In this document: positions 1 to 64,000 of the stretch, in pieces
Position numbering within the stretch: position 1 is the first letter of the stretch
How the letters are laid out: each line of letters begins with the position of its first letter
Assembly (NCBI GenBank): GCA_902776195.1
Contig: CACYPF010000006.1
Location: 62,001-126,000 of the forward strand
Length of the DNA stretch: 64,000 bases
Reading direction: 5' to 3'
DNA from: an uncultured Prevotellaceae bacterium
Lineage (GTDB): Bacteria > Bacteroidota > Bacteroidia > Bacteroidales > Bacteroidaceae
Notes under the pieces: model-generated
Told to the model about the DNA's origin: nothing
The model's input: only the letters and a program-made list of their open reading frames with translations
Databases searched by the model: none
Program-made: the position numbers and the translations under genes

Positions 1-36
1 AAGTGAAGATAGCCTTCTCGACAGCCCAAAGATTTC

Positions 37-1026
37 TCATAACCAGTGGTTCTCTTTATACCATTGGATGCTGCGACGCACACCCTCGGCGAGTTTAACT
101 TTCGGATCATATCCCAGTTCGTCACGAGCCGGCTGGATGTTACAACGCCAGTTGCGCTGACGGAGGATATTGAACTTGTCGTTGTTCAATGCCGACATCT
201 TCCCCGTCTTCCTGCCCCACCAGTCACCGGCACAGGTAATGATACGTAACAGCCAGATTGGTGCCGTAATACGGATCCACCAGGGGCGTCCCAGTTCCTC
301 ATGGACCAGGTCACTAAAGGTCGCTGACTGATAAACCTCGCCATCAGAGAGGAAATATTTCCGTCCAGTCTCTCCTTTCTCCAAAGCGAGGAAAATAGCC
401 TGTACCACATCAGTAACATAGACAAAGGTGATGTCCTGACGCTGGAAACCCACCGCAAAGTCCATGTGGCTCTTGATACTCTGTATCTGCAGGAAATAGT
501 CACGCTCACGAGGACCGTAAACACCAGTAGGTCTTAGTATCACATAAGGTATCGGTTGTGACTCCAACCACTTCTCTGCCTCCAGCTTACTTTTCCCATA
601 AGCAGTATTAGGCTTCGGCTCATCACTCTCACGAATCTCCTCATAAGGCTGCTGCTCACGGATGGCACCCATGATACTCAGACTACTGATATAGATGAAA
701 CGCTTCAAAGGCATCTGGAGATGAAGCAGTGCCTTGACGAAATTCTGGGTACCCTCTGTATTGATACGGAAGAAATCCTCTTGATGCAGACACTTAGTAG
801 CTCCTGCGGCATGCACCACATAGTCGAAGGCATGTCCTTTCAGCTGTTCTTCCAACTGTTCCTGTGACGAGAAGTCCAGTTCTATGAAATGTATATGCTC
901 GTCCTGCAGGTAAGCTTTAGAGCTGGACTTGCGGATAGCTGCCCATGTCTCAAAGCCCCTCTTAATCGCTTCTTCCACGATGAAAGACCCGATAAAGCCA
1001 CTGGCTCCTGTGATGAGTATCTTCAT
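37..1026 (-). CDS. NAD-dependent epimerase/dehydratase family protein
   Basis: Extended short-chain dehydrogenase of 329 residues acting on a nucleotide sugar or similar substrate, which cannot be named from sequence. The Rossmann glycine motif TGASGFIG is at residues 6-13, a serine pair at about 114, and the catalytic Tyr143-x3-Lys147 in AYGKSK. I start at the ATG at 1026, because it places the dinucleotide-binding strand (MKILITG) at the very N-terminus; a further 14 codons upstream are open but would add a non-family extension over the promoter. Divergent from rnr, with back-to-back promoters between. Cytosolic. Confidence 0.88.
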   Translation of the reverse strand: MKILITGASGFIGSFIVEEAIKRGFETWAAIRKSSSKAYLQDEHIHFIELDFSSQEQLEEQLKGHAFDYVVHAAGATKCLHQEDFFRINTEGTQNFVKALLHLQMPLKRFIYISSLSIMGAIREQQPYEEIRESDEPKPNTAYGKSKLEAEKWLESQPIPYVILRPTGVYGPRERDYFLQIQSIKSHMDFAVGFQRQDITFVYVTDVVQAIFLALEKGETGRKYFLSDGEVYQSATFSDLVHEELGRPWWIRITAPIWLLRIITCAGDWWGRKTGKMSALNNDKFNILRQRNWRCNIQPARDELGYDPKVKLAEGVRRSIQWYKENHWL

Positions 1027-1045
1027 AATTAATGTAAATTTGGCT

Positions 1046-1085
1046 ACAAAGGTACAAAATATTCTCAAGAATTTTGTATCTTTGC
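1046..1085. promoter_or_regulatory. divergent Bacteroidetes-type promoters (epimerase / rnr)
   Basis: Two opposed -7 boxes. TATCTTTG at 1077-1084 faces rnr and TACCTTTG (read on the minus strand, 1047-1054) faces the epimerase gene. The arms 1046-1060 and 1071-1085 form a 15-bp inverted repeat with two mismatches around a 10-bp centre. Confidence 0.7.
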
Positions 1086-1111
1086 CACATAGAAACTAAA
1101 AACGAAATACT

Positions 1112-3268
1112 ATGAGTAAAAAGAAAGGTGGTAAAAGACTGACGAAAAAGCAGGTCATAGAGATGCTGCAGACCTTCTTCCAAGAACATCCTAATGAGGT
1201 TTATTCCTTTAAGCAGATATTCCGTGCCTTGAAACTTGACACACATCCTGCCAAGATGCTTGCCATTGACACGATGGACGAGATGACGTGGGACGACTAT
1301 CTCACCAAGACTTCCGATAACTCGTATCGCCTGAACCTGAAGACGCAGGTGCAGGAGGGTACCTTTATCCGTAAGGCGAACGGCAAGAACTCCTTCCAGC
1401 CTGATGATGGCGGCAAGCCCATCTTCGTCTCTGAGCGAAACTCGATGTTCGCCCTTAATGGCGACCGTGTGAGAGTGGCGATGATGGCGCGCCGGCAGAA
1501 CCATATCAAAGAGGCGATGGTGGTGGAGGTCCTGTCACATAAGATGGACCAGGCAGTGGGTAAGCTGAAGGTGGAGAAAGACTTTGCCTTCCTCGTTACC
1601 GAAGGAAATATCTTCGTGCATGATATCTTGATTCCCAAGAAGAAACTGAAAGGTGGCAAGACGGGCGACAAAGCTGTCGTCAAAATCACGCAATGGCCCT
1701 CGAAGGAGTCGAAGAACATAGTGGGTGAGGTGATTGACGTGCTCGGTAAGGAAGGTGACAATAATGTGGAGATGCATGCCATCCTCGCCCAGTACGGACT
1801 GCCTTACAAATATCCGAAGGCTGTCGAGGATGCCGCAGAGAAGATAGAGGCAGGCATCACCGAGCAGGAGATCAAGCGCAGGGAAGACTTCCGTGATGTC
1901 TTTACTTGTACGATTGACCCGAAGGATGCCAAGGACTTTGATGATGCCCTGAGTATTCGTCCTGCCGGCAAGGGACTCTGGGAGGTCGGTGTGCATATCG
2001 CTGATGTGTCGCATTATGTCAAGGAGGGCAGTATCATCGACAAGGAGGCTGTCAAGCGTGCCACGAGTATCTATCTCGTGGACCGTACCATTCCCATGCT
2101 GCCAGAGCGCTTGTGTAACTTCATCTGCTCTTTGCGTCCCGACGAGGAGAAACTGACCTACTCCGTCATCGTGACCCTTGACGAGGAGGCGAATATCAAG
2201 AAAGGACATATCGCCCATACCGTCATCAAGAGTAACCGCCGTTATGCTTATGAGGAGGTGCAGGATATCCTGATGGGGAAATCAGAGAACTCAGATCCCT
2301 CGGAGTATTCTGAGCACCTGAAAGTCCTCGACCGCCTTGCCAAGAAACTGCGTGAGAAGCGTTTCAAGGGAGGTGCCGTGAAGTTCGACCGTGAGGAGTT
2401 GCACTTTGATATTGACAAGGACGGCAAACCTATCCGTGCCTATTTCAAGAAATCGACGGATGCCACCCAGCTCATCGAGGAGTTCATGCTGCTTGCCAAT
2501 AAGTTTGTAGCAGAAAGTGTGGGTAAGGTGAAGAAGGGTACTAAGGCGAAGACGCTGCCCTACCGAATCCACGACCAACCAGACCCCACGAAACTGGAAA
2601 CACTGCGGGAGTTTGTCGTTAAGTTTGGCTATAAACTGAAGACGGGAGGAACCAAGGGTGCCATCTCCAAGAGCCTGAATAGTCTGATGGACGGCTGCCA
2701 GGGTAAGAAAGAGCAGAAACTCATCGAGACAGTAGCACTGCGTGCCATGATGAAGGCGAAGTACTCGACCCATAACATCGGGCACTATGGACTCGCCTTC
2801 GACTACTATACCCATTTCACCTCCCCCATCCGCCGTTATCCCGACACGATGGTACACCGTCTGCTGACGAAATACCAGGATGGGGCTCGCAGCGCTAATC
2901 AGGAGAAATACGAGGAGCTCTGTGAGCATTGCTCCGACATGGAGCTGGTAGCACAGCAGGCAGAGCGTGACTCTATTAAATATAAGATGGTGGAATTCAT
3001 GGCAGACAAGGTGGGAGAGTCCTACGATGCCCATATCAGTGGTATCCAGTCGTATGGCATCTACTGCGAGATAGACGAGAATCACTGTGAGGGTATGGTG
3101 CCTATGCGTGACCTCGACGATGACTACTATGAGTTCGATGAGAAGAACTACTGTCTGGTCGGTCGTCGTCATCACCATAAATACCAGTTGGGTGATTCTA
3201 TCCGTATCAAGGTTGCCAGAGCCAATATCGAGAAACGTCAGTTAGACTTCTCTCTTGCCGATGACTAA
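1112..3268 (+). CDS. rnr: ribonuclease R
   Basis: Processive 3'-5' exoribonuclease of 718 residues that degrades structured RNA in the cytosol. Domain order is as expected: an N-terminal winged-helix (about 10-70), cold-shock-like OB domains (about 80-230), RNB catalytic domain (about 250-590) and a C-terminal S1 domain (about 635-715). The metal-binding aspartates of the RNB motif are visible as D269, D275, D277 and D278 in DPKDAKDFDDA. The lysine-rich N-terminus is common in the family. It lies 12 nt before the GH95 gene and may be co-transcribed with it. Confidence 0.96.
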   Translation: MSKKKGGKRLTKKQVIEMLQTFFQEHPNEVYSFKQIFRALKLDTHPAKMLAIDTMDEMTWDDYLTKTSDNSYRLNLKTQVQEGTFIRKANGKNSFQPDDGGKPIFVSERNSMFALNGDRVRVAMMARRQNHIKEAMVVEVLSHKMDQAVGKLKVEKDFAFLVTEGNIFVHDILIPKKKLKGGKTGDKAVVKITQWPSKESKNIVGEVIDVLGKEGDNNVEMHAILAQYGLPYKYPKAVEDAAEKIEAGITEQEIKRREDFRDVFTCTIDPKDAKDFDDALSIRPAGKGLWEVGVHIADVSHYVKEGSIIDKEAVKRATSIYLVDRTIPMLPERLCNFICSLRPDEEKLTYSVIVTLDEEANIKKGHIAHTVIKSNRRYAYEEVQDILMGKSENSDPSEYSEHLKVLDRLAKKLREKRFKGGAVKFDREELHFDIDKDGKPIRAYFKKSTDATQLIEEFMLLANKFVAESVGKVKKGTKAKTLPYRIHDQPDPTKLETLREFVVKFGYKLKTGGTKGAISKSLNSLMDGCQGKKEQKLIETVALRAMMKAKYSTHNIGHYGLAFDYYTHFTSPIRRYPDTMVHRLLTKYQDGARSANQEKYEELCEHCSDMELVAQQAERDSIKYKMVEFMADKVGESYDAHISGIQSYGIYCEIDENHCEGMVPMRDLDDDYYEFDEKNYCLVGRRHHHKYQLGDSIRIKVARANIEKRQLDFSLADD

Positions 3269-3280
3269 TTATAGCTGATA

Positions 3281-5614
3281 ATGAAAAGAAATATTTTGAC
3301 AGGACTGATCATGGGTGCTTTACTGCCCCTGTCAGCGCAACAACCATCCATGTATCTGTGGTACGACAAGCCAGCACAGTATTTTGAGGAGTCCCTACCT
3401 ATTGGTAACGGTAAGATGGGAGCATTGCTGTATGGTGGGACGGACACCTGCCTGATACAACTGAACGACATCACACTATGGACAGGAAAACCTGTTGACA
3501 GGAATCTCGACAAGGATGCCCATCAGTGGATTCCTAAAATCAGAGAAGCACTGTTCAACGAAGACTACCAACTGGCTGACTCCCTTCAACTGCATGTGGA
3601 AGGACCTAACTCACAGTTCTACCAACCGCTCGGGAACATCTATCTCATTGATGAGAACAAAGGGGCTGTGAGTAACTATGCCAGGATACTGCAACTTGAC
3701 GATGCGCTGGTCAATGAGCGCTATATGCGTGGAGGGAAGAGCCTCACCAGAGAATATTTCGCCTCGCATCCTGACAAGCTCATCGCCATCCGCCTTCGAG
3801 GAGAGGATGACATCAACTGCAAGATTGTTATGACCGCACAGGTCCCTCATGCTGTTAAGGCAGCAGGAAACCAGTTGACACAGACAGGGCATGCGACAGG
3901 AGACCCCCAGGAGAGTATTCATTTCTGCACCATCCTGCAGGTGAAGACCGATGGGCAGGTGGTTGCCGCAGACTCCTCCCTCACCATCCGTGGTGCCAAG
4001 GAAGCAGTCATCTATATCGTCAACGAAACCAGCTTCAACGGCTTTGACAAACACCCTGTGAGGGAGGGAGCACCCTATCTGGAAAGAGCCACCGATGCGA
4101 TCTGGCATACCCAGAACTACAGCTTCGCACAGTTCCTTGAGCGACACGTCAAGGATTATGAGAAATACTACCAGAGAGTGAAACTCGACTTAGGAGAGAA
4201 ATTCCCTACCGTTACTACAGACCGCCTGCTGAGGGAAGGTCTTAGTCCCCGTTATCTCGAAACCCTCTATTTCCAATATGGTCGTTACCTGCTGATCTCC
4301 AGTTCCCGTACCCCTGGTGTTCCCGCCAACCTGCAAGGTCTCTGGACCCCCTACCTGTGGTCGCCATGGCGTGGCAACTATACGGTGAACATCAACCTGG
4401 AGGAAAACTACTGGCCAGCCTTTGTCGCCAACCTCGCAGAGATGGCAGCGCCACTGGACGACTTCATCCGCGCCTTGGCAGACAACGGACGGCATACAGC
4501 ACGCAACTATTATGGTGTCAACAAAGGCTGGTGTGCCAGCCATAACTCCGACCTATGGGCAATGACCAATCCTGTGGGTGAGAAGCGTGAGAGTCCTATG
4601 TGGGCATGCTGGAACATGGGAGGAGCCTGGCTCGTACAGACGCTATGGGAGCGTTACCTCTTCACCCAAGACAAGCAGTATCTCAAGACGGTTGCCTACC
4701 CACTGATGAAAGGGACTGCCGATTTCTGTCTGGAATGGCTCATCGACAATCCCAAGAACCCCGGTGAGCTTATCACGGCTCCCAGTACCTCACCAGAGAA
4801 TGAATATGTCACCGACAAGGGCTATCATGGTGTGACATGCTATGGAGGTACTGCTGACCTCGCCATCATCCGCGAGTTACTGCAGAACGTATGTGTTGCC
4901 GGTATCCTCTGCAACGAGCCCGTCGGTGCCTATAAAAAAGTACTGGCAAAACTGCACCCTTACACGATTGGCAAGGATGGCGACCTGAACGAATGGTATT
5001 ACGACTGGCGTGACTGGGATCCTAAGCACCGTCATCAGAGTCACCTCATTGGACTCTACCCCGGTCATCACCTCACACAACCGGAACTGCAGAAAGCTGC
5101 TGAGCAGACCCTTATCCAGAAAGGTGATGAGACGACAGGCTGGTCGACGGGCTGGCGTATCAACCTATGGGCACGCCTGCATAATGGTGAGAAGGCATAT
5201 CAGATATACCGTAAGCTACTCACTTTCACAGACGCACAGGACGACCAGCGTCCCGGTACCCGTCATGCCGGTGGAACCTATGCTAACCTGATGGATGCTC
5301 ACCCGCCTTTCCAGATTGATGGTAACTTCGGTGGTACTGCTGGTGTCTGTGAGATGCTGATGCAGAGTCGGCTCACGGACCGCTCAACAGTCATTGAGTT
5401 ATTACCTGCTCTCCCCAAGGAGTGGAGCAACGGTAAGGTCAGCGGGCTCTGTGCCCGTGGTGGCTATGAGGTTAGTTTTGAATGGAAAGGCGGTAAGGTG
5501 CGTGACGCCCAGATCAAAGCAAAGAAGGCTGGTACCGTCACCTTATTATATAATAATCAGCGTAAGACGCTTAAACTGAAGGCAGGACAGACACTGCCCG
5601 TAAAGACATGGTAA
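3281..5614 (+). CDS. glycoside hydrolase family 95 (alpha-L-fucosidase / alpha-L-galactosidase)
   Basis: Exported 777-residue inverting exo-glycosidase. Residues 1-20 form a Sec signal peptide ending LSAQQ. GH95 hallmarks are the N370/N372 pair in NINLEENYWPA, the acid E506 in TSPENEY, and D680 in FQIDGNFGG, which match the catalytic set known in Bifidobacterium AfcA. Family members remove alpha-1,2-L-fucose or, in some Bacteroides xylan loci, alpha-L-galactose from complex arabinoxylan; the second is attractive given the xylan genes nearby, but sequence alone cannot decide. It follows rnr by 12 nt and overlaps the start of an AraC regulator, so the pair is probably translationally coupled. 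Confidence 0.93.
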   Translation: MKRNILTGLIMGALLPLSAQQPSMYLWYDKPAQYFEESLPIGNGKMGALLYGGTDTCLIQLNDITLWTGKPVDRNLDKDAHQWIPKIREALFNEDYQLADSLQLHVEGPNSQFYQPLGNIYLIDENKGAVSNYARILQLDDALVNERYMRGGKSLTREYFASHPDKLIAIRLRGEDDINCKIVMTAQVPHAVKAAGNQLTQTGHATGDPQESIHFCTILQVKTDGQVVAADSSLTIRGAKEAVIYIVNETSFNGFDKHPVREGAPYLERATDAIWHTQNYSFAQFLERHVKDYEKYYQRVKLDLGEKFPTVTTDRLLREGLSPRYLETLYFQYGRYLLISSSRTPGVPANLQGLWTPYLWSPWRGNYTVNINLEENYWPAFVANLAEMAAPLDDFIRALADNGRHTARNYYGVNKGWCASHNSDLWAMTNPVGEKRESPMWACWNMGGAWLVQTLWERYLFTQDKQYLKTVAYPLMKGTADFCLEWLIDNPKNPGELITAPSTSPENEYVTDKGYHGVTCYGGTADLAIIRELLQNVCVAGILCNEPVGAYKKVLAKLHPYTIGKDGDLNEWYYDWRDWDPKHRHQSHLIGLYPGHHLTQPELQKAAEQTLIQKGDETTGWSTGWRINLWARLHNGEKAYQIYRKLLTFTDAQDDQRPGTRHAGGTYANLMDAHPPFQIDGNFGGTAGVCEMLMQSRLTDRSTVIELLPALPKEWSNGKVSGLCARGGYEVSFEWKGGKVRDAQIKAKKAGTVTLLYNNQRKTLKLKAGQTLPVKTW

Positions 5615-6492
5615 AGAAAAAGAACAATATTAAAGACACGACCCTCGAAGAGGCAAGGAAATGGGGTAATTCTGAATATCTGGACGACGGTCTGGTACTC
5701 ACTGACCGTATTGCTGACGCTCCTATTCCCAAGGAGCCGACGCGGATGAATTTCATCTTGATGGCATTATGTAAGCACGGCAAGGCACAGTATTCGATTG
5801 ATACCCGTGAACAGACGGTCAAGCCGGGTGACTTGTTGTTTATCTCCGAAAGACATATCGTCGACAACTATATGGCATCTCCTGATTTCGAGTGTCTGTG
5901 TATCATGGTGTCGACGGAGTTCTATCATGGGTTTATCCAGAACGTGAAGAATGTGTCGTCGCTCCTTTTGTTCTCGATGAACAACCCAGTGGTGTCACTG
6001 ACCCCACGCGAGATACAGGTGTACAGCAACTACTACCAGACTATCCGTGAGAAGATGAGCGACCGGGGGCATCACTACCGTACCAATCTGGTGAAGGCTT
6101 TGCTACTTGCGATGTTCTATGATATGAGTAATGTCATCTGGCGTGTGGAGCAGCAGGAATCGAAATCCCAGACCCGTGCGGATGTGATATTCGCCAATTT
6201 CATCCGCCTGCTGGAACAGCATTTCCGGCAGGAGCGGCGTGTCAGTTGGTATGCGGAACAACTCTGTATCACTCCTAAGTATCTCTCGGAGATTGTCAAG
6301 CAAGTCAGCAAACGCACTCCTAACGAGTGGATTGACAATTATGTCATCCTGGAGATCCGTGTACTGCTTAAAAACTCCACGAAGAGTATCAAGGAAATAG
6401 CAGAGGAGTTGCAGTTCCCCAACCAGTCGTTCTTAGGGAAATACTTCAAAGAGCATATAGGTGTCAGTCCTTCTCAGTATCGAAAAGGGTAG
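5608..6492 (+). CDS. AraC-family transcriptional regulator
   Basis: 294 residues with an N-terminal cupin-like sensor (about 40-150) and a C-terminal double helix-turn-helix AraC domain (about 195-294) ending in the usual FPNQSFLGKYFKEHIGVSPSQYR signature. Its ATG overlaps the last codons of the GH95 gene (ATGGTAA), so it probably belongs to the same transcript and may control it. The ligand is unknown. The 3' end overlaps the convergent DUF3109 gene by 29 bp. Confidence 0.9.
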   Translation: MVKKKNNIKDTTLEEARKWGNSEYLDDGLVLTDRIADAPIPKEPTRMNFILMALCKHGKAQYSIDTREQTVKPGDLLFISERHIVDNYMASPDFECLCIMVSTEFYHGFIQNVKNVSSLLLFSMNNPVVSLTPREIQVYSNYYQTIREKMSDRGHHYRTNLVKALLLAMFYDMSNVIWRVEQQESKSQTRADVIFANFIRLLEQHFRQERRVSWYAEQLCITPKYLSEIVKQVSKRTPNEWIDNYVILEIRVLLKNSTKSIKEIAEELQFPNQSFLGKYFKEHIGVSPSQYRKG

Positions 6493-7057
6493 CCACCTTG
6501 CATAACTCATCGTACCACTCCTGACCGAAACGGCGAATCAGGGGTTCTTTCAGAAACTTGTAGACGGGAAGGTGTAATGCCTTCCCTTTTTCGACGGCAT
6601 CCTTACAGACAGCCCAGCGGTTGTAGTTCAGTCCTATCAGACCGCCCGAGAATTTCTTCTCACGAATAGGGTAAAGTGCACAGCTGATGGGTTTGCAGAA
6701 CTGTGTCTTCCCATTGCGGTAGGCTTTTTCCAAGGCACATAGGCAGTTGTCGCCATCATAACAGGTGAACACACAATCCTTTCCCCGTACGATACTCGTC
6801 ACCAGATCGCCATCCTTGTCAGTATAGGCAACACCCTGTTTGTCAATCACACTCTGTGCCGATGCGGAGAGGTCACCCCACACGGTGTCCAACGCATCTT
6901 CGATACCAGCTATCTCGTCCATGGTGACAGGAGCACCGGCATCACCCTCGACGCAACAGATGCCCTTGCACTTCTCATAATCGCAACAGAAGTACTCGGT
7001 CAGTATCTCGGAAGAGATCAAGATACCATTGATGTCAATAATAGGAGGTATTACCAT
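6464..7057 (-). CDS. DUF3109 family cysteine-rich protein
   Basis: 197-residue protein of the DUF3109 family, widespread in Bacteroidetes and without an established function. The N-terminal third has the family cysteine cluster (CCDYEKCKGICC, about residues 24-35), and further cysteines lie at about 90-125 (CVFTCYDGDNCLC and CKPISCALYP), which suggests metal or Fe-S binding. No signal peptide. It overlaps ung by 7 bp, so ung-DUF3109 is a two-gene operon. Confidence 0.85.
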   Translation of the reverse strand: MVIPPIIDINGILISSEILTEYFCCDYEKCKGICCVEGDAGAPVTMDEIAGIEDALDTVWGDLSASAQSVIDKQGVAYTDKDGDLVTSIVRGKDCVFTCYDGDNCLCALEKAYRNGKTQFCKPISCALYPIREKKFSGGLIGLNYNRWAVCKDAVEKGKALHLPVYKFLKEPLIRRFGQEWYDELCKVATLFDTEKD

Positions 7058-7719
7058 AGGATGGGTGTGATGCCGTTTTGTTGTAAATAGGTATTACAGC
7101 GGGAGAACTGATGTTGTCCGAACCATCCTCCGCGATTAGCACTCAGTGGGGAAGGGTGTACAGACTCCAGGACGAGGTTTCTCTGCTTGTCAATCATATA
7201 TGCTTTCGAGCGGGCATAGCCACCCCACAGCATATATACTAAGTGTTCCCGCTGGGTGGCAAGAGCCTGGATGGCGGCATCGGTAAATTTCTGCCATCCC
7301 AGCATGGAATGGCTGTTTGCCTGATGGGCACGGACCGTCAGGGTGGCGTTAAGCAACAGCACTCCCTGTTCTGCCCAGCGAGTAAGATTACCAGAGGTTG
7401 GAATAGGGGTACCCAGGTCGTTCTGTATCTCCTTGAAGATATTCTGCAGGGAGGGTGGAAACTGTACCCCGTCCTGTACCGAGAAACTCAGTCCATGTGC
7501 CTGTCCCGGCTCATGATATGGATCTTGTCCGATAATCACCACCTTCACCTTGTCAAACGGACAGAGATTAAAGGCATTGAATATCAATTTCCCTGGCGGA
7601 TAACACGTCGTTGAGCCATATTCCTGTCTCACCGCCTGTGTCAGTTGACTGAAATAGGGCTTCTCAAACTCTTCTTGGAGATGTGCCTTCCAACTGTCTT
7701 CTATCTGTACCTGTGACAT
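7051..7719 (-). CDS. ung: uracil-DNA glycosylase, family 1
   Basis: Removes uracil from DNA at the start of base excision repair. 222 residues, normal length. The water-activating motif GQDPYH is at 64-69 with catalytic D66, and the HPSPLS loop carries H188. Its promoter lies in the divergent region 7731-7774. Confidence 0.97.
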   Translation of the reverse strand: MSQVQIEDSWKAHLQEEFEKPYFSQLTQAVRQEYGSTTCYPPGKLIFNAFNLCPFDKVKVVIIGQDPYHEPGQAHGLSFSVQDGVQFPPSLQNIFKEIQNDLGTPIPTSGNLTRWAEQGVLLLNATLTVRAHQANSHSMLGWQKFTDAAIQALATQREHLVYMLWGGYARSKAYMIDKQRNLVLESVHPSPLSANRGGWFGQHQFSRCNTYLQQNGITPILW

Positions 7720-7730
7720 TTCTTTATTGT

Positions 7731-7774
7731 TTTGCTTGCAAAGTTATCACTTTTTTCGTATTTTTGCAAGCAAA
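7731..7774. promoter_or_regulatory. divergent promoters with 12-bp inverted repeat (ung / PP2C phosphatase)
   Basis: TTTGCTTGCAAA at 7731-7742 and TTTGCAAGCAAA at 7763-7774 are a perfect 12-bp inverted repeat separated by 20 bp. Each arm overlaps a TAnnTTTG box: TATTTTTG at 7759-7766 facing right and TAACTTTG facing left. Confidence 0.65.
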
Positions 7775-7784
7775 CTAATAGTTT

Positions 7785-9773
7785 ATGAAATCTATTGCTC
7801 ATATTTTTCAGTCACACTCCTTTGCCAACAGGCTTTCCTGGTGTCTGGTCATCACGCTGTTCGTGATCATGGGTGTGGCAATCTACATGATTTACCAATT
7901 ATCATGGGCGGTACTTAACACAGAGTCTGTACGGCGCCACAACGATTTCACCTCCAGGACAAGCGAGGAGATAGGGAACATTGTTTCTGATGTCCGTCTT
8001 GCCACGATTAATAATGTGGCGAATATTGAGGAACATCTGGACCGGCCCGACCAGATGCATGACATCTTGAAACGAGTGGTGGAACTGAATCCTAACCTGC
8101 AATGTATTGGAGTCAGTTTCATCGCCGACTACTATCCCCAGAAAGGACGCTGGTATGCGCCCTATGCCCGGCGTGACAGCCTCGGAAATGTCGTCACAGG
8201 CTATGCTGGCGATTCCCAACACAACTATCTGCACGAACTAGACTACATGAAGGCACTGACCGTAAAAGAGGGCTTCTGGACAAAGCCCTATGTCGACTGC
8301 GTCGATCTGGTCACGCCATTAGTGTCCTTTATGCAACCCATCCACGACCGTTCTGGTAAGGTGGTGGGTGTGATCACCTCCGACCTGTCGCTCAGTTTCC
8401 TGAATGACAAACTGGGTGAGATGGAGCCTCGTCTCAACTGGTGGACAGGAGGAGCCCGACCAGATTATCCGCAAGTCTATACCTATAGTTTCATCATCGA
8501 CAGGGACGGTGTCTATGTCAGTCATCCCGATACAGCAAGAATCCTCAAGGAAAACTATTTCGACTATGCTAAAAAGGGAACTGACACCCTTGCCATCCAT
8601 GCAGGACATCTGATGCTCTCAGGTAAACTGGGCAGTTATCTTGGTGAAAAGGACTTTGACTTGCAGATAGAGGGGACAAAGGCTTTCCTGTTTTATGCCC
8701 CTGTCGCAGAGACTGGATGGGCATTGGGTATCGTCGTCCCTGAATTAGCCTTTAAGTTCATCGGTTACGGTTTCGTCGGCATCCTCCTCTTCCTGATTAT
8801 CATTGCCCTGCTGGTCGTCTTCTTCATGAGCCTGTTTGGCATCCGTCATGAGGTCAAACCCCTGAAAACGCTGGCAAAGGCTACCGAGGAGGTGGCTCAG
8901 GGGAAATTCGACACCCCACTTCCTAAGATCAAGAGGCACGATGAGATACGACTCCTTCGCGACTCTTTTGAGGAGATGCAACTCTCGCTGACACAGTATA
9001 TCGACCAACTCCAAACCACGACAGCCCAGAAAGCCACGATGGAGAGTGAACTGAACATTGCCCACAACATACAGATGTCCATGTTGCCTAAGACCTTTCC
9101 GCCTTACCCGCAACGCTCTGATGTGGACATCTACGGTATGCTGACACCGGCAAAAGCCGTCGGAGGTGACCTCTTCGACTTCTATATCCGTGATGAAAAA
9201 CTGTTCTTCTGTGTGGGCGACGTATCGGGAAAGGGTGTTCCTGCTTCCTTGGTGATGGCAGTTACAAGGTCGCTGTTCCGTAATATCTCTGCTCACACTT
9301 CCGAGCCTGATGCCATTGTGCGTTCTATTAACGATGCCATTGTCGACAATAACGATACGGGTATGTTTGTCACCCTGTTTGTAGGCGTACTCGACCTGAA
9401 GACAGGATGTCTGCTCTACTGCAACGGAGGTCATAATCCCCCACTGCTCATCAGCGACAAGGTGGCTGAGATGTCATGCGATTCCAATCTGGTAGTCGGC
9501 ATCATGCCTGGTTATGAGTTCTCTGCCGAGGAGACGACTATCTCCCACGGCACCACGATTTTCTTGTTTACCGATGGGTTAAACGAAGCCGAGGATGCCA
9601 ATTATGCACAGTTTGGTGATGAGCGCATCCATTCTATCGCATGGTCTGCCATCACAGAACACATCACCAGTCCTGCCGACCTCGTCGACCACATGAACAA
9701 AGCCGTCCATCAGTTCGTAGGGGAAGCAGAACAAAGTGACGACCTGACCATGCTGGCAATCAGGTACTATTAG
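7785..9773 (+). CDS. membrane RsbU/SpoIIE-type serine phosphatase with Cache and HAMP domains
   Basis: 662-residue sensor phosphatase. A first membrane segment (about 22-45) is followed by a long periplasmic Cache-like sensor (about 50-315), a second membrane segment (about 322-348), a HAMP domain (about 350-405), a short coiled coil and a PP2C/SpoIIE domain (about 430-662) with metal-site motifs GGDLFDF, GDVSGKGVPAS and FTDGLNEA. Such proteins dephosphorylate anti-sigma-factor antagonists. No STAS or anti-sigma partner lies next to it, so its target is unknown. Confidence 0.9.
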   Translation: MKSIAHIFQSHSFANRLSWCLVITLFVIMGVAIYMIYQLSWAVLNTESVRRHNDFTSRTSEEIGNIVSDVRLATINNVANIEEHLDRPDQMHDILKRVVELNPNLQCIGVSFIADYYPQKGRWYAPYARRDSLGNVVTGYAGDSQHNYLHELDYMKALTVKEGFWTKPYVDCVDLVTPLVSFMQPIHDRSGKVVGVITSDLSLSFLNDKLGEMEPRLNWWTGGARPDYPQVYTYSFIIDRDGVYVSHPDTARILKENYFDYAKKGTDTLAIHAGHLMLSGKLGSYLGEKDFDLQIEGTKAFLFYAPVAETGWALGIVVPELAFKFIGYGFVGILLFLIIIALLVVFFMSLFGIRHEVKPLKTLAKATEEVAQGKFDTPLPKIKRHDEIRLLRDSFEEMQLSLTQYIDQLQTTTAQKATMESELNIAHNIQMSMLPKTFPPYPQRSDVDIYGMLTPAKAVGGDLFDFYIRDEKLFFCVGDVSGKGVPASLVMAVTRSLFRNISAHTSEPDAIVRSINDAIVDNNDTGMFVTLFVGVLDLKTGCLLYCNGGHNPPLLISDKVAEMSCDSNLVVGIMPGYEFSAEETTISHGTTIFLFTDGLNEAEDANYAQFGDERIHSIAWSAITEHITSPADLVDHMNKAVHQFVGEAEQSDDLTMLAIRYY

Positions 9774-9787
9774 AATACTTACGAAAG

Positions 9788-9826
9788 CGGCACCATAAGA
9801 GGTATTTCATGTCTCCTATGGTGCCG
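9788..9826. terminator. bidirectional hairpin terminator
   Basis: CGGCACCATA at 9788-9797 pairs perfectly with TATGGTGCCG at 9817-9826, between the convergent phosphatase and gpmI genes. The T-tracts are weak. Confidence 0.6.
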
Positions 9827-9844
9827 TATTGTCAGTGACAGGGA

Positions 9845-11365
9845 TTAATCCTGTATCAAGCACTCACCCGTCATGTCTGCAGGCTGCTCCAAGCCCATGA
9901 TATGGAGGATAGAGGGAGCCACGTCGGCAAGACGTCCGTCCTTCACCATCGCCGAGTTGTTGTTGGTGACATAGATGAAGGGAACAGGGTTCAGCGAGTG
10001 AGCCGTGTTAGGAGTGCCGTCAGCGTTGATGGCATTATCTGCATTACCATGGTCGGCAATGATGATAGCCTCATAGTCATTAGCCTTTGCAGCCTCGATG
10101 ACCTCCTGTACGCAATGGTCAACAGCCCATACCGCCTTGGCGATAGCGTTGTAGACACCCGTATGACCCACCATGTCACCATTGGCGAAGTTGACGACGA
10201 TGAAGTCATACTCCTGCGTGTTGATGGCACCCACCAGCTTATCCTTCACCTCATAGGCAGACATCTCCGGCTTGAGGTCATAGGTAGCCACCTTGGGAGA
10301 AGGTACCAGGATACGGTCCTCACCCTCGAAAGGTTGCTCACGACCACCATTGAAGAAGAAGGTGACGTGTGCATATTTCTCTGTCTCAGCGGTATGCAAC
10401 TGCTTCTTGCCCTGACGAGAGAGATATTCTCCCAGTGTGTCCTCGACATTCTCTTTCGGGAAGAGGATATGAACACCCGTGAAAGAAGCATCGTATGGTG
10501 TCATGCAATAATACTGCAGTCCGGGAATGGTCTTCATGCCCTGCTCCGGCATATCCTGCTGGGTCAGCACGATGGTCAACTCCTTGGCACGGTCGTTACG
10601 GAAGTTGATGAAGATAATCACGTCACCCTCCTCAATCAATCCATTGACAGCTGTATTATGAATCGGTTTGATGAACTCATCCGTCACCCCCTCGTCATAG
10701 CTCTCCTGCATGGCAGCCACCATGTCGCTGCTCTGCTTACCCTCACCCTTGACGAGCAAGTCGTAAGCCTCCTTGACACGCTCCCAGCGCTTGTCACGGT
10801 CCATGGCATAGAAACGACCCACAATGCTGGCGATGGCAGCGTCATTCTCGGCACATACCTTGCTGACCTGCTCGATGAAGCCCTTACCGCTCTTGGGGTC
10901 CGTGTCACGACCATCCATGAAACAGTGTACGAACGTCTGGTTCTTCAGACCATAGTGCTTACCCACCTCGATGAGTTTGAAGAGATGGTCCAGAGAAGAG
11001 TGAACACCACCGTCAGAGGTCAGACCCATCAGGTGCAGTTTCTTATTATTCTCCTTGGCATAAGTATAGGCAGCCTTCACCTGTGCGTTCTCCACGATAG
11101 AGCCGTCCTTGCAGGCACGGTTGATCTTCACGAGGTCCTGATAGACAATACGTCCCGCACCAATATTGAGGTGACCCACCTCAGAGTTACCCATCTGTCC
11201 GTCGGGAAGACCCACGTCCTCACCAGAAGCCTGCAACTGTGAGTGTGCCGAAACGGCTGTCAGATAATCCAAATACGGAGTCGGCGTGTTATAGATCACG
11301 TCACCCTTACCATGCTTACCGATTCCCCATCCGTCGAGAATCATGAGTAATGCTTTCTTTGCCAT
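9845..11365 (-). CDS. gpmI: 2,3-bisphosphoglycerate-independent phosphoglycerate mutase
   Basis: Cofactor-independent interconversion of 3- and 2-phosphoglycerate in glycolysis; a cytosolic Mn-dependent enzyme of 506 residues, the usual size. Visible are the metal ligand D11 in LDGWG, the phosphorylated Ser61 in GNSEVGH, and C-terminal metal ligands in ADHGNADN and PNTAHS. Transcribed alone from the promoter at 11406-11432. Confidence 0.97.
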
Positions 11366-11405
11366 AATCTTATCTTTTTAATACCTTATTATTTATAATA
11401 TTGGG

Positions 11406-11432
11406 TGCAAAGGTACGAATAAGTGAGTAAAG
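11406..11432 (-). promoter_or_regulatory. gpmI promoter with extended CTCACTTA box
   Basis: On the minus strand the segment reads CTCACTTATTCGTACCTTT followed by GCA. It has a TAnnTTTG -7 box plus the upstream extension shared with 11551, 40078, 55557 and 56600/56677. Confidence 0.7.
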
Positions 11433-11550
11433 AACAAAAAAAATGCATTTATTTTTTCTTTCAAACGAAAGTACCTTTGACGAAGTCTAAGGTACACTGT
11501 TTTTCCCAAACAACAGTCAATGTAAGTAAAAATATATCATGATATTTGGT

Positions 11551-11578
11551 ATTTTACTCACTTATTCGTATCTTTGCA
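11551..11578 (+). promoter_or_regulatory. promoter of the esterase-GH3-HTCS-GH67 operon
   Basis: TATCTTTG at 11569-11576 is preceded by CTCACTTATTCG. This is the same extended box as the gpmI promoter 120 bp away on the other strand. Confidence 0.7.
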
Positions 11579-11588
11579 TGAAACTTAA

Positions 11589-12812
<1,224 letters not shown>

Positions 12813-12829
12813 CTAAAAATCCAACCTCA

Positions 12830-15175
12830 ATGAGAACTAAAAGATTATTCATACTTGGCATGATAGCCAGTCTAACAGCAACAACAATGACCGCACAACC
12901 CAAACTGAGAGCCGACAACATCGACGAGGTGCTGAAGGCGATGACATTAGAAGAGAAAGCACAACTATTGGTAGGTGGAGGTAATGACTCTTTCACAGGG
13001 TCAGGAGCCATGCTGGGGCACCAGAAAAGACTGGTTGCCGGCGCAGCAGGTGTCACCGTGGCAATTGAGCGGTTGGGAATCCCTGCCACCGTGTTGAGTG
13101 ACGGTCCTGCCGGAGTACATATTGACGCAAAACGAGAGAACGACCCCCATTCTTACGCCGCTACAGGATTTCCCATCGGTACCTGTCTTGCTTCTACGTG
13201 GAACACCGAACTCGTCCGGCAGGTAGGTGAGGCGATTGGTAATGAGACCCTGGAATATGGCTGTGATGTGATTCTTGGTCCTGGCATGAACTTACACCGC
13301 TCCCCCTTATGCGGCCGTAATTTTGAGTATTACTCAGAAGATCCTTTACTGACGGGAATCATCGGTACAGCGATGACCCTTGGCATCCAAAGCCAGGGAG
13401 TGGGTGTCTCTGCCAAGCACTTCGCTGTTAACTCCCAGGAGACAGACCGTACACTGGTGGATGAGCGTGTCAGTCAGCGGGCGGCACGTGAGCTTTATCT
13501 CAGAGGGTTTGAGATCATGGTGCGCAAGAGCAATCCCTGGACGCTGATGTCTGCTTATAATAAAGTTAACGGGGAGTTCGCACAAGGCAATAAGGACCTG
13601 CTGACGGATATCCTCAGGAAAGACTGGGGATTCAAAGGGATTGTCATGACTGACTGGATTGGCAAACGTAAGGGACTGCTCACCACAACTGAGGTGACGG
13701 CAGGCAATGACCTGATGATGCCGGGGTATGCGGAACAGGCAGAGGATATTGTCAAAGGCGTGAAGGACGGTACCGTGAAGATAGAGGATGTCGACCGTAA
13801 CGTGCGCCGTATGCTGGAGTATATTGTCAAGACTCCTCGTTTCCGTGGCTATAAGTTCTCTAATCGTCCTGACCTGAAAGCGCATGCCCAGATTACCCGT
13901 CAAAGTTCGACAGAAGGTATGGTACTTTTGAAGAACGACGGGGTGCTTCCCATCCGCAACCTCAAGACGGTGGCATTGTTTGGTGTCAACAGTTACGACT
14001 TCATGTCCGGTGGTTTGGGATCCGGTGCCGTCAATGTGCCCTATGTGGTCGATATGGTGGAAGGACTGAGGAATGTGGGTGTTCAGACGACCCCGCAGTT
14101 GACGGATATCTATCAGAGTTATGTGAAATATGCCCGTCTGAAACTGAGAGCCGACAAGAACCCCATCATGTGGTTCCTGGATACCGGTACGCCGAAAGTG
14201 GAGGAGATAGAGATCTCTAACCGCTGCATAGCCCATGAGGTGAAAGAGGCGGATGCCGCTATTATCACTATCGGGCGACAGGCTGGTGAGGGACTGGACC
14301 GTGAGATAGAGGGAGAGTTCAACCTCACTACCACGGAAAAGGACATGATAGCACGTGTCAGCGACCAGTTCCGTCCGCTTGGCAAACCCGTCATCGTCAT
14401 TATCAATAGCGGCTCTGTCATGGAGACCGCATCATGGCGTGACCGTGTGGATGCCATCCTCTGTGCCTGGCAGCCCGGTGAAGAGGGCGGTAACTCTGTG
14501 GCAGACATCCTGACGGGTAAGGTCAATCCCAGTGGTAAGCTGACCATGACATGGCCAATCTCTGCCACCGATCATCCGTCAACGAAGAATTTCCCGCAGG
14601 AGATGGACAACTATACCTTCCGTGAGGCATTGGGCTGGGGTGCGCAGATTCCCGGTCATGACTATACCAACCATGAGGAGGACATCTATGTGGGCTATCG
14701 TTACTTTGACAGCTTCAACAAGAACGTGGCGTATCCTTTCGGCTACGGACTCAGCTATACCACCTTTGAATACAGCAAGCCTGCCGTGAAGGTCAATGGC
14801 GACAACATCACCGTTCAGGTGACCATTAAGAACAATGGCAAGACGGCGGGTAAGGAAATCGCACAGGTTTATGTCGTAGCACCCAAAGGGACGATAGAGA
14901 AGCCCCAGCATGAGTTGAAAGGCTTTGCCAAGACTCGTGAGTTGAAACCGGGTGAGAGCCAGACACTATCCATCCAGATGGAAAAGCGTGACCTTGCCTC
15001 TTTCGATGAGGCTAACAGCCGTTGGCTGACAGAGGCAGGGGCATACACCTTCGAGATCGGTGCGTCCAGCCGTGACATCAGGGGTACAGCCGTGACAACC
15101 CTGACGGAATATACAGAGCAGGTAAGTAACGTTCTTGCCCCCAAACAGGAGTTGAACCTGATGAAGAGACAATAA
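12830..15175 (+). CDS. glycoside hydrolase family 3 (beta-glucosidase / beta-xylosidase)
   Basis: Exported 781-residue retaining glycosidase. Signal peptide about 1-22, N-terminal (alpha/beta)8 barrel with KHFAVNSQE and the nucleophile D275 in VMTDW, a second alpha/beta domain (about 380-600) and a C-terminal fibronectin III-like domain (about 660-760). With CE1 17 nt upstream and GH67 downstream, release of xylose from xylo-oligosaccharides is plausible, but beta-glucosidase activity cannot be excluded. Confidence 0.92.
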   Translation: MRTKRLFILGMIASLTATTMTAQPKLRADNIDEVLKAMTLEEKAQLLVGGGNDSFTGSGAMLGHQKRLVAGAAGVTVAIERLGIPATVLSDGPAGVHIDAKRENDPHSYAATGFPIGTCLASTWNTELVRQVGEAIGNETLEYGCDVILGPGMNLHRSPLCGRNFEYYSEDPLLTGIIGTAMTLGIQSQGVGVSAKHFAVNSQETDRTLVDERVSQRAARELYLRGFEIMVRKSNPWTLMSAYNKVNGEFAQGNKDLLTDILRKDWGFKGIVMTDWIGKRKGLLTTTEVTAGNDLMMPGYAEQAEDIVKGVKDGTVKIEDVDRNVRRMLEYIVKTPRFRGYKFSNRPDLKAHAQITRQSSTEGMVLLKNDGVLPIRNLKTVALFGVNSYDFMSGGLGSGAVNVPYVVDMVEGLRNVGVQTTPQLTDIYQSYVKYARLKLRADKNPIMWFLDTGTPKVEEIEISNRCIAHEVKEADAAIITIGRQAGEGLDREIEGEFNLTTTEKDMIARVSDQFRPLGKPVIVIINSGSVMETASWRDRVDAILCAWQPGEEGGNSVADILTGKVNPSGKLTMTWPISATDHPSTKNFPQEMDNYTFREALGWGAQIPGHDYTNHEEDIYVGYRYFDSFNKNVAYPFGYGLSYTTFEYSKPAVKVNGDNITVQVTIKNNGKTAGKEIAQVYVVAPKGTIEKPQHELKGFAKTRELKPGESQTLSIQMEKRDLASFDEANSRWLTEAGAYTFEIGASSRDIRGTAVTTLTEYTEQVSNVLAPKQELNLMKRQ

Positions 15176-15195
15176 AAATATTAGCATAACTTACT

Positions 15196-18100
15196 ATGAA
15201 ATACTTATATCATCAACTATTATTGTTTGCCTGCATCCTCTATAGCATGGGATGTCAGGCAGACACGGGGCATCTTTATACACCCGATAAGTTATCGAGT
15301 GGTCTGGTTACTTGTATCTGTCAGGACCGTTATGGTTATATATGGATAGGTACGGAGTTCGGACTGAATAAATTTGATGGTTACCGATATACCGCATACC
15401 ATCATAACAAACAAGATTCCACGTCGATATCAGACAATGAGATAGCCTCCTTGTTCTTGGACAAGAGTGGCAATCTCTGGGTAGGTGGTTCCAAGGGTCT
15501 TGCACGCTACGACTATGAACACGACTGTTTCAAACGTTACAAATTCCCTGATAACCGCACACCCCGTGTCAGCTCCTTGATAGAATCCACAACAGGTGAG
15601 TTGTTAATAGGAACGGCAGGTTACGGACTCTTCTCCTTGAAAAAGGGGAGCGACGATATTCACTATGAGGAGTTGTTCTGCCAGCGTCACATAGACGATT
15701 TCTGCAGTCGTATCCATATCGACCGTAATGGAAACCTGTGGCGTAGCAGTCATATCTCCACCATCACACGTTATACCGTCAAGGGAAAGAAGACGGCAGC
15801 ATTGCGTGACTACCAGTCCGAATGTGGTCAGCCCATGAATTATATCGAGTACTCCAAGGACGAGATGCTGATCATCTGTATGTATGGCATCATGAGCTAC
15901 AACTACCAGACAGAGGAGTTACAGCGTGCGGATTTTGACCTTTCCCTGCTTGACCCTAATGTCAGTATCGAGGAGGCGGATATGGACAGTGAGGGGAATA
16001 TCTATATCGCCACAGCGGGATGCGGGGTGATGGTGCTCCCTAAAGGCGAGCGGAGCCTGAAACGGATAGAGTATGCCAATGCCAGTATCGATCTGTCATC
16101 CTCCAATGTCGTGGATATCATGGAAGACAAAAACCAGAATTTATGGGTGGCATGCTATAACAAAGGACTGATCTTGATTTCCAAGCAGAAGGCTTCCTTC
16201 AACTCCTGGAGTTTCTCCAACCAGCATTATGTCACTGGTGGTAATGTGGCTTCTATCGTGCCGGGGGAGAACAGTGATATCTGGTGTACCCTGCAGAATA
16301 ATGGTATCTACCGTATCGACCAGACCGGGCATATTCTGGAGCATCCGGCATCTCCTGGCGGCACCCGTGTGGTGTATCGTGACAGACTGGGACAATACTG
16401 GCTGACGACGGAGAACACGCTTTACAGATTTTATCCTTCAACGGGGAAGGTCGTTATGGAGAGGTCTTTCGACGGACGAGGACTGAACTGTATGGTGGAT
16501 GACGGACAAGGACGGCTCTATATCTGTGTCTTTGGTATGGGACTATGTATCTACGATACCAAGACACATGAGGCGCAGATGGTCAGCATGCAGCAGACCA
16601 ACCGCAGCGGAGGCTATCTTTGTAATGACTGGATCAAGGCTATGACCTTCGACTCACGTGGTATGTTATGGATAGCGACGACCAATGGCACGTCGATGAT
16701 GAATCCTAACGGACTGATCTTTAATGGGCGTGGATGGAACGCTCTTCTGGAAGACCTGCAATGCTATGCCATTTGTGAGACGAAGGATGGTGACATGCTC
16801 ATAGGTACCGAAGCAGGGCTTTACCGGTATAGTTGGAAGACGAATAAAGTGAAGGAAGACCCTCATGCCAAGATCCTTACAGACAAGATGATCTGTTCGA
16901 TGGTCAGGGATAACCAGGGTGATATATGGATTTCCACGACTAATGGCATCTGGCAATATGTGGATAAGCGGAAACAGCTGATAGGTCATATCGGTGGCAA
17001 CGGACTGATGTCTAAAGAATATATTATGGGGGCAGCCCTCCATCGCCATGATGACCAGATTTTCTTTGGAACGGCAGATGGTATCACGACATTCCATCCT
17101 CAGGACATTAATAACCGTTTAGCCCACTTAGGGAAGGTATACCTCACCCGCTTTTTCTGCAATGGGAAGACCTTGAATCCTATGGAGGACTATTTCCAGT
17201 TGGAGTATGCCGATAACACCTTTACGCTGGAATTCTCCTTGCTGGACTATCAGAACACGGATAATATCGTGTTCCAATACCGTGTCAATGGCAGTAAGAC
17301 ATGGATGCAGACGAATGAGGGAGCCAACCAGATCACGTTCACACAGCTGCCGCCAGGACAGTATTTTATAGAAGTGAGGGCTACCAGCAACGGAATTGTC
17401 AGCGAGGATGTGCGGCTTCTGCGTATCATCGTGCTGCAGCCGTGGTATAAGTCATGGTGGGCATACCTTATTTATCTCACTATCATTGCGGGATTCCTGT
17501 TCCTGATTATCTTTAACGTGGAACGTCAGCGCCGTCGTGACTTGGAAGAGACGAAGATGCGGTTCCTGATTAACGCCACGCATGATATCCGCTCTCCATT
17601 GACGCTGATTATGGGACCGTTGGAGAAAATTAAAAAACGGTTGACCGATTCAGAGAACCAAGCTGACTTGATGACGATTGAGAAGAACGCCCAACGGCTT
17701 ATGTTGCTGGTTAATCAGATTCTGGACGAACGGAAGATAGACAAGAACCAGATGAAACTGTCGTGTGTGAAAACGGATTTGAATGAGTTTATCCGTGGCA
17801 TCTATCATATTTATGAGTATAACGCACAACAGCGGAATATCTCCTACAATTATGAGTATCCTTCTGAGCCTGTGGTAGCATGGATCGACCGGATACAGTT
17901 TGACAAGGTGATCTCCAACCTGCTGTCGAATGCGTTTAAATATACTTATGACCATGGTGAGATAACTATCCGGTTGGCGACAGCTTCCGATAAGGAGCAT
18001 GCCATTATTGAGGTGATTGATAATGGAATGGGCTTTGAGGATAATAACACAGACCGGTTCTTTGAGCGTTTCTATCAAGGTAAGAATTCTAATGACCTGC

Positions 18101-19119
18101 ATATCGACGGTACAGGAATCGGACTGAACCTCTGCCGTGCGCTGACAAAGATGCATGGTGGCAAGATCAGTGCCGCAAACCGTACTGACGGGAGCAGTGG
18201 TGCCATTCTGAAAATAGAGCTGCCCCTGGGTAATAAGCATCTCAAACCAGAGGAGATAGAGGAGAATCCGCAACCGATGAGAATCAAGGGGCAGAAATCA
18301 GCGAAGTATCTGGCTTCAAAGAATCTCAAGATTCTGGTGGTCGATGATGATGCGAATATAGGAGCTTATATCAAACATGAGTTGGGTGACTGGTATCGGT
18401 TTAGTTATGCCGCCAATGGTAAGGAGGCTCTGAAGATGATTCTCTCGCATCATTTCGACTTGGTGATTACTGATGTCATGATGCCTGAGATGGATGGAAT
18501 AACTTTACTGAAAAGCATCAAGTCGAATCCGAATATCAGTGATATCCCTGTCATCCTGCTGACCTCCAAGTCGGAGGTGTCTTTCCGACTGGAAGGACTG
18601 AAAAAGGGTGCCGATGCCTTCCTCGCCAAACCGTTCTCCATGGAGGAATTACATATTCTTATTGACAACTTGGTGGATAATGTACGTCGCCTGAAAGGGA
18701 AATTTGAGGTTCAGCAAATCAAGAAAGACAAGATAGAGGAGGTGGAGATGCAAGGTAATGACGACCGCTTCCTTGAGAAGGTGATGCAGCATATCAATGA
18801 GAATATCGCTAACCCGAAGTTTACCATCGAGGACCTGGCGCAGAAGGTGGGTGTCAGCCGAACCCATCTGCACCGGCAGATGAAGCGGTTGACTGGTGTC
18901 AACTGCAGTGAGTTCATCAAGAATATCCGACTGGAGCAGGCTGCTCGTCTTATCAAGGAGAATAAGGTGAATGTGGCTCAGGTCGCCTTTGCTGTGGGTT
19001 TTAACAACTAGACTCATTTCTCCACGCAGTTTAAGAAATATTTCGGTATGGCACCCAAAGAATATATTAAGATGAATGGAGAAAACACTACACAGGAAAA
19101 TACAAATCAATCAGAGTAA
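15196..19119 (+). pseudogene. hybrid two-component system regulator (HTCS) interrupted by an in-frame TAG
   Basis: Single-protein sensor-regulator for polysaccharide use. Signal peptide, a periplasmic two-blade reg_prop propeller (about 30-660), Y_Y_Y domain (about 680-745), membrane segment (about 752-775), HisKA with H796, HATPase (NLLSNAFKYT, GTGIGL), receiver with D1093 and an AraC-type DNA-binding domain. A TAG at 19009-19011 stops the frame at 1271 residues inside the second helix-turn-helix. The same frame continues for 35 more codons with a textbook AraC ending (THFSTQFKKYFGMAPKEYI) to TAA at 19117, five nt before the GH67 start. Full length would be 1307 residues. The residue expected at the stop is Gln or Leu, so CAG or TTG to TAG is likely. 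Mutation, sequencing error or suppression are all possible. Confidence 0.88.
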
Positions 19120-19123
19120 CGAT

Positions 19124-21001
19124 ATGAAAAAACTATTATTGACCATTTTAACGATTGTCAGTGTGACATGGGCAGAGGCGGAAGATGGACACCGCCTGTG
19201 GCTGAGGTATGAACTGTCCAATACGGCACAGGTAGAGAGTCCTGCAGGATCACCCACCATCAAGATCGCTAAGGAGGAGTTGGAGAAATATTATCAGGGC
19301 TCGCATGTCATGTTGCGTCTTGACCCGACGTTGCCCGATAATGAGGGTTTTGTCATCAGTGGCAATGACGACCTGCTGACCATTACCGCCCGTCGTGATA
19401 TCGGACTGCTCTACGGTGCCTATGAGGTGCTGAGGCTGCAGGCTACGGATATGCCCATCAAAGATGAGAAACAAGAGCCTTTGTTTAAACTGCGCCTGCT
19501 TAATCACTGGGATAACCTTGACGGCTCCATCGAGCGGGGCTATGCTGGAGAGAGTATCTTCGAATGGTTTAAACTGAACGAGCAACTTATCCGTGAGTAT
19601 GCCCGTGCCAATGCGTCCATCGGCATCAACGGCTCTGTCCTTAATAATGTCAATGCTTCCCCGAAGATGTTGACAAAACCGTATCTGAAGGAGGTGAAGA
19701 AAATCGCTGACATCCTCCGCCCCTATGGCATCCGTGTCTTCCTCTCCATTAATTTCGCCACACCGATGGCTCTGGGACAGACGGAGACAGCAGACCCGAA
19801 GGATGGGAGTGTCCGTAAGTGGTGGAAGAATAAGGCAAAGGAGATTTATAAGCTAATCCCTGACTTCGGCGGTTTCCTCGTGAAGGCGAATAGTGAGGGA
19901 CAACCCGGACCTGGTGACTATCAACGCTCTCACGCTGACGGTGCTAATATGCTGGCGGAGGCTTTGGAGCCTTATGAGGGTATCGTCATGTGGCGCTGCT
20001 TTGTCTATGGTGCCAACCATAAGGGAGAGGACCGTGTGAAACAGGCGGTCTCGGAGTTCCAACCGCTGGACGGCAAGTTCCATAAGAATGTCATCCTACA
20101 GACCAAGAACGGTCCCCTTGACTTCCAGCCGCGTGAGCCATACAGTCCTGTCTTCGACCAGATTCGTGAGACACCTAATATGGTGGAACTGCAAATCACA
20201 CAGGAATATTTGGGACAGTCGCTCCATTTGGTCTACCTTGCCCCTATGTGGAAGGAGTTTTTCCAGTTTATTGAACCGGAATGGCTCGCCGGTATCGCAG
20301 GTGTTGCCAATATCGGAAAGGATGCTAACTGGTGCGGGCATCATTTCTCACAGGCTAACTGGTATGCCTTCGGACGACTTGCATGGAACCCTTCTCTGAC
20401 ATCGGAGCAGATTGCTAGGGAGTGGCTGGAGCAGACGTTCTCCATCGACGAGAACTTCGTATATCTCATGTCTACTGTCATGGAGGAGAGCCGTGAGACT
20501 TGTGTCAACTATATGATGCCGCTCGGTCTGCACCATATCTTCAAGTTCGATCACCACTATGGTCCTGAGCCTGACGGATTCAAGGCGGAGTATCCCTTGG
20601 AGTGGTGTCCTGTCTATTACCACAAAGCGGACAAGGACGGTATCGGCTTCGACCGCTCCTCTACAGGAACGGATGCCGTGAGTCAGTATCGGGAGCCTTA
20701 TGCCTCTATGTATAACAAGGTAGAGACGTGCCCTGAGAACCTCCTGCTGTGGTTCCATCATGTGCCCTGGGACTATAAGATGAAAGACGGCTCTACGCTC
20801 TGGGAGTCGCTGCAGTACCACTACAACCAGGGTGTCATCGCGACGGAGACATACCAGAATCTCTGGCATAACAAGATTCGGGCGTATATCGATGAGCAGC
20901 GATGGCGTGAGGTCGATGAGCGGTTAAAGATACAGGTGGAGAATGCCAGGGAATGGCGTGATGTCTGCCTCCGCTATTTCGGACAGTTCACTAAGAAATG
21001 A
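19124..21001 (+). CDS. alpha-glucuronidase, glycoside hydrolase family 67
   Basis: Inverting exo-enzyme that removes 4-O-methyl-glucuronic acid from the non-reducing end of xylo-oligosaccharides. 625 residues with a short signal peptide (ends AEAEDG region). The general base pair is visible as D333 (NGPLDFQ) and E361 (QITQEYLG), 28 residues apart as in characterised GH67 enzymes; E258 in NSEGQPGPG is the likely acid. I use the ATG at 19124, which gives a clean MKKLLL signal; the frame is open 16 codons further upstream inside the HTCS tail. Last gene of the operon, followed by a strong terminator. Confidence 0.94.
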   Translation: MKKLLLTILTIVSVTWAEAEDGHRLWLRYELSNTAQVESPAGSPTIKIAKEELEKYYQGSHVMLRLDPTLPDNEGFVISGNDDLLTITARRDIGLLYGAYEVLRLQATDMPIKDEKQEPLFKLRLLNHWDNLDGSIERGYAGESIFEWFKLNEQLIREYARANASIGINGSVLNNVNASPKMLTKPYLKEVKKIADILRPYGIRVFLSINFATPMALGQTETADPKDGSVRKWWKNKAKEIYKLIPDFGGFLVKANSEGQPGPGDYQRSHADGANMLAEALEPYEGIVMWRCFVYGANHKGEDRVKQAVSEFQPLDGKFHKNVILQTKNGPLDFQPREPYSPVFDQIRETPNMVELQITQEYLGQSLHLVYLAPMWKEFFQFIEPEWLAGIAGVANIGKDANWCGHHFSQANWYAFGRLAWNPSLTSEQIAREWLEQTFSIDENFVYLMSTVMEESRETCVNYMMPLGLHHIFKFDHHYGPEPDGFKAEYPLEWCPVYYHKADKDGIGFDRSSTGTDAVSQYREPYASMYNKVETCPENLLLWFHHVPWDYKMKDGSTLWESLQYHYNQGVIATETYQNLWHNKIRAYIDEQRWREVDERLKIQVENAREWRDVCLRYFGQFTKK

Positions 21002-21047
21002 CAATAATAATCCCCTGTATCACATTCGATACGGGGGATTATTATTG
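21001..21047. terminator. rho-independent terminator after GH67
   Basis: A 20-nt arm at 21001-21020 (ACAATAATAATCCCC plus TGTAT) pairs with 21028-21047, with an AT-rich outer stem that can terminate transcription from both sides. Confidence 0.8.
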
Positions 21048-21072
21048 TTGTGTAACAGTCTTTATTCATTGT

Positions 21073-21423
21073 TTATAGTATTATTTGTGGTTCCCAAAGA
21101 TAACGGCTCATATCTACATGGCCATTGGATTTGAACGTGACACCTTCCTCTTCCAAGAGCATGCGCTGACGGCTCCATCCAGGAGCTGTGCGCCCCTCTT
21201 TGTTGACAACACGGTGGCAGGGCAATTGTTCGGCACCTGGTGTATAGCGCAGCGTACGTCCCACCATCCGGGAATGGCTTGGCCATCCAGCCCAGGCAGC
21301 AATAATACCATAGGTAGTAACCCGTCCGTAAGGTATCTGACTGACGATATTCAGCACATCATCACGAAACTGGTGCGCCTGTTCGGGAGTCATTCTGTCT
21401 GGATCAAGAAGTTTTATCTTCAT
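21073..21423 (-). CDS. MGMT-family (O6-alkylguanine DNA alkyltransferase-like) protein
   Basis: 116-residue stand-alone DNA-binding alkyltransferase domain without the N-terminal domain of Ada or Ogt. It keeps the alkyl-acceptor motif PCHRV with C69, unlike alkyltransferase-like (Atl) proteins that have lost the cysteine, and has the helix-turn-helix and arginine-finger region GWPSHSRMVGRTLR. It may therefore repair O6-alkylguanine directly or flag it for excision repair. Monocistronic, promoter at 21457-21483. Confidence 0.85.
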   Translation of the reverse strand: MKIKLLDPDRMTPEQAHQFRDDVLNIVSQIPYGRVTTYGIIAAWAGWPSHSRMVGRTLRYTPGAEQLPCHRVVNKEGRTAPGWSRQRMLLEEEGVTFKSNGHVDMSRYLWEPQIIL

Positions 21424-21456
21424 CTCTTGTGTACTTCGTCTCTAGTTAATGATATT

Positions 21457-21483
21457 GCAAAGATACAACTTTTCCCCCAACCA
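21457..21483 (-). promoter_or_regulatory. promoter of the MGMT-family gene
   Basis: On the minus strand TATCTTTG is preceded by an AGTTG element. The whole 27 bp recurs at 22614-22640 with one mismatch. Confidence 0.6.
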
Positions 21484-21531
21484 ACCCCACTTATCCATCA
21501 TTTCTTTCACTCCTCCCCCCTTGTTAAGCAT

Positions 21532-21567
21532 ATTGCTGTGCCACAGCAATAAACACCACAGCAATAA
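21532..21567. repeat. REP-like palindrome with extra half-site
   Basis: ATTGCTGTG-C-CACAGCAAT at 21532-21550 is a perfect palindrome around one base. The right half CCACAGCAATAA is repeated at 21556-21567. It lies just beyond the 3' end of the transposase-like gene, and the core recurs inside that gene at 22155-22173. Confidence 0.6.
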
Positions 21568-21570
21568 GCC

Positions 21571-22590
21571 CTACCTACCCCCATCACAAATCGCCCTCGC
21601 CATCTCATTCAGCTCCAGGCACTGCCCCCGCCTGATAGTCATTTTCTCATTATGATGTTCCCACGGAGCAAGTATCAGTAACTGCCCTCTGGCACAGGCT
21701 TCCATCCGCTTACCACCAGGCTTCGCCAAATCAGTAAAACCGTTCTCCTGCAAATAAATAAGCGGTAGCCCCTCGTCAAAAGCAGCCCTCATAATGACCT
21801 TCTCTCCTTTTGATATTGCAGGCGATACCAGCACAGCCCCTTGTCTTGCCGCTTTCAGACAATCGGCAAGTTTTGCCTGCAACTCTTCCTCCGTCATCCT
21901 TCTGGAGCATTGTACCTGCAACTTCATCGGCCGTTCTAACAAGAAGCGGTTACCAATAGCCGAAAAACTCAACCCCGCATACGTCAACCCCCTCTGTACC
22001 CTAAACAGTTCAGGATGCTCCCTTTTCATCAACAAGCGACGAGGGTTATCCCTTACATAGTGAAGCCAATGCTCCAACTGCCCATCCCTGAACAATATCT
22101 GGTCATTAAACCCTTTCGTAAACAGCAGCCCATTCCCTCTCGATTGTCCCGCATGTTGCTGTGCCACAGCAACAAAAGACTCAGACATCATCTGCCGAAA
22201 CACCTGGTTACAAGCCTGTTTTACCCCTAATAGCACCTTCCCTAACGGCTTCTCCAACCTTTCCTTCACAAAGAGTACCACATGCAGATGGTCTGGCATC
22301 ATCTGTAGAGCCAACACCTGCACCTCTGGATGATGAACACCAATAGTCTTCCATATCTGCTCCACTGCCTCACCCAATGGTGACAACTCAATATGAGGGA
22401 CCTCTGCCGACGGCTCTACCGCCTCACTATGTCCCACCACCTTGCCGAAGAGCGGTTTACGCCCCTCTGTCACCATCGTGATCATATACATCCTCCGCCC
22501 TGTGTAGTCATAATCCACACAGCGACGTTGCATCGAGGGTTTCTTCTCCCCTGCAAAAGCCTTCTGCCTTTCAAATGTTGCTTTATCCAT
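21571..22590 (-). CDS. REP-associated Y1-type transposase fused to a DprA/SLOG-like domain
   Basis: 339 residues. Residues about 25-200 look like a Y1/IS200-type HUH transposase (REP-associated class): strand pattern YMITMVTEGRKPLFG, the metal-binding PDHLHVVLFV (H101, H103) and the downstream FNDQIL...WLHYVRDNPRR block. The helix after HUH, where the catalytic tyrosine is expected (about 118-132), contains no tyrosine. Residues about 245-339 form a separate alpha/beta domain (VLVSPAISKGEK, LPLIYLQENGF, KPGGKRMEACARG, LLILAPW), reminiscent of DprA/SLOG nucleotide-binding proteins. No terminal inverted repeats of an IS are seen, so this is probably a single-copy domesticated gene; its function is unknown. 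Confidence 0.75.
   Translation of the reverse strand: MDKATFERQKAFAGEKKPSMQRRCVDYDYTGRRMYMITMVTEGRKPLFGKVVGHSEAVEPSAEVPHIELSPLGEAVEQIWKTIGVHHPEVQVLALQMMPDHLHVVLFVKERLEKPLGKVLLGVKQACNQVFRQMMSESFVAVAQQHAGQSRGNGLLFTKGFNDQILFRDGQLEHWLHYVRDNPRRLLMKREHPELFRVQRGLTYAGLSFSAIGNRFLLERPMKLQVQCSRRMTEEELQAKLADCLKAARQGAVLVSPAISKGEKVIMRAAFDEGLPLIYLQENGFTDLAKPGGKRMEACARGQLLILAPWEHHNEKMTIRRGQCLELNEMARAICDGGR
22155..22173. repeat. REP-like palindrome inside the transposase-like gene
   Basis: GTTGCTGTG-C-CACAGCAAC is a perfect palindrome with a single-base centre. It shares the 17-bp core TTGCTGTGCCACAGCAA with 21532-21550. Confidence 0.55.
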
Positions 22591-22613
22591 AGTTGACTCA
22601 TAGTTTTAACTCT

Positions 22614-22640
22614 GCAAAGATACAACTTTTTCCCCAACCA
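22614..22640 (-). promoter_or_regulatory. promoter of the transposase-SLOG gene
   Basis: TATCTTTGC box on the minus strand about 25 bp upstream of the start codon. It is a near-identical copy of the MGMT promoter segment 21457-21483. Confidence 0.6.
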
Positions 22641-22665
22641 CATTCGCCAATTCAGAAATAATTAC

Positions 22666-22673
22666 TATATTTG
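22666..22673 (+). promoter_or_regulatory. -7 box for the leader RNA / lipoprotein transcript
   Basis: TATATTTG followed by CAAA. It would start a transcript with a leader of about 360 nt before the lipoprotein gene at 23046. Confidence 0.45.
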
Positions 22674-22876
22674 CAAACGGAAACATAATGTTTAACCCTA
22701 AAATGATAGTGCCGATGACATAGAACAAAACGAATGAACGCTAACCGACCTATGAGTCGAGGCTCAGCCAGACAAGGTCACAGAGATTTTAATAAACAAT
22801 TAATTATTAACTTACAGAATAGCGTTTCTGTTCATACTTATTATATAAGATTTTGAGCTTTTAGCTCTTGTTCTTT

Positions 22877-23026
22877 AAACCCGAATACCGCCAAATCATT
22901 CGCACGAAAAGAACATGCAGAAGGAAGTTCACGTCGTAAGGCGTGGACTATTCGTGCTTGTTTTCGTGTATGGTCACTTGGCGGTAACCAGGGTTTAGAT
23001 AAGCATCGAATGGTTCCGCCTTTTTT
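22877..23026 (+). ncRNA. structured leader or small RNA with alternative terminator
   Basis: Nested pairings are visible: AAACCC 22877-22882 with GGGTTT 22991-22996; TACCGCCAA 22886-22894 with TTGGCGGTA 22978-22986; CACGAAAA 22903-22910 with TTTTCGTG 22961-22968; and an apical 9-bp stem 22927-22935/22940-22948 closed by a GTAA (GNRA) tetraloop. The 3' strand of the closing stem can instead pair with TGGTTCCGCC at 23011-23020, followed by six T's: a terminator mutually exclusive with the closing stem. The lipoprotein ATG is 19 nt after the T-run, so this looks like a riboswitch-type attenuator. A free-standing 6S-like RNA ending at the terminator is the main alternative. Confidence 0.6.
22980..23026 (+). 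terminator. conditional terminator of the 22877 leader
   Basis: GGCGGTAACCA (22980-22990) pairs with TGGTTCCGCC (23011-23020) with one bulged T, followed by TTTTTT. Its left arm overlaps the closing stem of the upstream structure. Confidence 0.65.
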
Positions 23027-23045
23027 AATTTAGTTCTAAACAATT

Positions 23046-23471
23046 ATGAAAAAATTTCAATTTAGAGTGTTTGCCATGATGATTATGGCATTAGTTTGTG
23101 TTGGTTTCGCATCTTGCGGCAGTGATGATGATGATAGTAAAAATAAAAGTAATAATACTTCCGATTTGGTAGGTATTTGGGCTCAATATCATCAGGGGAG
23201 TGCAACAGCATGGTATTATGGCATCAAATTGGATGCCAATGGAGAAGCTGCATATACAGAATGGGATATCAAAGAAAGCCCTAACTGGAATTATACTGGT
23301 GGGGCAAAATGGTCTGTTAAAGATAACGTGTTGACAATAACTGCCCCTAATGGCAGCGTTGCATATTCCTCCTTTTTCACTCTCAGTAGTGACAGAAAAA
23401 CTATAACATTTGCTGGCGATACAACAGGAGGTCATTTTGGTACTTTAGAAGGTGAATTTACCAAGCAATAA
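23046..23471 (+). CDS. small surface lipoprotein, lipocalin-like fold possible
   Basis: 141-residue lipoprotein. The signal peptide ends at the lipobox FASC with C24, followed by GSDDDDS, the acidic lipoprotein export signal used for surface display in Bacteroidetes. The mature part begins with LVGIWAQY and consists of alternating strands (KWSVKDNVLTI, FTLSSDRKTITFAG), the pattern of lipocalin-like domain proteins in this phylum. No enzymatic motif. It lies directly downstream of the structured leader and is followed by a terminator. Confidence 0.75.
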   Translation: MKKFQFRVFAMMIMALVCVGFASCGSDDDDSKNKSNNTSDLVGIWAQYHQGSATAWYYGIKLDANGEAAYTEWDIKESPNWNYTGGAKWSVKDNVLTITAPNGSVAYSSFFTLSSDRKTITFAGDTTGGHFGTLEGEFTKQ

Positions 23472-23531
23472 CCTGAGAATTTAGAGAGATCAAAGGAACT
23501 TAGTTCTTGATTTTCACTGCTTAAGAAAAGG

Positions 23532-23564
23532 GATGTGGGAGTTTGGTTTGCTTCCACATCTTTT
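23532..23564 (+). terminator. terminator after the small lipoprotein gene
   Basis: GATGTGG 23532-23538 pairs with CCACATC 23554-23560, followed by TTTT. Confidence 0.6.
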
Positions 23565-23589
23565 ATTGCTATAATCAGAACTAACAAAC

Positions 23590-24128
23590 TCAGTCTTTCT
23601 CTCGCGCGTGCGCGCACTATAAATTTTTAAACCCTTGTCACCGTTGTCACCTTGCAAAACCACTTGATAATCAGGAGATTACGGTAACAACGAGGTGGCA
23701 AGGGTGACAACGATTGGCGATTTTGACCTTAAAATGAGTGAAAAAACGCTTCTCCTTGCGAAGCCTTAGGCTCCGAAGGGTGAAGGTGCCGCCTCCAAGG
23801 GTTGAAGGTGCCGCCTTCAAAGGTCGTAGATGCCGGCTTCGTGAGGCATGGGGATTATCTCCAAGGGGCTTGGGGATACCTCCGATACCCCCATGGAGAT
23901 GCTTCCCAACACCCTTGGGAGGTATCTTAATACCCCCATAACAGGTATCGGAACAAGGGATGAACGATATCTTTATCAAATGAAGGCTCTAATTGGGTCA
24001 ATTAAGGGCTTTAATTGACTTGAATAAGGGCTTTAATCGGTATGAAAGTGGGCTTTAATCGGTAACAAAACAGGGGTTAGTCGGTAACTGAATGCCCTTC
24101 AGTCGGTAACTGATTCCGAAAAATTTTT
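23590..24128. repeat. non-coding block of degenerate dispersed repeats (copy A, left part)
   Basis: No gene is seen. The block holds an alternating CG/GT tract near 23605; an inverted pair around GTTGTCACC (about 23645 and 23705); GC-rich modules built on GGTGCCGCCTCC / GCCGGCTTC (about 23785-23850); short blocks such as TACCCCCATAAC with TATCGGAAC; a run of related units containing GGGCTTTAAT (about 24000-24065); and units with AGTCGGTAACTGA. The GC-rich, TACCCCCATAAC and AGTCGGTAACTGATTCCG parts recur in the same order at 55865-56147. Confidence 0.65.
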
Positions 24129-24356
24129 GAGAAAATCGAAAAAACTAGTCCCCTTCTCCCGTCAGGTGGCTCAAACCCCGATAAATAAAGGGCGCAGGGC
24201 ACGGGAGTAGTTGGTTGAACATCTCCCATACTTCTCCCGTTGATTCGAAAGGGAGTAGTACGGGACTAGTTGGAGCAACTACTCCCGTCGTGAAACGCCC
24301 CGTACATCGGCATTTCAGAAGAAAAAGGGAGAAGGGGACTAGTTTTTTTGATTCTC
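24129..24356. mobile_element. 228-bp MITE-like element, copy A
   Basis: Bounded by terminal inverted repeats of about 30 bp: 24129-24160 ending CTAGTCCCCTTCTCCC, and 24328-24356 starting GGGAGAAGGGGACTAG. A nested pair GGGAGTAGTTG / CAACTACTCCC lies inside. The element recurs with the same length (228 bp) and high similarity at 56148-56375. No coding capacity; the whole element can fold into one long hairpin. The transposase that would move it is not in the window. Confidence 0.7.
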
Positions 24357-24585
24357 TTATAGTCATATAGAGAATCATGGGGTCGGTTCTAGTGATCATT
24401 TTTCAGTTTCTGAATAACTCCAAACGAAACGCCCGTCAGCCGGGACAGTTGTCTGACTCCTGCCCCAAAGGAAAAAGCATAACTTAACACTTCATTCCGT
24501 TAGAGTCCCCAGTTTTCTCTATGGAAATCTTGTGCAAATATAGCGTTTTTTTAGATGAAAACGACACTAATTCCTAAAAATTACG

Positions 24586-24593
24586 TACCTTTG
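24586..24593 (+). promoter_or_regulatory. promoter of the 24600 RNA
   Basis: TACCTTTG -7 box followed by CA; predicted start about 24598-24600. Confidence 0.65.
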
Positions 24594-24599
24594 CATCGT

Positions 24600-25031
24600 T
24601 TTCTGAACCCGTACCAGCATACAGGCTTGTTTCGAAAGGCTTTGCCACTTGCAACCAGAGGGATGCAAGAACAGGACACACGAATGCCGAAGCCCCTGGG
24701 TAGAGGCAGCGGGACGGGGAACCTATATATAGGAAAGGCGTTCTTGTAAAGGACAAGCGCTCAAAACGCAAGTCCTTGACGCTTTGTACTTGACGCACAG
24801 GAATCTGGCAGTTCCAAACTAATCGTCAAAACTACAAGGCAACAATGACGCTCATGGGTATGTATTAAAAAACATACCTACATTTGGCATAGGTCTTATT
24901 GGCTTCATGCCATAGTAGTGTATGTATACATATCGGCGTGGGCTTCGGCGTTGCTCGTTCTGACGATTAAGGCAATGCCAGAGCCTCTGTGCGTGGGACG
25001 GGTAACAAGTTGAATTCCCACGCATTTTTTT
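24600..25031 (+). ncRNA. ~430-nt highly structured non-coding RNA of unknown class
   Basis: Framed by a TAnnTTTG promoter and a strong terminator. Local hairpins: CTTGCA/TGCAAG (24648-24669); CCCC/GGGG (24693-24719); CCTATATATAGG (24722-24733); AAGGAC/GTCCTT (24749-24777); GGTATGT/ACATACC (24857-24878); TGGCAT/ATGCCA (24885-24912); GGCGTTGC/GCAATGCC (24947-24979). The ends can also close on each other: ACCCGT 24607-24612 with ACGGGT 24998-25003. No convincing ORF lies inside. It does not show the RNase P core (GAGGAAAGUC) or the tmRNA ends. It could be an independent RNA or a long leader of the acyltransferase gene at 25095. Confidence 0.6.
24990..25031 (+). terminator. terminator of the structured RNA
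   Basis: TGCGTGGGA 24990-24998 pairs perfectly with TCCCACGCA 25016-25024, followed by seven T's. Confidence 0.8.
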
Positions 25032-25094
25032 ATATATAAGCCTTAAGAATTGTTCCACCAGCCTCGGGAGTTCACTGGTTATGAAGAACTAATT

Positions 25095-26120
25095 ATGGCA
25101 AATAAAGGCAAGCATTTACCTGATTCTGTTTCCCGAAGGTCTGACAAGATCACTATTCTTTCTTTTTTTATGATGCTGGGCATTGTATGGACCCATTCGC
25201 GACTGCCCGACTGGAATGTTGTACCGGATTATTTCCACCAGCTGGTCTTGTGGAATGAGATAGGCCAGGATACTGTTGCAGCCTTTTTCTTAATCACCGC
25301 ATTTCTGTACTTTCGCAACTTCAGCATAGAAAAATATACCGAGAAGCTAAAGACGAGGTTCTATTCTCTCATCATACCCTACCTCATCTGGAATACCCTG
25401 AATGCTGTTGGCTGGTTCGTGACAACCCGTCTAACCGGAAATCAGTACGTAAACGACAGCTTCACCTTCGATTCTGTCTGGCATTTCGTAGCCGACATAG
25501 TGGCAAGCAAGTTCTCTGTACTGTGGTATGTCGGGGTCATTATAGTGTATGCCGTTGCTTCGCCCGTGTTCTATTACTTAGGGCGTAACAAACGCGTTGC
25601 CACAGCCTCCATTATTGTGTTTCTCATTATCGGCATATCGTTTCACCATCCCTTCTGCAGCCCTATTGTATGGATGTCCATCTACATGATGGGAGCCTAT
25701 CTTGGTATGCATCACAAAGATTACATGTTTGGTCACCAGCCGGTGTCTGTTACGATAGTAGCCCTTTTGGCTTTTCCTTTGTCTGTATGGTATAGCCACA
25801 TGCACGACACTATGTTGGCCGTTAATATAAGGACGTGGGCGTCAGCCTTCTTCTTTATCGGCATCTACGATGTGTTTGACAGGATTCTCCATTTCAAGGT
25901 GCACCACATATATAAATACACCTTCTTCCTCTATGCCACTCATTATATCCTTGTACATGTAGGCCAGCGGTATATTATTGTCAATGCCAACAACGTTGCG
26001 GGATGCTGGCTGGCATACGTGCTTGTACCCCCTCTTGTTGTCGTCGTTTGCCTTTCTGCGGCCTACATACAGGACAAGCACCTTCCAAGGCTATACGACA
26101 TACTGACAGGACAGCGATAG
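25095..26120 (+). CDS. acyltransferase family 3 (membrane O-acyltransferase)
   Basis: 341-residue integral membrane protein with about ten hydrophobic segments. The N-terminal signature fits acyltransferase-3: the first segment FFMMLGIVWTHS carries the expected conserved His (about residue 33), followed by the loop to FFLITAFLYFRNFS and IPYLIWNTLNA. Such enzymes transfer acetyl or other acyl groups to surface glycans or secreted molecules. I start at the ATG at 25095; a TTG at 25050 is in frame but not needed. No glycan cluster lies nearby. It sits 64 nt after the RNA terminator, which may control its expression. Confidence 0.85.
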   Translation: MANKGKHLPDSVSRRSDKITILSFFMMLGIVWTHSRLPDWNVVPDYFHQLVLWNEIGQDTVAAFFLITAFLYFRNFSIEKYTEKLKTRFYSLIIPYLIWNTLNAVGWFVTTRLTGNQYVNDSFTFDSVWHFVADIVASKFSVLWYVGVIIVYAVASPVFYYLGRNKRVATASIIVFLIIGISFHHPFCSPIVWMSIYMMGAYLGMHHKDYMFGHQPVSVTIVALLAFPLSVWYSHMHDTMLAVNIRTWASAFFFIGIYDVFDRILHFKVHHIYKYTFFLYATHYILVHVGQRYIIVNANNVAGCWLAYVLVPPLVVVVCLSAAYIQDKHLPRLYDILTGQR

Positions 26121-26349
26121 CAGAAATACGAAAGAAAAGCAAGCTTTCCCTTTGCATTTCTCTCGGTTTTGTGTAATTTAAAAAATTTGGGGACTCAATG
26201 ATCCACTTCTCCTAAGGATAGGTGAGCTCCTTTTGTATATTTGGAAACAAGAACCGACCCCGTGATCCACCTGTCTGCAAAGATACGAAATAGAAATGAA
26301 AAAAGATGCATTATTTCACATTCTTCTTGCTTTTCTTGCAATTTTTTCC

Positions 26350-26357
26350 TAAATTTG
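26350..26357 (+). promoter_or_regulatory. promoter for the 26388-28995 gene group
   Basis: TAAATTTG followed by CAG, 30 bp before the first start codon. The rest of 26121-26349 holds a TATCTTTGCAG box on the opposite strand (about 26276-26288) but no gene. Confidence 0.55.
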
Positions 26358-26387
26358 CAGCGGTATAAAACTATAAACCAAAATGTT

Positions 26388-26936
26388 ATGAACGAGAAGT
26401 TTCCATACGGCTATGACTTGAATGCCTATATCGACAAGGCGTTCGAGCAGATGAAGGCTGACTTTCCCTGGGCAACAAGGGACATGATAGCTGAGCATAC
26501 CAATTTCGGTATCGAGAAAGTGGGCGATGACTATCAATATGTCAGGTATTGCTCGTTTTGTAGTCCAGAAATTCTCAATGTGGACTGTGAAGAGTTTATC
26601 CGTCGGTTGGCCAACGACCATGACTGGGAACTGGAAAAAGCCAATCCCGTGAAGGAACGCATCGATGTGGAAGCCTCCAACCGATGCAGCGGCGACTGGT
26701 TTCTGGAGTGTTATCAGATTCAGAAGCATGAGAAGGGCGGTTATTCGGTTTATGTAACGGCTGGCAATCGTTCGGCAGGCGGGTCAAAGACGGTCTTTAT
26801 TCCTGCTTCCTATTTCAAGCTGAGTTGGGAAGAGTTCCTGAACAAGTATCTCGATTTGGCAACCCCCGGCTCTTTCTACGTAGGCAGGACCGATCTCGAA
26901 CGCGATCCTCGCATCAAAGAGTTCCTGGGCTTCTGA
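26388..26936 (+). CDS. hypothetical cytosolic protein
   Basis: 182 residues, no signal peptide or membrane segment, and no family that I recognise. The start at 26388 follows the promoter box closely; upstream codons in frame lie in promoter sequence. The protein is acidic and aromatic-rich, with an N-terminal helical part (YIDKAFEQMKADFPWATRDM) and a C-terminal strand-rich part containing AGNRSAGGSKTVFIPASYF. Two cysteines in YCSFCSPE (about 56-59) could bind metal. First of four co-directional small genes. Confidence 0.7.
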   Translation: MNEKFPYGYDLNAYIDKAFEQMKADFPWATRDMIAEHTNFGIEKVGDDYQYVRYCSFCSPEILNVDCEEFIRRLANDHDWELEKANPVKERIDVEASNRCSGDWFLECYQIQKHEKGGYSVYVTAGNRSAGGSKTVFIPASYFKLSWEEFLNKYLDLATPGSFYVGRTDLERDPRIKEFLGF

Positions 26937-26964
26937 GGAGAATAATTGTAATTTGACAGGAGAT

Positions 26965-27402
26965 ATGAAAAAGATGACAATCGTAATAGTAGTTATGCTT
27001 GTTATGGCGGTATTTATGCCAACACATGCTTTTGCGGGAAGCAAGGACAGCGTGGAAGTTGATTTGCTTGACATCAGTGAAATGCCGAAGACGGCTGTGC
27101 GTCAGGGAAATGCTCATTTCCAGTATGCCGTATATGTCAATGTGGATAAGCCTGCAAGCGGTGAGGGCGAGATGGATGATGTGAGATCCGTTTGGCTTGC
27201 CAACGAGCGTTCTGGTACGGTCATCAAGGTCTGCGTCACTAATCCTAAGGCGGAAGCTCTGTGGAATAAGATGAGTGGCAAGGATGCCGATGGTGTTAGT
27301 GTCGCTCTCACTCAGATTGCAGCTGCCGATAAGGCCATGATAGCCCCAGGCGATGTGAGCTCCGTGAGGTTGGAGGGAAGGAAAGAGAATAATAAACTAT
27401 AA
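26965..27402 (+). CDS. hypothetical exported protein
   Basis: 145 residues with a Sec signal peptide (about 1-23, ends THAFAG). I use the ATG at 26965, which begins MKKM and has AGGAG just before it. The mature part is a small strand-rich domain (VDLLDISEMPKTAVRQG, EMDDVRSVWLANERSGTVIKV) that I cannot assign. 28 nt after the preceding gene and 11 nt before the WG-repeat gene. Confidence 0.7.
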   Translation: MKKMTIVIVVMLVMAVFMPTHAFAGSKDSVEVDLLDISEMPKTAVRQGNAHFQYAVYVNVDKPASGEGEMDDVRSVWLANERSGTVIKVCVTNPKAEALWNKMSGKDADGVSVALTQIAAADKAMIAPGDVSSVRLEGRKENNKL

Positions 27403-27413
27403 GCCAAAATGTT

Positions 27414-28364
27414 ATGAGAAGAAGTGTTTTGATGATTTCCTCGTTGATGATGCTTATGGCTTGCGGAGGCAAGAAAGCACAGACGGATAGTACCGACGCT
27501 GTCATCGCGGACTCGACGGTGATGGATTCAGCTGCCGTTGTAATAGAGAACCCCTATGACTTTGAAGCCATTGCCAAAGCTATTGAAGGCTGTGAATATT
27601 TGGAGAATTTCAGTCATGGTGTGGCAAGGGTTAAGAAGGATGGTCAGAACTTTTATATTGACCTGCATGGTAACATTGTGGAGGAACCAAAGGTGGAGGA
27701 GGATCCTGACAGGCTGACCTGTGAATATAAAGATGGAAAATATGGCTATAAAGATAGCAAGGGTAATGTTGTCATTCCCTTTAAGTTCCATTTTGCCCAT
27801 GATTTCAGCGACGGCATGGCTATTGTCGTAAACGAGATAGGAGAGGTGGGGTATATCAACACCAAAGGCGAACTGGCTATTCCCTATCAGTATGACACGA
27901 TGGCAGAGAGTGACGGCAACAATTTCCATGAAGGTCTTTGTGCCGTTGTCGTCGATGGTTCGCATGAGTGGGTCAGCTATATCGACAAGACTGGCAAGCT
28001 GGCTTTTGAGGGCGTTTTCAGTTATGGTGGTGATTTCAGCGAAGGTCTGGCTGCCGTCAAGACTACAGGTGAAAATGCCCGAAGCGGCTATATAGACCAT
28101 GACGGAAAGATGGTTATCGAACTGCCCGACGGCTGGTGGGGACGCAAGTTCACGGACGGCGTGGCCCAGACTCAGAAGGTTGACTCCTGCTATATCATCG
28201 ACAAGACAGGCCAGCGACTCTTCAAGGTGAATAATGAAATCACTTACACAGGCGACGACATCAGATACTCTGAGGGTTTGGCAGTGGTCTATGGCAAAGG
28301 GAAATACGAGATGAAGCGCGGCTTCATGGACAAGACTGGCCGCATCACCTTCTGTCAGGAATAA
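27414..28364 (+). CDS. WG-repeat lipoprotein
   Basis: 316 residues. Short lipoprotein signal peptide with lipobox LMAC (C17) followed by GGKKAQTDS. The body has about six WG-type repeats of about 35-40 residues (GKYGYKDSKGNVVIPF, GEVGYINTKGELAIPY, SYIDKTGKLAF, GYIDHDGKMVIEL, CYIIDKTGQRLF, RGFMDKTGRITF), each alternating with a glycine-aromatic F-S-x-G segment. WG-repeat proteins are common in gut Bacteroidetes, and their function is not established. Confidence 0.88.
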   Translation: MRRSVLMISSLMMLMACGGKKAQTDSTDAVIADSTVMDSAAVVIENPYDFEAIAKAIEGCEYLENFSHGVARVKKDGQNFYIDLHGNIVEEPKVEEDPDRLTCEYKDGKYGYKDSKGNVVIPFKFHFAHDFSDGMAIVVNEIGEVGYINTKGELAIPYQYDTMAESDGNNFHEGLCAVVVDGSHEWVSYIDKTGKLAFEGVFSYGGDFSEGLAAVKTTGENARSGYIDHDGKMVIELPDGWWGRKFTDGVAQTQKVDSCYIIDKTGQRLFKVNNEITYTGDDIRYSEGLAVVYGKGKYEMKRGFMDKTGRITFCQE

Positions 28365-28383
28365 CACTAACATTGATGAATAT

Positions 28384-28995
28384 ATGAAGAAACTATTATT
28401 AGCAATCATTTTCGCCTACTGTACGCTGGCCATAGCTGCACAGGAAGGTTTCCGAGTGGACTACCAAGGGACACGCCCCACCATCAAAGACTTTGTGAAA
28501 GCCTATCTCACTTCTATCCTTTCCGAAGAAGTAGAGGAGTGCGAAGCAGAGGGATTGGGCATCTACGAAAGCCTACAGCGTGCCATAACCAATAAGGAAA
28601 AGGGACTCCCGCTTAATGAGGGCGAGACGCTTACCATTGACATGAAAAACGGTTTCCTGGTTTATGAGCAAGCATGGGATGAAAATCTCTCAAGGATCGA
28701 GATGTGCTTCTGGAATGAGTCCGACGGCAAACATAAGCTCTTTGCAGATAACAATTGGTACTACCAGAATGGCAAGCCCATCTTGGGCCAGTTTGGCGGG
28801 CTCAATTTCCTCCGTTATAACAATTCCACGAAGAGAATGAGTTACATTGATGCCCCAGGCTTCGACGTTGAGTATTCGAATAAATCCTATGCCCTGCCTC
28901 GTACGGGGAAGGATATCATCGTCACGACGTGGCATGAAGATGGCAAGAAGACACAGAAGACACTGAAGTGGAACGGTCACGGATTCAGTTACTGA
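28384..28995 (+). CDS. hypothetical exported protein
   Basis: 203 residues with a clear signal peptide (about 1-19, ends AIAAQ). The mature domain starts with a helical part (TIKDFVKAYLTSILSEEVEE) and continues with strands (LTIDMKNGFLVYEQ, RIEMCFWNESDGKHKLFADNNWYYQNG). I do not recognise a family. Last gene of the group, 19 nt after the WG-repeat gene and followed by a textbook terminator. Confidence 0.75.
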   Translation: MKKLLLAIIFAYCTLAIAAQEGFRVDYQGTRPTIKDFVKAYLTSILSEEVEECEAEGLGIYESLQRAITNKEKGLPLNEGETLTIDMKNGFLVYEQAWDENLSRIEMCFWNESDGKHKLFADNNWYYQNGKPILGQFGGLNFLRYNNSTKRMSYIDAPGFDVEYSNKSYALPRTGKDIIVTTWHEDGKKTQKTLKWNGHGFSY

Positions 28996-29010
28996 ACGCT
29001 TGCAATCTAC

Positions 29011-29035
29011 AGCTCACCTTCGGGTGAGCTTTTTT
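29011..29035 (+). terminator. rho-independent terminator
   Basis: AGCTCACC-TTCG-GGTGAGCT hairpin with a UUCG loop and a T-tract. Confidence 0.9.
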
Positions 29036-29077
29036 CTTCATTTGATGGGAACATGCCATCATTTGGAGAAAAAGTCG

Positions 29078-29085
29078 TATCTTTG
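29078..29085 (+). promoter_or_regulatory. promoter of the HAD phosphatase gene
   Basis: TATCTTTG followed by CA, 24 bp before the start codon. Confidence 0.65.
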
Positions 29086-29109
29086 CAACAATTTTAATAG
29101 TCACTTTGT

Positions 29110-29898
29110 ATGAGTAAAAGATATGCCCTTTTCTTCGATATCGATGGTACGCTGGTTAGTTTCAAGACACATGAGATACCGCCGTCTACCATCCTTGCAC
29201 TGACACAGGCAAAGGCTAACGGACACCACGTGTATATCGCTACAGGTCGACCGCCGATTATCCTTACGAACCTTGGTGCCATCGAACACCTCATTGACGG
29301 ATATATCACGACGAATGGAGCCTTGTGTTTCGTCGGTGACGAGTTTGTGACCTGCCAGCCCATTCCCAAGAGTGACGTGATGACCGTCGTTGAGGATTCG
29401 AAAGCTAAGGGATATAGCCTCATCGTTGTTGGCAAGAAAGACGTTGCCGTCCTTGACCCCACAGGTGATGTGGACCGTATCTTCCAACAGATGCTTGCCG
29501 TCAAGAATCTGGACAAGGCTTCGCCTTTGGAAGAGGTCCTGAAGCAGGATATCCTGCAACTGACACCCTTCTTCCCTGCTGATTATGAGCAGCAACTGAT
29601 GGCACGCTTACCCCAATGCATCTCGGGTCGTTGGCATCCTGAGTTTACGGATATCACGGCAAACGGAGCAGATAAGGGAAAGGGTATTGTCGCCATTGCC
29701 CGTCACGACGGTCTCGATATCAGCCAGACCATTGCTTTTGGTGATGGTGGCAATGACACATCCATGATTCTGCAGGCAGGTATCGGCATCGCCATGGGAA
29801 ATGCCATCGACGAGTTAAAACACCAGGCAGACTATGTCACCACCTCTGTCGATGATGACGGTGTTCTCAATGCCCTCCGCCACTATGGTATTGTTTGA
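29110..29898 (+). CDS. HAD-superfamily Cof-type sugar-phosphate phosphatase
   Basis: 262-residue cytosolic phosphatase. Motif I FFDIDGTLVSF (nucleophile D9 and acid D11), motif II TGRP, and motif IV GDGGNDTSMI with a Cof-type C2 cap between. Probable substrates are sugar phosphates or flavin/pyridoxal phosphates; the specific one cannot be told. Convergent with murQ. Confidence 0.92.
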   Translation: MSKRYALFFDIDGTLVSFKTHEIPPSTILALTQAKANGHHVYIATGRPPIILTNLGAIEHLIDGYITTNGALCFVGDEFVTCQPIPKSDVMTVVEDSKAKGYSLIVVGKKDVAVLDPTGDVDRIFQQMLAVKNLDKASPLEEVLKQDILQLTPFFPADYEQQLMARLPQCISGRWHPEFTDITANGADKGKGIVAIARHDGLDISQTIAFGDGGNDTSMILQAGIGIAMGNAIDELKHQADYVTTSVDDDGVLNALRHYGIV

Positions 29899-29912
29899 TT
29901 TTAAGATGGATG

Positions 29913-30734
29913 CTAACGGCTGGTAAGTTTCCGCTTGAGCACCCGATCGACACTTCCCTCCTCCAACAGATAGTGTTCGGCTTCATCATAGGGGATGCCC
30001 AGTGACTCCTGAATCATCCGGGTACCACGGTCCACCAGTTTGGCATTGGTCAGTTGCATCTTCACCATCCTGTTGCCTTTGACACGCCCTAAACGAATCA
30101 TCAGAGAGGTGGATATCATGTTCAGCACCATCTTCTGCGCCGTGCCGCTTTTCATCCTGCTGGAGCCCGTTACGAACTCAGGACCTACGATGGTCTCGAC
30201 AGGGAATTCCGCTGCCTCTGCCAAAGGTGTATGGGGATTACTGGTGATACAACCCGTTAACAGCCCTTTCTTTCTGGATGCTTTGACCGCTCCCACCACA
30301 TAGGGAGTAGTACCTGATGCCGCGATACCGATGACGGTATCATCTGCCGTAGGCTGATACGAAAGAATGTCCTGCCACCCCTTTTTAGAGTCATCCTCAG
30401 CCTTCTCCACCGCATGCCGCAGAGCCTCGTCACCACCAGCAATGATGCCAATGACCCAGTTGGCAGGAACACCGAATGTAGGAGGCAGTTCGCTGGCATC
30501 CAGCACGCCAAGCCGCCCACTGGTTCCGGCACCCACATAAAAGAGTCGTCCACCACACTTGAGTCGCGGTTCGATGGCTTCCACCAATGCCTCTATCTGT
30601 GGGATAGCCCTCTGCACAGCCTCAGCCACCAATGCGTCCTCCTCATTGATATGCTGCAGCAATTCCGCTACCGACATCTTTTCCAGATGGTCGAAGCGTG
30701 ACCGCTGTTCTGTGATTTTGTCTTGATGATTCAT
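29913..30734 (-). CDS. murQ: N-acetylmuramic acid 6-phosphate etherase
   Basis: Cleaves the lactyl ether of MurNAc-6-phosphate to give GlcNAc-6-phosphate in cell-wall recycling. 273 residues from the ATG at 30734 (18 further codons upstream overlap the promoter). SIS-fold features: GAGTSGRLGVLDASELPPTFG (about 65-85) and GSSRMKSGTAQKMVLNMIST (about 185-205). Promoter TACTTTTG on the minus strand at 30759-30766. No MurNAc transporter or kinase is next to it. Confidence 0.95.
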   Translation of the reverse strand: MNHQDKITEQRSRFDHLEKMSVAELLQHINEEDALVAEAVQRAIPQIEALVEAIEPRLKCGGRLFYVGAGTSGRLGVLDASELPPTFGVPANWVIGIIAGGDEALRHAVEKAEDDSKKGWQDILSYQPTADDTVIGIAASGTTPYVVGAVKASRKKGLLTGCITSNPHTPLAEAAEFPVETIVGPEFVTGSSRMKSGTAQKMVLNMISTSLMIRLGRVKGNRMVKMQLTNAKLVDRGTRMIQESLGIPYDEAEHYLLEEGSVDRVLKRKLTSR

Positions 30735-30787
30735 AACCCTTTTGTTCAGGTGACGATGCAAAAGTACGAAATAATTCTGAAACAACA

Positions 30788-30822
30788 AAAAGCACCACAG
30801 GTTTTGAGCCTGTGGTGCTTTT
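30788..30822 (-). terminator. terminator of frdCAB
   Basis: A 14-bp stem (AAAAGCACCACAGG with CCTGTGGTGCTTTT) ends the frd operon and lies just upstream of the murQ promoter. The T/A flanks allow it to work in both directions. Confidence 0.85.
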
Positions 30823-30841
30823 ATTATATTAATAAGGTGGA

Positions 30842-31600
30842 TTAGTCAGCCATCTTAGCCTTGATCATCTCACGGTTGAGACGAGCGATGTTGCTGATGG
30901 TCTCGTTCTTCGGACATACAGCCTCGCAGGCACGGGTATTGGTACAGTTACCAAAGCCCAGCTCATCCATCTTGGCAATCATGTTCTTCACACGGCGGGC
31001 AGCCTCTACGCGACCCTGAGGAAGCAGGGCGAGCTGAGATACCTTGCTGGATACGAAGAGCATGGCAGAGCCGTTCTTACAAGCAGCGACGCAAGCACCG
31101 CAGCCGATGCAGGAAGCGCAGTCCATTGCCTCGTCAGCGTCCTCCTTAGGAATAAGGATGGCGTTGGCATCCTGAGCCTGACCGGTACGGATAGTGGTAT
31201 AGCCACCAGCCTGGATAATCTTATCGAAGGCGTTACGGTCAACCATACAGTCCTTGATCACTGGGAAGGCTGCGGAGCGCCAAGGCTCAACAGTAATCAC
31301 GTCACCATCGTTGAAGCGGCGCATGTAGAGCTGACAGGTGGTAGCACCACGCTCTGTCTTGCCATGAGGTGTACCGTTGATATACAGAGAGCACATACCA
31401 CAGATACCCTCGCGGCAGTCGTGGTCGAAGACGAAAGGCTCCTTGCCCTCGTTGATCAGGTTCTCGTTCAGGATATCCAGCATCTCCAGGAAAGAGGTAT
31501 CATCGGGAATATCCTTCATATCGTAGCTATCGAAGTGACCCGCGTCTTTCGGACCATTCTGACGCCAGAACTTTATTGTAAAGCTTATATTCTTAGCCAT
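30842..31600 (-). CDS. frdB: fumarate reductase / succinate dehydrogenase iron-sulfur subunit
   Basis: Electron-transfer subunit of the quinol:fumarate reductase that produces succinate in anaerobic Bacteroidetes metabolism. 252 residues. [2Fe-2S] ligands are in CREGICGMC plus a downstream cysteine (TTCQLYM); the C-terminal ferredoxin part has [14 protein letters not shown] and [12 protein letters not shown] for the other clusters. 6 nt after frdA; last gene of the operon. Confidence 0.95.
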
Positions 31601-31606
31601 AATTTC

Positions 31607-33586
31607 TTAGTTTTTATAGTTACGTGTCTGTACCTTAATAGCCTCGTACTCCAGTGGCTCCTTAATCAGCTCAGGCTCGTTGCCCTTGCCTTTATACTCC
31701 CAGCAGCCTACATAGAAGTAGTTCTCGTCATCGCGCTTAGCCTCGCCTTCCTCTGTCTGGTACTCCTCGCGGAAGTGACCACCACAAGACTCGTTACGAG
31801 AGAGAGCATCGAAAGCGACGAGCTGACCCATGGTGAAGAAGTCACGCAGGTGGATAGCCTTGTCGAGCTCCACATTCAGACCCTCCTTCGTTCCAGGAAC
31901 GAACAGGTTGGTGTCGAACTCCTTCTCCAGCTCGTGCATCTTCTTCAGACCAGTCTTCAGACCCTCAGCGGTGCGACCCATACCGACATACTCCCACATG
32001 ATGTGACCGAGCTCCTTATGGATAGAGTCAACAGAACGCTTACCCTTGATATTCATCAGACGGTCAATCTCTGCGGCAACACCCTTCTCTGCCTCATCGA
32101 ACTCAGGACGGTCTGTGGGAACCTTCGGCCATACAGCCTGGTCAGCAAGGTAGTTCTGGATGGTGTAAGGCAGTACGAAGTAACCATCAGCAAGACCCTG
32201 CATCAGTGCAGAAGCACCCAGACGGTTAGCACCATGGTCAGAGAAGTTACACTCACCGATAGCGAACAGACCAGGAATGGTGGTCTGCAGCTCATAGTCT
32301 ACCCAGATACCACCCATCGTGTAGTGGATAGCAGGATAAATCATCATGGGCTTATAATACTTCACGCCATTGATCTCGTTAGCGACATCGCCAGGGAACA
32401 CGTCGGTGATCTCCTCGTACATCTCGAAGAGGTTACCATAACGCTGCATGATAACATCGAGGCCGAGGCGGTTGATAGACTCAGAGAAGTCGAGGAACAC
32501 AGCAAGACCAGTGTTATTCACACCAAAGCCCTTGTCGCAACGCTCCTTGGCAGCACGCGAAGCAACGTCACGGGGAACAAGGTTACCGAATGCAGGATAA
32601 CGGCGCTCCAAGTAGTAGTCGCGGTCCTCCTCGGGAATCTCCCAACCCTGCTTGGTACCAGCCTGTAATGCCTTGGCATCCTCTATCTTCTTAGGAACCC
32701 AGATACGACCGTCGTTACGCAGTGACTCAGACATCAGTGTCAGCTTAGACTGCTTGTCACCATGAACGGGGATACAGGTGGGGTGAATCTGCACGTAAGA
32801 GGGATTAGCAAAGTAAGCACCCTTACGATAGCACTGAACGGCAGCGGTGCAGTTGCAACCCATGGCATTGGTAGAGAGGAAGTAAGTGTTTCCATAACCA
32901 CCAGTGGCGATGACAACGGCATTGGCACTGAAACGCTCCAGCTCACCGGTAACGAGGTTCTTGGCGATGATACCACGGGCACGACCGTCAACGATAACCA
33001 CGTCCTCCATCTCATAACGAGTGTAGAGCTTTACCTTACCAGCCTTCACCTGACAAGAGAGAGAAGAGTAAGCACCCAACAGGAGCTGCTGACCAGTCTG
33101 ACCCTTGGCATAGAATGTACGGCTTACCTGAGCACCACCGAATGAGCGGTTGGCAAGCATACCACCATACTCACGGGCAAAGGGAACACCCTGAGCCACA
33201 CACTGGTCGATGATATTGTTGCTGACCTCGGCAAGACGATATACATTAGCCTCACGAGCACGGTAGTCACCACCCTTTACGGTGTCGTAGAACAGACGAT
33301 AGACAGAGTCACCATCATTCTGATAACACTTGGCGGCGTTGATACCACCCTGTGCAGCGATAGAGTGTGCACGACGGGGAGAGTCCTGGATACACAGGTT
33401 AATCACATTGAAGCCCATCTCACCTAATGAAGCAGCAGCCGATGCACCGGCAAGACCGGTACCTACGACAATCACGTCGAGCTTCAGCTTGTTCTTAGGA
33501 TTCACGAGACGCTGATGAGCCTTATATTCCTTCCATTTCTCAGGTACTGGACCTGCGGGAATCTTAGAATCTAATACTTTTGCCAT
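31607..33586 (-). CDS. frdA: fumarate reductase / succinate dehydrogenase flavoprotein subunit
   Basis: Catalytic subunit with covalently bound FAD. 659 residues. The dinucleotide motif [17 protein letters not shown] (about 41-57) and the FAD-linking histidine region [13 protein letters not shown] are present, with the active-site segments MGGIWVDYE and [15 protein letters not shown]. The length fits the B-type enzymes of Wolinella and Bacteroides. Directly follows frdC. Confidence 0.96.
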
Positions 33587-33616
33587 AACTTTTCAAAGTA
33601 ATTTAAGGTTTAACAA

Positions 33617-34306
33617 TTAACCTGCATAGCAACAAAGGCTGGGAGCGCACTTGAAGGCGAAAGCCAGAATAACTACGAGGAAACCAAGCATCAGCAGCGT
33701 CACATAAATGAAGCCGATGACACGCCAGCGGTTGAACCAGATCTTACCACTGATACCCAGTGTCTGCATGGCAGACCAGAAACCGTGGGTAAGATGGAAC
33801 CAGATAGCACAGATCCAGATGACATAGAGCACCACATAGACGGGGTTGCCGAATGTGTCAATGATGAATGCGAAACCATCGGAGGGCAGATGACCACTCG
33901 TGAAGCCGACAATCTCAGCAAACATCATGTTGTACCAGAAATTGAACAGGTGGAGCAACAGACCCAGCAGGATAATGATACCCAGCACGAGCATGTTCTG
34001 TGATGCCCACTCAACCTTTTCAGGTTTCTCTGTCACTGCATAACGCTCCTGTCCACGAGCAGTACGGTTCTGCGCTGTCAGGATAAATGCGAAAACGATG
34101 TGAATAACAGCCAAGGCAGCCAGTCCCAGTGTAGCCACAACAGCATACCAGTTGGCACCCAGCAGTTCACAAATCATGTTGTAAGCCTTACCGGAGAAAA
34201 GTGCGACAATGTTCATGGCGCAATGGAACGTCAAGAACAGAATCAGCGCAATACCCGTTACGGACATTACAACCTTACGACCAATTGATGAATTGATTAA
34301 CCACAT
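33617..34306 (-). CDS. frdC: fumarate reductase / succinate dehydrogenase cytochrome b subunit
   Basis: 229-residue diheme cytochrome b membrane anchor with five predicted membrane helices (about 12-35, 55-80, 100-125, 155-175, 195-220). Histidines in the helices (FHCAMN, AVIHIVFAF, LLLHLFNF, IWFHLTHGFW) can serve as heme ligands. It passes electrons from menaquinol to FrdAB. First gene of frdCAB. Confidence 0.93.
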   Translation of the reverse strand: MWLINSSIGRKVVMSVTGIALILFLTFHCAMNIVALFSGKAYNMICELLGANWYAVVATLGLAALAVIHIVFAFILTAQNRTARGQERYAVTEKPEKVEWASQNMLVLGIIILLGLLLHLFNFWYNMMFAEIVGFTSGHLPSDGFAFIIDTFGNPVYVVLYVIWICAIWFHLTHGFWSAMQTLGISGKIWFNRWRVIGFIYVTLLMLGFLVVILAFAFKCAPSLCCYAG

Positions 34307-34372
34307 AAAAACTATAGTATTAAATTAATATTAATTACCCATTAATAAGTATGTACACGTACATTTAGGCTA

Positions 34373-34380
34373 CAAAATTA
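34373..34380 (-). promoter_or_regulatory. likely frdCAB promoter
   Basis: TAATTTTG box on the minus strand about 65 bp before frdC. A short TGTACACGTACA palindrome-like motif lies just downstream (about 34352-34363) and could bind a regulator. Confidence 0.45.
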
Positions 34381-34445
34381 CTATAAAATTATGAATCCCG
34401 CAAACGTTTTCGTTAGAAAATGGATTATTTATACAAAATATACTG

Positions 34446-34453
34446 TATCTTTG
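34446..34453 (+). promoter_or_regulatory. promoter of the EamA transporter gene
   Basis: TATCTTTG, ending 9 nt before the ATG, so the mRNA leader is only a few nucleotides long. Confidence 0.6.
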
Positions 34454-34462
34454 CATCCTCGA

Positions 34463-35380
34463 ATGGCTTACCTTGGTGAATTAATCTCTATCGGCGTGGC
34501 ATTCTCATGGACCGCTACCGCCTTGTTGAGTGAGTTTGGCAGCAAACGGTTAGGGAACCTGACGCTCAACGTATTGCGCATGGCATTGGCATTACTGTTT
34601 TCGGTAGTGCTCTTTTGGGTCGTTATCGGCACTCCCTTCCCTACAGGAATCTCGACGGCTGCATGTGGCTGGATGTTACTTTCCGGACTGGTAGGCTATG
34701 TCATAGGTGACTTCTGCCTGTTCCAGTGTTACATCATCATCGGCTCGCGGTATGGTCAGTTGTTCATGACACTGGCTCCCCTTGCCGCTGCCTTCATGGC
34801 TTGGATCACCCTTGGACAACAGATGTCACCTATGAGTATTATAGCCATGCTCATCACCCTGGCAGGTATCAGCATATCTGTCTTGGGAAGAGGGGAACAC
34901 CATCGTGTCTCCCTGAAACTGCCTTTGAGTGGTGTGCTCTTTGCCATTGGTGCTGCCGTCTGCCAGGGTGTGGGACTGGTGCTAAGCAAGATTGGCATGG
35001 ACCATTATGACAGCACGCAGATGCCAGCTTGGATGATACCGTTCAGTGCTAATTTCCTTCGTTGTATAGCTGGTATCATAGGATTCACGATATTACTCTA
35101 TTTCAAAGAAGGGCTGCAACCTCTTCGTGATGCCATCCATGACCGTAAGGGTATCATGGTGGCAACAGCAACGACCATCTTCGGACCTTTTGTGGGTGTC
35201 GGCTTCTCGCTGATGGCAGTACAATATACCAGTGCGGGTATTGCCTCTACCCTCATGGCACTGACACCTATTATCATCATCCTGCCCTCGTACTGGTTGT
35301 TCCGTCAGCCCATCACATGGCGTACCGTCCTCGGTGCTGTCATTTCAGTAATAGGTGTCAGCCTGTTCTTCCTTGGGTGA
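34463..35380 (+). CDS. EamA/DMT-family transporter
   Basis: 305 residues with ten hydrophobic segments arranged as two EamA repeats (about 1-140 and 150-300), the drug/metabolite exporter topology. The start at 34463 (MAYLGEL) sits directly behind a TATCTTTG box; the longer in-frame start at 34391 would lie upstream of that promoter. The substrate is unknown. Confidence 0.87.
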   Translation: MAYLGELISIGVAFSWTATALLSEFGSKRLGNLTLNVLRMALALLFSVVLFWVVIGTPFPTGISTAACGWMLLSGLVGYVIGDFCLFQCYIIIGSRYGQLFMTLAPLAAAFMAWITLGQQMSPMSIIAMLITLAGISISVLGRGEHHRVSLKLPLSGVLFAIGAAVCQGVGLVLSKIGMDHYDSTQMPAWMIPFSANFLRCIAGIIGFTILLYFKEGLQPLRDAIHDRKGIMVATATTIFGPFVGVGFSLMAVQYTSAGIASTLMALTPIIIILPSYWLFRQPITWRTVLGAVISVIGVSLFFLG

Positions 35381-35418
35381 TTTTAAGGAATAAATTTGGG
35401 ATTTCACTCGATTTGCAC

Positions 35419-35426
35419 TACCTTTG
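35419..35426 (+). promoter_or_regulatory. mnmG promoter, probably leaderless
   Basis: TACCTTTG followed by CAGC and then the ATG at 35431. The spacing leaves practically no 5' leader. A TTTG at about 35396 is a fitting -33 element. Confidence 0.6.
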
Positions 35427-35430
35427 CAGC

Positions 35431-37350
35431 ATGATAATGAATTATGACGTATTGGTTATCGGAGGTGGTCATGCTGGTTGCGAAGCTGCTTGTGCCTCGG
35501 CAAACATGGGAGCAAAGACCTGTCTGGTAACGATGGATATGAACAAGATCGCGCAGATGTCGTGCAACCCTGCCGTAGGTGGTATTGCCAAAGGACAGAT
35601 TGTGCGGGAGATTGACGCATTGGGAGGACAGATGGGTCTCGTGACGGATGCGACAGCCATCCAGTTCCGAATGCTTAACCGCAGTAAAGGACCTGCCATG
35701 TGGAGCCCTCGTGCCCAATGTGACCGTGGAAAGTTTATCTGGGAATGGCGTCGTGTCCTGGACCATACCGACAACCTCGATATCTGGCAAGACCAGGCTG
35801 ATGAGTTGCTGGTGGAGTCTGTTACGGTGACACAGCAACAGACGAAGCAGGTGGTAGGAGTGAAGACCATCTGGGGCGTGGAGCTGCGAGCCAAAGCTGT
35901 CATCGTGACGGCAGGAACTTTCCTCAATGGCTTGATGCACATAGGACGGAAAATGGTACCCGGTGGTCGTATCGCCGAGCCGGCAGTGCCCCATTTCACC
36001 GAGAGTATTACCCGTCATGGGGTACACTCAGAGCGTATGAAGACCGGAACCCCTGTACGCATCGACAAACGCTCCGTTCACTTCGAGGATTTGGAGATAC
36101 AGGAGGGGGAGCATGACTTCCATCAGTTCTCCTATATGAGTGAGGCTCGTCCTCTGCCCCAACTGACCTGCTGGACCTGTAACACCAATGCGAAAGTACA
36201 TGAGACCTTACGTTCCGGACTGAACGACTCCCCACTCTATAACGGGCAGATACAGTCTATCGGTCCACGCTATTGTCCCTCGATAGAGACGAAACTTGTC
36301 ACCTTCCCTGACCGTGAGCAACACCCGTTGTTCCTCGAACCAGAGGGTACAAATACCAACGAGCTATACCTAAATGGTTTCTCATCCTCATTGCCGATGG
36401 ATGTGCAGATAGCAGCCCTGAGACATATCCCAGCTTTCAGAGACTTGAAAGTATACCGTCCCGGCTATGCCATCGAGTATGATTTCTTCGATCCCACCCA
36501 ACTCAAACACTCGTTGGAATCGAAAATCATCAGTGGACTGTTCATGGCAGGACAGGTGAATGGCACTACCGGCTATGAGGAAGCGGGAGGACAAGGAACT
36601 GTGGCTGGTATCAATGCGGCACTCTATGCAGGGAGCAATGGTTGCAACACGGTCGCAACGAACAATACCTTTGTGCTTCACAGGGATGAGGCATATATCG
36701 GAGTGCTGATTGACGACTTAGTGACGAAAGGAGTGGACGAGCCCTATCGTATGTTTACCTCCCGTGCGGAATATCGTATCCTGCTAAGACAAGACGATGC
36801 GGACGCACGACTGACCGAGAAAGCCTACGAATTAGGTATCGCTAAAAGAGACCGATACGACTGGTGGATAGAGAAGAAGAAACATATCGAAGAAATCGAG
36901 CAATTCTGCAAGACGTTCCCCATCAAACCGAAGAACATCAATGGTGCACTGGAAGCGCTCGGCTCTACCCCACTCGTCTATGGCTGTAAACTCGAAGACC
37001 TCATCGCACGACCAGAGTTGAACTTTGAGAAACTGCAGGAAGTGATTCCTGAACTCAAGGAAATCCTGAATCGCCCATCCCAACGCAAAGAGGAAATAGC
37101 AGAAGCTGCAGAGGTACACATCAAGTATAAAGGGTATATCGAACGGGAACGTATCGTTGCTGACAAGATGCACCGCTTGGAGAATATCAAAATCAAAGGG
37201 CGCTTCAACTATAACGAAATGCAGCAGCTCAGCACGGAGGCACGTCAGAAACTCACCGCCATCGACCCAGAGACATTGGCACAAGCAAGTAGAATACCAG
37301 GAGTATCACCCAGTGATATCAACGTGATGTTGGTACTGATGGGAAGATAA
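35431..37350 (+). CDS. mnmG: tRNA uridine-5-carboxymethylaminomethyl modification enzyme MnmG (GidA)
   Basis: FAD-dependent partner of MnmE that makes cmnm5U at tRNA wobble positions. 639 residues from the ATG at 35431 (or 635+ from 35437). FAD motif VIGGGHAGCEAACASANMG at the N-terminus, the conserved PGYAIEYDFF region and a helical C-terminal domain. It heads the mnmG-apt-uvrC group; gidA-like genes are often origin-proximal, and here a parS-like site abuts its stop codon. Confidence 0.96.
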   Translation: MIMNYDVLVIGGGHAGCEAACASANMGAKTCLVTMDMNKIAQMSCNPAVGGIAKGQIVREIDALGGQMGLVTDATAIQFRMLNRSKGPAMWSPRAQCDRGKFIWEWRRVLDHTDNLDIWQDQADELLVESVTVTQQQTKQVVGVKTIWGVELRAKAVIVTAGTFLNGLMHIGRKMVPGGRIAEPAVPHFTESITRHGVHSERMKTGTPVRIDKRSVHFEDLEIQEGEHDFHQFSYMSEARPLPQLTCWTCNTNAKVHETLRSGLNDSPLYNGQIQSIGPRYCPSIETKLVTFPDREQHPLFLEPEGTNTNELYLNGFSSSLPMDVQIAALRHIPAFRDLKVYRPGYAIEYDFFDPTQLKHSLESKIISGLFMAGQVNGTTGYEEAGGQGTVAGINAALYAGSNGCNTVATNNTFVLHRDEAYIGVLIDDLVTKGVDEPYRMFTSRAEYRILLRQDDADARLTEKAYELGIAKRDRYDWWIEKKKHIEEIEQFCKTFPIKPKNINGALEALGSTPLVYGCKLEDLIARPELNFEKLQEVIPELKEILNRPSQRKEEIAEAAEVHIKYKGYIERERIVADKMHRLENIKIKGRFNYNEMQQLSTEARQKLTAIDPETLAQASRIPGVSPSDINVMLVLMGR

Positions 37351-37366
37351 CGTTCCACGTGAAACA
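37351..37366. promoter_or_regulatory. parS-like ParB-binding site 1
   Basis: CGTTCCACGTGAAACA matches the parS consensus TGTTNCACGTGAAACA at 15 of 16 positions and begins directly after the mnmG stop codon. Confidence 0.75.
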
Positions 37367-37412
37367 TTAAAGCATGAAACATAAGTAACAATAACGAATA
37401 AACCAATTGATT

Positions 37413-37943
37413 ATGAACAACAAAACATTGATGGAGCATCTGCGTTGCATACCAGATTTTCCGAAGAAAGGAATCAATTTCAGAGATGTCACTACCCTCT
37501 ACAAAGATGCAGAGTGCATGAAGATTATGCTAGACGAAATGTACGAGCTCTACAAAGACAAAGGGATTACCAAGATTGTCGGGGTAGAATCACGAGGTTT
37601 CGTCATGGCTGCCGCATTAGCTGCAAAGATAGGTGCAGGTGTAGTACTGGCAAGAAAACCTGGGAAGTTACCCGCTACCGTCATTAAAGAGTCATTCACC
37701 AAGGAGTATGGAGTGGACATCGTAGAGATGCACATCGACTCTATCGATGAGAATGATGTCGTTTTGATCCACGACGACTTGTTAGCGACTGGTGGTACCG
37801 CACTTGCCACCTATAAACTCGTGAAACACTTCCACCCCAAAAACATCTATATGAATTTCATTATAGAGATTACAGACGAGGGATTGCACGGCAGAGACAA
37901 ATTCAAAGGCTTAGTAGATGTTACTACCTTGATGGTCGTCTAA
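37413..37943 (+). CDS. apt: adenine phosphoribosyltransferase
   Basis: Purine salvage: adenine plus PRPP to AMP. 176 residues from the ATG at 37413. PRPP-binding motif VVLIHDDLLATGGTA (about 118-132) and the N-terminal region DFPKKGINFRDVT typical of Apt. Lies between two parS-like sites. Confidence 0.96.
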   Translation: MNNKTLMEHLRCIPDFPKKGINFRDVTTLYKDAECMKIMLDEMYELYKDKGITKIVGVESRGFVMAAALAAKIGAGVVLARKPGKLPATVIKESFTKEYGVDIVEMHIDSIDENDVVLIHDDLLATGGTALATYKLVKHFHPKNIYMNFIIEITDEGLHGRDKFKGLVDVTTLMVV

Positions 37944-37959
37944 CGTTCCACGTGAAACA
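37944..37959. promoter_or_regulatory. parS-like ParB-binding site 2
   Basis: The same 16-mer as site 1, again directly after a TAA stop (apt) and 6 nt before uvrC. The identity spans TAACGTTCCACGTGAAACAT at both places. Confidence 0.75.
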
Positions 37960-37965
37960 TTTGGC

Positions 37966-39798
37966 ATGACAAAGGAAGAGAATGAGGAAAGGCTGAAGAG
38001 GCTCAAGAGCATTGTGAGTGCCCTGCCTGAGAAACCTGGCAGCTATCAGTATTACGATGCTGAGGGAACTATCATCTATGTGGGTAAGGCAAAGAACCTG
38101 AAGGCAAGAGTCTCTTCCTATTTCCACACCGAGGTAGACCGTTTCAAGACCAAGGTGCTGGTATCTAAGATACATGATATCAGCTATACCGTGGTGAATA
38201 CGGAAGAGGACGCATTACTCTTGGAGAACTCCCTCATCAAGAAGTATAACCCAAGGTACAACGTACTGCTGAAGGACGGCAAGACCTACCCCAGTATCTG
38301 CATCACCAAGGAATACCTGCCCCGCATCTTCCCTACGCGTACCATTAATAAGAAATGGGGAACCTACTACGGTCCCTATTCCCATGTGGGCAGCATGCAT
38401 GCCGTCCTCGAACTCATCAAGAAACTATACCACCCTCGCACGTGCCGCTTCCCCATTACACAAGAAGGGGTGGAACAGAAAAAATACCAAGTTTGCCTGG
38501 AATATCATATCAAGAACTGTGGGGCACCATGCATTGGAAAACAGTCTTGGGAGGACTATCAGAAGTGTATCGGACAGGCACGTGAGATATTAAAAGGGAA
38601 CACCCGCGAGGTGCTGCGGGCGATGAAAGACGAGATGCTGCAGTTGGCAGAGGAGCTACGCTTCGAGGAAGCCGAGGAAATCAAACGCCGTTACCTGCTC
38701 ATCGACCAGTTCGTATCGAAAAGCGAGGTGGTCAGCCATACCATTAACAACGTCGATGTCCTCACCATCACCAACGATGAGAAGGTCGCTTTCATCAACT
38801 ATATCCACGTCTCGAACGGCTCTATCAACCAGAGTTTCACCTTCGAATATAAGAAGAAACTCGATGAGACAGACGAGGAACTCCTCCAATTGGGTATTGT
38901 GGAGATGAGGGAGCGGTTCCACAGCAATGCGAAGGAGATTATCCTGCCCCAGGAGATTGATGTCAACCTGGAGGGTGTCACCATTACAGTACCCCAGAGA
39001 GGAGACAAAAAGACCCTTCTTGACCTCTCTCTGATGAATGGAAAACAGTATAAATTCGACCGTCTGAAACAAGCCGAGAAGCTTAATCCGGAGCAGAAAT
39101 CTGTTCGCCTGATGAAGGAGTTGCAAGACCTCCTGCACCTCCCCAAGATGCCCTACCAGATCGAGTGTTTCGACAACTCCAATATCTCCGGTTCCGATGC
39201 AGTGGCGGCATGTGTCGTCTTCAAGAAAATGAAACCCTCGAAACAAGACTACCGGAAATATAATATCAAGACCGTGGTAGGACCCGACGATTATGCCAGC
39301 ATGAAAGAGGTGGTATACCGGCGTTACCACCGTCTGATGGAAGAGGAGCAATCCCTACCCGACCTCATCGTCGCCGATGGTGGAAAAGGACAGATGGAGG
39401 TCATCCGACAAGCCGTTCAGGACGAGTTAGGACTCGATATTCCCATTGCCGGACTGGCAAAAGACGACAGACACAGGACCAATGAACTACTCTACGGTTT
39501 CCCACCACGGGTGGTAGGTATTAAGGACACATCCGAACTCTTCAGAGTACTGACCCATCTGCAGGATGAGGTACACCGCTTCGCCATTACCTTCCATCGT
39601 GACAAGCGGTCTAAGCATGCACTGCACTCAGAACTGGACGACATCAAGGGGTTAGGACCGAAGGGCAAGGAAGCCCTTTTAAAGGCATTTAAGAGCGTCA
39701 AACGCATCAAGGAGGCTACTCTCCCAGCCCTTACGGAAACGCTCGGCAGCGCCAAGGGAAAGGTGGTCTACGAGCATTTCCATCCCGCCGAGTCATAG
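37966..39798 (+). CDS. uvrC: excinuclease ABC subunit C
   Basis: Dual-incision nuclease of nucleotide excision repair. 610 residues. An N-terminal GIY-YIG domain (GSYQYYDAEGTIIYVGKAKNLKARVSSYF region, about 25-50), a UVR motif (about 215-250), the RNase H-like C-terminal endonuclease (IECFDNSNISG and VADGGKGQ) and terminal HhH motifs (LGPKGKEALLKAF). Normal length. 22 nt after apt, with parS in between. Confidence 0.96.
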   Translation: MTKEENEERLKRLKSIVSALPEKPGSYQYYDAEGTIIYVGKAKNLKARVSSYFHTEVDRFKTKVLVSKIHDISYTVVNTEEDALLLENSLIKKYNPRYNVLLKDGKTYPSICITKEYLPRIFPTRTINKKWGTYYGPYSHVGSMHAVLELIKKLYHPRTCRFPITQEGVEQKKYQVCLEYHIKNCGAPCIGKQSWEDYQKCIGQAREILKGNTREVLRAMKDEMLQLAEELRFEEAEEIKRRYLLIDQFVSKSEVVSHTINNVDVLTITNDEKVAFINYIHVSNGSINQSFTFEYKKKLDETDEELLQLGIVEMRERFHSNAKEIILPQEIDVNLEGVTITVPQRGDKKTLLDLSLMNGKQYKFDRLKQAEKLNPEQKSVRLMKELQDLLHLPKMPYQIECFDNSNISGSDAVAACVVFKKMKPSKQDYRKYNIKTVVGPDDYASMKEVVYRRYHRLMEEEQSLPDLIVADGGKGQMEVIRQAVQDELGLDIPIAGLAKDDRHRTNELLYGFPPRVVGIKDTSELFRVLTHLQDEVHRFAITFHRDKRSKHALHSELDDIKGLGPKGKEALLKAFKSVKRIKEATLPALTETLGSAKGKVVYEHFHPAES

Positions 39799-39841
39799 CC
39801 AATAAATAAGCATGCTATTGTAAAGAGGCATTCCTTTGATT

Positions 39842-39929
39842 GTAAATCAAATTGATTTGCAAAGTAAATCAAATTGAATTACTAAGTAAATCAAATTGAA
39901 TTACCGAGTAAATCAAATTGATTTACAAT
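39842..39929. repeat. iteron-like array, 4 x 22 bp
   Basis: Four uninterrupted direct repeats begin at 39842, 39864, 39886 and 39908; consensus GTAAATCAAATTGAATTAC plus three variable bases. Each unit contains the near-palindrome AAATCAAATTGATTT. It lies in the 305-bp gap between uvrC and dtd, which otherwise holds only the dtd promoter. Confidence 0.85.
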
Positions 39930-40077
39930 GATGCAAATACTACTTTACAACTCATCAGCTATGCTATATCATCATAAATAGCGTCAAATAACAAACATTA
40001 TCATAGTTTTTGTTTACCTTTGACCTGGCGGTCGAAGGTACTAACATTTGAGAAAACCCAAAATTCTTTTGGTTTTC

Positions 40078-40101
40078 TTCTCACTTAATCGTACCTTTGC
40101 A
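40078..40101 (+). promoter_or_regulatory. dtd promoter with extended box, probably leaderless
   Basis: CTCACTTAATCG then TACCTTTG (40092-40099), CAGC and the ATG at 40104. It shares TACCTTTGCAGCATGA with the mnmG start. Confidence 0.65.
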
Positions 40102-40103
40102 GC

Positions 40104-40556
40104 ATGAGAATAGTAATACAACGTGTACAGCATGCCAGTGTGACGATAGACGGAGAGGTACATAGTGCCATCCAGCAAGGGTTTTTGATCCTGCTGGGAG
40201 TCTGCGACGAGGATACCAGCGAGGATGTTGACTGGCTCGTCAAGAAGGTTGCAGCACTGCGTGTTTTCGATGACGAGAATCATGTCATGAACCGCTCCAT
40301 CATGGACATTGGTGGAGAGGCTTTAGTGGTCAGTCAGTTCACCCTCTTCGCCAGCTACAAGAAAGGTAACCGTCCCAGTTGGTTTAAGGCTGGAAGCCAC
40401 GAGCATTCCATCCCCCTCTATAACGAGTTCTGCTCGAAACTCAGTACAGCGATCGGCAAACCCGTAGGCACTGGAGAGTTCGGTGCTGACATGAAGGTGG
40501 AACTGCTCAACGACGGTCCCGTCACTATTTGCATGGATACCAAAAACAAAGAATAA
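40104..40556 (+). CDS. dtd: D-aminoacyl-tRNA deacylase
   Basis: Removes D-amino acids (and glycine from tRNA-Ala) mischarged on tRNAs. 150 residues, the normal length. N-terminus MRIVIQRVQHASVTIDG, active-site motif SQFTLFASYKKGNRPSW (about 77-93) and the C-terminal Gly-cisPro motif NDGPVTI. Heads the operon dtd, membrane protein, mazG-like, deoC. Confidence 0.96.
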   Translation: MRIVIQRVQHASVTIDGEVHSAIQQGFLILLGVCDEDTSEDVDWLVKKVAALRVFDDENHVMNRSIMDIGGEALVVSQFTLFASYKKGNRPSWFKAGSHEHSIPLYNEFCSKLSTAIGKPVGTGEFGADMKVELLNDGPVTICMDTKNKE

Positions 40557-40557
40557 G

Positions 40558-40806
40558 ATGAAAAAATACCTAAGAGAAATAGAGATATCGGGAATCATCC
40601 TGATGTTCATCGGCTTTATCATCAGCTTGACATCGGGATCTAATTTCGGTGTATGGCCTTGCGTCTTCGGAATACTCCTGTGGGTGGTCGTTTTCCTGTA
40701 TAGAGCCTTCCATTGGAAAGAATATGAACGGGAGAACAAACAAGCGATTATCATCGTCCTGCTCGCTATTGCGTTACTACTTTTCAACATGCTGACAAGA
40801 AGATGA
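40558..40806 (+). CDS. small membrane protein of unknown function
   Basis: 82 residues with three hydrophobic segments (about 11-28, 33-50 and 62-79), separated by a short basic stretch HWKEYERENKQ. One nt after the dtd stop and overlapping the next gene by 4 bp (ATGA), so co-translated. No family recognised. Confidence 0.75.
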   Translation: MKKYLREIEISGIILMFIGFIISLTSGSNFGVWPCVFGILLWVVVFLYRAFHWKEYERENKQAIIIVLLAIALLLFNMLTRR

Positions 40807-41123
40807 CGATACGGGAGGCACAAGACACTGTAGACCAGTGGATTAAGACATACGGAGTAAGGTATTTCTCTGAACTGACCAATATGGCAGTATTAACAGA
40901 GGAAGTGGGAGAACTGGCTCGTGTCATCGCACGAAAATATGGTGACCAGAGCTTTAAACCAGGAGAGAAAGACAACCTGGGAGACGAGATGGCTGACGTG
41001 CTGTGGGTACTGCTCTGTCTTGCCAACCAGACCGGCATTGATCTCACAGAGGAACTCCAGAAGAATATCGAGAAGAAGACAAAGAGAGACAAGACACGAC
41101 ATATCAACAACGACAAATTATAA
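40803..41123 (+). CDS. MazG-like nucleotide pyrophosphohydrolase
   Basis: 106-residue all-alpha NTP pyrophosphatase. The Mg-binding EExxE...ExxD pattern is present as EEVGELARVI followed by GDEMADVLWVL. Likely house-cleaning of non-canonical nucleotides. ATGA overlap with the preceding gene; deoC starts 4 nt downstream. Confidence 0.9.
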   Translation: MTIREAQDTVDQWIKTYGVRYFSELTNMAVLTEEVGELARVIARKYGDQSFKPGEKDNLGDEMADVLWVLLCLANQTGIDLTEELQKNIEKKTKRDKTRHINNDKL

Positions 41124-41127
41124 GAAG

Positions 41128-42021
41128 ATGGAACAGACAGAGAATAAGTATGAGAAGGCTTTAAACCTTTACGATACCAATATCAGCGACGAGGAAGTAC
41201 GCAATGCCGTCCGCAAGATCATCGCAGAGAAAGTGCATGAGAACGACACCCCTGAGGTAAAGAAATTCCTCATGGGAAGTGTCGAGTTGACGACCCTCAA
41301 GACCACCGACTCAGAAGAGAGTGTGATGGCTTTCACAGAGCGTGTCAACCAGTTTGACGAGACCTACCCTGACCTGCCCCATGTCGCCACCATCTGCGTA
41401 TACCCCTGTTTTGCCAAGACAGTAGCAGAGACCCTGGAAGTCGACGGAGTAGAAATAGCCTGTGTATCAGGTAGTTTTCCCTCGTCACAGGCATTGATAG
41501 AGGTGAAGATAGCAGAGACGGCACTTGCCATCAAGGATGGAGCTACAGAAATCGATATCGTCATGCCGGTAGGTAAGTTCCTCAGTGGTAATTACGAGGA
41601 TGTTGCCGACGAGATTGCCGAGCTGAAAGCTGTCTGTGGAGAGCATAAGATGAAAGTCATCTTGGAGACCGGTTGTCTGAAGACCGCCTCAAACATCAAG
41701 AAAGCAGCTATCATCGCCATGTACGCAGGAGCCGACTACATCAAGACAAGTACTGGAAAGTTAGAGCCTGCAGCTACCCCGGAGGCAGCCTATGTGATGT
41801 GTCAAGCTATTAAGGAATACTACGACAAGACAGGTATACAGATCGGTTTCAAACCAGCCGGTGGACTCAACAGTGTGATGGATGCCCTGATCTACTACAC
41901 CACCGTCAAGGAAGTATTAGGAAAAGAATGGCTCACCAACCAGTGGTTCCGTTTGGGAACATCACGATTGACAAACCTTTTGTTAAGTGAGATAACGGGA
42001 GAAGAGACGAAATTCTTCTAA
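41128..42021 (+). CDS. deoC: deoxyribose-phosphate aldolase
   Basis: Cleaves deoxyribose-5-phosphate to glyceraldehyde-3-phosphate and acetaldehyde in deoxynucleoside catabolism. 297 residues from the ATG at 41128; the open frame extends 69 codons upstream inside mazG, but that part is a frame shadow. The Schiff-base lysine is in DYIKTSTGK (about residue 210) and a second key lysine in GFKPAGG. 3' end overlaps the convergent prenyltransferase gene by 4 bp. Confidence 0.94.
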   Translation: MEQTENKYEKALNLYDTNISDEEVRNAVRKIIAEKVHENDTPEVKKFLMGSVELTTLKTTDSEESVMAFTERVNQFDETYPDLPHVATICVYPCFAKTVAETLEVDGVEIACVSGSFPSSQALIEVKIAETALAIKDGATEIDIVMPVGKFLSGNYEDVADEIAELKAVCGEHKMKVILETGCLKTASNIKKAAIIAMYAGADYIKTSTGKLEPAATPEAAYVMCQAIKEYYDKTGIQIGFKPAGGLNSVMDALIYYTTVKEVLGKEWLTNQWFRLGTSRLTNLLLSEITGEETKFF

Positions 42022-42995
42022 TACTTACGCTCTATCACATAGTCGACATAGGCAGTCAAGGCATCCTTGATTGCCTTTTCTTTGACACTCGTGCGGATAT
42101 AGTCCATGCAGATCTCACTGAACTCCTGCATACGCTGCTCCGCATAATCGATACCCCCCTGCTGTTTCGTGAACTCTACCAAGACAGCTATCTCATCGGC
42201 GTTGATGGTACCCGCCTTTACCTTCTTGGCAAGGGTATGCATCGACTCATACCCACCCTTGTTCAACGCATAGATAACAGGGAGTGTCAACTTACCCTCG
42301 GTCATGTCGTTACCAGTAGGTTTGCCGATATCTTTTGAGTCGTAATAGTCGAAGATATCATCACGGATCTGGAACATGATACCCAATGTCTGTCCAAACT
42401 TCCTTGCTTTCTCCACTTCCTCATCAGAAGCACCAGCGGAGATAGCACCGATAGCTGCACAAGCCTCAAACAAAGCTGCCGTCTTCTGCTTAATAACCTG
42501 GTAATAAACCTCCTCGCTCAACTCCTGGTTCTGGATATTAGAGAGTTGCAGTATTTCTCCTGCTGCCAATATACGACCCAGTTCCGCAAGGTACTCCACG
42601 ATGCGCTGGTTACCTGTGTTCGACACCTTCAACAATGCCGTTGAAAGGATATAGTCACCCACCAATACGGCTACCTTATTATTATAGGTCGCATTCACGG
42701 AAGCCTGTCCACGACGCTCCCCACTCTCGTCCACCACATCATCATGCACCAACGATGCCGTATGCAGCAACTCAAGACCCACGGCAGCATATTGCGTCAC
42801 CTTTGAGATACCCCCATAGTTCTTCGCAGCTAACAAGATCAGCATCGGACGCATCCTCTTACCACCACGCTGCCGGATATGCGACAATGCTTGAGAAAGT
42901 AGACCGTCCTCATGCGACAAACACTCGTTAAACAACTCGATGAAATCGTTTAATTCCTGCTCTATAGGCTTCTTTATCCGTGACAAATAATCCAT
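42018..42995 (-). CDS. polyprenyl diphosphate synthase (trans, long chain)
   Basis: 325 residues; builds the side chain of menaquinone from isoprene units. First aspartate-rich motif HDDVVDE (about 84-90) and second motif IRDDIFDYYD (about 210-219) are intact. Chain length cannot be read from sequence with certainty; octaprenyl or longer is usual. The start at 42995 (MDYLSRI) is preferred over 43016. Promoter TATTTTTG on the minus strand at 43014-43021. Confidence 0.92.
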   Translation of the reverse strand: MDYLSRIKKPIEQELNDFIELFNECLSHEDGLLSQALSHIRQRGGKRMRPMLILLAAKNYGGISKVTQYAAVGLELLHTASLVHDDVVDESGERRGQASVNATYNNKVAVLVGDYILSTALLKVSNTGNQRIVEYLAELGRILAAGEILQLSNIQNQELSEEVYYQVIKQKTAALFEACAAIGAISAGASDEEVEKARKFGQTLGIMFQIRDDIFDYYDSKDIGKPTGNDMTEGKLTLPVIYALNKGGYESMHTLAKKVKAGTINADEIAVLVEFTKQQGGIDYAEQRMQEFSEICMDYIRTSVKEKAIKDALTAYVDYVIERKY

Positions 42996-43082
42996 TTCTA
43001 TTGATTTTTGATACAAAAATAGTGAAAATATCGGGATTTTGAAAAATATTTTAGTAATTTTACGCAGAAAATAAACAATGTT

Positions 43083-45848
43083 ATGGATAAACTCTTCCTT
43101 TTAGACGCTTATGCACTCATCTACCGGTCGTATTATGCGTTCATCAAGAACCCACGAATTAACTCGAAAGGTCTTAACACCTCTGCCATCGTGGGATTTG
43201 TGAATACCCTGCAAGAAGTGCTCACCAAAGAGCAACCAACCCATTTGGGAGTAGCTTTCGACCCCCATGGTCCTACTTTCCGCAGTGATGCCTACCCTGC
43301 TTACAAAGCACAACGTGAGGCTACCCCAGAGGATATCCGAAAAGCGGTACCTATCATCAAAGACTTGTTGAAAGCATGGAATATTCCCATCCTGCAGGTT
43401 GACGGATATGAAGCAGACGATGTTATCGGTACCCTTGCCACGAAAGCAGGGGCTCAAGGTGTAACCACTTATATGTTGACACCAGATAAGGACTACGGAC
43501 AGTTGGTCAACGAGCATGTCTTTATCTTCCGTCCCCGGCATGGAGGTGGCTATGAGACCATGGGTATAGAAGAGGTGAAAGCAAAATATGGCATTCCATC
43601 GACACATGCTGTCATCGACCTCCTTGCGTTGATGGGTGACTCAGCAGATAACTTCCCTGGTTGTCCGGGTGTGGGAGAGAAGACTGCCGTCAAACTCATC
43701 GACCAGTTTGGTACCATCGAGAATATGTTGGAACATACGGAGGAGATCAAAGGTGCCCTCAAGACAAAAGTAGAAGAACATGTGGACGACATCAAGATGT
43801 CGAAATTCTTGGCAACCATCAAAACGGATGTTCCCATCGAACTGAATCTCGACGAACTGAAAATCTCAGAGCCGAATGAGGAGGAACTCGGAAAACTCTT
43901 AGACGAATTAGAGTTTAAGACCCTTGCTGGTAAGATTCTTAAAAAGTCTGAAAAAACGTCCAAACCTGTTAACGGACAACTCGATTTGTTTGCCGAATTT
44001 GCGCCCGTGGGGTCGAACGAGCCAGAATTTTCAAATCTAGAGACGTTAAAAACAACCTCTCACAACTATCAACTCATTGATAATGAAGAAGATTTGAAGA
44101 AATTATGTGACTTTTTTCTTACAAACAAAATTCTCAGTCTAGACACAGAGACCACTTCGACCAATGCAATTGACGCAGAACTGGTAGGATTGAGCTTTGC
44201 GGTGAAGGAGCATGAGGCATTTTATGTCCCCATCCCAGAGAATCGGGAAGAAGCCCAGAAGCGAGTCGATATCTTCCGACCCGTCTATGAGAGTGAGAAA
44301 ATTCTCAAGGTGGGTCAGAATCTGAAATACGACTTGGAGGTATTACGCAACTATGGCATTGAGCTAAAAGGAAAAATGTGGGACACCATGATAGCCCATT
44401 ATCTCATCCAACCCGAGTTGCGTCATAACATGGACTACATGGCAGAGATCTATCTGCACTACCAGACTATCCATATTGATGAACTGATAGGACCTAAGGG
44501 TAAGAACCAACGTTCGATGCGGGAACTCGATCCTAAGGATGTCTATGAGTATGCTGCGGAGGATGCCGATATCACACTACAACTCAAGAACAAACTCGAA
44601 CCTGAACTGAAGAAATATGGTGCCGAGAAGTTGTTTTATGAGATAGAGATGCCTTTGATGCCTGTCCTTGCCGAAATGGAGATGAACGGCGTCTGCCTGG
44701 ATACTGACTCGTTAGCAGAGACCTCCAAGCAACTGACCTCTCGCATGAATGAGATTGAGCAACGTATCTATGAACTCGCCGGTCAACCGTTCAATATCGC
44801 ATCACCAAAACAAGTAGGTGAGATTCTCTTTGACAAACTTAAAATCGTAGAGAAAGCGAAGAAGACTAAGACCGGTCAGTATGTGACCTCAGAAGAGGTA
44901 CTGCAACAACTCAAGAACAAACACGAGATTGTAGCTGACATTCTGGAACACAGAGGGTTAAAGAAACTTATCGGTACTTATATCGATGCGCTACCCAAAC
45001 TGATTAACCCACATACAGGACATATCCATACTTCGTTTAACCAGACGATTACCGCTACGGGACGACTGTCTTCCTCAGACCCTAACCTGCAGAACATCCC
45101 TATCCGCGGAGAGGATGGTAAGGAAATCCGTAAGGCGTTTATCCCAGAACCCGGTTGTTTGTTCTTCTCTGCAGACTATAGTCAGATAGAACTTCGTGTG
45201 ATGGCACATCTGAGTAATGATGACAATATGATAGAGGTGTTCCGAGAGGGTAAGGACCTCCATGCGGCAACAGCTGCCAATATCTATAAGAAACCCATCG
45301 AGGAAGTGACACGTGACGAGCGTACGAAGTCAAAGCGTGCTAATTTCGGTATTATCTATGGCATCACCGTTTTTGGTCTTGCCGAGCGTCTGGATATCGA
45401 CCGGGCAGAGGCAAAACAACTGATAGACGGTTACTTCGACACCTTCCCACAGGTACATGACTACATGGAGAAATCCAAGGAGATAGCTCGTCAACAAGGG
45501 TACGTTACTACCCTATTCGGTCGTCGCCGTTATCTTCCGGATATCAACAGTGCTAATAGTGTCGTGCGAGGATTTGCAGAGCGAAATGCCATCAATGCAC
45601 CTATACAAGGTACAGCAGCCGACATCATCAAAGTAGCGATGATACGTATCTTCCAACGTTTTAAGAAAGAAGGTATCAAGAGTAAGATGATCCTGCAAGT
45701 ACATGACGAATTGAACTTCTCTGTCTACCCAGAAGAGAAAGAGCAGGTAGAACGCATCGTATTGGAAGAGATGCAAGGAGCCTTTGATATGAAAGTACCC
45801 TTGGTGGCAGACAGTGGTTTTGGTAATAATTGGTTGGAGGCACATTAA
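43083..45848 (+). CDS. polA: DNA polymerase I
   Basis: 921 residues with all three domains: 5'-3' exonuclease (about 1-290), 3'-5' exonuclease with an apparently active LDTET motif (about residue 357), and the polymerase domain (about 560-921) with DYSQIELRVMAHLS, KRANFGIIYG and QVHDELNFS. Okazaki-fragment maturation and repair synthesis. Its TAA overlaps the ATG of the methyltransferase gene by one base. Confidence 0.97.
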   Translation: MDKLFLLDAYALIYRSYYAFIKNPRINSKGLNTSAIVGFVNTLQEVLTKEQPTHLGVAFDPHGPTFRSDAYPAYKAQREATPEDIRKAVPIIKDLLKAWNIPILQVDGYEADDVIGTLATKAGAQGVTTYMLTPDKDYGQLVNEHVFIFRPRHGGGYETMGIEEVKAKYGIPSTHAVIDLLALMGDSADNFPGCPGVGEKTAVKLIDQFGTIENMLEHTEEIKGALKTKVEEHVDDIKMSKFLATIKTDVPIELNLDELKISEPNEEELGKLLDELEFKTLAGKILKKSEKTSKPVNGQLDLFAEFAPVGSNEPEFSNLETLKTTSHNYQLIDNEEDLKKLCDFFLTNKILSLDTETTSTNAIDAELVGLSFAVKEHEAFYVPIPENREEAQKRVDIFRPVYESEKILKVGQNLKYDLEVLRNYGIELKGKMWDTMIAHYLIQPELRHNMDYMAEIYLHYQTIHIDELIGPKGKNQRSMRELDPKDVYEYAAEDADITLQLKNKLEPELKKYGAEKLFYEIEMPLMPVLAEMEMNGVCLDTDSLAETSKQLTSRMNEIEQRIYELAGQPFNIASPKQVGEILFDKLKIVEKAKKTKTGQYVTSEEVLQQLKNKHEIVADILEHRGLKKLIGTYIDALPKLINPHTGHIHTSFNQTITATGRLSSSDPNLQNIPIRGEDGKEIRKAFIPEPGCLFFSADYSQIELRVMAHLSNDDNMIEVFREGKDLHAATAANIYKKPIEEVTRDERTKSKRANFGIIYGITVFGLAERLDIDRAEAKQLIDGYFDTFPQVHDYMEKSKEIARQQGYVTTLFGRRRYLPDINSANSVVRGFAERNAINAPIQGTAADIIKVAMIRIFQRFKKEGIKSKMILQVHDELNFSVYPEEKEQVERIVLEEMQGAFDMKVPLVADSGFGNNWLEAH

Positions 45849-46387
45849 TGAGAAAAATACGTACTATAGAGATGCAACGACTCACGATAGATGAGTTTAA
45901 AGCATCAGAGAAACTACCCCTTATTGTCGTATTGGACGATGTCCGTTCGATGTATAATATCGGCAGTGTATTCCGTACCTGCGATGCTTTCAGGGTCACT
46001 GCGGTTTATCTGTGTGGTATCTGTCAGACACCTCCATCCACTGAGATACACAAGACAGCATTAGGAGCTGAGGAAAGTGTCTCGTGGAAGTATTTCAAGA
46101 CAACCCTTGAAGCCGTGGAGGAACTCAAGAAAGAAGGTTATTTCGTGTACTCCGTAGAACAAGTGGAACACAGTACGAAACTGCAAACCTTCACACCAAA
46201 ACAGCAACAGAAATATGCTGTCATCTTAGGAAATGAAGTAAAAGGAGTCCATCAGGAAGTCGTTGATGCTTCAGACGGATGCCTGGAGATTCCACAGTTA
46301 GGTACCAAGCACTCTATGAATGTCAGCGTGACAGCAGGTATTATCATCTATAAGTTTGCTGAGAACCTGTTCTTAAATCAACAATAA
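45848..46387 (+). CDS. SpoU/TrmH-family RNA 2'-O-methyltransferase
   Basis: 179-residue SPOUT (knotted) methyltransferase. Motif 1 NIGSVFRTCDAF, motif 2 ILGNEVKGV and motif 3 IPQLGTKHSMNVSVTAGI are all present. The target (tRNA or rRNA) is not determinable. Starts at 45848, overlapping the polA stop codon (TAATG). Confidence 0.92.
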   Translation: MRKIRTIEMQRLTIDEFKASEKLPLIVVLDDVRSMYNIGSVFRTCDAFRVTAVYLCGICQTPPSTEIHKTALGAEESVSWKYFKTTLEAVEELKKEGYFVYSVEQVEHSTKLQTFTPKQQQKYAVILGNEVKGVHQEVVDASDGCLEIPQLGTKHSMNVSVTAGIIIYKFAENLFLNQQ

Positions 46388-46755
46388 GTGTGGATAAGTA
46401 TGTGCAAAACAGTGTGGATAAATAGTGCAATATGAAATAATCCACAGTTCTCCCCTACTCCATCTGGGTATAAAAAGAATAAATCACTGCTTTCTTAGCA
46501 ACTTTTCCACTAAAAAAGAATGAAAAAAGATATAAACTTAGTAATTTTGCACCAAAATCGGAAGTTGTGGATAAACTGCTTATCTGACTAATAATCAAGA
46601 AGAAAGTATCCACAAAGTATGTGAGTGACTGAAGATAACAAGTGAATAAACTATCTGGCAAGAAAACAACTGAAAAGTTATGCACTTATCAACGGCATAT
46701 CAACATACTCATTTAATTTTAAAAGAAAAAATAAAAAAAGAAATATAATAATGTT
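46388..46755. other. candidate chromosomal replication origin (oriC)
   Basis: 368-bp non-coding gap with a dense cluster of DnaA boxes. Three are perfect on the minus strand (TGTGGATAA at 46389-46397, 46413-46421 and 46566-46574); two on the plus strand have one mismatch (TAATCCACA 46438-46446, GTATCCACA 46606-46614); weaker ones are at 46503 and 46678. A purine-rich A/T tract at about 46711-46752 could serve as the unwinding element. Two parS-like sites lie 9 kb away. No dnaA is in the window, and strand skew was not computed. Confidence 0.75.
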
Positions 46756-47748
46756 ATGATGTTGAAAAAGGAGTGGATCAAACAGGGCTATATTGACGAG
46801 CCGGCAGCTGAGGGTACAGACTTGAAAGCAGAGATTCGTCGTCTTTGTAAAGAGAAGGATGCGATTATCCTCGCACATTATTATACCATTGGTGACATAC
46901 AGGATATTGCTGACTTTGTTGGCGACTCTCTTGCCTTGGCACGTAAGGCTGCAGAGACTGATGCCAAGATGATGGTGATGTGTGGTGTGCATTTCATGGC
47001 AGAGACCTGTAAACTATTGTCTCCAGATAAAACCGTGCTATGTCCTGACCTGAATGCCGGTTGTTCATTGGCTGACTCCTGCAATGCGGAAGATCTGCGT
47101 AAGTATAAAGAAGAGCATCCAGGTTATCAGGTCATCAGCTATGTCAATACCACCGCTGCAGTCAAAGCATTGACAGACGTGGTTGTTACCAGTGGTAATG
47201 CCAAGAAGGTCGTTGACCAGCTTCCTAAGGATGCCAAACTGATTTTTGGTCCTGACTATAACCTTGGTAACTACATCAATGAGGTGACTGGCAGGAAAAT
47301 GCTGTTATGGAATGGTGGCTGCCATGTCCATGAGCGTTTCTCAACCACGAAGATCCTTGAGTTGAAAAAGCAATATCCTGGTGCCATCGTCATGGCTCAT
47401 CTGGAGTGTAAAGGTCCTGTTCTTGCCTTAGCCGATGTGAAAGGAAGTACAGCTACGATGCTGAACTATGCGCAGCAGAGTGATAAGAAGCAGTTTATCG
47501 TCGCCACAGAAGCCGGTATTCTGCACGAGATGCAACGAACTTGTCCAGACAAGGAATTTATCCCCGTGCCTCCAGAAATCAGCGAGAGCGGCTTAGAATG
47601 CAGTTGTAACGAGTGTCAGTATATGAAGATGAACAGTCTCTTGAAGATTTACAACGCTTTGAGGTACGAATGGCCCTCCGTTGAGGTAGATCCCAAGATA
47701 GCAAAAGAAGCAGTCAAGCCTATAGAGAAAATGCTGGAGTTGAGTTAA
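46756..47748 (+). CDS. nadA: quinolinate synthase A
   Basis: [4Fe-4S] enzyme condensing iminoaspartate with dihydroxyacetone phosphate in NAD synthesis. 330 residues. Family motifs AHYYTIGDIQDIADFVGDSLALA (starting about 36) and cysteines in MCGVHFMAETCKLL, HLECKGPV and CSCNECQYM. Starts at 46756 or three bases later. nadB and nadC are not adjacent. Its terminator overlaps the last codons. Confidence 0.96.
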   Translation: MMLKKEWIKQGYIDEPAAEGTDLKAEIRRLCKEKDAIILAHYYTIGDIQDIADFVGDSLALARKAAETDAKMMVMCGVHFMAETCKLLSPDKTVLCPDLNAGCSLADSCNAEDLRKYKEEHPGYQVISYVNTTAAVKALTDVVVTSGNAKKVVDQLPKDAKLIFGPDYNLGNYINEVTGRKMLLWNGGCHVHERFSTTKILELKKQYPGAIVMAHLECKGPVLALADVKGSTATMLNYAQQSDKKQFIVATEAGILHEMQRTCPDKEFIPVPPEISESGLECSCNECQYMKMNSLLKIYNALRYEWPSVEVDPKIAKEAVKPIEKMLELS

Positions 47749-47765
47749 TCTCCAGCATTTATTTT
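47728..47765. terminator. terminator between nadA and the CotH-like gene
   Basis: AAATGCTGGAG 47728-47738 pairs with CTCCAGCATTT 47750-47760. The left arm lies inside the nadA coding end. Confidence 0.8.
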
Positions 47766-49177
47766 ATTAAGATTTTTTTTCCGTTAATAATATTAATACC
47801 TTTTTGAGGTGTATTCATCTGTTTTCCGTGTATATCAAAAATAGGTGAAGAGTGTGCATTTTGATTAAGATAAGTTGTTGAAATACCTGTTGGTTTACTC
47901 ATATTATTGATAGTGGTATCAAGCCAGGGGAGGTGATTATTGAACCAGTCAGTCACTTTCTCTACATCTTCACTGACAGTAGTCAGTTCTTTATTCCATC
48001 GTTTGGTATAATATTCTCTTGATAGTTGTAGTGCTTTTCCCTCTTCACTATCAGCAAATTCTTTTATAAAGTCAATAATTTGTTGTGGAATAATATCTTT
48101 AATTTTATTCCATTTATTAATATATGCATATAAGAATGTGGTATTGACATTATTAAAAAGTAACGGGAAATAATAATCATATGATTCAGTATGGTATCTT
48201 GAAAAACTATCTTTGTTCATCCAAAATATGGTATCAAAATCCCACATATTTGCCATTTGCAATAATGAGTTATTATCATATCTCATTAGATATAGGTTAG
48301 AGCCTCCAGAGTCCCATGTGCCTAATATATCATGTGCTAATATCCATGAAACAAATGAGTTTACATCAATATATTGTTCATAGTTACCTTCTTTAATACT
48401 CTTTTCTGCTCGATTAATAGATGATTGAACATATTCTGTTATCTCTTCTGTTACATCATCTTCATCTGGATACTTCCATGTCCAACGATACCCATTTGAC
48501 ATATTAAAATAATCAGTACTAAAATAAATACTCTCATTCCACCAATAAGGATCTCGCTCAACAATAAATCCAGTATTTTCATCTACATTGAGGCGGCTAT
48601 CAGAATTACGTTTTACAGACTCGATGAGTAAATAACAACCTCGATAGTCATTATTAATAAATACATTACAGGGCATATAGGATGGAGTCCATGGCATACC
48701 AATCAGTTCATTCACTTTCAAACCAATCATGGTATTTAGTGTTCTTGCGTCTTTTAATAGTCTCCATTCTTTATCCTTATATTTCTTATCTCCACGTAAT
48801 AATAAGTCTTCTTTTACTTGTAGCTTAATTTTATACGGCTTGTTGTCATGATATGCACCGGTATTTCCGTTGATTTTTATAGTGGCACCACTGACATTTT
48901 TCTCATAGTCACCACTATCAAATAGAATATCTTGATTTTTAGTGATAATAATTCTACAAGGTACTTTAGTAGCATTTGTAATACTTTCTCCCATAGAACC
49001 TTCTGGATGAGTTACATAATCACATACAGGTTCCTCACCATTTAAAGTAATAACACTAACGACAGGTAATCCTATTTTACTTATATTCTCGAAGCTAAAG
49101 TCTGTTTGAGCCTTTATATTTAAACAGAATAAAAGCAAGAATAGAAATAAGTTTATTTGACGATGGCTACTTTGCAT
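47759..49177 (-). CDS. exported CotH-kinase-family protein
   Basis: 472 residues. Signal peptide (about 1-23, ends NIKAQ). The middle part matches the CotH family: KPYKIKLQVKED, EWRLLKDARTLNTMIG, CNVFINNDYRGCYLLIESVKR and the later WDFDTIFW region with candidate catalytic acidic residues. The C-terminus (SPIFDIHGKQMNTPQKGINIINGKKILIK, last 29 residues) resembles the Prevotella form of the type IX sorting domain. The target is unknown. The gene is more AT-rich than its neighbours and overlaps the end of the porZ-like gene by 25 bp. Confidence 0.82.
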   Translation of the reverse strand: MQSSHRQINLFLFLLLFCLNIKAQTDFSFENISKIGLPVVSVITLNGEEPVCDYVTHPEGSMGESITNATKVPCRIIITKNQDILFDSGDYEKNVSGATIKINGNTGAYHDNKPYKIKLQVKEDLLLRGDKKYKDKEWRLLKDARTLNTMIGLKVNELIGMPWTPSYMPCNVFINNDYRGCYLLIESVKRNSDSRLNVDENTGFIVERDPYWWNESIYFSTDYFNMSNGYRWTWKYPDEDDVTEEITEYVQSSINRAEKSIKEGNYEQYIDVNSFVSWILAHDILGTWDSGGSNLYLMRYDNNSLLQMANMWDFDTIFWMNKDSFSRYHTESYDYYFPLLFNNVNTTFLYAYINKWNKIKDIIPQQIIDFIKEFADSEEGKALQLSREYYTKRWNKELTTVSEDVEKVTDWFNNHLPWLDTTINNMSKPTGISTTYLNQNAHSSPIFDIHGKQMNTPQKGINIINGKKILIK

Positions 49178-51057
49178 ACTGTTCCTTTCTTTCCATCTTT
49201 AGTAGCAGTGATGACATTATAGACTCCACTGGCTACTCTATTACCTTTCTTATCTTTTCCATCCCAAGTGAATAATCCACCATTACTACGTCCCTCAGCT
49301 ATCAAGAATCCTGCAGCATTGGTGATTTTTATATCAGCATTAAAGGTAAGACCAGTAATTGTGATAAGTCCAGAATAATTGCTAAAGTCCACAGGATTTG
49401 GATAAGCGTATACATTATCCTTATCCATACTCTCTGTAGGTGCTGTGGAATCACTCATATAGGAGCATAAACCTTGTTCGGTGCCAAAGAATACCTCACC
49501 TGTCTGCTCATTAATGGCTATAGACTCTATATTATTACTTAATAATGGGCTATTCTCTGTAGTGAAATGTTGTATCTGATCATTATTATCAGCACTAATA
49601 AGATATACGCCGTTCGTACTGGTGCCAAACCATTTTCTTCCACCACCATCTATGGCAATAGACGTAATTTCTATCCCATCAAGGAGGTAGTCAGCATATC
49701 CGCTATCATCTTTTCTTGGTACTTTATATTGAATGACACCAAGAGAAGGGTCATTCATTTCATTGATAGTCAGATAAAATGGTCCTATATTTGTTCCAAC
49801 CCAGATATTACCTTCTTTGTCTTCACAAATACATTCGACCCTCATGACAGATAAGTTGATTCCATCTTGGTTTTTAAAGTTATTGAATTTGATAATATTA
49901 TTATTATCATCATCATAGCAGAAAAAAGAGGGAATATCACTATGTGCATTGACAAACCACATAAGATTTCTGCTGTCGATAATAGAGCCTCTCATTACTC
50001 TCATCGCATGATTAGGTTTATCAATTAATGCGTCATCCATGAAACCACTCCATTTACCATCTTTACTCCATTTTATGATACCTGTCGTTGAACCACTATT
50101 CAAACAAAACAGATTACCTTCTTTATCATATATGATACCGTCTGTACGTACATAATCTGCACTTCCATTACTAGCTGCAGACTCAAAATATTCTGTATTA
50201 CCTGCCGTATAGTTAGCCTTGAATTTTCCATCTACAAATTCATAGAGTCCTGAACAGGAGGCTACCATCACATGGTTTTCATTCAATGGGTCAATGGCTA
50301 TAGAGTTAACGTCCGTATATGTTAAGGCAAAGGCAGGAGTCATATCATCTTGGAAAATAGTCCATTCTTTATTTTCATTTAAAACCTGAACACTTCCAGG
50401 TCTATTATAATTGTTAAACTGCCACCATCCTCCTCCAACAGTATATAGTTTACCGTTGTGCATTTTCATATTAAAGAAATTATTATACTTCGGTCCTCCA
50501 GGATTCAGTGTTTTTACAGTCTCAATGTATTGTTCATAGCTGGAGTTGTCTTCCTCGGGTAAATTTGTGGGATATTCAGGATGGTTAGGAGTATAACTAT
50601 CAGAAATCTCTGCTCGTTCCATATTAACTTTGACAATGGCAAATTCACAGATGAGATAAGCAAACACACCATCAATGCGGATGCTGCTGACAGTTTTATC
50701 GCCTGTAATTACTTTCGTATATAGGTCACTAATATTGATGATGTCTCCGTCAGTTTCTACAAGGTCGATATTTGAATTCTGGTAAACTACTATTAGGCGT
50801 TGAGCTTCAGGGCACCATTTGATATGCCTTATATTCGTATCACTTAATCCATTTGTTTTGTCATAAGTATATATACTTTGATCATTTAAATTATACTGGT
50901 AAAGATCATTGCTTGCCATTACAAATAGTTCATCACCGGCTTTCTCTATCTCTTGTATCTCACTATATGCCATATAGGTTTTCCATGATCCTATTTGTCC
51001 GAAAGTCGACTGACAAAAGCCGACAACCACTATTAAGGTGATGATGAACTTTTTCAT
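49153..51057 (-). CDS. porZ: PorZ-like type IX secretion protein with propeller and C-terminal sorting domain
   Basis: 634 residues. Signal peptide (ends TFGQ), then an N-terminal beta-propeller with the opening IGSWKTYMAYSEI, followed by reg_prop-like blades (KEGNIWVGTNIGPF, GGGRKWFGTSTNGVYLIS) and a C-terminal FlgD-like/CTD segment ending KKGTVCKVAIVK. This order is that of PorZ, a surface component of the T9SS attachment complex in Porphyromonas. It is somewhat shorter than the P. gingivalis protein, so a paralogous surface propeller remains possible. 3 nt after rdgB. Confidence 0.75.
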   Translation of the reverse strand: MKKFIITLIVVVGFCQSTFGQIGSWKTYMAYSEIQEIEKAGDELFVMASNDLYQYNLNDQSIYTYDKTNGLSDTNIRHIKWCPEAQRLIVVYQNSNIDLVETDGDIINISDLYTKVITGDKTVSSIRIDGVFAYLICEFAIVKVNMERAEISDSYTPNHPEYPTNLPEEDNSSYEQYIETVKTLNPGGPKYNNFFNMKMHNGKLYTVGGGWWQFNNYNRPGSVQVLNENKEWTIFQDDMTPAFALTYTDVNSIAIDPLNENHVMVASCSGLYEFVDGKFKANYTAGNTEYFESAASNGSADYVRTDGIIYDKEGNLFCLNSGSTTGIIKWSKDGKWSGFMDDALIDKPNHAMRVMRGSIIDSRNLMWFVNAHSDIPSFFCYDDDNNNIIKFNNFKNQDGINLSVMRVECICEDKEGNIWVGTNIGPFYLTINEMNDPSLGVIQYKVPRKDDSGYADYLLDGIEITSIAIDGGGRKWFGTSTNGVYLISADNNDQIQHFTTENSPLLSNNIESIAINEQTGEVFFGTEQGLCSYMSDSTAPTESMDKDNVYAYPNPVDFSNYSGLITITGLTFNADIKITNAAGFLIAEGRSNGGLFTWDGKDKKGNRVASGVYNVITATKDGKKGTVCKVAIVK

Positions 51058-51060
51058 AAT

Positions 51061-51687
51061 CTACAATGTTTTCAAATACTCTGCTAATTTCTTTGTGGCT
51101 CGTGCCCGGTGACTGATAGTGTTCTTGATATCAGAACCTAATTCAGCAAATGTCTTGTCGTAGCCTTCCGGTTGGAAGATAGGATCGTAGCCGAAGCCCT
51201 CCCCTCCCCTTTTCTCTCGGATAATCTCACCCTCGACGATTCCTTCAAACTGACTGACTTTCTTGATACTGGTACAGCCACAAGGGCATACGTCCTTTTT
51301 CTCTATAAACGCAATAACGGTGCGGAATCGTGCCTTGCGGTTGTTATTATTTCCTAATTCACGCAGCAGACGTGCCATATTAGCCTCAGAATCATGCCCT
51401 ATGGTATTGGGATCCTCCAAGGCAGCGTATCTTGCGGAATAGACACCTGGTGCTCCATGCAATGCGTCTACCTCTAGTCCTGTATCATCTGCGAAACAAC
51501 TCACATGGTAATGGTCATAGACATATTGTGCTTTTTGAAGGGCGTTCTCCTCCAAAGTCTTACCAGTCTCAGGAATATCCTCATGACAACCGATTTCTTT
51601 CAAGGAAACGACCTCAAATCTATCGCCTAAGATACTTCTGATTTCGTCAAGCTTGTGTTGGTTGTTCGTTGCGAATACGATTTTCAT
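51061..51687 (-). CDS. rdgB: non-canonical purine NTP pyrophosphatase (RdgB/HAM1)
   Basis: Hydrolyses dITP, XTP and ITP to keep them out of DNA and RNA. 208 residues. N-terminus [18 protein letters not shown], active-site regions [25 protein letters not shown] (starting about 70) and GFGYDPIF, and the C-terminal SHRARA motif. Part of the leuS-yitT-rdgB-porZ-cotH run. Confidence 0.96.
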
Positions 51688-51735
51688 TTTTCTTCTTTCT
51701 CTTCTTTGATTTTAACCTTGACTTCGTCGAAGTTT

Positions 51736-52695
51736 CTATTTCTCGGAAGAGTTCAAACTTGCTTGACTCTTCTCTCGCTTAATCGAAACTTTCATCTCAT
51801 CAAATCCCTCACCATAGACACCAATAACACTTGACTGGCTGACAAAGGCATTGGGGTCAATCATTTTGATGAGGCGGAACATGTTGACACTCTCATTCTT
51901 CTTGGCAAGAATACAAAGTACTTTGCTTTTCTTACCCGTATACCATCCATGACCGTCCAGAATCGTCACACCATGGTTCATCTCTGTACCGATGGCATTG
52001 GCTATCTCTTGCCATTTGCTGGAAAAGATAAAGAACTGTACCGACTGTCGGCGGGCATTCATCACATAGTCGAGTACATAGTTCTCCATAGCCATTACAC
52101 AGAAACCGAACATCACCTTATGGGCACGTTCCAGATAGGTTCCGAACTGTGGGAAGAACATACAGGAGCCGATGATGCAGAAGTCTGCGGCAATAAGTAC
52201 GGAGCCCAGTGATATGTTATGGTATTTGTTGACAGAGGCAGCAATGATATCTGTACCACCGGTAGAACCATTATGCAAGAAGACCGTAGCAAGAGCAATA
52301 CCTGTCAGAACGCATCCGATAATCATCGACATGAAATCCTGTCCCTCACCCATCAGTTTAAAAGGTAAGCCATTGGCTTGCTTAGGGATGATGTCCTGAG
52401 CGAACATCAGCATGAAATAGAGGGTGAAGATAGCGAAGATAGTTTTCATCAGAAACTTCACACCAAGGATTTTCAGTGCCATTACCAATAGGATACCATT
52501 AATGATGATATAGGTATTTTCCAGATGGAATCCTGTGGCATAATAGATGATGGCTGAAAGACCAGTCACACCTCCAGCAACTATCTGGTAAGGCATTAGG
52601 AATACTGTGAACGCGACAGTATAAATAGCGAGTCCAAGGGCTATAAACATATAGTCCTTGGTCTCACTCCATATCATTTTATGTTGTTCTGTCAT
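51736..52695 (-). CDS. YitT-family membrane protein (DUF2179)
   Basis: 319 residues with five to six membrane segments in the first 210 residues (DUF161-type repeats; [31 protein letters not shown]) and a cytosolic C-terminal DUF2179 domain (about 225-300; [27 protein letters not shown]). Function unproven; a transporter is assumed. Overlaps the leuS stop by 4 bp, so translationally coupled. Confidence 0.88.
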
Positions 52696-55535
52696 TTCTT
52701 AAAAACGATGTTCACCATACGCTTCGGGACGATGATAACCTTCATAATCTCTCCCTCAATATATTTCTTGGAGCGGTCGTCAGCGAGAACGGCATCTTGG
52801 ATGGTCTGATTGTCGGCATCAGCAGGGAACTCCATGTCAAAGCGTGTCTTACCATTGAAGGCTACACCCAGTTTCACACTATTCTCCACCAGATACTCCT
52901 CATTCCAAGTAGGCCATTTCGAATCGCAGACACTACCCTGCTCTCCCAGTTGTTCCCAGAGTTCCTCGGCGATATGAGGAGCAAACGGAGCGATGAGGAT
53001 AACGAGTGTCTTCAACATCTCACGGTTGTGACATTTCATCTGTGCGAGTTCATTCACACAAATCATGAAAGCGGAGATACTGGTATTATAGGAGAATATC
53101 TCTATGTCTTGACTAACCTTCTTAATCAGTTTATGAACACTCTTCAATGCCTCCTTCGTAGGCTCTCCGTCATCTACCAGTAATTTGCCGTCTGGGTTCT
53201 CACGGGTATTACCATAGAACAATGCCCAGAATTTCTTCAGGAAGCGATGGCAACCGTCAATACCATTAGTATCCCATGGCTTTGACTGCTCCACAGGACC
53301 CAGGAACATCTCATAAAGACGCAGTGTGTCGGCACCATATTTCTCGACGATCATATCTGGGTTGACGACATTAAACATCGACTTAGACATCTTCTCAATA
53401 GCCCATCCACAGATATATTTGCCATCCTCCAGGATAAATTCTGCGTTATTGTATTCAGGACGCCAAGCTTTGAATGCCTCTATGTCGAGGATATCGTTAG
53501 AAACGATATTGACATCCACATGAATGGGTGTTACCTGATAGTTGTCTTTCAGTCCGCAACTGACGAACTTACCCTTATCCTGACCCTCCTCTACTCGATA
53601 GACGAAATTAGAGCGACCCTGAATCATACCTTGGTTGACCAGTTTCTTAAAAGGCTCGTCCTCACAACTATAGCCAGAGTCATAAAGAAACTTATTCCAG
53701 AAACGAGAGTAAATCAAGTGACCAGTAGCATGCTCCGTACCACCGACATAGAGGTCGACGTTACGCCAGTACTCGTCAATATCCTTATTTACCAATGCCT
53801 TCTCGTTTTTCGGATCCATATAGCGCAGATAGTAAGCGCTGGAACCTGCAAATCCAGGCATAGTATTCAGTTCCAGTGGGAATACGGTCTTATTGTCAAT
53901 CTCATCCTTTGATACCACTTTGTCAAACTTAGTGTCCCAAGCCCACATCTTGGCTCGTCCCAATGGGGGCTCACCCGTTTCTGTTGGTTTGTACTCATCA
54001 ATCTCAGGCAACTCCAGCGGCAGGCACTCCTTAGGTATCATATAAGGCATGTCGTCCTTATAATAGACGGGGAATGGCTCACCCCAGTAACGCTGACGGG
54101 AGAAGATAGCGTCACGCAGACGGTAGTTGACTTTCACTCGTCCTATGCCCTGCTCTGTCACGAATTTCTTCGTTGCTGCTATCGCCTCTTTGACGGTCAG
54201 TCCGTTGAGGCTGAACTTAGCTGATGAGGAGTTACACATGATACCTTCTTTGGCATCGTAGCTCTCCTCCGATACATCAGCACCCTCAATCAGTGGGATA
54301 ATAGGCAGATTGAAGTGTTTAGCAAAGGCATAGTCACGGGAGTCATGGGCAGGAACTGCCATAATAGCACCAGTACCATAGCCGGCAAGTACATACTCAG
54401 CAATCCAGATAGGTATTTTCTCGTCGTTAAACGGATTGATGGCATAGCTTCCGGAGAAAACACCCGTCACCTTATGATCCATCTGACGGTCACGCTCCGT
54501 ACGTTTCTTCACATAGTCGAGGTATTTCTCCACCTCTGCCTTCTGTGCGTCTGTAGTCAGTTCGGCAACGAGGTCACTCTCTGGTGCCAGTACCATGAAG
54601 GTCACACCAAACATCGTATCGGCACGGGTTGTGAAGATGGTGAAGTGCTTGTCACTGTCAGCCACCTTAAACTCTACCTCAGTACCCTCTGAGCGACCAA
54701 TCCAGTTGCGCTGGGTCTCCTTCAATGAGTCTGTCCAGTCGATTTCCTCCAGTCCGTCCAACAGACGCTGGGCATAGGCTGATACACGAAGACACCACTG
54801 ACGCATCTTCTTCTGGACAACGGGATAGCCACCACGTACGCTGACACCATCTACCACCTCGTCGTTGGCAAGTACGGTACCCAGTTTCGGACACCAGTTC
54901 ACCATGGTGTCAGCAAGGTAAGCGATACGATAGTTCATCAGTATCTCTTGCTTTTTCTTCTCTGTGAAACCAGCCCAGTCAGAAGCAGTGAAATGCAACT
55001 CCTCCGTACCGAGGGCATTACAGTTCTCCGTACCCATCAACTCAAAGTGCTCTATCAGTTTAATGGTAGGCTGAGCCTTGTGGGATGAGAGACTGTAATA
55101 ACTTTTGAACATACGCTGGAAAGCCCATTGTGTCCATTTATAATAGATAGGGTCACAGGTACGTACTTCACGGTCCCAGTCAAATGAGAAACCTATCTTA
55201 TCCAACTGACTGCGATAGCGGTCTATATTCTCAAAGGTGGTCTTCTCTGGATGCTGACCAGTCTGGATAGCATACTGCTCGGCAGGGAGTCCATAAGCAT
55301 CATAGCCCATAGGGTTCAGTACGTTATATCCCTGTTGACGCTTATAGCGGGCATAGATATCCGAGGCGATATAGCCGAGGGGATGACCTACATGCAGACC
55401 AGCACCGCTGGGGTAGGGGAACATATTCAGCACGTAGAATTTTTTCTTCGCCGGGTCTTCAGTCACACGATAGGTTTTCATTTCCACCCATCGTTTCTGC
55501 CATTTCTGCTCAATGTCTCTAAAATTGTATTCCAT
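52692..55535 (-). CDS. leuS: leucyl-tRNA synthetase
   Basis: Class I synthetase of 947 residues. HIGH-type motif [15 protein letters not shown] (about 43-57), a CP1 editing domain in the first half, and the KMSKS loop [10 protein letters not shown] (about 710). I start at the ATG at 55535 (MEYNFRD), the conserved N-terminus; 55547 is an alternative. The promoter lies in the 99-bp inverted-repeat arm 55557-55655. Confidence 0.97.
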
Positions 55536-55556
55536 ATCGATATGCATTTAATTTTC

Positions 55557-55655
55557 TGCAAAGATACGATTAAGTGAGCAAAATGCCAAAATATATTTGA
55601 ACATTTTCGAACGTGAGTATCTTAAAAACTTGTTTTAAAGATACGATTAAGTGAG
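55557..55655 (-). repeat. 99-bp inverted promoter repeat, left arm (leuS side)
   Basis: Reverse complement of 56600-56698 with a single mismatch. It contains two extended boxes (CTCACTTAATCGTATCTTT) about 77 bp apart. The leuS-proximal one ends in TTTGCA (TATCTTTG, minus strand 55559-55566) and acts as promoter; the outer one ends TTTAAAAC and flanks a near-palindrome CTTTAAAACAAGTTTTTAAG. Confidence 0.9.
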
Positions 55656-55733
55656 CGAAAATGCAAATTTATTTGCAATTTTTGCCCATTTTCCTCCCCT
55701 CGAATCCCGTATTCAAGAATCAGATACTAAAAT

Positions 55734-55847
55734 ATGGAGTTAGAGTATACTGACAAGGTTGCAATTATTTACGAAACGCTCAAAAATATTGCTACTATTT
55801 ATAAATACGACTGGCGGAATGAAAAATCTGCCAGTCGTATTATTTAA
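55734..55847 (+). CDS. possible 37-residue small protein
   Basis: ATG at 55734, TAA at 55845-55847. The peptide begins MELEYTDKVAIIYETLK and has a helical amphipathic pattern. The last third of the ORF coincides with a strong hairpin, which argues against coding; no promoter box is evident directly upstream apart from the outward-facing repeats. Low confidence. Confidence 0.22.
   Translation: MELEYTDKVAIIYETLKNIATIYKYDWRNEKSASRII
55804..55846 (+). terminator. hairpin, terminator-like
   Basis: AATACGACTGGC 55804-55815 pairs with GCCAGTCGTATT 55830-55841 and is followed by ATTTAAT. It may insulate the leuS and mutS promoters. Confidence 0.55.
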
Positions 55848-55864
55848 TATGAGTATCAGAATGC

Positions 55865-56147
55865 ATGTGGGTTACGAAGCCCCGGGCTTCGAGGGGCGGA
55901 GGTGCCGCCTCCAAGGGTCGAAGCCCGGGGCTCCGTGGGTCGAAGGTACGGGCTTCATGCCCCTTGGGGATTATCCCTAAGACCCTTGGGGATAGTTCCT
56001 TTACCCCCAAAGGAATGCCTTGCGTCACCTATAGGTGATATCGGAGTACCCCCATAACTGATATCGGAACGAGTGATAAACTATATCTTTATGTCAGTCG
56101 GTAACAAAACAACAGTCAGTCGGTAACTGATTCCGAAGAATTTTTAA
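55865..56147. repeat. dispersed non-coding repeat, copy B (left part)
   Basis: GC-rich palindromic modules (GAAGCCCCGGGCTTC, GGTGCCGCCTCC), then TACCCCCATAAC blocks and AGTCGGTAACTGATTCCG units, in the same order as 23785-24128. The 53-bp segment 56037-56089 is repeated directly at 56517-56569. No gene seen. Confidence 0.65.
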
Positions 56148-56375
56148 GAGAATCGAAAAAACTACTCCCCTTCTCCCGTCAGGTGGCTCAAACCCCGATA
56201 AATAAAGGGCGGAGGGGACGGGAGTAGTTGGTTGAACATCTCCCGTACTACTCCTGTGAAGTCGAAAGAGGGAGAAGTATGGGACTAGTTGGAGCAACTA
56301 CTCCCGTCGTGAAACGCCCTGTACATCAGCATTTCAAGAGAAAAAGGGAGAAGGGGACTAGTTTTTTTGATTCTC
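56148..56375. mobile_element. 228-bp MITE-like element, copy B
   Basis: Same length and ends as 24129-24356. Left terminal repeat 56148-56177 ends CTCCCCTTCTCCC; right terminal repeat 56346-56375 starts GGGAGAAGGGGACTAG. Internal GGGAGTAGTTG / CAACTACTCCC arms are kept. Confidence 0.7.
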
Positions 56376-56403
56376 TTAATGTTATTTGACAATACGGCTG
56401 GCA

Positions 56404-56502
56404 GCGATGCCTCCAATCACTGTGACGGATGTCTTCCCTCACAGAGAGAAGCGTCTCCTCTCTGAGAGGGGAAACTTTACCATCTTTAATTGGAGGCATT
56501 GC
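56404..56502. repeat. small inverted-repeat element
   Basis: GCGATGCCTCCAAT 56404-56417 and ATTGGAGGCATTGC 56489-56502 are inverted with one mismatch, enclosing a nested GAGAG/CTCTC hairpin region. Lies next to copy B of the larger element. Confidence 0.5.
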
Positions 56503-56599
56503 TTAATATGGTCAGAGATATCGGAGTACCCCCATAACTGATATCGGAGTGAGGGATGAACTATATCTTGAGAAACAAGCGAAGAAATTTGGCATTTTA

Positions 56600-56698
56600 C
56601 TCACTTATTCGTATCTTTAAAACAAGTTTTTAAGATACTCACGTTCGAAAATGTTCAAATATATTTTGGCATTTTGCTCACTTAATCGTATCTTTGCA
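56600..56698 (+). repeat. 99-bp inverted promoter repeat, right arm (mutS side)
   Basis: Mirror image of 55557-55655. It carries TATCTTTG at 56689-56696 about 30 bp before mutS, and an upstream box TATCTTTA at 56612-56619. The spacer between the arms is 944 bp. Confidence 0.9.
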
Positions 56699-56724
56699 AC
56701 TTGGAAATATAAAAAGAAACAAAG

Positions 56725-59340
56725 ATGGCAAAGAAGGAACTGACCCCGATGATGAAGCAATTCTTCGACCTCAAGGCGAAACATCCTGAGGCCATATTGC
56801 TGTTTCGTTGTGGTGACTTCTATGAGACATACTGTGAGGATGCCATTACGGCAGCACAGATATTAGGTATCACCCTGACACGCCGTAATAATGGGGCAGG
56901 GGTGAAGGGTGACGAGATGGCGGGATTTCCCCATCATGCCCTCGATACCTATCTTCCTAAACTCATCCGTGCTGGTAAGCGTGTTGCCATCTGCGACCAG
57001 TTGGAGGATCCGAAACTCACCAAGAAACTCGTCAAGCGAGGTATTACCGAATTAGTGACTCCTGGTGTTGCTATGCAGGATAATGTGCTCAACTATAAGG
57101 AGAATAATTTCCTTGCCGCGGTTCATTTCGGAAAGGGAACCTGTGGCGTGTCGTTCCTCGATATTTCTACAGGTGAGTTTTTGACAGGGGAGGGTACCTA
57201 TGATTATGTGGAGAAACTGATGGGTAATTTCCAACCAAAGGAGGTGCTTTATAACCGTGAGCACAAGCATGACTTTGAGAAATATTTTGGTACCCGCTAT
57301 TGCACTTTTGAGTTAGACGATTGGGTCTTTACCGAGCAGACGGCGAATCAGAAGTTGTTGAAGCATTTTCATGTGAAGTCCCTAAAAGGGTTCGGTGTCG
57401 ACCATCTGAAGAGTGGGGTAGTGGCTGCTGGTGCCATCTTACAGTATCTTGACCAGACGCTGCATACCCAGATAGCTCATATCACTTCCTTGGCTCGTAT
57501 CGAGGAGGAGCGTTATGTCCGTCTGGATAAGTTTACCGTTCGCTCTTTGGAGTTAATCAACACGATGCAGGAAGGTGGTAAGTCTTTGTTGGATGTCATA
57601 GACCGTACAATGTCGCCCATGGGTGGGCGTTTGCTCCGTCGTTGGCTGGTATTCCCCTTGAAAGATGCTAAACCCATCAACGATCGTTTGGATATTGTGG
57701 ATTATTTCTTCCGTGAGCCAGAGTTTCGTCAGTGTATTGACGACCAGTTGCAGCGTATTGGTGATTTGGAGCGTATCATCTCAAAGGTTGCTGTAGGACG
57801 TGTGACACCTCGTGAGGTGGTACAACTGAAAGTTGCCCTGCAGGCTATCCAACCGATGAAGACGGCATGCCTCCATGCCACTAATGAGTCATTGCGCAGG
57901 GTAGGGGAGCGGTTGAGTCTTTGTGAGGAGATTCGTGACCGTATTGATCGGGAGATTACCAATGATCCACCGCAGCTGGTGGCAAAAGGTGGGGTTATCC
58001 GTGATGGGGTGAATGCCGAACTGGATGACTTGCGTCATATCGCCTACTCTGGAAAGGATTACCTGTTGCAAATTCAGGAGCGTGAGACAGCAGCAACGGG
58101 TATTGCTTCTTTGAAAATAGGCTATAATAACGTTTTCGGATATTATCTTGAAGTACGCAATACTTATAAGGATAAGGTTCCTTCGGAATGGGTGCGTAAG
58201 CAGACGCTTGCTCAGGCGGAGCGGTATATCACTCAGGAACTAAAAGAGTATGAGGAGAAAATCTTAGGGGCTGAGGAGAAGATTCTCTCTATGGAGCAAC
58301 AACTGTTTACCGACTTGGTTATCGCTTTGCAGGCATTTATCCCGCAGGTGCAGACCAATGCCAATATCATTGCCCGTCTCGACTGTCTGCTGTCTGCTGC
58401 GAAGACCGCAGAGGAGAACCATTATATTCGTCCGCAGATTGACGATAGTAACATCATAGATATCAAACAAGGGCGCCATCCTGTCATTGAGACACAGTTA
58501 CCCCTTGACGAGCGTTATGTGCCTAACGATGTGTTGCTGGATGGTGATCACCAGCAGATTATCATCATCACAGGTCCGAATATGGCAGGTAAGTCGGCGC
58601 TGCTACGTCAGACAGCACTTATTACCCTGCTTGCCCAGGTAGGCAGTTTTGTTCCTGCTGAGAGTGCACGTATTGGATTAGTCGATAAGATTTTTACTCG
58701 TGTAGGAGCCTCTGATAATATCTCCTTGGGTGAGTCGACATTCATGGTGGAAATGACAGAGGCAGCGAATATCCTGAATAATGTCACTCCACGCTCACTG
58801 GTACTCTTCGACGAGTTAGGCCGTGGTACCAGTACTTACGATGGTATCTCTATTGCTTGGGCAATAGTAGAGTATCTCCATGAGCATCCCAAAGCACAGG
58901 CACGTACACTCTTCGCCACCCACTATCATGAGTTAAACGAGATGGAGAAACATTTCAGCCGTATCCGCAACTATAATGTCAGCGTGAAGGAAGTCGACGG
59001 AAAAGTCATTTTCCTACGTAAACTGGAAAAGGGTGGGTCTGAGCATTCCTTCGGTATCCATGTTGCAGAAATAGCAGGTATGCCCAAGTCTATTGTCAAG
59101 CGTGCCAATGTCATCCTCCAGCAGTTAGAGGCAGACAATGCACAGGTGGGTAAGGCAGGTAAGCCAACGGCTGAGATAGCCCAGAGCCGGGAGGGTATGC
59201 AACTCTCTTTCTTCCAGTTGGAAGATCCTGTTCTCTGTCAGGTCCGTGACGAGATCTTAGGTTTGGATGTCAATAACCTTACTCCTATGGAGGCACTCAA
59301 CAAACTTAATGATATTAAGAAAATTGTCAGTGGGAAGTGA
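56725..59340 (+). CDS. mutS: DNA mismatch repair protein MutS
   Basis: 871 residues; recognises mismatches and starts repair with MutL. Mismatch-binding FxE is in [10 protein letters not shown] (about 27-36), connector and lever domains follow, and the ATPase has Walker A GPNMAGKS (about 617-624), Walker [16 protein letters not shown] and a C-terminal HtH region. Normal length. Divergent from leuS. Confidence 0.97.
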
Positions 59341-59383
59341 TATCAACACATGATGTTAATGTGTATGATTAGATCTAAAAATA

Positions 59384-59421
59384 TTTCATCCCTGTTTCCT
59401 ATCATGGAAGCAGGGATGAAA
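59384..59421. terminator. bidirectional terminator between mutS and the xylanase gene
   Basis: TTTCATCCCTG 59384-59394 pairs with CAGGGATGAAA 59411-59421, with further TTCC/GGAA pairing inside. Confidence 0.8.
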
Positions 59422-59432
59422 TTTGTTTGGGC

Positions 59433-61841
59433 TTACTGAACCGTACTGCTGACGTTGTTCTTCTCGTAGTAAGCCTTATAGGTCTCAGAACCGAAGGTCA
59501 GACCGACATCCTCACCAGCGAGGGCATCGCAGACTCCCTTGTAAGCCCACTTACGCTTGAAGGACTCGTCCCACAGGTTGGGCTTCTGACCACTCAGCCA
59601 GTACTCATGCTCATCCTCTGCATCCGTCAGGCTCCAGATAGTGATACCGCTCTGCTGAGCCTCGGGGACATTCTCGAAGTAGGACTCGAAGATGGTCTTG
59701 TAAGCGTCGCTCTGTGCCTTATACTGGGCGGCAGAAGGACTACCTGTTCCTACCACGATATCCAACTCGGTGACACGTACCAGCTTACCGGTAGCGGCAA
59801 GCTCCTGGAACATCTTATCAACACGTGCACGCAACTCAGCAATCTTGGTGGCGTTCTCCTCGGCATCGTCGGTCGGTGAGAAGCTGACGTGCATCTGGGT
59901 ACCGATACCATCGACGATAGCGGAGCCGTTGGCAGCGTCGATGTCCTTCACAAACTGGATGGCGGCAGCACGCTTGGAGTCACTGCTCTCTAAGTTATAG
60001 TCGTTATAGAATAGCTTAGTCTCAGCGGGCAGGTACTTGCGGGCAAACTGGAATGCCTTGACAGGATAGTCGGGAACGAAATAGCCCCAATACCAGTGAC
60101 CAGGTCCCCAGTTAAGGGTCAGTCCGTCTGCCTCGGTCTCTGTCGGTGCAGCATCGTAATAGGTTGTCTCGTCCTCTGTCCAAGAACCACCGAAGACTCC
60201 GTTATAACCACGTACTCCATTGCTACCGTCAGCAATCGCCTCGTTGATGACATCATAGCCAACAGGAACAATGCCCTTCTCAGCCAGATGCTCTGCCATA
60301 CCCTTTACCCATGCCTCCATGGCATCGGTCAGAATCTCGGCTTTCTCCTCGGCAGACTTGATCTCGTAGTGGGCTGCAGCACCTGCACGATTAGCAAGAC
60401 GGCTGCCAGCAGCTTCACCCTGGTCTTTTGCCAGACCGAACTTGATATTGTCTATCCAGTAGGTAGTTGCCACAGCACCGAAGTTAATCAGGATACGGTC
60501 TACATCGTCAAACTGCTGGGTGAACTCGTACTCACACAGGGTCCAGTCGGTACCGACAGGCATGTTATAGTAAATCTGGTGGTTATAGTTCTTACTGTTC
60601 TGATGACAGAACTGCAAGGTACCAGCTGAAGACAGGGACTTGGCGTAGAACTGGATGATATACTTCTTACCCTCCAAGAGTGGAGCATCGAAAGTATAGG
60701 CGCACTGTGCCTTCCAGTCGCTGCCAGAACCACCATCGGTAGGATTGACGAGCACTAAGCTATAGTCACTCTCGTAACCCTCGCCCTTTTCAGAGATGCT
60801 GGAGCTGGACTCGTTACCCCATGAACCCCAGCCACCTTTCGTTCCGCCTTCGAAGTCGGAAGCGTCACCTGCCATGACATTCTCCATCGGGTCTTCCTTT
60901 TTAATACCGAACTCGATATTGTCTATCCAATACTCTGTGGCTACCGCACCGAAGTTAATCAAGATGCGATCGACATCGTCAAACTCCATGGTGAAGGTGT
61001 ACTCACACAAGGTCCAGTCGGTACCGACAGGCATGTTATAATAAATCTGGTGGTTGTAGTTCTTGCTGTTCTGATGGCAGAATTGTAAGGTACCAGCAGA
61101 AGACAGGGACTTGGCGTAGAAGCGTATGGTGTATTCTGTGCCTAACTCCAAAGGAGCACTGAAGGTATAAGCAGCCTGTGCTTTCCAGTCGCTACCGGAA
61201 CCACCGTCTGTAGGATTTACGAGATGCAGGCTGTAGTCGCTCTTGTAGCCTTCATTAGCTATATCGGAGCTGGATGCATTACCCCATGAGCCCCAGCCAC
61301 CTTTAGTACCTCCTTCGAAGTTCCAAGCGTCACCTGAGAGCATGTTCTCGATATCACTACCGGTATCGGCAGGTACGAACTTAGGGGCTATCAACGAGCG
61401 CAGATAGGTCTGCTGCTGCTGGGTATGCCAGAAGAAGTTGTGACCGTAGAGGTCGACACCATCGTCCTGCAGCTGCTTGAGGGCTGGGTCAAGGTTGCCG
61501 AAATTGAGATTACCACTGGCACTGACAATGGCATCCATCTTCATGGCATTGCCCCATGTCACCATCTGGAAGTTGTCCTTTGCCAACTCATGGCGACCGT
61601 CCTCACCCATATAGATAGCCATACCGACACCCAGACCGAGTTTCATATTAGGATGATTCTCGGCGGAATAGGTCTTGATATCATCATAGTTGGCAAGAAC
61701 CTCTTTCACAGCGAGGGGCAGGTCTGCCGACGTGACGGCGGTATGACCATCCTGCAACCCCCACTCCATAATTTGGTCATCACAACCTGTGAATAGCATC
61801 GCTGATGCTACGACTGGTAATAGGAATTTATTGATTTTCAT
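59433..61841 (-). CDS. GH10 endo-beta-1,4-xylanase lipoprotein with two inserted CBM4-like modules
   Basis: 802 residues. Lipoprotein signal with C20 in FTGCDD, acidic after the cysteine, so probably surface-exposed. The GH10 barrel is split: residues about 30-160 (FFWHTQQQQTYL), then two tandem CBM4/9-type modules (about 165-320 and 322-477), then the rest of the barrel with acid/base E534 (VINEA) and nucleophile E692 (VTELDIVV). This inserted-CBM architecture is that of Prevotella Xyn10C and Bacteroides intestinalis Xyn10A. The two modules are 471 bp apart and very similar in DNA. Endo-cleavage of xylan at the surface is expected, feeding the SusD/XusE proteins encoded upstream. Confidence 0.94.
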   Translation of the reverse strand: MKINKFLLPVVASAMLFTGCDDQIMEWGLQDGHTAVTSADLPLAVKEVLANYDDIKTYSAENHPNMKLGLGVGMAIYMGEDGRHELAKDNFQMVTWGNAMKMDAIVSASGNLNFGNLDPALKQLQDDGVDLYGHNFFWHTQQQQTYLRSLIAPKFVPADTGSDIENMLSGDAWNFEGGTKGGWGSWGNASSSDIANEGYKSDYSLHLVNPTDGGSGSDWKAQAAYTFSAPLELGTEYTIRFYAKSLSSAGTLQFCHQNSKNYNHQIYYNMPVGTDWTLCEYTFTMEFDDVDRILINFGAVATEYWIDNIEFGIKKEDPMENVMAGDASDFEGGTKGGWGSWGNESSSSISEKGEGYESDYSLVLVNPTDGGSGSDWKAQCAYTFDAPLLEGKKYIIQFYAKSLSSAGTLQFCHQNSKNYNHQIYYNMPVGTDWTLCEYEFTQQFDDVDRILINFGAVATTYWIDNIKFGLAKDQGEAAGSRLANRAGAAAHYEIKSAEEKAEILTDAMEAWVKGMAEHLAEKGIVPVGYDVINEAIADGSNGVRGYNGVFGGSWTEDETTYYDAAPTETEADGLTLNWGPGHWYWGYFVPDYPVKAFQFARKYLPAETKLFYNDYNLESSDSKRAAAIQFVKDIDAANGSAIVDGIGTQMHVSFSPTDDAEENATKIAELRARVDKMFQELAATGKLVRVTELDIVVGTGSPSAAQYKAQSDAYKTIFESYFENVPEAQQSGITIWSLTDAEDEHEYWLSGQKPNLWDESFKRKWAYKGVCDALAGEDVGLTFGSETYKAYYEKNNVSSTVQ
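60421..61345 (-). repeat. tandem duplication of CBM coding sequence
   Basis: The two carbohydrate-binding modules repeat with a 471-bp offset (157 codons). Stretches of more than 100 bp are nearly identical (for example around 60541 and 61012), indicating recent duplication or ongoing gene conversion. Confidence 0.8.
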
Positions 61842-61862
61842 ACTGAATATACATTTTAGGGG

Positions 61863-63281
61863 TTATTCTGTGATCTGCTCGTCCTCGTCGCCAAAATCAC
61901 TCACACTGATCGGTGCGATAGAGACGACGCGGATGTTGTCGATATACACCTTCTGGTTGAAAGTACTGGACTTATAGACAATATCGTCAGAGAACTCCAG
62001 GTCGCTGTTCACAAAGACGGCGAGGAAGTTGCGGTAAGAACCGGAATTACGGTCTACACAGATATTGGCGAAGGTGGCATCAGGTGCCTCGGTGGGGTCG
62101 TAGTTACCAAACTTCGTCATTGGAATGGTAATGGTCTGCCAACGCTCACCAGTGGTCCAAGCCTCGTGCGTACCGTCTTCCTCATTCAACCAAGGTACCC
62201 ATACGGTAGCAGTGTTGAAATACTGGCTACTGTACTTTGTACCGGCAGAGCCCCATCCCTTACCGGAGAGGTTGTTCTGCAAAGAGAATTCCAACTGACC
62301 GGTCAAATCCCAAGGTTCAGGGCAGTAGATGTCAAACTGCAAGGCGACGTTGGCAGCAGGAGTATTCTCGGGAATATAAGCGTACATGCGCTTTGTCCAA
62401 TCATCGTTGGGATTGTCGTTACCTGCGGTAGCCCAATAGAGAGCCTCACCACCCGCATCAATACCACCGTCGGCAAGTTTAGCCTCTGGAACAAGTATAG
62501 CGCACTTGCCACGACCAGTATTCAAGGGGTCGTCTACCAGGTCAGCAGGAGCATAGGTGGCACTCCAGGAACCCAGCTCTCCCTTTCCGTTCTCCTCGAA
62601 GTCGATAACAAAGCAACGGAAGTCATTGAAGAAGGTGGGACTGACAGCAGTACCATTGGCTCCCTCGCTGGTAAGACTACCAGCCACGGTGAGGTCGGCA
62701 CTGGCAGGAACAGTGAAAGTAAACCACTTACCATCCTCGTCGCTAATGATACCATCAGTAACCTCGGTACCATCGGGAAGGATGACCTTGGTAGTCTCCT
62801 GCAGGTTGGCGCCGTTGACAACGACGAGTTCACCAGCCTTAGGCATCGTGTTGTCAGCACTGGTAATGCTGGGGGCGGAAGCACGGATGATGAAAGGATA
62901 AACGAGCTGGTTGCTTTCGCTCTTATACAGCACGATGGTGTTACGTACGGCATCGTCCGCCTTGTCGACCGGGGTCTTGCTGTTGAGCTGCACCCAGATG
63001 TTATTATCGGTCATGAGGGCATTATTGAAATAGGTCTCATAACCATTGATGTAGATTCTCTTCACACCAGTGAAGCCGGAACCCTGGATGCGGAGCAGCT
63101 GTCCGAGACGGGCAAACTCCACAGGACGGTCCTTGATATTGTCGTCGTCGATATTCTCCAGATAGATCTGGTCGATTTTCATCTGTGACGAGCTGCTAGA
63201 CGAGTCGCTATCGCTACATGCCGTGAAAGTGAAAGCAGCAACGGCGAGACATAATGTCCAGAAATATTTCATTGTTTTCAT
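61863..63281 (-). CDS. XusE-like surface glycan-binding lipoprotein
   Basis: 472 residues. Lipoprotein signal with C22 (FTACSDSDSSSSS, acidic/serine-rich export signal). Two IPT/TIG-like Ig domains follow (about 55-130, QLLRIQGSGFTGVKRIYING, and about 135-215, PKAGELVVVNGANLQE), then a C-terminal carbohydrate-binding jelly-roll (about 220-465). Same place and design as XusE / SGBP-B proteins in Bacteroidetes xylan loci: binds xylan at the cell surface to assist SusCD. Start could also be the Met three codons later. 21 nt before the xylanase gene. Confidence 0.88.
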   Translation of the reverse strand: MKTMKYFWTLCLAVAAFTFTACSDSDSSSSSSQMKIDQIYLENIDDDNIKDRPVEFARLGQLLRIQGSGFTGVKRIYINGYETYFNNALMTDNNIWVQLNSKTPVDKADDAVRNTIVLYKSESNQLVYPFIIRASAPSITSADNTMPKAGELVVVNGANLQETTKVILPDGTEVTDGIISDEDGKWFTFTVPASADLTVAGSLTSEGANGTAVSPTFFNDFRCFVIDFEENGKGELGSWSATYAPADLVDDPLNTGRGKCAILVPEAKLADGGIDAGGEALYWATAGNDNPNDDWTKRMYAYIPENTPAANVALQFDIYCPEPWDLTGQLEFSLQNNLSGKGWGSAGTKYSSQYFNTATVWVPWLNEEDGTHEAWTTGERWQTITIPMTKFGNYDPTEAPDATFANICVDRNSGSYRNFLAVFVNSDLEFSDDIVYKSSTFNQKVYIDNIRVVSIAPISVSDFGDEDEQITE

Positions 63282-63312
63282 AAACTATTTACTTTTATAC
63301 CTTATTATTTTA

Positions 63313-64000
63313 TTAGAACAACTCTGCATCAGATACCTCACGGTCACCAAACTCATAGGCAACGGTAGCTACGTTGTTCTCGGAGTCAGACTTCAACTGT
63401 GGGTTCTTCGTAGAGTCGGTCTCTGGAATCGACAGCACAAGGTTCTTTGCCGTAGCGACAGAGACACTCGGTCCAGGAGCTGCATAAGAGTCAGACAACT
63501 TATAGGTATGGGTGGAAGACTCGTAATAGCTGGCATTACGATGCTGGTTGTTGACATAGTTCACCACTTCCTGTTGCTCGTAATAACCGCGGCGAACGAG
63601 GAAATACCAATAGAGTCCCTCGAAGGCGAGCTCTACACGGAACTCGTGACGGATGTCCTCATAGCCTATCTTTGACTTCGCTGGTACACCGGCACGGGTG
63701 CGTAACTCGTTGAAATAGCCAAGTGCTGTAGCATCGGTCGTGGTGGCATCATTGCCCAACGTAGCCTCTGCATAGTTGAGATAAACCTCTGCAAGACGCA
63801 TCATATAGGTGTTCACACCAGAGTTATTGTTGACAGAGAAACCGTTGACAGCATTGGTACCTATCACATACTTCTTCACATTAGCGCCTTGTGAACTGGC
63901 ATTCTCGGTCTCACCATAGACATAAGGTTTCGTGGGGTCAGTCGACAACTCGGGATAGCTCTCGCCATAGGAGGCTACACAGTTGTGGCGACGGATGGCA
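63313..64000 (-). CDS. SusD-like outer-membrane glycan-binding protein (3' part, runs off the window)
   Basis: The reading frame is open from the window edge to the stop at 63313, about 229 residues of the C-terminal half. It shows SusD/RagB features: MRLAEVYLNYAEATL, LGYFNELRTRAGVP and the FRVELAFEGLYWYFLVRRGYYEQQEVVNYV region. The start codon lies beyond 64000. A SusC-like TonB-dependent transporter gene is expected further upstream. Likely the XusD homologue of a xylan locus with the two genes that follow. Confidence 0.92.
   Translation of the reverse strand, partial: AIRRHNCVASYGESYPELSTDPTKPYVYGETENASSQGANVKKYVIGTNAVNGFSVNNNSGVNTYMMRLAEVYLNYAEATLGNDATTTDATALGYFNELRTRAGVPAKSKIGYEDIRHEFRVELAFEGLYWYFLVRRGYYEQQEVVNYVNNQHRNASYYESSTHTYKLSDSYAAPGPSVSVATAKNLVLSIPETDSTKNPQLKSDSENNVATVAYEFGDREVSDAELF

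Follow-up and report, generated by a model that had tools for sequence, protein, structure and literature searches.

A large, multi-copy family of structured RNAs in Bacteroidales, probably attenuator-like gene leaders, with an unusual post-terminator hairpin

Positions 24600-25031 of the window (the whole stretch of 64,000 nucleotides of DNA from an uncultured Prevotellaceae bacterium analyzed here) raise the question of what kind of RNA they encode, and whether this RNA stands alone or belongs to the transcript of the acyltransferase gene downstream. The initial annotation read the region as an undescribed structured RNA, or as a long regulatory leader of that gene, flanked by a promoter and a terminator. 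The sequence agrees with its description of the ends: the element TACCTTTG, which we take to be a -7 promoter element of the Bacteroidota type, is present at 24586-24593, seven T's (25025-25031) stand behind a terminator-like stem, and the ATG of the acyltransferase gene at 25095 lies 64 nt past 25031. As was also noted, no open reading frame (ORF) fits the RNA, those of 64, 68 and 74 aa covering parts of it only; a coding sequence is rejected on this ground and because the region evolves by compensatory base-pair change. The 432 nt have a minimum free energy (MFE) of -159.5 kcal/mol (z = -6.26), and none of 100 dinucleotide shuffles folds as well.

Known RNA families do not account for the region. 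The covariance-model search suggested with the initial annotation was run with cmscan and the 4227 families of Rfam 15: the whole window yielded no match at gathering score, and 24400-25120 gave two chance snoRNA matches only at E<=10 (E 4 and 9.4), below cut-off. ARAGORN reported neither tRNA nor tmRNA, and the relatives of the RNA described below, scanned against Rfam at E<=1 (7 loci) or at gathering score (18 loci), were without a match to the RNA itself. Through these scans tmRNA and RNase P RNA, whose signature segments the initial annotation had noted as missing, and any other Rfam RNA are rejected. Bacteroidales-1 RNA (RF01693; 179 model positions), like the present family a structured RNA of this order, occurs in the same genome at a separate locus (G000:C1:104298-104476, 120 bits), and 24400-25120 has no match to it at E<=10. 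In Prevotella sp. tc2-28, the leader and the next longer ORF are separated by a DUF805b RNA (RF02914, L079 7067-7101; 38.7 bits with a cut-off of 35.6), which was not seen in the window or in any of the 24 further relative loci compared with Rfam. A search of PMC full texts, supplements excluded, found no description of the family, and the available portions of PMC2864571, PMC8040213, PMC7366714, PMC11109978 and PMC8632094 do not describe it.

Relatives were gathered from GTDB genomes by scanning for exact copies of a conserved pattern of 23 bases, which returned at least 119 stretches. Positions 24936-24958 are therefore nearly invariant by construction, and helices P4 and P5 (Table 1), whose 3' strands fall within the pattern, carry little weight. 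An alignment of 78 non-redundant relatives was used for column-pair tests; TANNTTTG was required 180-260 nt upstream (the window excepted) together with enough flank, and near-duplicates were removed. In APC-corrected G-tests over 71,253 column pairs, the top 11, with a robust z of 30-76, all fall in P1, P3 and the pseudoknot, and the first column pair that is not base-paired scores a robust z of 22. P1 reaches the z of 76 and has changes on both sides in seven of its eight pairs, P3 in all seven (86.6% of cells paired), while the pseudoknot helix is paired in 99.5% of cells. P0 shows one-sided changes only, and the pairs of the 5' closing helix occur as up to five pair types each. G-U pairs are common in the helices.

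A second test, with a separate MAFFT alignment (64 of the 76 usable sequences) and a 43-pair model, gave 96.1% of cells paired across the 64 sequences, against 84.8% in shuffled alignments and 33-43% when partners were slid. In this model 18 of the 43 pairs change on both sides, in 337 cells versus 101 after shuffling, and none of 500 shuffles reaches the observed value on any of five measures. Covariation thus exceeds shuffles, slides and background column pairs, nulls that ignore the kinship of the sequences, and by this comparison 24600-25031 belongs to a real structured RNA family. Relatives with compensatory changes in Bacteroidales, many copies inside one order and the lack of an Rfam match strongly support the view that the RNA is structured and had gone undescribed.

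Table 1. Features of the RNA locus in the window, with the evidence for each
Feature	Position	Strand	Evidence
Bacteroidota-type -7 promoter element (presumed) TACCTTTG	24586..24593	+	sequence; conservation in relatives; TANNTTTG counts
5' domain, closing helix 24598-24603 x 24717-24722	24598..24722	+	helix pair types
Large structured RNA, putative leader	24600..25031	+	fold energy, alignments, covariation
Segment missing in typical relatives, within 5' domain	about 24611-24683	+	alignment
Second segment missing in typical relatives, inside hairpin 24736-24740 x 24780-24784	24743..24772	+	alignment
Helix P0: 24785-24787 x 25005-25007 and 24789-24792 x 24999-25002; candidate antiterminator	24785..25007	+	96-97% of cells paired
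Helix P1: 24793-24800 x 24987-24994	24793..24994	+	strongest covariation
Hairpin 24801-24803 x 24812-24814, with loop pairing 24804-24809 x 24977-24982 as pseudoknot	24801..24982	+	covariation
Helix P3: 24820-24826 x 24963-24969	24820..24969	+	covariation
Helices P4 (24839-24843 x 24950-24954) and P5 (24850-24856 x 24937-24943)	24839..24954	+	alignment; little weight
Variable apical domain beyond P4/P5	about 24864-24927	+	alignment
Intrinsic-terminator-like element GCGTGGGA (24991-24998) x TCCCACGC (25016-25023), T7 25025-25031	24991..25031	+	sequence; helix conservation
Post-terminator hairpin ACCAG/CTGGT	25057..25079	+	loop-arm complementarity, flank pairing
Acyltransferase gene	25095..26120	+	ORF list; Pfam Acyl_transf_3, E 9e-18

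The window's copy is, on the aligned sequences, a long variant of the family: most members measure about 265-330 nt, and the window's promoter stands 350 nt ahead of the conserved motif, the longest such distance of the 101 loci with one among the matches listed. This bears on the end-to-end closing stem (24607-24612 x 24998-25003) of the initial annotation, which is present in the window sequence and in its MFE fold. Its 5' side is the edge of the first segment that typical relatives lack (start at 24604-24611 by alignment, to about 24683), and relatives pair 24999-25002 with 24789-24792 instead, so that the stem is not conserved and is rejected. At the other end, the RNA feature extends past 25031 and includes the hairpin 25057-25079.

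The family is confined mainly to one order. Within the genus, a DNA search matched 81 of 200 genomes, own genome included. The taxon labels of the 119 stretches listed by the pattern scan are Bacteroidales or groups within it, apart from one 'uncultured Clostridia' (L130) and one given only as 'Bacterium' (L084). R1, a covariance model built for the 3' domain from 60 of the 78 sequences (111 positions), extends this picture: at E<=1e-6 it matched 138 of 199 genomes of the genus, with up to 15 copies per genome, and 49 of 295 of the order, and in a phylum-wide sample none of 246 other genomes, the sole match there being the own genome. At the stricter E<=1e-10 the counts are 128 of 199 and 32 of 295 (own genome included). 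These searches of sampled genomes ran with stricter filters, which lose weak matches, and R1 also gives the reverse strand of the copy in the window a score of 25.7 bits, so that weak matches need care. Phages gave no leader match and viral contigs no exact match to the 23-base pattern, and a phage element is rejected on these results.

Nine leader copies were found by R1 in the own genome at E < 1e-4. Among the eight outside the window (L165-L172), six form a second subfamily (ACGTGGGCAGGCTTGAAGTTGCTTATCC...) with 79-93% mutual identity, versus about 41-49% identity to the remaining two; several copies stand before large genes whose products, judged by eye, are secreted or BspA-like. L165 precedes a gene resembling short-chain dehydrogenases, also named by eye. 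A further stretch of the own genome (L002 1501-1552; G000:C17:43788-43839) is a partial, apparently decayed copy, in which about 52 nt match at 81%, a short piece of the 5' part is also left, and no 3' domain is recognizable. Two plasmid records of Phocaeicola isolates from human faeces, P. dorei CL06T03C03 (L198 4001-4106) and P. vulgatus CL10T00C06 (L199 2501-2606), circular and of 95,237 and 92,536 bp, respectively, each carry a copy that R1 scores at 77.2 bits. Both copies precede a hypothetical gene, with an SSB gene about 2.2 kb away. The P. dorei copy departs from the search pattern and is therefore not a product of it; by eye, TATATTTG, the terminator and the hairpin follow one another there in that order.

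Among the matches listed, 100 of 110 loci have TANNTTTG upstream of the RNA, versus 13.4 expected from mononucleotide shuffles, and one of 110 has it between terminator and gene, versus 6.0 expected. Of 113 listed loci, 101 have it 180-360 nt ahead of the motif, 79 of these at 184-250 nt. Ahead of the promoter, relatives show weak conservation from about 24545 on, and no obvious conservation was seen beyond promoter and hairpin within the ~70 nt outside the promoter and ~30 nt past the terminator that were covered. The next ORF is co-directional in 107 of 120 listed loci (opposite in 5, none called in 8), whereas upstream neighbors are balanced (57 on the plus and 46 on the minus strand, 103 loci listed). 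For 68 of the 107 co-directional ORFs, the start falls 140-179 nt from the motif, and an ATG ORF of at least 40 aa begins 20-140 nt past the terminator stem in 96 of the 110 loci (median 74 nt), several of the other 14 showing short ORFs near the expected start (all among the matches listed). In the second subfamily of the own genome the first long ORF begins 52, 102 or 320-328 nt after the model match (none at L169), and on the P. dorei and P. vulgatus plasmids the annotated CDS starts 66 nt past the match.

Since the promoter lies upstream and none lies between RNA and gene, the mRNA of the gene should begin with the RNA. A promoter upstream, a co-directional gene downstream and no promoter between them are the position of an attenuating leader, and the data favor a leader over a free-standing RNA. 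Against the leader reading count the length of the RNA, which is long for an attenuator, and the spacing, which is not fixed everywhere. The suggestion that the RNA might be a leader of the acyltransferase gene is thus favored, with co-direction, spacing, the missing internal promoter and a co-varying post-terminator element behind it; the family, however, is not tied to acyltransferases.

This was examined in the proteins encoded beside the relatives, of which 86 of 93 non-redundant downstream and 86 of 93 upstream proteins were scanned. Downstream, Pfam families include LRR_5 (9 proteins), DUF2971 (6), AbiH (5) and Pkinase (2); the acyltransferase types are one Acyl_transf_3, the window's own, and one MBOAT, so that the constant position before acyltransferase genes that the initial annotation had named as possible support is not seen. 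Flanks of 1.5 kb were checked with an HMM of the core and with R1. Four homologous acyltransferase loci (63, 61, 53 and 32% identity; from the 199 other genomes of the genus) had no leader copy, and the loci of AbiH homologues had none detected at 17 of 18 and one copy at 1 of 18; one locus of this set (L194) has only 152 nt upstream and cannot tell. A regulator specific to acyltransferases is rejected on the single Acyl_transf_3 among 86 proteins and the four homologous loci, and because the closest acyltransferase homologues found lack the leader, it appears portable. The 86 downstream proteins represent 35 Pfam families (107 over the 86 upstream) and share no pathway, which speaks against a simple metabolite switch and would be unusual for a riboswitch. 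As the families were compared by name for the first 25 of each set, none is claimed to be missing upstream. PADLOC named AbiH in 5/86 and PDC-S31 in 5/86 downstream proteins; no enrichment in defense genes is claimed, since the upstream control matches more PADLOC models (85 families, versus 50 downstream).

How the RNA may act on the gene is suggested by its 3' end. The terminator-like hairpin with its T-run is conserved, with 95% of cells paired, and covaries weakly: three of six pairs change on both sides, in six cells in all; two-sided pairs are as numerous in 16 of 500 shuffles and pair types in 303 of 500, and sliding the partners by -1 to -3 gives higher covariation scores than the true register. 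The T-run is interrupted in some members and absent in L122. The terminator scan of the window does not list the element, because the scan allows loops of at most 8 nt and the stem encloses 17. P0 draws on the loop of the terminator and P1 on the 5' side of its stem (the first four of eight bases), so that an intact core should oppose the terminator. With a pseudoknot-free energy model, the predicted probability of the terminator helix in 75 full leaders averages 0.25 in the terminated and 0.16 in the read-through transcript; it exceeds 0.5 in 24% of the terminated leaders and is 0.50 for the 3' domain alone. In the window the values are 0.64 and 0.02. The model is only weakly consistent with a switch.

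The hairpin behind the terminator, 15 nt ahead of the start codon, adds a second, less usual link. Its loop GGGAGTTCA (25066-25074) is complementary to the terminator 3' arm TGAATTCCC (25011-25019), and the two vary together. Arms score on average 16.1 against their own spacer, 14.2 (SD 0.17) against spacers swapped among loci and 11.5 against shuffled spacers (n = 118 among the matches listed, L044 dropped); in the non-redundant set (n = 78) the values are 15.8 for own and 14.06 for swapped spacers, and none of 2000 permutations is as high. An exact 6-mer complement of the arm is found in the own spacer at 25 of 78 loci, versus 15.8 expected with swapped spacers, and for arms other than ACTCCC at 10 of 42, versus 1.7 expected; such departing arm/loop pairs include GATTCC/GGAATC, ACTCTC/GAGAGT and TCTCCC/GGGAGA. 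The stems flanking the loop differ among loci yet pair (score 5.84, versus 4.46 in shuffled flanks), with a score above control in 76 of 93 listed loci, 17 of the 110 without a clear element being left out. At some loci, e.g. L034, L046, L118 and L122, the loop-arm match is weak or absent. We know of no described attenuator design in which a post-terminator loop co-varies with the terminator.

Our preferred reading, which we consider probable, is that 24600-25031 is the long 5' untranslated attenuating leader of the acyltransferase transcript, a member of an order-specific multi-copy family and a switch under the control of a signal. From the arrangement of the elements we infer expression, termination, the switch and its direction, a role of P0 as antiterminator, and a deciding signal. 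Transcription would start at the conserved promoter and yield the pseudoknotted RNA. In the OFF state, the terminator hairpin 24991-24998 x 25016-25023 would form with its U7 tract and stop transcription; in the ON state, the lower helices P0 and P1 would be kept, occupying the loop bases of the terminator along with part of its 5' arm, and the polymerase would read through. In the read-through mRNA the freed 3' arm of the terminator would be captured by the loop of the hairpin 25057-25079, which would lock this form and may also set ribosome access. A role of the loop in switching is a guess, since it is transcribed after the terminator and cannot itself prevent termination. As the same leader stands before unrelated accessory genes, one shared signal (a protein, an RNA, a ligand or a state of the transcription complex) would govern a dispersed gene set. 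Those genes are mostly uncharacterized and encode BspA-like repeat proteins, AbiH, DUF2971, kinases, lipoproteins and acyltransferases.

More tentatively, the leader might be a portable 'expression gate' specific to Bacteroidales, in which accessory genes are silenced by termination until a shared signal arrives and terminator-arm capture then latches the open state. A global regulon would then be set by an RNA leader, instead of by a promoter motif or a metabolite. If the leader reading is right, a common large RNA controls many poorly understood accessory genes, some resembling phage-defense or surface-protein genes, and adds a new regulatory layer in a dominant bacterial order of gut and rumen. 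The family ties genes without an assigned function into a candidate regulon, and the plasmid-bearing Phocaeicola isolates are strains where the leader can be tested.

Among the alternatives, a free-standing RNA acting in trans fits the own promoter and terminator-like end, the several copies per genome, and the complementarity of the 3' arm to an mRNA hairpin loop; the exposed 3' arm of the terminated product (of the GACUCCC type) would pair with loops of the GGGAGUC type in hairpins of mRNA 5' regions, that of the neighboring gene included. We regard it as unlikely: the next gene is co-directional and at similar spacing, the complementarity is locus-specific, and a promoter separates RNA and gene at so few of the listed loci (1/110) that the mRNA of the neighbor should carry the RNA in cis.

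Quite unlikely, in our judgment, is an RNA of processive antitermination, whose fold would make the passing polymerase, by direct action or with the help of a NusG-like factor, ignore local and later terminators. Such control is exerted by put and EAR elements and at LoaP targets, and by UpxY at the capsule loci of Bacteroides. This mechanism would call for what is seen here, a large RNA independent of the gene, placed where transcription units begin and right before a terminator-like element; the family shares with these systems, as proposed here, a leader element that lets polymerase pass terminators irrespective of the gene. The co-variation of loop and terminator is, however, a feature of the family that those systems lack as far as we know them, and processive antitermination by itself leaves it unexplained.

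The attenuating leader reading places the family near riboswitches, T-boxes and other transcription attenuators, with which it shares a 5' leader, a promoter of its own and a core fold that overlaps, through its lower helix, an intrinsic terminator ahead of the coding region. Unlike them, it is larger (about 265-430 nt), precedes unrelated genes, carries an extra post-terminator hairpin whose loop matches the terminator 3' arm, and has no Rfam match. We regard it as a new family of large leaders, independent of the gene and attenuator-like, with an unusual post-terminator element. GOLLD, ROOL and OLE are likewise large, elaborate bacterial RNAs (of the ornate type treated in the available part of PMC12286853), unlike which the present family sits as a leader before a gene. 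The smtA motif or 'Soda Lake RNA' is, in the portion of PMC11109978 available, a covarying RNA of >350 nt upstream of a gene, with a function not known; it shares size, covariation and position with the family, but is confined to one genus (Thioalkalivibrio) and one gene, whereas the family is dispersed before unrelated genes.

Very improbable is a mobile or recombining DNA element, such as a MITE-like repeat or a gene-cassette junction, with hairpins that work as single-stranded DNA and with incidental transcription: the dispersed, portable copies, the two on plasmids, the inverted repeats nearby (24130-24357) and the 79-93% identity of six own-genome copies, from which it follows that duplication occurs, would suit it, but the conserved promoter at the 5' end and terminator-like element at the 3' end, the frequent G-U pairs expected of RNA, and the lack of obvious conservation outside promoter and hairpin in the flank covered do not. 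Among the listed loci no recurrently linked transposase family was seen, a single transposase-like cluster, recognized by eye, occurring at 5 of 120. Similar to that cluster by eye is an ORF of 339 aa in the window (21571-22590, minus strand), itself resembling by eye a REP-associated or Y1-type transposase. Upstream of the leader promoter, the repeat 24130-24357 has 31-nt arms (24130-24160 and 24327-24357) that are 94% complementary, and it encloses an inner inverted repeat (24201-24241/24248-24288) in a MITE-like arrangement. Further upstream, 23771-23836 and 23976-24041 hold two intergenic families of three tandem imperfect 22-nt repeats each.
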